Part shown: positions 1 to 30,234 of the stretch, piece by piece
How the letters are laid out: each line of letters opens with the position of its first letter
Numbering within the stretch: position 1 is the stretch's first letter
From: a virus
DNA: 30,234 nt
Reading direction: 5' to 3' (one strand)
IMG/VR virus record: IMGVR_UViG_3300042891_000351
Span: 1-30,234 of that record
Translations under genes and position numbers: made by a program
The notes under the pieces: model-generated
What the model was told of the DNA's origin: nothing
Seen by the model: only the letters and a program-made list of their open reading frames with translations
Databases searched by the model: none

Positions 1-2
1 AG

Positions 3-1556
3 ATGAAACAAATTAATTTAAGCAATCAACAAAATAGTGATTGGGCATTGTTCTTGCCCGCTGTTAGTTCATTCTTTATCAGTGGACTGGGCAAACAGCG
101 TGAGGGTGAAAATTACTTTCCTGCTGACCGTATCCCTGCAGGTTTCAACGGTGATGTTGAATGTCTAAACTTTCTGAATAGTCAGAAAGGTTTGTTCAAT
201 TACAAATGGGGCTTGTATAGTGCAGGTCACGCTAACCTTGATACTACTGTTGATGATCATGCCGAAAGTATTATTCGTAAGCGTGAACCGGGAACGTTCA
301 TGCTAGGCGATAGTGGTGGATTTCAGATTCTCAAGTGCCAATGGCCAGCAGACTGGAAGGATCCTAACTGCCCACGCGCACTAGAAAAGCGCAAGGCCGT
401 TTTGAAATGGATGGATACATACATGGACTATGGTATGTGTTTAGATATCCCATCACAAAGTTTGACCACGTATCATATCAAGGATAAGAAAACCGGCAAG
501 AGTGCGCATGGTATCAGCACGATTGAAGAAGCGATTGCAGCCACACATATCAACAACGAATACTTCATCAAGAACCGTGATGGTCGTTGTAAATTCTTGA
601 ACGTAATGCAGGGTCGTAATCACAAGCAAAGTGATGACTGGTATCAAGAAATGAAAAAGTATTGCGACTCAAATATCTACCCAGATAATCATTTCAATGG
701 CTGGGCGTTCGGTGGTCAAAACAAGATTGATATTCACTTGATGCTGAAGCGCCTCGTACATATTATCCATGATGGCCTTTTAATTCCTGGCAAACACGAT
801 TTGTTGCATTGTTTGGGTACAAGCATTATGGAGTATGCAGTATTGTTTACTGACATACAAAAGGCTATACGCAAATATCACAATCCAAACTTTATGATTA
901 CCTTTGACTGTGCAAGTCCTTTCTATGGTGCAGCGAAGGGTCTTGCTTATTTTAATACTAATATTGAACACAACAAGAAGTGGTCATACAGTATGGAAAA
1001 GACTGCTGAAAGTAAGAGTTACGCTAACGACAATCGCAAGTTTAGCGATGCTGTATTAGCAGAAGGTATACACGATGTGTTTACTGATAGTCCTGTAACT
1101 GATCGTATGATGTTGAAAGACCTTTGCTATCGCGGTGTAGGATTCATAAATAATCAAGGCAAGGAGACAAAGACAAGTTGGGATACCTTGAGTTACACTC
1201 TAATTCAAGCACATAATGTCTATCAGCATATAACGGCAGTTCAAGAGGCTAATCGTCAATATGAACAAGGCGTGATTCCAAAAATGATAATGAATGAGAC
1301 TTTTGGTATTTACTTTGGTAAGGTAGTTGATGAAGTGTTCAGCCAAAAGACTAGAGAAGATAGTCTAAACGTGATAGAATATTATAACAAGTTTTGGATG
1401 CAAATGCAGAGTGGTAGTCAGGGCATCAGCGGTAAACGCACTGTCAATGCTATGACGATGTTTGATGAATTGTTTAGTGTTGATAAAGTTGAAGAAGAGG
1501 TTGAAGAAACAATAGAAGATAGTGATGACGCTATCAATGAAGTTTTGGAGAACTAA
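3..1556 (+). CDS. dpdA: DpdA-like DNA 7-deazaguanine transglycosylase (Tgt superfamily)
   Basis: 517 aa. It should swap guanine in DNA for a 7-deazaguanine base, as phage DpdA proteins (relatives of tRNA-guanine transglycosylase) do. Tgt-type landmarks are visible: GDSGGFQ at residues 102-108 with Asp103 as the likely general acid/base, a glycine-rich GWAFGGQ at 233-239, HCLGTS at 269-274, and FDCASP at 301-306 with Asp302 as the likely nucleophile. The C terminus (about 490-517) is very acidic. It is longer than a bacterial tRNA Tgt (about 375 aa), and folE, queD and queE lie in the same window, which favours a DNA rather than a tRNA substrate; that choice is inference. The ATG at 3 is at the window edge, so its ribosome binding site is not visible. 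The next gene begins 2 bases after the stop. Confidence 0.85.
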   Translation: MKQINLSNQQNSDWALFLPAVSSFFISGLGKQREGENYFPADRIPAGFNGDVECLNFLNSQKGLFNYKWGLYSAGHANLDTTVDDHAESIIRKREPGTFMLGDSGGFQILKCQWPADWKDPNCPRALEKRKAVLKWMDTYMDYGMCLDIPSQSLTTYHIKDKKTGKSAHGISTIEEAIAATHINNEYFIKNRDGRCKFLNVMQGRNHKQSDDWYQEMKKYCDSNIYPDNHFNGWAFGGQNKIDIHLMLKRLVHIIHDGLLIPGKHDLLHCLGTSIMEYAVLFTDIQKAIRKYHNPNFMITFDCASPFYGAAKGLAYFNTNIEHNKKWSYSMEKTAESKSYANDNRKFSDAVLAEGIHDVFTDSPVTDRMMLKDLCYRGVGFINNQGKETKTSWDTLSYTLIQAHNVYQHITAVQEANRQYEQGVIPKMIMNETFGIYFGKVVDEVFSQKTREDSLNVIEYYNKFWMQMQSGSQGISGKRTVNAMTMFDELFSVDKVEEEVEETIEDSDDAINEVLEN

Positions 1557-1557
1557 A

Positions 1558-1734
1558 ATGGCTAATACACAACAGATTCGTATACTAGAACAAAAGTTGC
1601 AACAACTGAGCAAGGGTCCTTTCAACACTGATAATATTCAAAAGACCTTAGAAATTCAATCAGCAATCAAACGGTTAAGGCGTCTTGAATGGGAAGAAAA
1701 TTATGAACGTATCAAAATGGAAGAAGAACGATGA
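1558..1734 (+). CDS. small charged coiled-coil protein, unknown
   Basis: 58 aa, starting MANTQQIRILEQKL. An upstream in-frame ATG at 1522 lies inside dpdA and is less likely; the ATG at 1558 sits directly after the dpdA stop. The protein is rich in Glu, Gln, Leu and Arg with leucine or isoleucine spacing that suggests one or two amphipathic helices. The stop overlaps the start of the next gene (ATGA at 1731-1734), so the pair is translationally coupled. No family is recognised. It could be a small accessory of DpdA or of the following T-fold protein, by position only. Confidence 0.7.
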   Translation: MANTQQIRILEQKLQQLSKGPFNTDNIQKTLEIQSAIKRLRRLEWEENYERIKMEEER

Positions 1735-2183
1735 GTGAAGATCCAGTAATTTATCAAACAGAACAGGCTATGGCTGATAAACGTGTTCGCATTAGCAACG
1801 CAGCCAAACGATTTATTTGGGTTACCTTTCAACGTGAGGGTATTCATAAATTTCCTGCTGCTGCTACAGATCCTAAACTTGCAGATGTTGCGTTTCTCGC
1901 AAACGAACACAGACACATTTTTCATTTTAATGTAGCAATTGAAGTATTTCACAACGATAGGGATATTGAGTTTATCCAGTTCAAGCGTTGGTTAGAAAGT
2001 CTCTACCAAGGCACACTGGAACTAAACTTCAAGAGTTGTGAGATGATTAGCGATGACCTCTATGAAGTTATTGCTAGTCGTTACCCAGGCCGTGACATTG
2101 AAATCACTGTCAGTGAAGATGGTGAGAACGGTGCCACGATTCGTTATAACACTACAAAACCAAATCTAAATGTAGTAATTTGA
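1731..2183 (+). CDS. T-fold protein resembling QueD/QueF, function unknown
   Basis: 150 aa. Residues 30-139 follow the order of elements in the T-fold enzymes of pterin and 7-deazaguanine synthesis. His39 and the HRH at 60-62 sit where QueD has its first zinc histidine and its HGH motif. IEFIQFKRWLESLY (79-92) resembles the strand-helix step (QueD DFxxLK, QueF ESxSLKxYL). KSCEMISDDL (101-110) resembles the TSE helix, and VSEDGENGA (127-135) resembles the C-terminal strand with its conserved Glu. The catalytic Cys before HGH and the Asp-His dyad of QueD are not apparent, so it is not a standard QueD; a genuine queD lies at 10141. Location next to dpdA suggests a role in making or loading the base. 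The family assignment is by eye and uncertain. Confidence 0.5.
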   Translation: MSEDPVIYQTEQAMADKRVRISNAAKRFIWVTFQREGIHKFPAAATDPKLADVAFLANEHRHIFHFNVAIEVFHNDRDIEFIQFKRWLESLYQGTLELNFKSCEMISDDLYEVIASRYPGRDIEITVSEDGENGATIRYNTTKPNLNVVI

Positions 2184-2194
2184 GGAGATGAAAA

Positions 2195-2404
2195 ATGTCA
2201 AAGGGTGTTAATAAGTCAAATGCTGTAGTCAATCAAATTTTTGATGACCTAGAAAGTTATCGTAATTTCTGTAGGCTATATGGTTATAAGTTTGACGAAT
2301 CTGATCTATACAGCAATCGTAGTTTTGCTTACAGGCAGTACACCAAATTCTTGCAAGGAAAGTCCTTCAAGGATATGTGGGAAATTGATGCAAAATCTGC
2401 CTGA
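2195..2404 (+). CDS. small hypothetical phage protein
   Basis: 69 aa. It has a clear GAGGAG ribosome binding site (2183-2188) spaced well before the ATG at 2195. The protein is rich in Tyr, Phe and charged residues and looks helical and soluble, with no signal peptide or membrane segment. The sequence ends KSFKDMWEIDAKSA. The last 17 bases overlap the start of the downstream cupin gene. No family is recognised. Confidence 0.7.
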   Translation: MSKGVNKSNAVVNQIFDDLESYRNFCRLYGYKFDESDLYSNRSFAYRQYTKFLQGKSFKDMWEIDAKSA

Positions 2405-2744
2405 TACAACTATCAGGCCCTGGGGCTATTACCGGGTTCTACATACAGTAGGTTCTAACGTCAAACTTAAAGAACTTACTGTTGAACCCGGTAAAAACCT
2501 GTCTATGCAAAAACATGACCATAGAAGCGAATTATGGTTTGTCGCTGAAGGAATAGCGACCCTAAATACTTTTAAAAATGATTCCATAGAACATGTATGC
2601 GACTATGGTTTATATCAATATGTTATTATAGATAGCGAAGATTGGCATCAATTACAGAACAATCAAGATTTTCCTCTAAAAATAATTGAGATTCAGTACG
2701 GCGATAAATGTATTGAGGAAGATATTACAAGGATAAATGTATGA
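2388..2744 (+). CDS. stand-alone cupin, ManC C-terminal (mannose-6-phosphate isomerase type II) family
   Basis: 118 aa from the ATG at 2388; a longer frame opens at 2280 but overlaps the preceding gene and adds no family-like sequence. Almost the whole protein matches the cupin half of bifunctional ManC: RPWGYY at 10-15, PGKNLSMQKHDHRSELW at 34-50 with metal-binding candidates His43, His45 and Glu48, a later His in EDWHQL, and the ending IEIQYGDKCIEEDITR. In ManC this domain interconverts fructose-6-P and mannose-6-P; the GDP-mannose pyrophosphorylase half is missing here. It may act as a sugar-phosphate isomerase feeding the glycosyltransferase gene that follows with an ATGA overlap at 2741. 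Substrate is inference. Confidence 0.8.
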   Translation: MQNLPDTTIRPWGYYRVLHTVGSNVKLKELTVEPGKNLSMQKHDHRSELWFVAEGIATLNTFKNDSIEHVCDYGLYQYVIIDSEDWHQLQNNQDFPLKIIEIQYGDKCIEEDITRINV

Positions 2745-3910
2745 GAAAATTATTTTACATGGGACTTGAGCCATACAAGGCTCGCTATACATTACAACTA
2801 ACTGACTGGAACGAACGTGTATTCAGAAAGCGTGGGATACATTACGTAATTGTTCCGGGCGATACATTATCTAGTGATCAAAATATCGTAGTTGGTCAAG
2901 TCCTTGACGCGCATGGTCGCACACACTATAGCCTCACACAGATGGCTAATCTCATCAAGTTGATGAAGAGTGGCGAAGTCACAAGTGAAGATGTGATTTA
3001 CTTTGAAGATATGTACACTTCAGGTCTTGAGAGTTTAGCATATATCATCAAGCAAGTTCCAGAACAATATCGTCCAAAGATTTTTGTTCGCTGTTTGGCA
3101 CAAACTATTGATCCAGATGATTTCTTACATGTATGGGGCATGGATGGCTTCATGCGCAAGTATGAAGAAATGATCAATGAATTCTGTATTATTCTTGCTA
3201 GCAATGAAGAGATGGTCATGCATATGAAGGTTGCAGGCTGGAAGGCTCCTATCTACAATATCAGTGGTCTAGCATTTGGTAAAGATGAAGTGCGTAGTCG
3301 TGTGAAATCTATCAAGCCATTTGAATTGAAGAAGCGTAGAGTTGTTTTTGCTGCACGTTGGGATCAAGAAAAACAGCCAGACTTTTACATGGACATTATT
3401 GAAAAGTATACCAAGGCACACAACGGTGACGTTGAATTCGCATTATTGAGTGGTGCAAAACTACGTAGCAATAATAGTTCATATATGGAACGCACATACA
3501 GATTAGAACGTGAAGGCAAACTAAACATCTATAGCGACCTCAGTAAAGACGAATATTATGGGATATTGAACGACAGCCGTGTATTATTCAACTGTGCTTT
3601 GCAAGACTGGGTTAGCAATACTGTCAGCGAAGCGGATGCATTAGGATGTAATGTTGTATATCCAGCATATCGCAGTTTCCCAGAAACGTTCGCTAATGAT
3701 CATACACGATTGTATGTACCTTGGTCACAGGATGACGCATTGAATAAACTCAATCATTGGGTATTCAATGAACATCCACGAATCGGACAAATTAGCGACT
3801 GGACTGATAAAACGATAGATAGAATATGCGATATCCTTGAAGGCAAGGGTGAAGAATGGTTGCGTATGAGTACTGATTATCGTAAGCATACAAGAGAAAG
3901 CAAATACTAA
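2741..3910 (+). CDS. glycosyltransferase, GT-B fold, family 1/4-like
   Basis: 389 aa. The C-terminal half has the nucleotide-sugar binding layout of GT-B enzymes: a strand-start RVVFAARWDQEKQPDFY (about 204-220), then a variable stretch, then VSNTVSEADALGCNVVYPAYRSFPETF, the acidic loop and glycine turn that contact the donor. The N-terminal half is less conserved, as expected for the acceptor domain. There is no signal peptide or membrane helix, so it should act in the cytoplasm. It is coupled by ATGA to the ManC-type cupin, so a mannose-derived donor is possible. The acceptor could be a phage virion protein, modified DNA or host surface glycan; nothing in the sequence decides this. Confidence 0.7.
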   Translation: MRKLFYMGLEPYKARYTLQLTDWNERVFRKRGIHYVIVPGDTLSSDQNIVVGQVLDAHGRTHYSLTQMANLIKLMKSGEVTSEDVIYFEDMYTSGLESLAYIIKQVPEQYRPKIFVRCLAQTIDPDDFLHVWGMDGFMRKYEEMINEFCIILASNEEMVMHMKVAGWKAPIYNISGLAFGKDEVRSRVKSIKPFELKKRRVVFAARWDQEKQPDFYMDIIEKYTKAHNGDVEFALLSGAKLRSNNSSYMERTYRLEREGKLNIYSDLSKDEYYGILNDSRVLFNCALQDWVSNTVSEADALGCNVVYPAYRSFPETFANDHTRLYVPWSQDDALNKLNHWVFNEHPRIGQISDWTDKTIDRICDILEGKGEEWLRMSTDYRKHTRESKY

Positions 3911-3920
3911 GAGGTAATAT

Positions 3921-4310
3921 ATGAGTTGGCAAGCAACATTGACGATTAACAATAATACTAACTACAACATCACGGTGACACATAATACAGTAGGGGATAT
4001 TGGTAATATAAAGCCGGGTACTAGTTGGACAAATACAACTAGTGATGTAAACAACACTAACGCATTGAAGTTCTGGCAACAGCCAAACATATGGTTCATG
4101 CAAGGTAGTGCTAGTTTTGGTCCTACTGCTGGTGTATGGGTAGATCGTGGTTGGATGGATCCGAATGGTCAAACAATTACTATGACTGCTAATGCGAACG
4201 GTACTGTGTTCGTACAAAGCAGCAATGGTGGTAAAGAAATTCTTGCTTGGAATCAGTTTGAGCAAGGTGGTACGATTGAATTAACTTTTAACAATGTAGG
4301 AGAAAAGTAA
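3921..4310 (+). CDS. beta-rich hypothetical protein
   Basis: 129 aa, with a GAGGTAA ribosome binding site just upstream. The sequence alternates Thr/Asn/Val strands and glycine turns (TLTINNNTNYNITVTH near the start, GGTIELTFNN at the end) and contains several Trp residues in the middle (FWQQPNIWFMQG). This pattern suggests a small beta-sandwich, reminiscent of aegerolysin-like or lectin-like folds, but I cannot assign a family. No signal peptide or membrane helix is seen. It shares a one-base stop/start overlap with the histone-like gene downstream. Confidence 0.65.
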   Translation: MSWQATLTINNNTNYNITVTHNTVGDIGNIKPGTSWTNTTSDVNNTNALKFWQQPNIWFMQGSASFGPTAGVWVDRGWMDPNGQTITMTANANGTVFVQSSNGGKEILAWNQFEQGGTIELTFNNVGEK

Positions 4311-4498
4311 TGAGCGCACATGATGACATTTTGGCTAGATTAGCCGACTATCAGGTTGAACATGAGAAGTTTGAGAAGGGCAATAACGCTGCCGGTACAC
4401 GCGCACGTAAGGCTCTAGGTGAACTCGCTAAGGCTGTCAAGGCACGCCGTAACGAAATCACTGCTACTAAGAACGAACGCAAGGCTGCTAAGGGCTAA
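4310..4498 (+). CDS. histone H1-like protein, Hc1 family
   Basis: 62 aa, basic. The segment KFEKGNNAAGTRARKAL (residues about 20-36) followed by ELAKAVKARRNEI is the signature of the Hc1/histone H1-like family of bacteria (pattern F-x-KGN-x-AGTRARK-x-x-x-EL). Hc1 proteins bind DNA without sequence specificity and compact it. The length equals the core domain; the long Lys/Ala tail of chlamydial Hc1 is reduced to KAAKG. In a phage it may condense replicated or packaged DNA or alter host nucleoid structure. The gene overlaps its upstream neighbour by one base and the next small gene by one base. Confidence 0.75.
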   Translation: MSAHDDILARLADYQVEHEKFEKGNNAAGTRARKALGELAKAVKARRNEITATKNERKAAKG

Positions 4499-4665
4499 TG
4501 GACATTCAACCTAAAGATACTAGCCGTGGGCACTTTTATGCTAGTATAGCAAAGAGTGTTGTTCGTATAGGTGCAGGAGCATTATTGATCGCAGGTAATA
4601 TCGTGCTTGCAGGTGTGTTCCTGATACTAGCAGAAACACTAGGGGTCGTAGAAGAGGTTGTATAA
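4498..4665 (+). CDS. small single-helix membrane protein
   Basis: 55 aa, beginning [16 protein letters not shown]. One strongly hydrophobic segment runs from about residue 20 to 46 (rich in Val, Ile, Leu, Ala, Gly), followed by an acidic tail [10 protein letters not shown]. The ATG at 4498 overlaps the stop of the histone-like gene by one base and its own TAA overlaps the guaC start by one base (TAATG), so it is embedded in the operon. Its function is unknown; a holin or antiholin role cannot be excluded but nothing specific supports it. Confidence 0.7.
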
Positions 4666-5693
4666 TGCGTATTGAAGAGGATATCAAATTAGATTTCAAA
4701 GATGTACTATTCCGTCCCAAGCGTAGTACATTAAGTAGCCGCAAAGAAGTAGAACTTGAACGCAAGTTTACTTTTAAACATAGCGGCAAGGTCTATAACG
4801 GTATCCCCATCATGGCTGCTAACATGGACGGTGTTGGCACACTTAAGATGGCTGAGGAAATCAGCCGTCATAAACTTTTCACTTGTTTGACAAAGAGTCA
4901 TACATTTGATATGTTGGCTGATAATATTTTTAGTATAGGTACTGATTACTTTGCTGTTAGTACTGGTACTAATGATAAAGATTTAGAAAGACTACAACAG
5001 ATTTTCAATGTCTATCCTGAAATAGAATATATCTGTATTGACGTTGCTAATGGATACAGCGAACATTTTGGTATATTCGTCAGCAAGATTCGTGAAAAGT
5101 ATCCAAAGAAAACTATTATTGCTGGTAACGTTGTTACCGCAGATATGACACAGGAGTTGATATTACGTGGAGCAGACATCATCAAAGTTGGAATCGGACC
5201 GGGTAGCGTTTGCACTACTCGCATTCAGACTGGCGTTGGGTATCCCCAGCTTAGTGCTATTATGGAATGTGCTGACGCCGCTCATGGTCTTGGTGGCCAT
5301 ATCATTGCTGACGGTGGATGCACTTGTCCTGGTGACATCGCTAAAGCCTTTGGGGCTGGTGCAGACTTTGTGATGTTGGGCGGCATGCTTGCCGGACATG
5401 ACGAAGGTGGCGGACATATTGAAGATGGACATGTAACCTTCTATGGCATGAGTAGTGATACTGCCATGAATAAACATAATGGTGGTGTTGCTGAATATCG
5501 TAGTAGCGAAGGTCGCACAGTACGTGTTCCATATCGCGGCGCTGTAAGCCATACAGTACTTGATATATTGGGCGGTATACGCAGCACTTGTACATATGTT
5601 GGCGCAGATAGCCTAAAGAACTTGAGTAAATGCACAACTTTTGTAAGAGTAACACAGCAATACAACGGTGTATTCGCAAATGGCAAATCCTAA
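4665..5693 (+). CDS. guaC: GMP reductase
   Basis: 342 aa, about the length of E. coli GuaC and very similar along its whole length: the start [20 protein letters not shown], the substrate loop GPGSVCTT at 178-185 with catalytic Cys183, [41 protein letters not shown] and GGMLAGHDE. It lacks the CBS insert of IMP dehydrogenase. GuaC reduces GMP to IMP with NADPH and releases ammonia, in the cytoplasm. One residue noted is AANMDGVGT where cellular enzymes usually have MDTVGT. In a phage with FolE, QueD, QueE and DpdA it could rebalance purines or recycle guanine. The 3' end overlaps the next gene by 14 bases. Confidence 0.92.
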
Positions 5694-6423
5694 TATATTA
5701 ATTACTGCAGGCTGTAGTTTTTCAACAAGTGACGGCGAAAGTATCACTTGGCCTATCCATCTTGAAAAGATGTTGAAGCCTAAAATTAAACTACATTTAG
5801 GTCAAGGTGCTTTAGGAAATGGAATGATTAGCCGTAGAGTTATACACGCTGTGACTGAGCAATTAAAAACTCACGATTCAAAAGAGTTACTCGTAGGCAT
5901 TATGTGGAGTAGTTTTAATAGATTAGAATTATACAATAAAAATACAATTCCACACCATAGTGTAAACCATGGACCTACTCATCATAATCCATTAAAAGTT
6001 GCAGGTAAGAAAAATTTTTATCTAATTAATTGTCATTATGAAGATGATACTTCTTCATTATATTACAAAAATTTTTATAATGAAACCTATGCTACAATTC
6101 TGACACTAGAGCATATTTTACGTGTGCAATGGTTTTTAAAATCTCATAATATAAAATATTTTATGACTCTTTACATGCAAAGTGCTTTGCCAATAGGACT
6201 TAATAAATATGAATCCGGGATCTTAAATGATCCTGATGTAAGATATCTTTATGATTTGATTGATAAAAGTAACTGGTTATCTATTGAAGGCATGATAGAA
6301 TATGTGGAAACCAAAAAATTTACCGACATTAGATATGCCAATCATCCAAGTACAGAGGAACACCGTTATTTTACAGAAAGTATGATTATACCCCATTTAA
6401 AAAGTGTGGGTTATATTGAATAG
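5680..6423 (+). CDS. SGNH/GDSL-like phage protein
   Basis: 247 aa from the ATG at 5680 (a GTG at 5668 is a possible earlier start). It begins [21 protein letters not shown], the block-I-like strand plus GCSFS nucleophile turn seen in a group of phage SGNH-like proteins, followed by WPIHLEKML. Near the C terminus [11 protein letters not shown] resembles the Asp/Asn-x-x-His block V. Blocks II and III are not obvious. Possible role: ester hydrolysis or acyl transfer on glycans. The gene is visibly more A+T-rich than guaC, which it overlaps by 14 bases, and may be a later acquisition. Relatives are at 18512 and 20116 (reverse). Confidence 0.55.
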
Positions 6424-6433
6424 TACTAAATAC

Positions 6434-6475
6434 ATATGCTACACAACGGTAGCATGTTTATACAATTTTTATCCG
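6434..6475 (+). terminator. hairpin followed by T-rich stretch, possible terminator
   Basis: ATGCTAC (6436-6442) and GTAGCAT (6449-6455) form a perfect 7-bp inverted repeat with a 6-base loop ACAACG; the stem can extend by a T-G and an A-T pair. A run of five T lies about 10 bases further on. It occupies the 72-base gap between the SGNH-like gene and folE, and could end the upstream transcript or shape the folE leader. The U-tract is not adjacent to the stem, so strength is doubtful. Confidence 0.4.
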
Positions 6476-6495
6476 TGTAAGGAAGGAGAAGTAAG

Positions 6496-7176
6496 ATGAG
6501 TTATAACAAAACAAAGACCGATCCTGAGTTGGGCAAGCGTGTTCACGAATATCTAGTTAGTGTCGGCGTAGAAACGCCCACAAAAGAAAATACACTAGAC
6601 CGTAAAGAAAAGATTGACATCATTGAAGGCCATTTCGCAGCAATCATGCGAACATTGGGTCTTGACCTTAGTGATGATAGCCTAGCAGAAACACCTAAGC
6701 GTGTTGCTAAAATGTATACAAACGAAATCTTTTGGGGTCTTGACTATGAAGCGTTCCCTAAATGTACAACTGTTGACAACAAGATGCACTACAATGAGAT
6801 GGTTGTAGAGCGTAACGTCAATGTACAAAGCAATTGTGAACATCACTTTGTTGTCATTGATGGTCTTGCTACAGTGGCATATGTACCCAAAAGGAAAGTG
6901 CTTGGTCTAAGCAAGATCAATCGCATAGTTGAATACTTCAGCAAGCGTCCACAGATTCAAGAACGATTGACTGAACAGATTTTCCACACACTCTGTTTCA
7001 TCCTTGAGACAGATGATGTTGCCGTCATGATCGATGCACAACATTATTGCGTAAAGAGCCGCGGTGTTGAAGATACTGGTAGTAGTACAGTCACTAGTCG
7101 TCTTGGTGGTGGTTTCAAGACTGATCCAGCAGCAAGACAAGAATTTTACAATATCGCAAGAGCAGGCTGTAAGTGA
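6496..7176 (+). CDS. folE: GTP cyclohydrolase I
   Basis: 226 aa, the usual length for FolE. Zinc ligands are in place: Cys114 and His117 in NCEHHF and Cys185 in HYCVKSRG, with the same 71-residue spacing as in E. coli FolE. The motifs ETPKRVAKMY (65-74), YVPKRKVLGLSKINRIVEYFSKRPQIQERL (from 129) and SSTVTSRLGG are also typical. It converts GTP to 7,8-dihydroneopterin triphosphate, the first step of both folate and 7-deazaguanine synthesis. A strong AAGGAAGGAG ribosome binding site precedes the ATG after a 72-base gap, so it may begin its own transcription unit. The presence of queD and queE argues for the 7-deazaguanine route. Confidence 0.93.
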   Translation: MSYNKTKTDPELGKRVHEYLVSVGVETPTKENTLDRKEKIDIIEGHFAAIMRTLGLDLSDDSLAETPKRVAKMYTNEIFWGLDYEAFPKCTTVDNKMHYNEMVVERNVNVQSNCEHHFVVIDGLATVAYVPKRKVLGLSKINRIVEYFSKRPQIQERLTEQIFHTLCFILETDDVAVMIDAQHYCVKSRGVEDTGSSTVTSRLGGGFKTDPAARQEFYNIARAGCK

Positions 7177-7736
7177 CATTTTTAGTAGACACGCCATATA
7201 CAGCCTGTTACGTCAGAAATGAATTCTTTTTTGACGAAACATCTGGTCATGGTGAGTTTACTGAAGGTTATGTATTTGGTTTCAGGGCTGAACCAGGTTG
7301 TGTACCTTTATTTCAAGTGATGTTAGAAAATGGTGCACAATGGGCAAGAGTGCCGGTACATATGATTTGTAGCAAACCATGTGATATATTGCCGCTAGAG
7401 CTAAGTGTATGGTGGGATAGTTATAGCAGAAATTGTACTGTGCATGAATTTGAATTTTTACGGGGTCATACAGTTAAGTGTTATGGACGAGATAAAATAA
7501 TACGAAATGGAAATTATCTCTTTACTATTGACTGGGCTGAAGGTGGTTGGTCAGAAATTCCTGATCAACACAAAAATCATCATGTCATAGCCTTAGAAAC
7601 AGGACAATGGATAGCATATCCTAACAATAGATTAGTATGGACTGATCCAAGTTGGATAAAGCCTAATCCTAACCTTAGTTGGAAATCACCCAGTAAAAAT
7701 TACAGCGTAGAAAAATTAGGATACAAATATGAGTGA
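7173..7736 (+). CDS. hypothetical protein
   Basis: 187 aa, GTG start at 7173 overlapping the folE stop (GTGA). It is rich in aromatic residues, with several Trp, Cys and His (for example WWDSYSRNC, TIDWAEGGWSEIPDQ, HKNHHV), suggesting a compact soluble alpha/beta or beta fold. No signal peptide, membrane segment or known motif was found. Position directly behind folE with coupled translation suggests coexpression with the 7-deazaguanine pathway, but no function can be given. Confidence 0.65.
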   Translation: MTFLVDTPYTACYVRNEFFFDETSGHGEFTEGYVFGFRAEPGCVPLFQVMLENGAQWARVPVHMICSKPCDILPLELSVWWDSYSRNCTVHEFEFLRGHTVKCYGRDKIIRNGNYLFTIDWAEGGWSEIPDQHKNHHVIALETGQWIAYPNNRLVWTDPSWIKPNPNLSWKSPSKNYSVEKLGYKYE

Positions 7737-7902
7737 ATTTAATGAAGAGTTGTTTACAAAAGTTTGCACGTTGGAAGCAAAACTTGAACTAAACGAAAAG
7801 AAACTTTGGGAACTTGAAAAGTTACTTAAGCAAGCATTAGAAATTATTATTGATACCAACAAGGTGGCAAATGGGATTCACGAAACCGCTAGAAGTAAAT
7901 GA
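7729..7902 (+). CDS. small coiled-coil protein
   Basis: 57 aa, from the ATG at 7729 that overlaps the end of the previous gene by 8 bases. The middle part (about 12-42) has a heptad-like pattern of Leu and Ile with Glu and Lys (LEAKLELNEKKLWELEKLL), predicting a coiled coil. Its 3' end overlaps the following gene by 32 bases. Function unknown; perhaps an oligomeric adaptor. Confidence 0.6.
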   Translation: MSEFNEELFTKVCTLEAKLELNEKKLWELEKLLKQALEIIIDTNKVANGIHETARSK

Positions 7903-8107
7903 TGTAAAGATGCAACTAATGAAGGCTCACGGAGAAATCTGTAGTACTTACAATGATGGTTGGACATCTTGGGAACTGAAAAAAGAATTGTATGAAATCA
8001 AATGGTTGCTTGATGAATGTATAAAACGTCAGCCAACATTTAGTGATGAAGAAGAATGGTTAGACGCACAACATAAAAAACAAATGTGGAGTGAGTTGAA
8101 AAGATGA
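7871..8107 (+). CDS. small hypothetical protein
   Basis: 78 aa from the ATG at 7871, which has AAGGTGG just upstream; a TTG at 7850 would add seven residues. The protein is acidic and rich in Trp, Lys and Glu (WTSWELKKELYEIKWLLDE), probably helical. It overlaps the small coiled-coil gene before it by 32 bases and the cytidylyltransferase after it by 4 bases (ATGA). No family recognised. Confidence 0.6.
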   Translation: MGFTKPLEVNDVKMQLMKAHGEICSTYNDGWTSWELKKELYEIKWLLDECIKRQPTFSDEEEWLDAQHKKQMWSELKR

Positions 8108-8574
8108 TATTCAACAAAGTAAAAGAATTGAAAGATAAAGGACTGACTATTGGTATTACCTTTAGTCAGTTTGACCTATTACATGCAGGTCATATTGCTA
8201 TGTTAGCAGAGGCAAAATATCATTGTGATTACTTGATTTGTGGATTGCAGAATAACGCAAGTTGGGACAGACCCCAAAAGAACGCACCTATTCAAAGTTT
8301 GGTAGAGCGTCAGATTCAACTAAGTGCTGTGCGTTTTGTAGATGAGATTGTAGTCTATAATAGCGAAAAAGATTTGGAAGATATATTACTCACACTACCT
8401 ATTGATGTGCGTATATTAGGTGTTGAGTATATGCAAAGTGAGTTCACTGGTCGCGCTATCTGTGAAAAGCGTAAGATAAAACTTGTGTTCAATGGACGAG
8501 ATCATAGTTTCAGCAGCACTAACTTGCGTGAGCGAGTTTGGCAAGCAGAGAATACAAAGAGGTATACAGAATGA
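8104..8574 (+). CDS. cytidylyltransferase-like nucleotidyltransferase
   Basis: 156 aa. It has the HIGH-type motif of the nucleotidyltransferase superfamily, FDLLHAGHIAMLAEAK (HAGH at 27-30), and a C-terminal SSTNLRERV (137-145) matching the second nucleotide-binding motif (ISSTxLR). Length and order fit glycerol-3-phosphate cytidylyltransferase (TagD) or the RfaE/HldE C-terminal domain. It would activate a sugar or alcohol phosphate with CTP or ATP. The catalytic step is well supported, the substrate is not. It is coupled by ATGA to the SGNH hydrolase gene that follows, so both may act on one conjugate. Confidence 0.75.
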   Translation: MIFNKVKELKDKGLTIGITFSQFDLLHAGHIAMLAEAKYHCDYLICGLQNNASWDRPQKNAPIQSLVERQIQLSAVRFVDEIVVYNSEKDLEDILLTLPIDVRILGVEYMQSEFTGRAICEKRKIKLVFNGRDHSFSSTNLRERVWQAENTKRYTE

Positions 8575-8975
8575 TTGAGTGTCTATTTCTTGGTGATAGC
8601 ATCGCTGTAGGTTCACATTCAGTCAGACCAGAATGTGATGTTTATGCTCAAGTTGGAATCAATAGCCGTGATTTTAATAGGAAATATAAGATTGATTTTG
8701 CTGCTAAAACTGTAGTGATCAGTCTAGGATCCAATGATTATAAAAATATAAAGACTATCAATGAATTGATCAACTTGCGTAATCGTGTTCAAGCAGATAA
8801 AGTATATTGGATATTACCTGCTAATAATTTAGAGATTCAGCAAATAGTAGAAAATGTAGCCGAGATGTTTCAAGATTGGACTATACGTATTCCATATCTA
8901 TCAAATGATGGGGTGCATCCAACTGCTAAAGGATATAAAAGAATAGGAGAAATCACAGATGACAAAGTATTTTAG
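8571..8975 (+). CDS. SGNH hydrolase (GDSL-like)
   Basis: 134 aa from the ATG at 8571 (ATGA overlap with the previous stop). It is the clearest SGNH protein in the window: LFLGDSIAVG (block I, Ser nucleophile in GDS), VISLGSNDYKN (block III, GSND), and DGVHPTAKGY (block V, Asp-x-x-His). It is shorter than typical family members (about 180-200 aa), so it is a minimal domain. Likely action is removal of an acyl or acetyl ester from a glycan or lipid; it lacks a signal peptide, so it acts in the cytoplasm or on the virion. Confidence 0.75.
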   Translation: MIECLFLGDSIAVGSHSVRPECDVYAQVGINSRDFNRKYKIDFAAKTVVISLGSNDYKNIKTINELINLRNRVQADKVYWILPANNLEIQQIVENVAEMFQDWTIRIPYLSNDGVHPTAKGYKRIGEITDDKVF

Positions 8976-9315
8976 TTTTCAAGGTTTAGCAAAACGCCAA
9001 GAATACTGGGCAACAACATTACTTACATTCTTTGTAGGCTGGGTTCTATATGTACTATCCATTTTACTAGCGGGTGTGGTCGCTTTTGCTAGTCCAATGA
9101 CCGGCGGATTTCTTATTATTGTATTTACATTAGCCTGGTTAGTCGGTAGTGTGTGGCTAACACTAGCAACAACTGTAAGGCGATGCCGTGACGCAGACAT
9201 ACATCCATTATGGGTATTGTTGTGGTTCGTACCATTCATCAATTTTTGGTGGTGGATCATTGCAGGTTGTCTACCAAGTGTAGATAAAAATTTTATACCA
9301 AATGACAAAACTTGA
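8959..9315 (+). CDS. DUF805 family inner-membrane protein
   Basis: 118 aa. It begins with YFSFQGLAKRQEYW, the DUF805 opening (F-x-G-x-x-x-R-x-x-YW), then has hydrophobic helices at about 18-44, 49-69 and 83-104, and the characteristic TVRRCRDADIHPLW loop between the second and third (usually RRLHDxGxSGWW). DUF805 proteins are small inner-membrane proteins of unknown function common in bacteria. A phage copy may alter the host envelope or exclude other phages. It overlaps the preceding gene by 17 bases and the next by 14 bases. Confidence 0.75.
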   Translation: MTKYFSFQGLAKRQEYWATTLLTFFVGWVLYVLSILLAGVVAFASPMTGGFLIIVFTLAWLVGSVWLTLATTVRRCRDADIHPLWVLLWFVPFINFWWWIIAGCLPSVDKNFIPNDKT

Positions 9316-9514
9316 TTTACATGGAGTCCGTCACGGTGATGTAAAAGTCTTAGTGGAAGACTTTGTATATGCCAATCAAAAAGAATTTCCATTAGAAATC
9401 ATTTGCGGTAACAGTGAGAAGATGATAAAGTTAGTCAAGGAAGCATTAGATAAACATGATGTTGATACACACATGTTTAGGTATGGTGTGGTTATAGCGA
9501 GGGGATGGCGGTGA
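9302..9514 (+). CDS. Smr-domain protein
   Basis: 70 aa. The start KLDLHGVRHGDVKVLVEDFV and ICGNSEKMIKLVKEAL match a minimal Smr (small MutS-related) domain: LDLHG at about 4-8, then the strand normally written I-x-G-x-G-x, here CGNSE. Stand-alone Smr domains in bacteria bind or nick DNA or RNA. The glycine-rich turn is degenerate, so nuclease activity is uncertain. It overlaps DUF805 by 14 bases and sufE by 10 bases. Confidence 0.65.
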   Translation: MTKLDLHGVRHGDVKVLVEDFVYANQKEFPLEIICGNSEKMIKLVKEALDKHDVDTHMFRYGVVIARGWR

Positions 9515-9930
9515 TAAACCAAAAGATTGATCAGTATAAAACTATATTATCAATGTTTGCTGATAATACAGAACGTTATAAATTCCTTATTGATTTGGGA
9601 CGTAAAGCCAAGCCATTTCCTGAAGAATTCAGATTGGATAACTTTAAAGTTCATGGATGCATGAGTCAAGTATGGCTAGTACCTAAATATGAAAACGATA
9701 CTATACATTACTTGTGTGATAGTGATGCTGCTATCGTGAAGGGTACAGTATCATTAGTCAGCGATATCTATAGCGGCAGCAGTCCAAAAGATATTGTTGA
9801 GAATGACCGTAATCTGATGACAGAACTTGATCTAGGGAATATACTGAGTATGAATCGCCGTAACGGTGCATACAACATGCTCAATATGGTAAAAGAGCAG
9901 GCAAAAATATTTATAGGGGACAAAACATGA
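9505..9930 (+). CDS. sufE: SufE-like cysteine desulfurase sulfur acceptor
   Basis: 141 aa, full family length. Matches SufE/CsdE throughout: RYKFLIDLGRKAKPFPEEFR, VHGCMSQVWL with the sulfur-accepting Cys52, DSDAAIVKGTVSLVSDIYSG, and the C-terminal SMNRRNGAYNMLNMV. SufE takes persulfide sulfur from SufS and boosts Fe-S cluster assembly. No SufS or scaffold is seen in the window, so it would act with host partners in the cytoplasm. It may help load the [4Fe-4S] radical SAM enzyme QueE encoded 3.5 kb downstream (inference). The ATG at 9505 follows GAGGGG. Confidence 0.9.
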   Translation: MAVINQKIDQYKTILSMFADNTERYKFLIDLGRKAKPFPEEFRLDNFKVHGCMSQVWLVPKYENDTIHYLCDSDAAIVKGTVSLVSDIYSGSSPKDIVENDRNLMTELDLGNILSMNRRNGAYNMLNMVKEQAKIFIGDKT

Positions 9931-10148
9931 AACTAACATGGGAAAATAACAAAGGTGATAAAGTCATCGTGATTTACAACAAAGATTGTATCACCGATAA
10001 CGAAGTTAAATTAGACGCTCATATGGCACTTGAACCGATGTGGGAAAGTCTAAAAGCCAAGATCGTTGAAGAATATGAAGCAAGAGAACTTAGTTTTTCT
10101 AAACCTTCAAAATTAAAAGACCTAATACACGGATTAAAAAATGCCTAA
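9927..10148 (+). CDS. small hypothetical protein
   Basis: 73 aa, starting KLTWENNKGDKVIVIYNKDC. Mixed strand and helix composition with a C-terminal helix rich in Lys and Leu. It overlaps sufE by 4 bases (ATGA) and queD by 8 bases, so it is in the same translational unit. No motif recognised. Confidence 0.65.
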   Translation: MKLTWENNKGDKVIVIYNKDCITDNEVKLDAHMALEPMWESLKAKIVEEYEARELSFSKPSKLKDLIHGLKNA

Positions 10149-10632
10149 ATATTACAGCACAAAGACATACGGTAATGATCGTGGTCTAAGTTGTGCTTTC
10201 CGTCAATGGCGCAGCACACATAGTCATTGTAGTTTACTACATGGCTATAGCATTGGTATACGCTTAGTATTTGAATCAGACACGCTTGATTGTCGTAACT
10301 GGGTCATGGACTTTGGTGGACTAAAGAAGTTCAAGCAGTGGACTGAATATATGTTTGATCATACCACACTTGTTGCTGAAGATGATCCGCATCTTGATTT
10401 TTTTCTGACTATGGCAAAAATTAACGGCGGATACAAAGATAAAGGTGTAGTTGACCTACGTGTTGTTCCGGCAGTAGGTTGTGAAAAATTTGCCGAAATG
10501 GCTTATCAAAAAATGGAACAGATAATTGAAGAAATGAAAGAGACAGAAGGGATAATTGTAAACGGTAATGTACGTGTAAAAAGTGTTGAAGTATTTGAAC
10601 ACGAAGCAAATAGCGCAATTTACGAGGGTTGA
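10141..10632 (+). CDS. queD: 6-carboxy-tetrahydropterin synthase
   Basis: 163 aa. FRQW at 20-23 then HSHCSLLHGYSIGI contains the catalytic Cys30 and the C-x3-HG signature of QueD, here HGY instead of HGH as in one proteobacterial and phage subgroup. NWVMDFGGLKKF (53-64), the catalytic dyad FDHTTL (Asp73, His74), PAVGCEKFAEMAY with its Glu, and VEVFEHEANSAIY at the end complete the pattern. It converts dihydroneopterin triphosphate, made by FolE, to CPH4. The expected substrate and product enzymes (folE at 6496, queE at 13420) are both present. Confidence 0.9.
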   Translation: MPKYYSTKTYGNDRGLSCAFRQWRSTHSHCSLLHGYSIGIRLVFESDTLDCRNWVMDFGGLKKFKQWTEYMFDHTTLVAEDDPHLDFFLTMAKINGGYKDKGVVDLRVVPAVGCEKFAEMAYQKMEQIIEEMKETEGIIVNGNVRVKSVEVFEHEANSAIYEG

Positions 10633-10633
10633 T

Positions 10634-11167
10634 ATGTCAAAGTCTGAAAAAGAAGTTTTTTATTCTCCAAAACAAATCAATGGGTTTTTATTAAACATCA
10701 ATAAGCAAATGGTACAAGACAATTTTCGCCCTGATTATATTATAGGAATCACGCGCGGCGGATTAGTACCTGCTTTAAAATTGAGTCATTATCTAGAAAT
10801 TCCTATGTATGCACTAGGCGAAGATGAAAGCAATCTATGGATGGCTGAAGATGCTTTTGGATATGAGTCGGTGAATGACAAAGGTACTAGTGTTCCAACA
10901 AAACGAAAAAATATTTTAATTGTTGATGATATAAATGATACCGGTACTACATTGAATAACCTTAAAAATGATTGGCAATCAGGATGTTTACCACATAATT
11001 CTTCATGGAATGATGTCTGGCACAGAAATGTTAAATTTGCTGTATTGATTGATAATGAAGCAAGCGCCTTTAATTGTGACTATAACGGGGTCACAATAAA
11101 TAAATTTGAAAATCCAGAGTGGTGCGTTTTTCCTTGGGAAAACTGGTGGTTAGAACAAAATAATTAA
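10634..11167 (+). CDS. purine-type phosphoribosyltransferase
   Basis: 177 aa from the ATG at 10634; a longer frame starts at 10583 inside queD. The type I PRTase fold is clear: DYIIGITRGGLVPALKLSHYL (34-54) and the PRPP loop ILIVDDINDTGTTL (94-107). Such enzymes join a base to PRPP to give a nucleotide and pyrophosphate. Similarity in layout to Gpt/Hpt suggests guanine, xanthine or hypoxanthine as substrate, but the hood region does not decide this. With GuaC in the window a guanine-to-GMP-to-IMP salvage route is possible. An A+T-rich gene with one base between it and queD. Confidence 0.75.
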   Translation: MSKSEKEVFYSPKQINGFLLNINKQMVQDNFRPDYIIGITRGGLVPALKLSHYLEIPMYALGEDESNLWMAEDAFGYESVNDKGTSVPTKRKNILIVDDINDTGTTLNNLKNDWQSGCLPHNSSWNDVWHRNVKFAVLIDNEASAFNCDYNGVTINKFENPEWCVFPWENWWLEQNN

Positions 11168-11178
11168 GAGTAAAAAAT

Positions 11179-12348
11179 ATGATTTTAAACAAAAACAATG
11201 TGCCCTATTTGAGTAGCGAAGGGATAAGATTTTTAGACGAAACTGGTATTGATAAAGTATACAACTTTGTCCCTCACTCACACCAAGATTATTGGGTGGT
11301 ACAGTTTTTACATGCTAATGATTTAACTGACGAAAATTTAAAAATCGCTATACCAGAAGAAATTAGACAAAAAGTAAGAGATAAACAAGTTTGGCTTATA
11401 TTTAATAACTTCCTAGAAGCATATCATAGCGTAGTAGAACCTATATACCAAAAGGCCATTGTTGAGATGGGCTTGCCGGAGTATTATGTATACTTGTTCA
11501 CACATTGTATGAACATAATGCAGGAAGTTGAAAGAGTCGCAAAAAAATATAACAAGGATTTGATACGTGTCGCAGAAACTCGCATATATGAATATACTGT
11601 AGCATCACATGAAGTGAGCGAGATTCAATCACAGCCTGTAGACAAACTCAACAAAACTTTTGATAAGAAATTTGTTTTCTTAAATCGTAGATGGCGCCCA
11701 CATCGTGCAGGTGCGGTTGCTATGCTTACTGCTAAAGATTTATTGAAGGACGGATATGTAAGTTTGGCTACTTGCGAAGGTAGAAACTGGAGCAACATGT
11801 ACGATTACTTAAAAGTTTTATTTAAAGATAATCAAGAATTTATACAGACCTTAGAGCAGAATGAGCATAAGATTTGTAGTTTGCCTGAACTTTACGTTGA
11901 TAAAGATAATCAAAATCAAGTAATGGACTGGTTTACTAAAGACATGAAAAAGTATTATGATGATACTTATTTCAGTGTAGTAGGCGAGACACCGTTCTTT
12001 ACTAATCATCCAGATTTTGATCCTGGCATGCATTGTAGTGAAAAGACTTATAAAATTATCAGTCAACGACATCCATTCCTTATGTTAGGTGCAGCAAACA
12101 CGATGTGCCAATTAAGAAACATTGGATATAAAACTTTCCATCCATATATTGACGAGAGTTATGATTATGTCCAAGATGACGGCGCTAGACTAATGATGGT
12201 AGTGAAAGAAATTGAAAGATTGTGTAACCTTAAAGGTGATGAACTTAATGAGTTTATCAAAGGTACAGCAGAAATCTGTGAACACAACTATCAGCACTTA
12301 ATTAACGGGGCAGGCACTGCCGGAAGATATGTTCTTACTAAGAATTAA
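11179..12348 (+). CDS. glycosyltransferase-like protein (phage type)
   Basis: 389 aa. The C-terminal half carries FLNRRWRPHRAGAVAML (about 172-188), a variable middle with YFSVVGETPFF, then SEKTYKIISQRHPFLMLG and the ending NIGYKTFHPYIDESYD. The pattern E-T-...-SEKT-x-K-x-I-x-x-x-HPF-x-x-x-G is typical of exostosin- or fucosyltransferase-like GT-B C domains found in many phage genomes. No signal peptide or membrane segment. Donor and acceptor are unknown. The gene lies 11 bases after the phosphoribosyltransferase and 3 bases before the next small gene, so it sits in the same operon as the queuosine-type genes. Confidence 0.6.
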   Translation: MILNKNNVPYLSSEGIRFLDETGIDKVYNFVPHSHQDYWVVQFLHANDLTDENLKIAIPEEIRQKVRDKQVWLIFNNFLEAYHSVVEPIYQKAIVEMGLPEYYVYLFTHCMNIMQEVERVAKKYNKDLIRVAETRIYEYTVASHEVSEIQSQPVDKLNKTFDKKFVFLNRRWRPHRAGAVAMLTAKDLLKDGYVSLATCEGRNWSNMYDYLKVLFKDNQEFIQTLEQNEHKICSLPELYVDKDNQNQVMDWFTKDMKKYYDDTYFSVVGETPFFTNHPDFDPGMHCSEKTYKIISQRHPFLMLGAANTMCQLRNIGYKTFHPYIDESYDYVQDDGARLMMVVKEIERLCNLKGDELNEFIKGTAEICEHNYQHLINGAGTAGRYVLTKN

Positions 12349-12351
12349 TAA

Positions 12352-12564
12352 ATGAGCGATTGGAAAAACTTTAAACCTAATTGGTATAAAGCAAGAATAA
12401 GAGTAGAATCTCCTGCTAAGTTTGAAGAATTAATGCGCTGGATGCAAGCCAATCTACAAGGACATAGAAAGCACACCGTCTGGCGGCTCACTGATGGCGG
12501 GTATTTTGAAATAAGATTTAGATATAAGCGCGATTATGAGTGGTTTGTATTAAGATGGGAATGA
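12352..12564 (+). CDS. small paralogous protein A
   Basis: 70 aa, rich in Trp, Tyr and Arg. Its C-terminal half (YFEIRFRYKRDYEWFVLRWE) resembles the end of the next gene product (SYRIRLYLKSDKEINWYKLRWL), so the two are probably ancient duplicates. No known motif; the composition suggests a small alpha/beta nucleic-acid-binding fold, but this is a guess. Overlaps the next gene by 4 bases. Confidence 0.65.
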   Translation: MSDWKNFKPNWYKARIRVESPAKFEELMRWMQANLQGHRKHTVWRLTDGGYFEIRFRYKRDYEWFVLRWE

Positions 12565-12866
12565 AAAAACGCACAGTGGTGTATCCTCGTTCATACTATG
12601 ATACTATACCAGAACCAAAACTTTTAGACGGACGTTTTACCGGTAATGAGTTATTTCAATATAGAATAGATTTTAATAATATTCAAAGAGAACAATTTAA
12701 ACAAATACGTAATTGGTGTTGGGAAACTTTTGGCTCTAGTTGTGAACTACACTATTTGTCAGTAGATGAAAATAAAGTATGGGCTTGGACTACTGATAGT
12801 TATCGTATTAGACTATATCTCAAAAGCGATAAAGAAATAAACTGGTATAAACTACGCTGGCTATGA
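12561..12866 (+). CDS. small paralogous protein B
   Basis: 101 aa from the ATG at 12561 (ATGA overlap with the previous stop); an in-frame ATG at 12555 is also possible. Similar to its upstream neighbour in the last 25 residues and in overall Trp/Tyr/Arg richness (IRNWCWETFGSSCELHYL in the middle). Function unknown. It overlaps the next gene by 4 bases. Confidence 0.65.
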   Translation: MKKRTVVYPRSYYDTIPEPKLLDGRFTGNELFQYRIDFNNIQREQFKQIRNWCWETFGSSCELHYLSVDENKVWAWTTDSYRIRLYLKSDKEINWYKLRWL

Positions 12867-13201
12867 TATACACACCTAAAAAACTAAAATGGAATAGTCT
12901 TTGTGAGTTCAGAGATTTTCTATCGCGTGAAACCACTGAAAAAATAGTAGTTTTCAACGGCTACAAACTGGTCACTGAGACTACAGAGTATGGTATAGTT
13001 GATGGTACATTAAAAATAAGGGAGAAACAAGTTGAAAGTAAAAGCACTAAGAGACGATCTGATGGTCCAACAGCAAGTAAAGAACGAGTGGGAACACATG
13101 GTCGGAGTGATAATGCTAAACCAGACAGGAAGAAAGCCAGTAAAGTACGTGCTTCCAAAGTTCCTAAAAAAGTTTCCAAACGCAAAAAGTCTCCTAAATA
13201 G
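12863..13201 (+). CDS. hypothetical protein with basic tail overlapping the glycosylase gene
   Basis: 112 aa. The first 56 residues look like an ordinary small protein (CEFRDFLSRETTEKIVVF, then GIVDGTLKIREKQ). From about residue 57 the sequence becomes a Lys/Arg/Ser-rich low-complexity tail (RKKASKVRASKVPKKVSKRKK near the end) that is encoded in another frame over the first 170 bases of the glycosylase gene. The tail may be real and DNA-binding, or the result of overprinting, or the true stop may be lost. The start overlaps the previous gene by ATGA. No family recognised. Confidence 0.5.
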   Translation: MIYTPKKLKWNSLCEFRDFLSRETTEKIVVFNGYKLVTETTEYGIVDGTLKIREKQVESKSTKRRSDGPTASKERVGTHGRSDNAKPDRKKASKVRASKVPKKVSKRKKSPK

Positions 13202-13457
13202 CACACCGGAAGAAGTTATTGATATCATCAAGCCCCTCGGTATGTATAATATCAGGGAGAAGAGATTGCGCGGTATGAGCCGTGATTACTTGACTTGGGA
13301 CAAAGTAGATGCTAATATGTTGTATGGTATAGGTAAATATGGTAGCGATAGTTATGAGATATTTTACAAACAAAACTATAAAGTACAGCCTACCGACAAA
13401 GAACTAATAAGGTATTTGAATGAAGAAGTCAATCAAGGTCAGCGAACTATTCTATAG
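13032..13457 (+). CDS. HhH-GPD DNA glycosylase, MBD4-like
   Basis: 141 aa, probable TTG start at 13032 with AGGGAG 6 bases upstream; the first ATG (13062) would remove 10 residues. The pattern matches the catalytic domain of the MBD4 thymine/uracil glycosylase: VGVIMLNQTGRKPVKYVLPKF, then EEVIDIIKPLGMYNIREKRL, the helix-hairpin-helix LYGIGKYGSDSYEIF (97-111) and PTDKELIRYL with catalytic Asp122. There is no C-terminal Fe-S cluster. Such enzymes remove T or U opposite G. It may repair deaminated cytosines in phage DNA or act on host DNA. It overlaps the preceding ORF by 170 bases and queE by 38 bases. Confidence 0.75.
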   Translation: MKVKALRDDLMVQQQVKNEWEHMVGVIMLNQTGRKPVKYVLPKFLKKFPNAKSLLNSTPEEVIDIIKPLGMYNIREKRLRGMSRDYLTWDKVDANMLYGIGKYGSDSYEIFYKQNYKVQPTDKELIRYLNEEVNQGQRTIL

Positions 13458-14283
13458 CATTCAAGGTGAAGGTCGCTATATGGGCGTCCCTAGCGTGTTC
13501 TTGCGCACGTTTGGTTGTAATTTCACTTGCGATGGCTTTGGAATGAAACGAGGCGAGAAGTCGCAAGAGAGACATAAGGTCAATCCTAAAGATTATAAAG
13601 ACTATAAAGAATTGCCATTAGTCAGTACTGGTTGTGATAGTTACGCAAGTTGGGATGTACGTTTCAAGAAACTAAGCCCTACCTATAGTACTGATGAACT
13701 AGCAGAAAATATTGTTGACATATTGCCATATAAAGAGTGGAATGATGAACATCTTGTCATCACAGGTGGTGAGCCATTGCTAGGTTGGCAGCGCAGTTAT
13801 CCGGATTTACTTGATCATGAATTGATGCACAATCTCAAAGAGATCACTTTTGAAACGAATGGTACACAAGAATTATCTAAAGACCTAGCAGAATATCTTG
13901 TAAGTTGGCAGGAAGATAAGAACTGGCATCTAACACGAGGATATGATAGTGTGACATTCAGCGTAAGCGCAAAACTTAGCGTAAGCGGAGAGAAGAGAGA
14001 AGAAGCGATACGACCCGAAGTTGTATGTGGTTATCAGGATATAGGTCATACATATCTAAAGTTTGTGATCGCATCACATGAAGATTGTGAAGAAGCACTA
14101 GAGGTGGTAAAAATATATCGTAGCGTGGGTTTTACTGGCAACGTTTATCTGATGCCAGTAGGTGGTGTTGAGAGTGTGTACAGCCTGAACAATCGTGCTG
14201 TAGCAGAGTTTGCTATGAAACATGGACTACGGTATAGTGATAGACTTCAGGTTCTTCTTTTCAAAAACCTCTGGGGTACTTGA
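13420..14283 (+). CDS. queE: 7-carboxy-7-deazaguanine synthase (radical SAM)
   Basis: 287 aa. YSIQGEGRYMGVPSVFLRTFGCNFTC at the start is diagnostic for QueE. The radical SAM cluster ligands appear as Cys33 and Cys37 followed by Cys72 in STGCDSYASW, a CX3CX34C arrangement instead of the usual CX3CX2C or CX14CX2C, because of an inserted loop with many Lys and Asp. TGGEPL (115-120) and FETNGT (about 144-149) are present. It rearranges CPH4 (from QueD) to CDG using SAM. The loop form also occurs, to my recollection, in other phages. It overlaps the glycosylase gene by 38 bases. Confidence 0.9.
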   Translation: MKKSIKVSELFYSIQGEGRYMGVPSVFLRTFGCNFTCDGFGMKRGEKSQERHKVNPKDYKDYKELPLVSTGCDSYASWDVRFKKLSPTYSTDELAENIVDILPYKEWNDEHLVITGGEPLLGWQRSYPDLLDHELMHNLKEITFETNGTQELSKDLAEYLVSWQEDKNWHLTRGYDSVTFSVSAKLSVSGEKREEAIRPEVVCGYQDIGHTYLKFVIASHEDCEEALEVVKIYRSVGFTGNVYLMPVGGVESVYSLNNRAVAEFAMKHGLRYSDRLQVLLFKNLWGT

Positions 14284-14532
14284 TTGCCCTTTTATACTGA
14301 AAAACTACCTGGTAATTACAGGACAGGACAAACTACATATAAAAGATGTTATAGTTTGAAGCGTTGTCACTATAGCGGCAAATGGTTGTTTTTTCGTAGG
14401 GCATATTATATAGAAGTTTCATATATGACAAAACCTGCAGGTTACATATTGCATTATGGATCATTCAAAGAGTTTTATACATGGATAGAGCGTGACACAT
14501 ATATCACTATGAAACTCAAGGGTGAACTCTAA
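14284..14532 (+). CDS. small basic hypothetical protein, TTG start
   Basis: 82 aa. The first codon is TTG directly after the queE stop, in the same frame, with GGGG (14273-14276) at ribosome-binding distance. Rich in Tyr, Lys and Arg, with HYSGKWLFFRRAYYIEVSY in the middle. Because it shares the queE frame, readthrough of the TGA would extend QueE by 82 residues; independent initiation is the simpler view. An ATG appears only at codon 48 (14425). Function unknown. Confidence 0.5.
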   Translation: MPFYTEKLPGNYRTGQTTYKRCYSLKRCHYSGKWLFFRRAYYIEVSYMTKPAGYILHYGSFKEFYTWIERDTYITMKLKGEL

Positions 14533-14566
14533 GGCTCTGTAAGTTATTGATTCTATTAGCCTTTTT
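14531..14566 (+). terminator. possible terminator: AAGGCT/AGCCTT stem then T run
   Basis: AAGGCT (14531-14536) pairs with AGCCTT (14558-14563) across a 21-base loop, followed by TTTC. It begins at the stop codon of the preceding gene and precedes two promoters, so it could separate the queE unit from the next operon. The loop is long, which lowers confidence. A further AAGGCT at 14579-14584 could pair with the same AGCCTT instead. Confidence 0.35.
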
Positions 14567-14583
14567 CTGCTGAAAAATAAGGC

Positions 14584-14612
14584 TTGACTTTACCCCGAGT
14601 ATGACATATAAT
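14584..14612 (+). promoter_or_regulatory. sigma-70 promoter P1 upstream of the 14764 operon
   Basis: TTGACT (14584-14589) and TATAAT (14607-14612) with an ideal 17-base spacer. It shares the block GGCTTGACTTTA with the promoter at 29629. It lies in the largest gene-free stretch of the window (14533-14763), 75 bases before a second promoter. Confidence 0.8.
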
Positions 14613-14658
14613 ATCTATACATTGTTGAGAGACAATGACGATTTGGGTGATGTAGTAG

Positions 14659-14687
14659 TTGACTTGTAAATGTGACTGCTATATTAT
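14659..14687 (+). promoter_or_regulatory. sigma-70 promoter P2 upstream of the 14764 operon
   Basis: TTGACT (14659-14664) and TATTAT (14682-14687) with a 17-base spacer. The expected transcription start, near 14694, coincides with the start of a perfect inverted repeat. The gene start follows 76 bases after the -10 box. Confidence 0.7.
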
Positions 14688-14693
14688 TTGAAG

Positions 14694-14717
14694 TGTGAGT
14701 GCAGTACGTCACTCACA
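14694..14717 (+). promoter_or_regulatory. 5' leader hairpin or operator
   Basis: TGTGAGTG (14694-14701) and CACTCACA (14710-14717) form a perfect 8-bp inverted repeat with an 8-base spacer. From P2 the RNA would begin with this hairpin, which could protect the mRNA 5' end; alternatively, as DNA it could be an operator. A strong AAGGAG ribosome binding site (14751-14756) lies further down. Confidence 0.55.
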
Positions 14718-14763
14718 GGTGTTTGTAAGTTTATTTTTTATTCGCTAGTAAAGGAGATTATAT

Positions 14764-15408
14764 ATGAGCAATTTTTCTAATAGTTGGTTGGATGCCCTAG
14801 ATATCAATCATAAGGACAAGATTTTCAATGTTCTTGCCCTTGATGAGTTGGATCTTCCAGCAGGAGCATCTATCGTCACAAAGGGTGGTTCATCGTTCGT
14901 CCGTTTTACCGATGCTTTCGGTAATTGGAATGACTATCTGGTTCTCATGCGCGGCATGAGTAAATCAGACGCCTACCGCGAGAAGCACAACATGATTGAC
15001 ACCGCCGGTCTGTATGGTTACTCATACAAGCACGGTGAACCCCTTGAGGTTGCGACCACTGATGAGCAGAAGCGTAGTCAATACGTTGTCGGTGAATGGG
15101 TTTGTGCTGTGACAAAGAAGTGTCATATCACCAATCGTTCAATCGCTGACCAAGAAACTCGCGGTCCTATCAATCTTGCCCAAGGTACTATGACTTGGGA
15201 CTGTGATGGTGAACATGCTGGTGTCTATCGCATTCTGGCATATGGTGTCAGTGATCAAGAAGGCAATCAATTGAAGACCACTCGCTATGAGCAGAACCTT
15301 GCTTTGGGATATAGCAAGTGTCCCCGGCGTGATATGGTTCCCCACTTTGAGATGATGCGTAAGAATACTGTAATTCGTGTAACTAATAAAGAGGTGCAAT
15401 ATGGCTAA
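14764..15408 (+). CDS. hypothetical protein, probably highly expressed
   Basis: 214 aa. It has the best expression signals in the window: two tandem sigma-70 promoters, a 5' hairpin and AAGGAG before the ATG. The protein is soluble with no signal peptide; features include GGSSFVRFTDAFGNWNDYL (about 41-59), WVCAVTKKCHITNRS with two Cys and a His (about 112-126), and GTMTWDCDGEHAGVYRI. I recognise no family. It overlaps the ParB-like gene by 8 bases, so the two are expressed together. An early takeover role is conceivable from the promoter type but is only inference. Confidence 0.75.
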   Translation: MSNFSNSWLDALDINHKDKIFNVLALDELDLPAGASIVTKGGSSFVRFTDAFGNWNDYLVLMRGMSKSDAYREKHNMIDTAGLYGYSYKHGEPLEVATTDEQKRSQYVVGEWVCAVTKKCHITNRSIADQETRGPINLAQGTMTWDCDGEHAGVYRILAYGVSDQEGNQLKTTRYEQNLALGYSKCPRRDMVPHFEMMRKNTVIRVTNKEVQYG

Positions 15409-16666
15409 GTTGAATACAAAGCAGGAGACTAAATCTATGAACAAGAGCAAGGATACTACCTACGTTTCGCTAGATGTTCTATCATTCAATGGCACTAAGG
15501 TAACTGTGTTACCTTCTGACCGTCCGCACAACGTTTTGGATAAAAAGCCCGACGAACATGAACGCAAACCACTAGTGGACTTGGTTCAAGAGTTTATTGA
15601 TGACAGTCTAAGCAAGGTTGCGGCAAAGACCAACAAGAAGAACGGTAAATCGTTTACTGGCTTATATGGTCAGATCGCTAAGTACCAAGAAATTCCTCTC
15701 AAGGAATTGTTTAGCGCACTTGCGGTACAGCGCCCAATCAGTCGTCGCCGCTTGAAGAAGATCATGGAGACCTTCAACCCATTGAAGGTTCAATATGTCA
15801 ACGTGTTGAAGATCAAATTCGAGGGCGTATATTACTATTACATCATTGATGGTCAACATACTGCTGTGTGTTATGGGACTGCCGCTCAATGGGGTTGGTT
15901 CATGCCCGACCTTCAACCGGAAGACTGGGCTAATGTCAAGGTTCGTTGTCAGGTCGTTGAATACCATAACTTCACTTTTGCCCGCGAACACTTTTTGGGT
16001 ATCAACGGCGATGACAAGTTGAAGTTGGCAGCATTTGATAAGTGGCAGAACTATGTGCTTGCCAAGCGTCAAGATAGTCCTGATGAAGTTACACTTGAAA
16101 AGTATGAAGATGCTTTCTCACAACAGGAAATCATGGAGAGTTATGGTATCATCCCTATCCATGAACGCAACGAAGATGATGCTGATAAGCCCGGAGCATT
16201 CACTCGCGTAGATTTATTGAAGGATGTAACTGAAGAGGAACTTCATTGGATTTGTAAGATTCACCAGATGAATTTTGATGATCTTCCAATGGACGCTTTT
16301 GAAGTCAAACCTATGATCAATTTGCGTAACAAGATCAAAGGATCAAAGTCTTTGGAAAACAAAGATGTTTGCGAATTTATTCTTGCTTTGGGTAACATGA
16401 TCAAGAATACAGTTGTAACACCGGCTAAGTTTCAGTTGCTTGCTACTAATGCTCATAAGGAATGGCATAAAGTTGCGTTCCCTGGTGAGAAGGTACCAAG
16501 CACCCCTGATGACTTGTCATTGGCTCTATTGCTGTATATGTACTATGAAGCCGGCGGCACGTTCAATCGTATTAGCAAGTTGTTTATGGACGACTACGAT
16601 GAGCAGGGTCATACTGTGTTTCATGGTCTTGATAGTGACCTTCAATCTCTGATCAAGGGAGAATAA
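15401..16666 (+). CDS. ParB-like nuclease-fold protein
   Basis: 421 aa. Residues about 100-190 look like a ParB/Srx-type domain: VQRPISRRRLKKIMETFNP followed by YVNVLKIKFEGVYYYYIIDGQHTAVCYG, the V-x-x-RP...I-DGQHR pattern. The remainder is a long, mostly helical region without recognised motif; the C terminus has MYYEAGGTFNRI and a stretch rich in Asp. The catalytic or CTP-binding GxxR box of true ParB is not evident. It may bind DNA or regulate transcription. The ATG at 15401 overlaps the upstream stop by 8 bases. Confidence 0.6.
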   Translation: MAKLNTKQETKSMNKSKDTTYVSLDVLSFNGTKVTVLPSDRPHNVLDKKPDEHERKPLVDLVQEFIDDSLSKVAAKTNKKNGKSFTGLYGQIAKYQEIPLKELFSALAVQRPISRRRLKKIMETFNPLKVQYVNVLKIKFEGVYYYYIIDGQHTAVCYGTAAQWGWFMPDLQPEDWANVKVRCQVVEYHNFTFAREHFLGINGDDKLKLAAFDKWQNYVLAKRQDSPDEVTLEKYEDAFSQQEIMESYGIIPIHERNEDDADKPGAFTRVDLLKDVTEEELHWICKIHQMNFDDLPMDAFEVKPMINLRNKIKGSKSLENKDVCEFILALGNMIKNTVVTPAKFQLLATNAHKEWHKVAFPGEKVPSTPDDLSLALLLYMYYEAGGTFNRISKLFMDDYDEQGHTVFHGLDSDLQSLIKGE

Positions 16667-16667
16667 T

Positions 16668-17105
16668 GTGAGTGCGGTCGCTCTCTACATAGCAGAAATA
16701 CTTGCTAGGGAAGAGGCTTGGAAGCCTGGCATCACTACGGATCTAAACGAACGTGATGTGGGATACACCAAGATGGGGGATACTGTTTACTGGCATTTTG
16801 TTGCCGTCCCCCTGCGACCCGCTTTTAGTGCTAAGATTATTCATATTGAAGAGCAGGGTAAAATTTATTTCAAAAAAGAATTTCGTCGAGGCCGTGATGG
16901 AATTCAGGCTACAGAATATATCCCTAAAGATAAACGTTCACTAGATTTTCTTATGGACTACTACCGAGAACAAATTGACAAGTACCCCGGACAAATTGGG
17001 ATTATCAAACGCAAATTTTTCCCCATGGATAAAGATAGTCCTCATTTGAATAATCTCATTGAAAATGCTATCAAATATCCTAGCAAATATTTGGAAAGCT
17101 ATTGA
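16668..17105 (+). CDS. hypothetical protein, faintly GIY-YIG-like
   Basis: 145 aa with a GTG start at 16668, one base after the ParB-like stop; an ATG at 16666 would stop at once. ALYIAEILAREEAWKPGITTDLNERDVGY at the start faintly resembles the GIY-YIG / T5orf172 pattern (K-x-G-x-T-x-D-x-x-x-R), with IIHIEEQGKIYFKKEF downstream holding a possible conserved Glu. The resemblance is weak and no nuclease call is made. The protein is basic and soluble. It is the last gene of the 14764 operon. Confidence 0.6.
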   Translation: MSAVALYIAEILAREEAWKPGITTDLNERDVGYTKMGDTVYWHFVAVPLRPAFSAKIIHIEEQGKIYFKKEFRRGRDGIQATEYIPKDKRSLDFLMDYYREQIDKYPGQIGIIKRKFFPMDKDSPHLNNLIENAIKYPSKYLESY

Positions 17106-17148
17106 TAATAGCCCGCTATTTTACGCCGTAAGACCGGATAAGTAACTG

Positions 17149-17177
17149 TTGACAAAATACAACAACTATAGTAACAT
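17149..17177 (+). promoter_or_regulatory. sigma-70-like promoter before the 17187 glycosyltransferase
   Basis: TTGACA (17149-17154), 17-base spacer, TAACAT (17172-17177). It lies in the 81-base gap 17106-17186. The predicted start near 17184 leaves almost no leader, while AGGAG (17178-17182) sits just after the -10 box, so either the start is slightly upstream or translation is leaderless. The block TATAGTAACAT resembles TATAGTAATAT at 22087-22097. Confidence 0.6.
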
Positions 17178-17186
17178 AGGAGTACA

Positions 17187-18512
17187 ATGTATAATAAAAG
17201 AATAGGCTTTATAATGAGTAGCGAACACTTGAAAGCGACTGGCGGTGTAGGTCAGTATGCTAAAAGTTTCATTGAGTTGATGACTGCTCACAATATCAAA
17301 GTTGATATCATAACCGATACTAACCCACACAATAAAGAATTTGTAGAACTACTGAATACAAATGTCATCTATCCTGATGACCCTTATAGTTATGCCAAGC
17401 ATAGAAACATCTTTATGTATGGCGATAGTTATAACTATGAGCGCATGGCTAACTTTCGTGAAAGCATCATCAAAGCACTAAAGAAAAATCTATACGATGC
17501 TTTCATCTGTAACCCATATGAAACAGTACAGGTTGCGGGTTGTCTTGGTCTCATAGATTATATACAAGTCATTGCTTATACGCATTTAGAAAGTCAATTA
17601 TTCAGAGACACAAAGAATCCATTCTTGGATAGTGTCAATGACATGATGCGGTTACAATTAGAGTTGCCTGGTCTATATATAGGCACACAAAGTAATTACA
17701 ATAGATTACAGATTGAAAATTCATATCACTTGCCTATACCATTACCCGAGCGTGAACTACTAAAAGAATATAATAATGACCGTGAAGGTGTATTGTTTAT
17801 CGGTCGTTGGGAAGAAGGTAAAAACCCAGAACTCTATATTGAATTGATCAAGCAAACTGGGTTACCAGCAAAAGTTATCACTAGTGCTAATGGCGCTAAA
17901 AAGTTTGAAAAGAAGTTTAATGATCTAAAAATTACAGATTACAAGATCACTTATGATGTTATCGGACAAGAGAAAATAGATTTCATCACAAGTTGCCGTG
18001 TAGCATTCAATCCAAGCACTGTAGAGAGTTATGGTATCGCGTTCCTTGAACAGCAGTTACACATGCCAACAGTAGCATTAGAGAACATGCGTTGGACAAG
18101 TAACTTTGATAGTAAGCATTATTACACATGTAATAAAAAATCTATGGCTAAACTTATCACAGACTTGTATAATAAGTACGACAAGCCAGAAAAGTATTAT
18201 GCTGAGGGAGTGCTAAAATCACAACAGTTTTTAGAGGATAATATATTCCATAAGTATGTTGAATGTTTTAGTGACTTCAAGCCAAAAACTAGCAACAATA
18301 CTACTGCTGGTATATTGGAACATGATACAGTAAAATATAGCGATTATATTGACAGTTTGAATAGGTCACAGATTTGTATTGATGATGTCAAAAGTGTACT
18401 ATCTAACCGTCATAGATATACAATCATATATACAGACAAGGACACATGGTTGAGCAAAGATCCAAAATTTACTCCTCCAAAAGAGTCAGATAATCTATTT
18501 GAGGGTTGGTAA
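17187..18512 (+). CDS. glycosyltransferase, GT4-like
   Basis: 441 aa. The start RIGFIMSSEHLKATGGVGQYAKSFIELM contains the glycine loop (GGVGQY, about 20-25) of GT4 enzymes, and the C-terminal domain has VLFIGRWEEGKNPELYIELI followed by FNPSTVESYGIAFLEQQL, the E-x7-E nucleotide-sugar motif region. GT-B fold, cytoplasmic. The last ~90 residues are a less conserved extension. AGGAG lies 4 bases before the ATG. It is followed with a one-base overlap by an SGNH-like gene and then an epimerase, so these three may decorate one glycan. Confidence 0.75.
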   Translation: MYNKRIGFIMSSEHLKATGGVGQYAKSFIELMTAHNIKVDIITDTNPHNKEFVELLNTNVIYPDDPYSYAKHRNIFMYGDSYNYERMANFRESIIKALKKNLYDAFICNPYETVQVAGCLGLIDYIQVIAYTHLESQLFRDTKNPFLDSVNDMMRLQLELPGLYIGTQSNYNRLQIENSYHLPIPLPERELLKEYNNDREGVLFIGRWEEGKNPELYIELIKQTGLPAKVITSANGAKKFEKKFNDLKITDYKITYDVIGQEKIDFITSCRVAFNPSTVESYGIAFLEQQLHMPTVALENMRWTSNFDSKHYYTCNKKSMAKLITDLYNKYDKPEKYYAEGVLKSQQFLEDNIFHKYVECFSDFKPKTSNNTTAGILEHDTVKYSDYIDSLNRSQICIDDVKSVLSNRHRYTIIYTDKDTWLSKDPKFTPPKESDNLFEGW

Positions 18513-19303
18513 TGAGATTAGGTATATTTGGTGATAGTTACGCAGCCTTTGTCGGCAGATATGAATCATGCCCTCCATGGCCAAAACATCTATCAAGCTT
18601 ATTAAATGCTGAAACTTTTGGTCACCACGCATTACCGGGCACTTCTCATTGGTATGCTTACGAGCAGTTTTTACGACACTATAAAAATTATGATACTATC
18701 GTGTTTGTGCATACCAATTGTGAAAGATGGCCATACTTACCACATGAGCAGCAATGCAAGGCATGGAATATAGGTTACCTTCAAGACGAATACATGGATC
18801 CTCTGAACAAGATTCGTAAGACTATATTTCCTTCAGCACTATTAGAATTTATAAGCCTTAGTATTTTTAAAGATGTAAATGATAAATGTAGGGAGGCAGG
18901 TATATACTTAGTGAATGTTTTTTCATTCCCCGATGATTATGTGATACCTGCTACGGAATTTCCAATCGTAAAACATCTTGATTATGTCAGTCATCTTGAG
19001 AAAACAAAGTTTCAAGATCATTTTCCTAAACCAGATTTTTCTTTCAAGGCTAAGTTTGAACAATGGATAAATGATGAAAGTAGATACTATCCTACACAAA
19101 TGATAATTAAAAGTACAGGTGGACAAGATAGGCGCGAATGTCATATGAATTGTAACAACAACAAACGCCTTGCCTTTATGTTATTTGATTTTGTGAAAAA
19201 TAAACAGCATGATATAATAGTAGACTGCAAACAAAAAGAATGGGATGTTTTTGATAGTGAAATGGATAAAATATATGATAATTGGTTAAAGGAAGGAACA
19301 TGA
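18512..19303 (+). CDS. SGNH/GDSL-like phage protein
   Basis: 263 aa from the ATG at 18512 (TAATG overlap); a TTG at 18506 would add two residues. It starts MRLGIFGDSYAAFVG, a block I with GDS, followed by PPWPKHLSSLL as in the 5680 and 20116 proteins (W-x-x-HL). IVFVHTNCERW may be block III. A possible block V is ECHMNCNNNKRLAFML. It probably hydrolyses or transfers an acyl group on a glycan. It is followed by the epimerase, whose ATG lies 3 bases before this gene's end. Confidence 0.6.
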   Translation: MRLGIFGDSYAAFVGRYESCPPWPKHLSSLLNAETFGHHALPGTSHWYAYEQFLRHYKNYDTIVFVHTNCERWPYLPHEQQCKAWNIGYLQDEYMDPLNKIRKTIFPSALLEFISLSIFKDVNDKCREAGIYLVNVFSFPDDYVIPATEFPIVKHLDYVSHLEKTKFQDHFPKPDFSFKAKFEQWINDESRYYPTQMIIKSTGGQDRRECHMNCNNNKRLAFMLFDFVKNKQHDIIVDCKQKEWDVFDSEMDKIYDNWLKEGT

Positions 19304-20133
19304 AGAAAGTATTAATAACAGGTAGCAGTGGATATATTGGCAGTCATCTATGTAAGATGCTAAGTGGCAATTATGAGGTTCATGGATTAGATATCAATGA
19401 CCCAATCGTGCCAGTAGATAAGTTCTATAAAGTAGATATCAATAGATTATTCACTATACCTGATCAGACAGAACCATATTATGCTGTGATTCATCTAGCA
19501 GCATTGGTCAATGTAGGCAAGAGTGAAACTATGCCGATCATGTATTATATCACTAATGTCAATGGTACTATGAATGTATTGAATAAGATTCCTACTAAAA
19601 ACTTTATCTATGCTAGCACAGGGCAAGCAAGCCTTTGTGCTAATCCATATAGCATCAGCAAAAGAGCCAGCGAGGATTGTGTTGTAGAATATTGTACAAA
19701 GCATAAGCCACAAGATTATACGATGTTTAGATTCTATAATGTTGTTGGTATGGATGGTATACAACCAACCAACCCAGATGGATTGCTATCCGCACTAATC
19801 AAGGCTAAGGACAGTGGTACTTTCACTATTCATGGTGATGACTATGACACACCAGATGGTACTTGTGTGCGTGACTATGTACATGTTTATGAAATATGTA
19901 ACGCATTGATGATGGCTATTGAGCAGCCAGCGAATGGACTAGAGAATCTAGGGCATGGTGTGGGTAAGAGTGTGCGTGATATGGTTGAGATGTATAAAAT
20001 CGTCAATCAAACAAACTTTACTGTCAATATTGGACCACGCAAGAAGGGTGATCCTGCCGTTAGCGTATTAGATAGTCCTGGTCGTTACATGAAACACATG
20101 TATGAATTCAAGGATTTATTGAAGGTTCAATAA
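19300..20133 (+). CDS. NAD-dependent sugar-nucleotide epimerase/dehydratase
   Basis: 277 aa from the ATG at 19300, with AAGGAAGG just upstream; a TTG at 19282 is less likely. Extended SDR family: KVLITGSSGYIGSHL with GSSGYIG (8-14) for NAD, HLAALVNVGKSE, and the catalytic YSISK (Tyr117, Lys121) with Thr107 or Ser106. The later motifs RFYNVVGMDG and DYVHVYEICNAL fit UDP-glucose 4-epimerase (GalE) or a related sugar-nucleotide enzyme, though it is shorter than GalE (about 338 aa). It would supply a donor for the nearby glycosyltransferases. Confidence 0.85.
   Translation: MKKVLITGSSGYIGSHLCKMLSGNYEVHGLDINDPIVPVDKFYKVDINRLFTIPDQTEPYYAVIHLAALVNVGKSETMPIMYYITNVNGTMNVLNKIPTKNFIYASTGQASLCANPYSISKRASEDCVVEYCTKHKPQDYTMFRFYNVVGMDGIQPTNPDGLLSALIKAKDSGTFTIHGDDYDTPDGTCVRDYVHVYEICNALMMAIEQPANGLENLGHGVGKSVRDMVEMYKIVNQTNFTVNIGPRKKGDPAVSVLDSPGRYMKHMYEFKDLLKVQ
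20116..20133. repeat. perfect palindrome spanning two convergent stop codons
   Basis: TTATTGAAGGTTCAATAA is an inverted repeat with 8-bp arms and a 2-base centre. On the + strand it reads LLKVQ-stop (epimerase end); on the - strand LLNLQ-stop (SGNH-like end). Both genes stop exactly at its borders. It may form a hairpin at the meeting point of two transcripts, but no U-tract follows on either strand. Confidence 0.7.
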
Positions 20134-20796
20134 TTGTAAATATAACCATTCACTTATTTGTTCATGTCCTAATCTACTAAAATGTGGGTCTTTTTCTGAT
20201 ATTTTATCGTACTTAAGTGTGCCTATTTCTGTATAATTTAACTTGTTTAAAATTTTGATTTGTTTGGCACATTTATCTTTATAATGCAGGTCCCAGTTTG
20301 ATAATCCCCATATCAACACTTTGACTGGAAAAATATTTGATAAATTTGATAATGCGGCACAATCTCTTATAGTGTTGTAGATATTTTCTATCTCTGTGTC
20401 AAAATAAAATCTATGTTGTAATTTAGTATATTCTTCAGGACTATAAGTTCCGCCACCGCGCATAGCAAGATCAATTTTGATTCTTGACCATCGCAATTCA
20501 TCATTTGTTAGATCATAAAAATTGTCTGTATTATAGACTTCATAACGCCCGCAATCTGTTAGTTGGATAACTGCTATAACTTCTTCTTTACCGTCGTATT
20601 GTTCAAAAAACCAATTATAGGTTGTTCTAACGATTCTCTGATTACTAGCACATCCTATCGCTAAATTTACTATTGAATTTGCATTCAATTTATTTCCTAA
20701 ATGATGAGTCCAAACCTGTTTTAATCTTATCTCATCATTGTTAAATTTAAGGCCAGAACCATATGTAAATGAACAACCATTCGTGAACAAAATCAT
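20116..20796 (-). CDS. SGNH/GDSL-like phage protein (reverse strand)
   Basis: 226 aa. MILFTNGCSFTYGSGL is the GCSF-type block I shared with the 5680 protein, then VWTHHLGNKL, NLAIGCASNQRI (block II-like), and DPHFSRLGHEQISEWL (block V with Asp-x-His). It is the second gene of a two-gene reverse-strand unit, starting 2 bases after the GP88-like stop. Very A+T-rich compared with the epimerase it meets. Activity on an ester-linked acyl group is likely but unproven. Confidence 0.6.
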   Translation of the reverse strand: MILFTNGCSFTYGSGLKFNNDEIRLKQVWTHHLGNKLNANSIVNLAIGCASNQRIVRTTYNWFFEQYDGKEEVIAVIQLTDCGRYEVYNTDNFYDLTNDELRWSRIKIDLAMRGGGTYSPEEYTKLQHRFYFDTEIENIYNTIRDCAALSNLSNIFPVKVLIWGLSNWDLHYKDKCAKQIKILNKLNYTEIGTLKYDKISEKDPHFSRLGHEQISEWLYLQLLNLQ

Positions 20797-20798
20797 AA

Positions 20799-22064
20799 TC
20801 AGTGGATCAACAAATAACTTCCCAAAACGTCACGGCGGGTTGCAGCAACGTCACCGTCACCCGGCTTGATGATAACGTTGTATTGTAATGGTTGCCCTTG
20901 TGGTGTTTGTAACATCTCATCATAAGTCAATATTGAATTAGGATTTATATTATATTGTTTAGCGATACGATCCTTCAATACTTTTATCTGAGTTGGACCC
21001 TTATATTCCCATTTTTTAATAACTTTTGGCTTGCCAGTTTTCTTATCTATTTTTGCTTGACCATTTCTATCTAAATCAGGATACTCAACACGTTTAACTA
21101 AATCATTAAACATAGTTTTATCAACAACGCTACTATGTTTAGTTTTACTAAAATCTATTTGTTTTTCTTGGGCTCGTAATGCACCGCGACTAAAATTAAA
21201 CACAAAGTTATCTGGATGTTGTCCTGATGCGATACCTGCTATTTTAGTATAAGCATAAAACTGTATGTCCGGAAATGCATTTGCTACTTCAAACGCTAAA
21301 TCTTTATAGGCTGGACTAAAGAAGTCGCCTGCATCATGCCATCGTATTACAACCTGTGTTCCTTTCTTACTGTTTTTGTCATATACAGTTTTTAATTCTT
21401 TCATCAACATGTTTTTCCAACCTTCTGGATCGTTAATCAAGAAGTTAAGATTACGTGTCATATGTGTGCTTGGAGGACTATATTGTACATAGCCACCTTT
21501 ACCAACGAAGCAAAATGTTTTACATTGACCTGCTCCTGGGCAAGTGTTAATGATCATAAATTCATTGGTACTTTCATCTACTGCTAATCCAACGATGGCG
21601 GGCAAACCGATATTAAAAAATATGCTAGTTGAACCATCACTATGTTTCATCTTGTCGTTTTGTTTCAGGATATATTCAGGACGTGTAGTAAATAATTGTT
21701 TTAATTTTTCAAGGTTAAATTCGTAATCTCTCTGTCCAGGTATAGCCTCTATCTCGCCCCCATCAGCAGGTTTGTAAATAATTGGAGTTATATTACTGCT
21801 ATGAACATATGGAAAATCGTACTTGTCGCGTTTGTCTTTTTGTCTCTTTTCTACTCTTCCTAAATACCCTTTTAACTCTTCTTCACCGGGCTTTCTATAT
21901 GTTGCGCCCAAAAACTTATCGTCAGCCTCTTCAAGTCCCTGATTGGTTTGTTGGGCAACAAAGTCTGATAAAGACATAACCTCTACGCCCTTTAGCATTG
22001 ATTGTTTACGCGCTTTGGGTTTAGAATTCTCTGATATGATATCTAAAAGTTTACGGAAATCCAT
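20799..22064 (-). CDS. GP88-like phage protein with Cys cluster
   Basis: 421 aa. The central region matches the GP88 family known from mycobacteriophages and other phages: INTCPGAGQCKTFCF (Cys175, Cys181, Cys185, i.e. CX5CX3C), then MTRNLNFLI, VVIRWHDAGDFF (238-249) and IQFYAYTK (267-274). The biochemical role of the family is unknown; the conserved Cys set and RxHxxGDF motif suggest a metal or Fe-S site. About 150 N-terminal residues and 120 C-terminal residues are extra. It is transcribed against its neighbours from the 44-base divergent gap shared with uvsE. Confidence 0.7.
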   Translation of the reverse strand: MDFRKLLDIISENSKPKARKQSMLKGVEVMSLSDFVAQQTNQGLEEADDKFLGATYRKPGEEELKGYLGRVEKRQKDKRDKYDFPYVHSSNITPIIYKPADGGEIEAIPGQRDYEFNLEKLKQLFTTRPEYILKQNDKMKHSDGSTSIFFNIGLPAIVGLAVDESTNEFMIINTCPGAGQCKTFCFVGKGGYVQYSPPSTHMTRNLNFLINDPEGWKNMLMKELKTVYDKNSKKGTQVVIRWHDAGDFFSPAYKDLAFEVANAFPDIQFYAYTKIAGIASGQHPDNFVFNFSRGALRAQEKQIDFSKTKHSSVVDKTMFNDLVKRVEYPDLDRNGQAKIDKKTGKPKVIKKWEYKGPTQIKVLKDRIAKQYNINPNSILTYDEMLQTPQGQPLQYNVIIKPGDGDVAATRRDVLGSYLLIH

Positions 22065-22068
22065 GATG

Positions 22069-22097
22069 TTGACATTCTCAAATAGTTATAGTAATAT
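22069..22097 (+). promoter_or_regulatory. sigma-70 promoter for uvsE
   Basis: TTGACA (22069-22074), 17-base spacer, TAATAT (22092-22097). The predicted start near 22104 is only about 5 bases before the uvsE ATG at 22109, and no ribosome binding site is visible, so the mRNA would be nearly leaderless. Confidence 0.65.
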
Positions 22098-22102
22098 TTA
22101 TC
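22095..22102 (-). promoter_or_regulatory. possible T4-late-type promoter for the reverse unit
   Basis: Read on the - strand this is GATAAATA, one base off the T4 late consensus TATAAATA, about 30 bases before the GP88-like ATG. It overlaps the -10 box of the uvsE promoter. Similar AATAAATA strings occur by chance in A+T-rich coding parts of the window, so support is limited. Confidence 0.3.
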
Positions 22103-22108
22103 GTAATT

Positions 22109-23137
22109 ATGTCATTCAATAGTAATATCAAGCGTATTGGTTTTGCCTGCAAATGGGCAGAAATCAACAAGAAAGGCGAGATCGCTAGTGCTGACGGGTT
22201 CAACACTGGTGGTACTACCCACGCATGGGCAAAGCGTCAGAGTAGCCCGCGCATTGTTGAAGAAAAACTAATGGAAGTTGCTAAACGCAACATCACCAAT
22301 ACACATAATCTAGTCAAGAAGGTCGCTAGTCTTGAGCCCGGTCTGCGTATGGTACGACTAACTAGCGATATGTTCAGTTTCTATACTATGGATGAGTACA
22401 AGTACTTCTGGAAATCGCGTGAGGTACAGGACAGTTTGGAACGTTGGATGGCTCCTATCGGCGAGACTGCTAGGGCAAACGATGTACGACTATCGTTTCA
22501 TCCTGATCAGTTCGTAGTACTTGCTAGCGACCGCCCTGAGGTGGTAAATAAGAGTATAGAGGAGTTTGAATATCATGTGGATATGGCCCGTTGGATGGGG
22601 TACGGTAGAAAATTCCAGGATATCAAGATCAATGTACACATATCGGGCAGACAAGGTCCAGCCGGTATCGTCAGCGCACTCGGTAGGCTCTCGCCCGAAG
22701 CAAGAAATAGTATTACCATCGAAAACGAAGAAATGTCCTGGGGACTCGACTCCACCCTCGAACTGGCTGGACATCTGGGTCTAGTACTAGACATTCATCA
22801 TCATTGGATCAAGACAGGTGAATACATACAACCCAATGATGATCGTATCAAGCGTATTATTGACAGTTGGCGTGGTGTGCGCCCTGCTATGCATTTTAGC
22901 ACATCACGCGAAGATGGCGTCATTGAGCGCAATACAACCGAACGACATGACCTACAGCGATTGATGGAAAGTGGGTATAACAAACAGAAACTACGCGCAC
23001 ATAGCGACTATTTCTACAACGATGCTATGAATCGTTGGGCATATGAACATTGGCAGTGGGCTGACATCATGTGCGAAAGTAAGGCTAAAAATCTTGCCAG
23101 CATGAAACTTTACGATACATATAAGAGTTATGTTTGA
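22109..23137 (+). CDS. uvsE: UV damage endonuclease
   Basis: 342 aa. A TIM-barrel UVDE/UvsE protein: VRLSFHPDQFVVLAS (126-140), NVHISG (175-180), ITIENEE (202-208), LVLDIHHHW (225-233), MHFSTSRE and RAHSDYF supply the expected His, Glu and Asp metal ligands (for example His131, His177, Glu205, Asp228, His231). It nicks DNA 5' to pyrimidine dimers and other lesions, in the cytoplasm. Phage copies are known, including in sunlit waters. It has its own promoter and overlaps the next gene by 8 bases. Confidence 0.92.
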   Translation: MSFNSNIKRIGFACKWAEINKKGEIASADGFNTGGTTHAWAKRQSSPRIVEEKLMEVAKRNITNTHNLVKKVASLEPGLRMVRLTSDMFSFYTMDEYKYFWKSREVQDSLERWMAPIGETARANDVRLSFHPDQFVVLASDRPEVVNKSIEEFEYHVDMARWMGYGRKFQDIKINVHISGRQGPAGIVSALGRLSPEARNSITIENEEMSWGLDSTLELAGHLGLVLDIHHHWIKTGEYIQPNDDRIKRIIDSWRGVRPAMHFSTSREDGVIERNTTERHDLQRLMESGYNKQKLRAHSDYFYNDAMNRWAYEHWQWADIMCESKAKNLASMKLYDTYKSYV

Positions 23138-23534
23138 GAAACTAAAGAATCTTTTCAAAAAGCCAGAGCCACCTAAGCCTGCAGGTAAACCTAAGGCTGA
23201 AAAGAAACTATCGCCAAAAGAAGAAGCAAATAGTAAAGGCGAACCTTACATAGCAATTTTAAAAGTAGATTTAGATCCTAATAACTTAAATAACGGAAGT
23301 TTTGAGTTAGATTGGAATGACAAATTTATAGTAAACTTAGTGAAGCAAGGTTACAAATTAAAACCTACTGATACTGACAATGACATCGTAGACCGCTGGT
23401 TTCAAACTGTTTGTAGAAATATCGCGCTAGAAGTTTACGAGCAAGAAGTTGCTGACCCTGATAAACGTGCCCCAAATGACTTGAGAGTGATCGGTAACAG
23501 AGATTTGGGTAACGGTCGTACTGAAATCAGTTAA
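23130..23534 (+). CDS. hypothetical protein; end of gene duplicated downstream
   Basis: 134 aa. The N-terminal 40 residues are Lys/Pro-rich (FKKPEPPKPAGKPKAEKK) and probably disordered; the rest is a compact acidic domain ending NRDLGNGRTEIS. The ATG at 23130 overlaps uvsE by 8 bases. A diverged copy of its last codons (LGNGRTEVS-stop) reappears at 24586-24615 beyond the methyltransferase gene, which suggests a recombination event at this locus. No family recognised. Confidence 0.7.
   Translation: MFEKLKNLFKKPEPPKPAGKPKAEKKLSPKEEANSKGEPYIAILKVDLDPNNLNNGSFELDWNDKFIVNLVKQGYKLKPTDTDNDIVDRWFQTVCRNIALEVYEQEVADPDKRAPNDLRVIGNRDLGNGRTEIS
23502..23534 (+). repeat. direct repeat, copy 1 (gene end)
   Basis: Contains TTGGGTAACGGTCG (23505-23518), identical to 24586-24599, followed by a stretch that differs mostly at third codon positions. 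Here it is the true 3' end of the 23130 gene. Confidence 0.8.
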
Positions 23535-23549
23535 TAATGTAAAAGTATC

Positions 23550-24593
23550 GTGGCTAAAACCACTAAGAAAAAATATACCATTGAACATCTTGGTAAGGTT
23601 TTGTACACCGACCATTATTATGACCTGCCTGTTGAAAAATGCCTTGAATTAAAACAAAAGTATTATACTAAACCCGACTACAACCTTGTAGAAGAAAATT
23701 TGAAAAGTGTAAAGCGCGGTGGTACTGGGATAGGTGATATAGTTAACTATTACTATAAAGATTTGATGGCAAAAGTAAAACTTGAAACACCACGCTGGAG
23801 CATAGAAGAGGTATTTGAGTCTAATGATCTAATCAGATATTTTTATAGCCGCACACTAAGCAGTGAAAAAGTATATCCAAAAACAAATAGTGATATTCAA
23901 AATTTTGAGACTGCACTAAGGATATCAGGTGGAGGCGTTGCTATGAAGCCAAGTAACTTTCCAATGCAGACGGTTGACCATATTTTAAAGTATTATAATG
24001 TCAATAACAAATATTATGATTTCAGTTGCGGTTGGGGTGTGAGACTACTCAGCGCCATGAAAAATAAAGTAGAATATTATGGAACAGACCCTAATAACCT
24101 ATTGGTTGACAGATTATTTGAAATGGCAAAGGATTATGATACTGTAAACCTTACAGATAGCAAATACGACATACGATGCCAGGGTAGCGAGGTATTCGTT
24201 CCTGAATGGGAAAACACGATAGGATTAGCATTTAGTAGCCCTCCTTATTTCAACCTTGAAGATTACAGGATAGGCAATCAATCATACAAGCCTGGTACTA
24301 CATACCAGCAATGGTTAGATAATTATCTGAAGCCTACTTTATCTAACATTAAAAGATATCTCATTGATGAGGGCAAGTTATTGATTAATATAAAGAACTT
24401 TTCAAACTATAGGTTGTACGAGGATACATTATCCTTGGCAAAAAGTTTGGGCTATCATCATATACAGACCACTGACCTAAAAAACAAGGTAAGACCTAGT
24501 GCCAAAACCAATCTGAATACAGATGAAAGCATAATGGTACTGTCAAAAAACAAAGTTGAACCTGCAGGTATCACGTTGTTTGATTTTGGGTAA
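23550..24593 (+). CDS. DNA methyltransferase, N4-cytosine or N6-adenine type
   Basis: 347 aa, GTG start at 23550. SAM-binding motif I is YDFSCGWGVRLLSAM (156-170), YYGTDPN is motif II, and the catalytic motif IV is SSPPYFN (229-235). The S-P-P-Y form is most often found in N4-cytosine enzymes. Motif I comes before IV, and an N-terminal region of about 140 residues precedes both. No restriction partner is seen, so it is an orphan that could protect phage DNA. No clear ribosome binding site. The gene sits exactly between the two copies of the repeated gene end, marking it as an inserted cassette. Confidence 0.75.
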   Translation: MAKTTKKKYTIEHLGKVLYTDHYYDLPVEKCLELKQKYYTKPDYNLVEENLKSVKRGGTGIGDIVNYYYKDLMAKVKLETPRWSIEEVFESNDLIRYFYSRTLSSEKVYPKTNSDIQNFETALRISGGGVAMKPSNFPMQTVDHILKYYNVNNKYYDFSCGWGVRLLSAMKNKVEYYGTDPNNLLVDRLFEMAKDYDTVNLTDSKYDIRCQGSEVFVPEWENTIGLAFSSPPYFNLEDYRIGNQSYKPGTTYQQWLDNYLKPTLSNIKRYLIDEGKLLINIKNFSNYRLYEDTLSLAKSLGYHHIQTTDLKNKVRPSAKTNLNTDESIMVLSKNKVEPAGITLFDFG

Positions 24594-24615
24594 CGGTCGC
24601 ACCGAAGTTAGTTGA
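24582..24615 (+). repeat. direct repeat, copy 2 (remnant of a 23130-type gene end)
   Basis: TTGGGTAACGGTCG (24586-24599) repeats 23505-23518; translated from 24586 it gives LGNGRTEVS-stop, against LGNGRTEIS-stop in the intact gene. CGT/CGC, ACT/ACC and ATC/GTT differences are mostly synonymous, as between related phages. It overlaps the methyltransferase stop at 24591-24593. Confidence 0.75.
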
Positions 24616-24638
24616 CTTTCGCAATCACACAGTATAAT
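24612..24638 (+). promoter_or_regulatory. sigma-70-like promoter for the exonuclease unit
   Basis: TTGACT (24612-24617) and TATAAT (24633-24638) with a 15-base spacer; a 17-base spacer to TAATAT (24635-24640) is also possible. The -35 box overlaps the stop of the repeat remnant, in the 72-base gap before 24666. Confidence 0.6.
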
Positions 24639-24671
24639 ATACGAATATTATTCTGTTAAATAGGTGTGCTT

Positions 24672-25691
24672 GTGAAATACGCTCTCATTGATACTGCTAA
24701 CACGTTCTTCCGTGCCCGACATATCGCAAGTCGTAACAGCGATACATGGGAGAAGATCGGCATGGCATTACACCTGTCATTGTCTAGTGTAAATCAAGTT
24801 GTACGCAAATATGGCATTGACCATGTTGTGTTCTGTCTTGAAGGTCGTAGTTGGCGCAAAGATGTCTATCCTCAGTACAAGGCACATCGTAAGGTTGCTG
24901 AACAAGCGTTAACTGAGAGTGAAGCAGAAGAAAATAAAATGTTCTGGGAAACGTATGATATGTTCACTACGTTCCTACGTGAGAAAACAAACGTCAGTGT
25001 GTTACGCCATGAACGGGCTGAGGCAGATGACCTTATCGCAAGATTCATACATCTGCATCCCAACGATGAACACTATATCATTAGTAGTGACACTGACTAT
25101 GTTCAATTGATTAGTGATAACGTAAAACAATATAACGGTGTCGCTAACCAATTGATTACCCTTGAAGGTTATTTTGATGACAAGGGTAAACCTATCAAAG
25201 ACAAAAAGACTAAAGAACCTAAACTGTTAGGTGATCCGCAGTTTCATCTCTTTGAGAAGATCATGCGCGGTGACGCAGGTGACAATGTGTTCAGCGCATA
25301 TCCTGGCGTTCGCACTAAGGGTAGCAAGAACAAGGTTGGCTTGATTGAGGCTTATGCTGATCGTACAAAGCAAGGTTTCAACTGGAACAACATGATGCTA
25401 CAGCGTTGGGCTGATCCTGACGGTGTTGAATATCGTGTCAAGGACTTGTATGAGCGCAATAAACTTTTGATTGACTTGACCGCACAGCCCGACGAGATCA
25501 AGGATCTTGTTGATGTTGCTATCACTACCGGCGTGCGCATCAAAACTACTCCGCAGGTCGGTATTCATTTCATGAAATTCTGCGGCAAGTATGAACTCAA
25601 CAAAGTCAGTGAGCAGGCTGAGACTTATGCTAAGTGGTTGAACGCGCCATATACTGGCCAATATAAAGATATCGCAATGGAGGTTGCATGA
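24672..25691 (+). CDS. 5'-3' exonuclease / RNase H-like flap nuclease
   Basis: 339 aa from the GTG at 24672, which has TAGGTG 5 bases upstream; another GTG at 24666 adds two residues. PIN/FEN-type nuclease: YALIDTANTFFRARH at the start, ERAEADDLIARF, IISSDTDYVQLI and MRGDAGDNVFSAYPGVRTKG give the clustered acidic residues that bind two metal ions and the helix-hairpin-helix region. T4 RNase H and the 5' nuclease domain of DNA polymerase I belong to the same family. It would remove RNA primers and flaps in phage replication. It overlaps the next gene by 4 bases (ATGA). Confidence 0.88.
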   Translation: MKYALIDTANTFFRARHIASRNSDTWEKIGMALHLSLSSVNQVVRKYGIDHVVFCLEGRSWRKDVYPQYKAHRKVAEQALTESEAEENKMFWETYDMFTTFLREKTNVSVLRHERAEADDLIARFIHLHPNDEHYIISSDTDYVQLISDNVKQYNGVANQLITLEGYFDDKGKPIKDKKTKEPKLLGDPQFHLFEKIMRGDAGDNVFSAYPGVRTKGSKNKVGLIEAYADRTKQGFNWNNMMLQRWADPDGVEYRVKDLYERNKLLIDLTAQPDEIKDLVDVAITTGVRIKTTPQVGIHFMKFCGKYELNKVSEQAETYAKWLNAPYTGQYKDIAMEVA

Positions 25692-26143
25692 CAGAGTTAA
25701 TCGCTAAACCAATTATTAAAGATCAATACTGGGTCGTTACTGACGGTGAACGTAAGGTCGGTAACGTCCAAGCCAATAGTGCTGGTTATGAAGTCATCCT
25801 TAACGGCAGCACATTGCAGTTTAACAATACTTTAGATATTAAGAAACAGACTAAGATCAGTTTTCAGCCCATGAAGTCTAACAAGACTAAGGTAGAACTG
25901 CCCTATCCAGATTACCCTGTACCTAATAAAATCTATAACAGTTTTTTTGACGTTAAACGCAAGTTGCATATTTTTACTAAAACCAAAAAAAGCAAGTGCT
26001 ATCATGTCGCAGGGTGGTTTTTAGTAGAGCAGAATGGTCAAAAACAAGTCACTTTTTGTCCAAAATACATCTTTATTCAGCGATATCAGTATACTGGGCC
26101 ATTTAAAACAGAGGCCGAGGTAAATAGTCTACTAAATACTTGA
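25688..26143 (+). CDS. hypothetical phage protein
   Basis: 151 aa. A mixed alpha/beta soluble protein with many Lys and aromatic residues; DQYWVVTDGERKVGNVQANSAGYEV near the start looks like paired strands and KCYHVAGWFLVEQNGQKQV suggests further strands. It is coupled to the exonuclease gene by ATGA, so it may act in replication. No family recognised. Confidence 0.7.
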   Translation: MTELIAKPIIKDQYWVVTDGERKVGNVQANSAGYEVILNGSTLQFNNTLDIKKQTKISFQPMKSNKTKVELPYPDYPVPNKIYNSFFDVKRKLHIFTKTKKSKCYHVAGWFLVEQNGQKQVTFCPKYIFIQRYQYTGPFKTEAEVNSLLNT

Positions 26144-26144
26144 C

Positions 26145-26348
26145 ATGGTTAACATAAAACTGTTTTTTGACAAAGTTTCAAAACTTGAAGGGAAGAAAAC
26201 AAAAGACCTAGTATTAGCGATGAGCGATGCTAAATTGTTAAGGGATGAAATAGCGAAATTACTTATAGATTTAAATGAGGCTCAAAAATCTAATAAGGCT
26301 GAAGAAGAGGTAGTTAAAGTAGAAATTAGAGGTGGCACATTTAAATGA
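26145..26348 (+). CDS. small helical hypothetical protein
   Basis: 67 aa, starting one base after the previous stop. It is largely helical and charged (SKLEGKKTKDLVLAMSDAK, then LRDEIAKLLIDLNEAQ) with a C-terminal strand VVKVEIRGGTFK. No membrane segment. The stop overlaps the next start (ATGA). Function unknown. Confidence 0.7.
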   Translation: MVNIKLFFDKVSKLEGKKTKDLVLAMSDAKLLRDEIAKLLIDLNEAQKSNKAEEEVVKVEIRGGTFK

Positions 26349-26638
26349 GTAGAACACAGCCAAAAATAATTTTAGAACATGTTGATAAGATAACATATAA
26401 ATGCGATCAAATCGTAGAGGCGAGCGGGATCTGGGCAGTATTTTATGATGGTCAGCCTATAAACTTAAAAAGTCAACATTATCTCGCTAACGAGGTTGCC
26501 CCTAAATATAAAAAGACGAGTTTCAGCAATCCAGGACATGCTAGAAATCTCTGTCGCAAACTAAACGGTTTATTCAAAACAGATAAGTTTAGTGTAGTGT
26601 TCATGAATCAAGGACGACAAGTTTATCCTGATGAGTAA
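26345..26638 (+). CDS. hypothetical protein
   Basis: 97 aa, basic, with IWAVFYDGQPINLKSQHYL in the middle and a helix RNLCRKLNGLF. ATGA overlap with the previous gene and an 8-base overlap with the next. No family recognised; it belongs to a run of small A+T-rich genes (26145-27047). Confidence 0.7.
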   Translation: MSRTQPKIILEHVDKITYKCDQIVEASGIWAVFYDGQPINLKSQHYLANEVAPKYKKTSFSNPGHARNLCRKLNGLFKTDKFSVVFMNQGRQVYPDE

Positions 26639-27047
26639 TAAGAAGGAAATTCTAACAAGAATTATACTTGAGCAATTACCGTCGTATAGTGAATTTAAAA
26701 AAATTCCCGAAGAAAAAACCTTGATGCGATGGTGGATTACTGGACGAAGCAGTAATAACCTAAGGTTGACAGAAGAAGGAAAACAAGCATTTGATCTAGC
26801 AGAAATTGAATTTTTTGATTTTCCTTTTTACACTGATCAAGAATACAAAGACCTTAAAAATGCGAAATCAAATCATTGGACTGGAAGTAAACTCACTATT
26901 CGTCTAAAGAAAATAGATTGTCCTTTTTATATAGGACTTAAAACTGCACATAAAAAATCAGCATATATAAGAGTTTACGATAGCAAAATCGCAACTATCA
27001 TAAGTTTATATGGAAGCGTGTTAGAATTTTTAGAGTCTAAAAAATGA
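26631..27047 (+). CDS. hypothetical protein
   Basis: 138 aa. The N terminus is helical (NKKEILTRIILEQLPSYSEF); the middle has MRWWITGRSSNNLRLTEEGKQAF, with LTEEGKQAF resembling the end of a winged-helix DNA-binding domain (L-T-x-x-G-x-x-x-F), and the C terminus has RVYDSKIATIISLYG. A DNA-binding role is a weak suggestion. It is coupled to the following methyltransferase by ATGA. Confidence 0.65.
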   Translation: MSNKKEILTRIILEQLPSYSEFKKIPEEKTLMRWWITGRSSNNLRLTEEGKQAFDLAEIEFFDFPFYTDQEYKDLKNAKSNHWTGSKLTIRLKKIDCPFYIGLKTAHKKSAYIRVYDSKIATIISLYGSVLEFLESKK

Positions 27048-27844
27048 AAAAACCAATCGCAATAAATCCAGAAAAAAATAATAATCTGATCTTTCCAGAA
27101 GAATTATCCTCACACATACTCACGCATGCCTATCTTTACTTACAACCTAACGGTTGGTTTAATGATACACCATGCGATGAAGACGGAACCACTCCATGGT
27201 ATACTTTCCCAGCCATCAAGTTCTTGAAAGATATTATCAAACGTGAATGGACTGTTTTTGAGTATGGTTCAGGATATAGCACATTGTTTTTTAAAAATAG
27301 TGTACAAAAGTTGGTTAGTGTAGAGCATAGTGAAGAATGGTACAATTATATAAAAACTGAATGTCTAGATTTAAATATTGAACTTGCGCCCCAGAACACA
27401 GAAATACATCCTGACGCATCAAATTGCTATAATAACTTTATACAAAATTTTAAGCAGATAAGAACGCACAATTTTGATCATGATCTGATGCATGGTCTGA
27501 TTAATGATGAATTTGCAGGATACGCAAGTAAGATTTATATCTCTCCAGCCAAACATTTTGACCTTGTTGTTATTGATGGAATGGCAAGAGCATTGTGTGC
27601 TGTGATGACGGTGGAGAGTCATAGATTAAAAGACGGCGGCATCATCATATTGGACAATAGCGACCGTTGGCAATATAACCCAATACAGGAATACCTGATA
27701 CAGCATGGGTTTGGAAGAATTGATTTTTACGGTTCGGGTTGGAACAACCACGCAGGTTGGTGCACAAGTTTTTACAGTAAATCTTTCCCAATAAATAATA
27801 ATAATGTTTTACGAAAAGAAACAGCATCATACATCAATACATAA
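27044..27844 (+). CDS. class I SAM-dependent methyltransferase-like protein
   Basis: 266 aa. Rossmann-fold SAM layout: TVFEYGSGYSTLFF (70-83, motif I with the G-S-G turn), LVSVEHSEEWYNYI (motif II acidic residue), FDLVVIDGMARALCA (motif IV) and GGIIILDNSD (motif V). This order resembles small-molecule or sugar O-methyltransferases (FkbM- or macrocin-like) rather than DNA enzymes, which would carry an [N/D/S]PPY motif. It may methylate a sugar on a virion or surface glycan. Starts with an ATGA overlap. Confidence 0.7.
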   Translation: MKKPIAINPEKNNNLIFPEELSSHILTHAYLYLQPNGWFNDTPCDEDGTTPWYTFPAIKFLKDIIKREWTVFEYGSGYSTLFFKNSVQKLVSVEHSEEWYNYIKTECLDLNIELAPQNTEIHPDASNCYNNFIQNFKQIRTHNFDHDLMHGLINDEFAGYASKIYISPAKHFDLVVIDGMARALCAVMTVESHRLKDGGIIILDNSDRWQYNPIQEYLIQHGFGRIDFYGSGWNNHAGWCTSFYSKSFPINNNNVLRKETASYINT

Positions 27845-27847
27845 AAT

Positions 27848-28015
27848 ATGAGTGAAGAAAAGAAAAATCCAATAGCGGATATACTAGCAAGAAAAAAGGC
27901 ACAACAAAATGGGCATAAAGGAAACTTTAACCCAAAACAAGGAACTACTGGTAAGGTCAATAGCAAAGGATTCGGCGGTCCTGCTGTTACCCGAAAAACG
28001 GGCAGGGGTAGTTGA
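27848..28015 (+). CDS. small basic protein
   Basis: 55 aa from the ATG at 27848. Highly charged and Gly/Lys/Asn-rich, with a helical N terminus (IADILARKKAQQ) and a tail GFGGPAVTRKTGRGS that looks like a conserved nucleic-acid-binding or cleavage motif. The region encoding CCCGAAAAACGGG near 27990 can also form a small hairpin. The next promoter's -35 box overlaps its stop. Function unknown. Confidence 0.65.
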   Translation: MSEEKKNPIADILARKKAQQNGHKGNFNPKQGTTGKVNSKGFGGPAVTRKTGRGS

Positions 28016-28040
28016 CCTAGTAGTTTAAACCTGTTATAAT
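28012..28040 (+). promoter_or_regulatory. sigma-70 promoter for the lipoprotein gene
   Basis: TTGACC (28012-28017), 17-base spacer, TATAAT (28035-28040), a near-consensus promoter ending 32 bases before the lipoprotein start. Its strength and position suggest the gene can be expressed on its own. Confidence 0.8.
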
Positions 28041-28072
28041 TTGCTATCTGTTCTTGTAATGTAGGTATGCAA

Positions 28073-29608
28073 ATGAAAAAGTTGTGTGTGATTTCTGTGC
28101 TTGCCCTTTCAGGTTGCGGGGGCGGAGGTGGTAGTCAACCATCTACTCCTGCTGCTTCTAGTCCTCCTGTAACAACAACGTCTACGCCACAGGAAGTAGT
28201 CTACTTCCGTGAAGTAAAAAACGCTATTCCCAGTCTGTCACCATACTATGATAGGACATGTGGGCACAAGACTAACAGTTTTTTAGTACCTGCTGTAGAT
28301 TTAAACAAAGACAATCGTAAAGATTTATTGATAGTCTTGTGGTGTGAAGCCCCTACTTGGGGAATGACTATGGAAGGTCCTACAAAAAATACACTTGTGT
28401 CTCTGATACAAAATAGCGATGGGACATTTAGATTAGGTAATCAAGAGATATTTGGTAAAAGTTTTGTTGATTTGTCAGGTCTGATTGCTGAAGGTGTTGA
28501 TGTTGCTATAGGCGATTATAATGGGGATAAGAATCCTGACATTCTTTTTGTCACCACGTGGGAAGATGGTAGGTTTGGATCAGTGAGTAATGGGCAACAT
28601 AGTTGGAACAGTTGGCCAGATGTATTGTTAAGCCAGCCTGACAATTCTTATAAGGTTGAGAGAATTGATAACAGAGCGATGTATAACGAGGCAATCCTTA
28701 TTAAAGGAAAAGATCGTGATCTCTTTAGCAGCAATGGATATATCTTTTCTTATCAAAATCAAGTTTGGTCAAAGACATATATCAACTTTCCTCCAAACAC
28801 CGAAACACAAGGACTTTCTAAGGCATCTATATTTCTAGACAGCAATACTGTCACTATGGGTCTAGAAAGTAAACTGAATTTCGGTTGGCAATTAGGTTCA
28901 ATCAACATCACTAACTGTTGTGGATTGGGTGATCATACTAGGTATACACTTAATGACTCACTTATTTTAAGTCCCAAGAAGCAAGTTATGGTGTATGGCA
29001 ATGCTACGTCGGGTGATTCACTAGAATCACTGGCTACTATTGATGATGTTGAATATCTTATGCCTTCATATAATAGTGCTTGCGTGTATACCGAAGGTCA
29101 GGATACTTATGTCGCAGCAGAGTTTTTCGCACTCAAGTTGCTTGACAAGTATACTGGACAACGTTTGTCATGGTATTCATCTAGCAATACGTCGGGCAAC
29201 GTAGACTTTCGTAATTCTGTGACCCGCGTACATCTTTTTAAAATCACTAATGGAAAAATTTCAAGAGTGAAGCCTGCTGCCCTCAATAAGGATATTACCA
29301 CTACACACTATCTCAATTGTGTAGACGTTAACAACGATAATAAGATGGATATCGTCGCATACCGTTGGGGACACCAGCAGGAAAAAAGTGTGATTTTTCT
29401 AAACAATGGAAATGGGAATTTTACAGAAGTTCCGTCAAGCAAGATTCCAGATATCCTCAAGGTATATCACGGGCATCATGCTATGTTCAGCGACCTCAAT
29501 AATGACAACCGCACAGAGATTATTTACGGTCCTGGATTGGGCTACCCAACAGGGTATGCTGGAAATTACACGGATTATCAAGTGTTTCAAAGCGTAAATC
29601 CTTTATAA
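28073..29608 (+). CDS. secreted lipoprotein with FG-GAP/VCBS-like repeats
   Basis: 511 aa from the ATG at 28073 (TAGGT lies 6 bases upstream); an ATG at 28067 adds two residues. The signal peptide is MKKLCVISVLALSGC with a lipobox LSGC, so Cys15 would be lipidated, followed by a Gly/Ser/Pro/Thr linker. At least four calcium-loop motifs of the FG-GAP type occur: DLNKDNRKD (about 76-84), DYNGDKNPD (148-156), DVNNDNKMD and DLNNDNRTE near the C terminus. These suggest a beta-propeller displayed outside the inner membrane or on the outer membrane. It looks bacterial in origin and may change host surface properties. Confidence 0.85.
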   Translation: MKKLCVISVLALSGCGGGGGSQPSTPAASSPPVTTTSTPQEVVYFREVKNAIPSLSPYYDRTCGHKTNSFLVPAVDLNKDNRKDLLIVLWCEAPTWGMTMEGPTKNTLVSLIQNSDGTFRLGNQEIFGKSFVDLSGLIAEGVDVAIGDYNGDKNPDILFVTTWEDGRFGSVSNGQHSWNSWPDVLLSQPDNSYKVERIDNRAMYNEAILIKGKDRDLFSSNGYIFSYQNQVWSKTYINFPPNTETQGLSKASIFLDSNTVTMGLESKLNFGWQLGSINITNCCGLGDHTRYTLNDSLILSPKKQVMVYGNATSGDSLESLATIDDVEYLMPSYNSACVYTEGQDTYVAAEFFALKLLDKYTGQRLSWYSSSNTSGNVDFRNSVTRVHLFKITNGKISRVKPAALNKDITTTHYLNCVDVNNDNKMDIVAYRWGHQQEKSVIFLNNGNGNFTEVPSSKIPDILKVYHGHHAMFSDLNNDNRTEIIYGPGLGYPTGYAGNYTDYQVFQSVNPL

Positions 29609-29628
29609 ATCAATAACTTACGCGAGGC

Positions 29629-29657
29629 TTGACTTTAGGTTGGATTGGGTTCATAAT
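29629..29657 (+). promoter_or_regulatory. sigma-70 promoter for the 29687 unit
   Basis: TTGACT (29629-29634), 17-base spacer, CATAAT (29652-29657). Shares GGCTTGACTTTA with the 14584 promoter. It lies in the 78-base gap 29609-29686. Confidence 0.75.
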
Positions 29658-29686
29658 ATGTATATACTGAATTGACGGAGATTGAT

Positions 29687-29956
29687 ATGCGAGTTTACAA
29701 TCCTACTACGGGACTTGAGCGTGAAATGACAGAGCAAGAGGTTCGTCAGGTTCGCATGTTTGGTTGCACCGAACAGCAGATGCGTGAAGCGGTCGAAGAA
29801 AGTTTTACTTTCCGCTTCAGTGGTCCTGCTATGATGGCTATGAGCCTGATGAGCGATGCGCAGGAAGAAATAGTGCGTGACATGAGCGAGGATGCGCGCC
29901 AGACACTCAATCGCGCCAAGTGGATTCTTTCTACTTACTGCATGGAGAACAAGTAA
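29687..29956 (+). CDS. small hypothetical protein
   Basis: 89 aa from the ATG at 29687, with ACGGAG just upstream (a TTG at 29672 would lie before that site). Helical and rich in Met, Glu, Gln and Arg: MTEQEVRQVRMFGCTEQQMREAVEE, then MSLMSDAQEEIVRDMSEDARQTLNRAKWIL. Soluble, probably a helical bundle. It begins a unit with the next two small genes. No family recognised. Confidence 0.7.
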   Translation: MRVYNPTTGLEREMTEQEVRQVRMFGCTEQQMREAVEESFTFRFSGPAMMAMSLMSDAQEEIVRDMSEDARQTLNRAKWILSTYCMENK

Positions 29957-29957
29957 A

Positions 29958-30134
29958 ATGGCGAATAAAAGTTTGACACAAGTTGCTGATACTCTTGCCA
30001 CGATTGGCTATGTGATCAGTATGGAAGGTGAAGATGTTAGTAGCGAGGATCTTTACTCCTATGCCACCGACCTTGAAACTGCTATCGCCGCGCTACTGAG
30101 CAAGGCTAAAGAGAAAGAAAATGAACTTGCGTAA
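29958..30134 (+). CDS. small acidic hypothetical protein
   Basis: 58 aa from the ATG at 29958, one base after the previous stop; a longer frame from 29892 lies inside the previous gene. Helical, acidic C-terminal half (DLETAIAALLSKAKEKENEL). Overlaps the next start by 14 bases. Function unknown. Confidence 0.65.
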   Translation: MANKSLTQVADTLATIGYVISMEGEDVSSEDLYSYATDLETAIAALLSKAKEKENELA

Positions 30135-30234
30135 AGGCGAAAAGATTACTGTTAGGTCAGAAAATGGTATGGGCGTAAACTGCCCTATCGTTGACTTTAA
30201 CAGTAAAAAGTTGTGGGTTCGTTTCCCTACTAAT
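30121..30234 (+). CDS. partial CDS running off the window end
   Basis: The first 38 codons from the ATG at 30121, beginning MNLRKGEKITVRSENGMG, remain open at 30234. The sequence alternates short strands with basic residues, as in small beta-barrel domains. Overlaps the preceding gene by 14 bases. The product cannot be named from this part. Confidence 0.5.
   Translation, partial: MNLRKGEKITVRSENGMGVNCPIVDFNSKKLWVRFPTN

Follow-up and report, generated by a model that had tools for sequence, protein, structure and literature searches.

QueD (6-carboxy-5,6,7,8-tetrahydropterin synthase, 4ntk) is a T-fold enzyme with three zinc histidines and a base-anchoring glutamate, and these features have predicted counterparts in a protein encoded on the 30,234-nucleotide stretch of viral DNA analysed here (IMG/VR record IMGVR_UViG_3300042891_000351; hereafter the window). 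We refer to it as the QueD-fold protein (working label DPL). QueF and QueF-L, a nitrile reductase and an amidotransferase, respectively, are likewise T-fold enzymes with 7-deazaguanine substrates and were weaker Foldseek matches, but they have other active-site residues, and the one phage QueF compared showed no profile similarity to the QueD-fold protein. A decarboxylase of 7-carboxy-7-deazaguanine (CDG), named DpdL, was reportedly predicted by Cui et al. (2023, in NAR) in phages whose DNA contains 7-deazaguanine. The QueD-fold protein has this predicted role in common with DpdL, in phages that make CDG, and it was found in the same setting, namely phages with FolE, QueD and QueE and without QueC. 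The QueD-fold family (phrog_17812) is presumably DpdL, and may already carry that name. The conversion of CDG to preQ0 is catalysed by QueC (PMC13329287). In tubercidin biosynthesis, the UbiD-type enzyme TubF has been proposed to decarboxylate a CDG nucleotide (PMC6112128); decarboxylation of a CDG-derived compound is the point in common with the QueD-fold protein, whereas TubF belongs to an unrelated family, uses prenylated FMN and acts on a nucleotide.

The QueD-fold gene encodes 150 aa and matches phrog_17812 (function unknown) with an E value of 2.6e-36; its ATG start overlaps the stop of a preceding small ORF (ATGA). Pfam gave no convincing match to the protein, and sequence searches of Pfam, PADLOC, NCBIfam and the PDB returned no useful family for it or for its DpdA neighbour, so that fold comparison was needed for both. 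The AlphaFold2 model, based on 35 homologues as input, had a mean pLDDT of 89.4 and the element order beta-beta-alpha-alpha-beta-beta. Ten Foldseek matches against the PDB fell below E 0.001, nine of them to E. coli QueD (best 4ntk, E 1.9e-4, probability 1.00) and the tenth to a Pyrococcus PTPS, with QueF-like proteins, dihydroneopterin aldolase and GTP cyclohydrolase I at lower ranks. Profile-profile comparison (hhalign) aligned the protein with QueD in register (probability 96.1, E 1.8e-9), and the probabilities for the FolE, QueF and QueE controls were at most 0.3, with 0.1 for FolE (GTP cyclohydrolase I) and 0.0 for QueF, whose control was a single phage sequence. The original prediction of a T-fold protein with QueD-like element order beside dpdA, for which a non-T-fold topology would have been adverse evidence, is borne out by a real ORF with a predicted T-fold topology on which the model, Foldseek and the profile comparison agree. 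By its predicted structure and its purine/pterin-anchoring glutamate the protein belongs to the T-fold, or PTPS-QueD, superfamily, and we assign it with high confidence as a T-fold enzyme of the CDG branch. The features of the locus are listed in Table 1.

Table 1 Features of the locus and of related loci. Coordinates refer to the window unless a contig label is given.
Feature	Position	Strand	Evidence or remarks
DpdA-type DNA guanine transglycosylase	3..1556	+	motifs DSGGFQ (103), FDCASP (301); AF2 + Foldseek
QueD-fold protein, proposed CDG decarboxylase	1731..2183	+	ORF, phrog_17812, AF2, Foldseek
His39 codon, predicted Zn ligand (= E. coli QueD His16)	1845..1847	+	invariant 134/134, alignment
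His60-Arg61-His62, predicted Zn ligands (= QueD HGH 31-33)	1908..1916	+	H60, H62 134/134; R61 132/134
H74-x-x-R77-x-x-E80, family-specific motif after strand 2	1950..1970	+	H74 133/134; R77, E80 134/134
Ser102-Cys103-Glu104, replaces QueD T-S-E segment	2034..2042	+	134/134 each; aligned with QueD PTSE
Glu129, predicted base-anchoring T-fold Glu (= QueD Glu110)	2115..2117	+	134/134; aligned with QueD KET Glu
Conserved 69-aa ORF immediately downstream, function unknown	2195..2404	+	homologue in 105/136 unique loci; 94 within 600 bp downstream
GT4-like glycosyltransferase, conserved neighbour	2741..3910	+	within 2 kb of QueD-fold gene in 103/136 loci
FolE (GTP cyclohydrolase I)	6496..7176	+	PF01227 E 1.3e-60
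QueD, phage type, Cys + FDH kept, HGY for HGH	10141..10632	+	PF01242 E 3.3e-15; phrog_2389 E 4.8e-37
QueE (CDG synthase)	13420..14283	+	phrog_2076 E 3.5e-54
Further GT4-like members	L081 10963-11991; L085 10861-11922; L175 6889-8058; L090 10367-11533		

Conservation was scored across 134 distinct homologues, and the E. coli QueD reference sequence used for the alignment was checked against PDB entries. His39, Leu56, His60, His62, Phe64, Arg77, Glu80, Ser102, Cys103, Glu104 and Glu129 were invariant in all 134. The three candidate zinc histidines thereby match the zinc ligands of QueD, the metal itself being predicted, and the conservation of Glu129 among homologues was as anticipated. The loss of the QueD catalytic residues likewise held up: the position of the catalytic cysteine, four before His60, is Leu56 throughout, and the alignment with E. 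coli QueD contains no counterpart of the Asp-His dyad. Unlike QueD, the protein has in addition the His74/Arg77/Glu80 and Ser102-Cys103-Glu104 residues, for which, as for the zinc, we infer a role, and it occurs alongside a real QueD. The protein is best explained as a paralogue of QueD that has lost the ability to form 6-carboxytetrahydropterin.

An IMG/VR scan for relatives of the QueD-fold protein gave at least 599 matches, and 27 GenBank phage records matched; a search begun from a distant relative returned the identical count and the identical organisms. No relatives were found on plasmids. In cellular genomes the protein was rare: the class to which one archaeal carrier belongs had it in 2 of 238 genomes and that of Magnetospirillum in 1 of 385, all of these being carriers already known. 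Fusions in Bakedbeans and MA9V-3 had uninformative partner domains. At least one 7-deazaguanine gene was present in 104 of the 106 unique IMG/VR loci, the two others being short fragments with the QueD-fold gene at the edge; the homologues are hence not widespread in phages lacking such genes, a distribution that would have spoken against the original prediction.

The pathway genes were examined in 31 carriers of the QueD-fold protein, comprising 12 named phages and 19 IMG/VR contigs. FolE, QueE and QueD were present in 30, 30 and 29 of the 31, respectively, and this near-complete co-occurrence agrees with a protein that works after CDG and is not itself QueD. The QueD match in Aeromonas phage Ahp1 was weak; the protein concerned (L206 659-1600, 305 aa) seemingly contains two T-fold units and is probably the divergent QueD of Ahp1. 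In the window, the separate QueD that had been called canonical is indeed encoded and keeps the catalytic residues, but its altered zinc motif makes it a divergent phage QueD rather than a canonical one. A second step upstream of QueE, for instance one catalysed by a CPH4 synthase of another type or by a T-fold enzyme that processes pterins, would fit the QueD/PTPS fold, the zinc site and the pterin-anchoring glutamate of the QueD-fold protein. We consider it highly improbable, as nearly all carriers already have QueD (29/31), the QueD cysteine and Asp-His dyad are gone, and the exclusion of QueC described below would be left unexplained.

A clear QueC was found in none of the 31 carriers, and most of the weak matches were to PP-loop enzymes of other kinds. 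On motif inspection, the weak QueC matches in Xanthomonas X1 and one contig resembled NAD synthetase and that in another carrier resembled asparagine synthase; PP-loop proteins that fit no clear role were among the weak QueC matches of one carrier contig, and Vibrio phage D479, also a carrier, encodes a PP-loop protein that resembles QueC but has altered motifs. By comparison, QueC was detected in 13 of 13 diverse QueE-positive control phages without the QueD-fold protein (nt-1, pf16, Voja-6, NCTB, phi3:1, Moby, PhiXhv-15, Godines, HVTV-1, CP220, Iggy, Megan and 1.081.O), with partial matches in NCTB and Moby. Fisher's test on carriers versus controls gave p 2.7e-11, a value that is optimistic because the lineages are not independent; with named phages only and D479 counted as having QueC, p was 5.6e-6, again optimistic owing to shared ancestry. 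QueC was also absent from all 106 unique IMG/VR loci, which is weak evidence of absence since these contigs are fragments. Given that carriers have no clear QueC, their pathway would halt at CDG. Of the two substrates envisaged in the original prediction of a new base-modifying enzyme, CDG is therefore retained and preQ0, the product of the missing enzyme, is unsupported.

The top four Foldseek matches of the AlphaFold2 model of the DpdA-type neighbour were tRNA-guanine transglycosylases (TGTs), the best being 1p0d with E 1.6e-6. DpdA was found in 46 of 46 IMG/VR loci over 12 kb, in line with the expected co-occurrence with dpdA, and close co-directional linkage of the two genes was seen in 100 of 106 IMG loci. 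Eukaryotic TGT has a non-catalytic partner subunit. The linkage and the loss of the QueD catalytic residues would be compatible with a similar arrangement here, in which a dead QueD paralogue binds CDG and presents the base to DpdA. This we regard as distinctly improbable: Arg77, Glu80, Ser102, Cys103 and Glu104 are strictly invariant, beyond what binding alone suggests, the protein accompanies several DpdA types that have little or no detectable similarity to one another, and two archaeal operons carry the gene without DpdA. A carrier for the modified base, proposed earlier as the other possible role, is disfavoured by the strict invariance of eleven core residues and by the same archaeal loci, which contain FolE, QueD and QueE in the absence of DpdA.

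These archaeal loci, from Methanoperedenaceae (L182 3828-14303) and Methanosarcinales (L183 2880-13428), share a conserved operon in which QueD, QueE, FolE and the QueD-fold gene occur with genes for a linalool dehydratase/isomerase-like protein, a methyltransferase, transporter parts and a UbiA prenyltransferase. Neither DpdA nor QueC was detected within them, and the gene content resembles that of a cluster for a 7-deazapurine natural product. The presence of the gene in QueD-QueE-FolE operons without DpdA indicates that the QueD-fold protein probably works on a small molecule rather than as a subunit of DpdA; its substrate is likely the free base.

Several further observations concern the company of the gene. 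In phages without other DpdA types, a family of 260-420 aa (phrog_20335/19058) lies near the QueD-fold gene (L082 12804-13583; L091 10785-11579; L089 10692-11549; L088 10426-11298; L083 from 12080; L087 from 17036); most members have a DN[SG][AG]F motif, their resemblance to known DpdA is very faint, and the family may be a divergent DpdA. The window also encodes a GMP reductase/IMPDH-type enzyme (4665-5693; relatives in 17/136 loci) and a phosphoribosyltransferase (10583-11167; relatives in 12/136 loci), which could recycle the guanine released by DpdA. On contigs of Magnetospirillum and a Rhodospirillaceae MAG (L174-L178, up to 1.4 Mb) the glycosyltransferase, the QueD-fold protein, DpdA and QueD occur together, for example at L175 6889-10971, where an integrase is nearby; we read these clusters as a mobile element or a bacterial DNA modification island.

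Glycos_transf_1 matches were obtained for 9 of 11 members of the GT4-like glycosyltransferase family, whose gene adjoins the QueD-fold gene in Phosso, ACP17, PA5oct, BUCT-ZZ01 and Magnetospirillum. Most loci have it beside the QueD-fold gene, a hint that the 7-deazaguanine in the DNA may be glycosylated. The glycosyltransferase was absent from phiST, MA9V-3, D479, Ahp1, RHph_I1_18, Bakedbeans and Roos. One QueC-positive control without the QueD-fold protein (W19) had a weaker GT relative; hence its association with carriers is suggestive only, and its frequency in carriers (5/12) and controls (1/13) did not differ firmly (p 0.07). These data bear on another reaction on CDG, in which the carboxyl would be changed to another group, for instance an ester, a reduced form or an attachment point for the glycosyltransferase next door. 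Further decoration is suggested by the frequency of the neighbour (103/136 loci), and 7-deazaguanine itself has no hydroxyl to serve as a handle. Such a reaction is nevertheless unlikely in our estimation, considering that these proteins of 115-150 aa show no evident motif for a nucleotide, NADPH or SAM, that many carriers (phiST, MA9V-3, D479, Ahp1) have no GT4-like gene, and that the weak relative in W19 belongs to a QueC-positive phage without the QueD-fold protein.

We consider it fairly probable that the QueD-fold protein is a zinc-dependent CDG decarboxylase that yields 7-deazaguanine. With the base pocket and metal site kept, the pterin chemistry lost and a place in the pathway directly after CDG, removal of the carboxyl is the simplest reaction. 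Phage FolE, QueD and QueE would supply CDG, which would be held in the T-fold base pocket by Glu129 and Ser102-Cys103-Glu104, with a zinc on His39, His60 and His62. The 7-carboxyl, which zinc and Arg77 may keep in place, would then be removed, and the proton for C7 might come from His74, Glu80 or Cys103. Protonation followed by loss of CO2 is possible at C7 of the pyrrole ring. The 7-deazaguanine product would enter DNA via DpdA. We know of no T-fold decarboxylase. A more extended scheme, in which a zinc T-fold decarboxylase releases free 7-deazaguanine, DpdA inserts it, the adjacent GT4-like enzyme glycosylates the DNA base in most carriers and the same decarboxylase serves the synthesis of a 7-deazapurine natural product in Methanoperedens-type archaea, is as a whole rather doubtful.

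Two cases count against decarboxylation, the QueC-like protein of D479 and the locus of Faecalibacterium phage Roos. Roos is the sole carrier that lacks FolE, QueD and QueE altogether, and in its locus (L092 11297-13893) ParB-like, QueD-fold and DpdA-like genes stand in this order ahead of a YhhQ-family transporter gene. YhhQ is a known preQ0 importer (PMC5372724). The Roos locus still belongs to 7-deazaguanine metabolism but may draw on an imported base, possibly a 7-deazaguanine precursor, a situation that CDG decarboxylation does not explain.

Taken at face value, the gene content suggests that QueE-bearing phages are split between those whose pathway ends in QueC and those in which it ends in the QueD-fold protein. 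Decarboxylation of CDG, if true, would as far as we know be a new T-fold chemistry and would explain the phage source of plain 7-deazaguanine. The proposal also assigns phrog_17812, a large phage family so far without annotation, a role that can be tested.

Follow-up and report, generated by a model that had tools for sequence, protein, structure and literature searches.

A solitary methyltransferase gene as probable mobile cargo beside a duplicated gene end in uncultivated large phages

In a virus record of 30,234 bases (the window, meaning the whole stretch of DNA that was analysed), the end of one gene occurs twice: once in its own place and again behind the neighbouring methyltransferase gene, directly ahead of a predicted promoter. 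What does the second copy record, and why has it stayed? When phages exchange cargo, the seam is usually invisible. Here it can be read, with empty sites, several independent acquisitions and what is probably a founding join of nine bases, so that one may ask how an operon takes in a foreign gene while the promoter of the following gene stays intact. The account we favour, with a probability of roughly 80% as a whole, is that, in a group of large uncultivated phages, the solitary methyltransferase is mobile cargo of a slot between two genes, here called A and E. The cargo would have been joined to its site at a microhomology and spread by homologous recombination, with a remnant that saves the downstream promoter.

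The four genes of the locus, together with the linker, repeat copies and exonuclease promoter described below, lie on the plus strand. Gene U (22109..23137) encodes a uvsE-like UV damage endonuclease (PF03851, E=8.6e-37) and likely heads a U-A-M operon; a promoter scan placed a promoter-like TTGACA-17-TAATAT ahead of it (22069-22097). Gene A (23130..23534; 134 aa), the start of which overlaps the uvsE stop, is found in hundreds of related contigs and weakly matches phrog_13349, 'virion structural protein' (E=9e-9). A cassette-specific linker of 15 nt (23535..23549), common to all carriers with few changes, leads to the GTG start of the methyltransferase gene M (23550..24593; 347 aa). The right flank of the slot is gene E (24666..25691), which encodes a 5'-3' exonuclease (PF02739, E=1.6e-20; phrog_107, E=1.6e-34).

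The product of M is a probable N6-adenine/N4-cytosine DNA methylase, judging by profile matches and motifs. The SAM-binding FxGxG-like and (S/D/N)PP(Y/F) motifs, present as DFSCGWG and SSPPYF, are invariant across 11 aligned relatives; PF01555 is matched at E=4.8e-6, marginally above the curated cut-off (27.1 versus 26.7 bits), and PADLOC MTase_II at E=7.7e-7. Neither M nor gene A matched an NCBIfam profile, a search of the M profile against solved structures gave no match at E 0.001, and the AlphaFold model of M (mean pLDDT 40.5) was too poor for use. Among relatives with named hosts, the nearest are in Mammaliicoccus/Staphylococcus phages, at 35–37% identity, and are annotated as DNA methyltransferase or hypothetical protein; these solitary phage methyltransferases are similar over 93–96% of M, but the phages and the gene context differ. 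Because codon differences between copies of M are mainly synonymous (for example, 90 to 22), M appears to be a working gene under selection, and it may modify the phage's own DNA against nucleases of the host or of rival phages.

A sequence-only reading of the window had pointed out that gene A ends in LGNGRTEIS-stop and that LGNGRTEVS-stop recurs after the methyltransferase, and this was borne out. The upstream copy (23504..23534) is the true 3' end of gene A and closes with TAA, whereby TTGAC is lost; the downstream copy (24585..24615) is a remnant of another gene A allele, non-coding past the stop of M. Over the 29 nt of 23504-23532 and 24585-24613, at a spacing of 1,081, the copies are identical at 25/29 positions (86%), which makes them the longest direct repeat within 22000-26500. 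LGNGRTEVS-stop, closed by TGA, can be read only out of context and overlaps the methyltransferase stop: the downstream copy opens with TTTGGGTAA, nine bases that belong to M as its final two codons and stop. The differences had been called mostly synonymous, which holds for two of the three codons concerned (CGT/CGC and ACT/ACC) but not for ATC/GTT, which exchanges I for V.

Could the likeness be due to chance, or to selection that arrived at one stop and -35 context twice, independently? Such selection would favour TTGAC at both sites, but the copies are alike over 29–31 nt. Their ungapped score of 17 (+1/-2) exceeds that of every one of 20,000 Markov resamples (mean 6.2, maximum 15), on which ground a chance repeat was rejected, and the next best place for the repeat in the whole window scores 10. 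Moreover, every pattern match in a collection of 2.9 million contigs proved to be either the end of a gene A or the remnant that follows M, which leaves this explanation scarcely credible; among these matches no gene A end was found behind cargo other than M, and loci with other cargo showed no comparable gene A end before E. The same scar structure is present in contigs of other samples (L082, L083, L084 and L095), and it is thus not an assembly artefact. We also considered TTTGGGTAA as a genome-wide recombination or terminator word and rejected it, as the window holds three occurrences and the over-represented words do not include it.

Well over 200 loci were collected by using gene A, M and E as queries, along with a degenerate pattern made from the repeat. 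Among the 111 distinct loci in which A is followed by E, 34 are empty, 7 hold this methyltransferase, 66 hold other cargo and 4 hold a more distant methyltransferase. The sequence-only reading had proposed a comparison with relatives lacking the methyltransferase, and such relatives, in which uvsE, gene A, promoter and exonuclease adjoin directly, are numerous; its own counter-scenario, a methyltransferase in all relatives and a repeat due to chance, is contradicted by these loci and by the resampling. In empty loci the end of gene A is followed after about 53 nt (50–55) by the exonuclease, with 50 or 52 nt from gene A stop to E in the close group, and the spacer of close empty loci resembles the sequence after the downstream copy in carriers. 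One pair, filled L085 and empty L024, agrees at 408/408 nt of gene A and 53/53 nt of the spacer, with 97.3% identity in uvsE and 95.3% in E, and three empty loci have exactly the gene A sequence of L085. Filled and empty loci are both present in each of two metagenomes (3300044733 and 3300010354).

Carriers of M are scattered in each of the trees built from gene A, the exonuclease and uvsE, and a single carrier clade is rejected in all three (AU p = 1e-58 for A, 0.005 for E and 3e-7 for uvsE). Across five carrier lineages, identity ranges from 87.7 to 99.6% in M, from 65 to 99% in A and from 80 to 96% in E. In nine of the ten carrier pairs the identity of M exceeds that of A, in eight it exceeds that of E, and in seven it exceeds both: L085 and L035, for example, share 99.6% identity in M versus 82% in A and 84% in E, and L007 and L085 share 95.7% versus 72.5% and 80%. 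The exceptions are L007/L009, in which A is closer, and the window paired with L007 or L009, in which E is slightly closer (90.0 and 89.1%) than M (87.7 and 88.7%), so that inheritance together with E is possible there. Both marks of mobile cargo, empty sites in close relatives and a cargo phylogeny at odds with that of its flanks, were found, and these comparisons support the passage of M between distantly related phages into the A–E slot. As 3/6 related contigs carry a RecA-family gene, means for recombination appear to be at hand.

The same loci can be read in the opposite direction, with M ancestral and the empty sites produced by losses, in which recombination between the flanking repeats restored a clean gene A end. 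Precise excision would leave just the empty site that is seen, more distant methyltransferases adjoin gene A too, and looping-out is plausible in L007/L008, in which the two copies are 31/31 identical; individual empty phages may still be losses. As the whole story, however, this would require far slower evolution of M than of either neighbour in the phage pairs in which M is 95.7–99.6% identical and the neighbours are 65–84% identical, and it leaves the origin of the remnant unexplained, so we regard it as improbable.

Mobile cargo could also have been placed by a transposase- or integrase-type insertion. The repeat resembles a target duplication of some 22–31 nt (22 nt past the M stop, or 31 nt with the shared TTTGGGTAA), but no such gene and no terminal inverted repeats are present at the cassette ends (23535 to 24665), relatives of M occur elsewhere around gene A with other flanking repeats, and the two copies in the window are different alleles. 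An insertion of this type is very improbable.

The alleles themselves are informative about how the scar was formed. The upstream copy in the window resembles the gene A tail of L208, the nearest relative by that gene (...ACTGAAATCAG), and the downstream copy matches the gene A ends of other phages, L197, L207 and L216 (...ACCGAAGTTAG). This supports the proposal that the second copy came from a related phage allele. The copies are not diverged in every carrier, as those of L007/L008 are identical. For these, homogenisation between the copies is the simplest reading, since their sister L009 (gene A 99.2%, M 97%) has a decayed remnant. Four remnant haplotypes were seen: that of the window, that of L007/L008, one shared by L009, L023, L085 and L035, and that of L098. 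As decay is alike in L009, L023 and L035, the remnant travels with M.

The nine bases shared by the two genes offer a candidate for the founding join. At 24585..24593, TTTGGGTAA is the native 3' end of M (F-G-stop), and the same bases stand at 23504-23512 in the gene A end, out of frame. F-G-stop is invariant in 11 methyltransferases, most of which have no remnant, and the methyltransferases of L012/L042 end in exactly TTTGGGTAA with no remnant behind. A resampled 3' end matched gene A over at least nine bases with a probability of 0.004, which is low but not vanishing. Because TTTGGGTAA is both the conserved end of M and part of the gene A end, the founding join was probably one crossover at this microhomology, and because methyltransferases of about 69% identity lie directly behind gene A in several loci, one crossover at nine bases would yield the whole structure. 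A phage with M directly behind gene A would have recombined on TTTGGGTAA with a phage in which the gene A end adjoins E, giving in a single step the order A, M, the recipient's gene A end, promoter and E. The founding event would be old; among the loci gathered, neither a donor with the same linker nor a direct intermediate was found. For the later spread, the comparisons of M with its neighbours show that the finished cassette, remnant included, passed from one diverged phage to another through homologous recombination in flanking sequence. The scar had been taken as a footprint of homologous recombination inserting the methyltransferase, and this fits the later spread (the trees, and M at 99.6% versus flanks at 82–84%), but the founding join looks microhomology-mediated.

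A separate arrangement was observed in L240 and the related L072 group (L072, L073 and L076), in which a methyltransferase of about 70% identity lies just before gene A and a duplicated leader of 49 nt forms its flanks. Given this case, the surroundings of gene A have received a methyltransferase repeatedly, and on at least two occasions a flank was duplicated. In L269 (around 3001-4002), a repeat of 59 nt was considered as a further insertion scar and set aside, as by eye it looks instead like the ends of two tandem methyltransferase-like genes with similar C-termini.

Why would a duplicated gene end be kept? The predicted promoter of E lies at 24612..24640, where a -35 element, TTGACT, overlaps the TGA of the remnant and is followed by TATAAT at 15 nt or TAATAT at 17 nt. 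The terminal bases of gene A are AGTTGAC in the majority of close empty loci, with TATAAT 15 or 17 nt further on, within a conserved palindrome. TTGAC is kept in the downstream copy of all carriers and is missing from the upstream copy in all carriers seen whole. At the gene A stop it is present in 20/30 empty versus 7/70 occupied loci (Fisher p = 2e-8, a test that ignores relatedness). As the TGA stop of gene A overlaps the -35 TTGAC, the last bases of the remnant would preserve the E promoter, and M, which shows no promoter of its own, would be read as the last gene of the uvsE–A operon. The rest of the remnant would be free to decay, as it has in some lineages. The duplicated gene end thus probably keeps the E promoter intact, and selection on a -35 box that shares bases with a stop codon would be a simple reason for the scar to persist. 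Both the promoter and the operon are predicted, and the regional promoter scan gave 17 matches versus 13.9 in shuffles, which is little excess.

Over the -10 region lies an AT-rich inverted repeat, ATAATATACGAATATTAT (24634..24651), a perfect 18-nt palindrome in most close relatives (ATAATATACGTATATTAT). It could be an operator or a hairpin like that of promoter early stem-loop (PeSL) cassettes; its hairpin z ranges from -1.9 to -3.6, and its core, TATAATATACG, occurs once in the window. Covariation in the palindrome was judged by eye and was not convincing.

The A–E slot receives more than M: other cargo in it falls into about twenty clusters. One family of 197 aa lies behind M in L007/L009 and kin, the only loci with such a gene after M, and elsewhere directly behind gene A. 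Its members (L009 6527-7117, L207 766-1359, L002 3129-3740 and the rest of alignment A2) have no convincing Pfam match, and their alignment has conserved Y, K-x-G-x-S, R and E positions. The model of the L009 cargo is confident (pLDDT 82.5). Foldseek alone gave no significant match for it, but realignment singled out GIY-YIG, to which all of the top five structural entries belong (Z 5.8–6.2, next 3.8). This is moderate evidence, with middling Z, that the gene next to M in L007/L009 encodes a nuclease of the GIY-YIG fold. Pfam searches with ten slot cargo proteins gave mostly no match, with weak hits to MUG113 and HNH below the cut-off, so the restriction-enzyme-like reading of some cargo is by eye only. 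In L012, L033, L045 and L118 a short unassigned protein and a second methyltransferase-like gene occur in pairs in the slot, possibly phage-borne restriction-modification systems.

These genes raise the question of whether homing drives the transfer, with slot nucleases cutting empty alleles and repair copying the slot, M included, from a carrier. HNH-like and GIY-YIG-like genes are found in the slot of many loci, the predicted GIY-YIG gene next to M retains its Y, R and E. T4 is an established case of intronless homing accompanied by co-conversion (PMC2988022), and other phages have regions of exchange with nuclease genes at their borders (PMC10448857). However, the cassettes of the window, L085 and L035 have no nuclease, and the nuclease within the element that marks a free-standing homing endonuclease is absent from the window. 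Homing would add a driver to the mobile-cargo account and not replace it, and we consider it possible but on balance doubtful. A more tentative extension, to which we give a rather low probability, casts the slot as an arena of phage–phage conflict, in which slot nucleases of the GIY-YIG-fold, HNH-like and unassigned nuclease-like kinds cut rivals' alleles, the M cassette is the matching immunity gene, spreading as a protector, and the duplicated gene end serves as built-in homology arm and promoter saver. As methyltransferases and nuclease-like genes gather there, the slot is a place to look for weapons and shields between phages.

The process itself is phage modular shuffling at a hotspot, already known (PMC2327257; PMC10448857; PeSL as described via PMC4503421); what is unusual here is how clearly the scar can be read and that it seems to save a promoter. 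In PeSL-mediated shuffling of T4-type phages (Arbiol 2010; Comeau 2014; as summarized in PMC4503421), short repeated regulatory stretches at module borders let variable genes swap between conserved ones, and the palindrome over the E promoter, able to form a hairpin, may be a further likeness. PeSL cassettes are characterized by an early promoter with a stem-loop that recurs at several module borders of a genome. The repeat in our case is mainly a coding gene end with a stop codon on which the promoter -35 falls, and the join showed no terminator. The free-standing homing endonucleases of T4 (seg/mob) are inserted between genes, often lack a promoter and are then read from upstream, and share with M the orientation of the neighbours and the need to keep a downstream promoter (PMC2988022). 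Several of them keep that promoter inside the inserted gene, whereas here the duplicated gene end does so, and the cargo in the window is a methyltransferase without a nuclease. In the nuclease-bordered exchange of HEG islands (Barth et al. 2023, PMC10448857), a nuclease-rich slot and cargo more alike than its surroundings are again seen, but the exchanged units are essential modules of >10 kb flanked by nucleases, whereas here one gene of ~1.1 kb is the cargo and the scar is discrete. Homeologous recombination in phage mosaicism (Martinsohn et al. 2008, PMC2327257) likewise involves flanks some 20% diverged; lambda Red was measured there, whereas our case draws on sequence comparison and a RecA-family gene in relatives.

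Elsewhere in the window, 4665-5693 encodes an IMP dehydrogenase/GMP reductase domain protein (PF00478, E=3e-72), here in a phage, and 28067-29608 encodes a protein of 513 aa with FG-GAP repeats (PF13517, E=2e-18).
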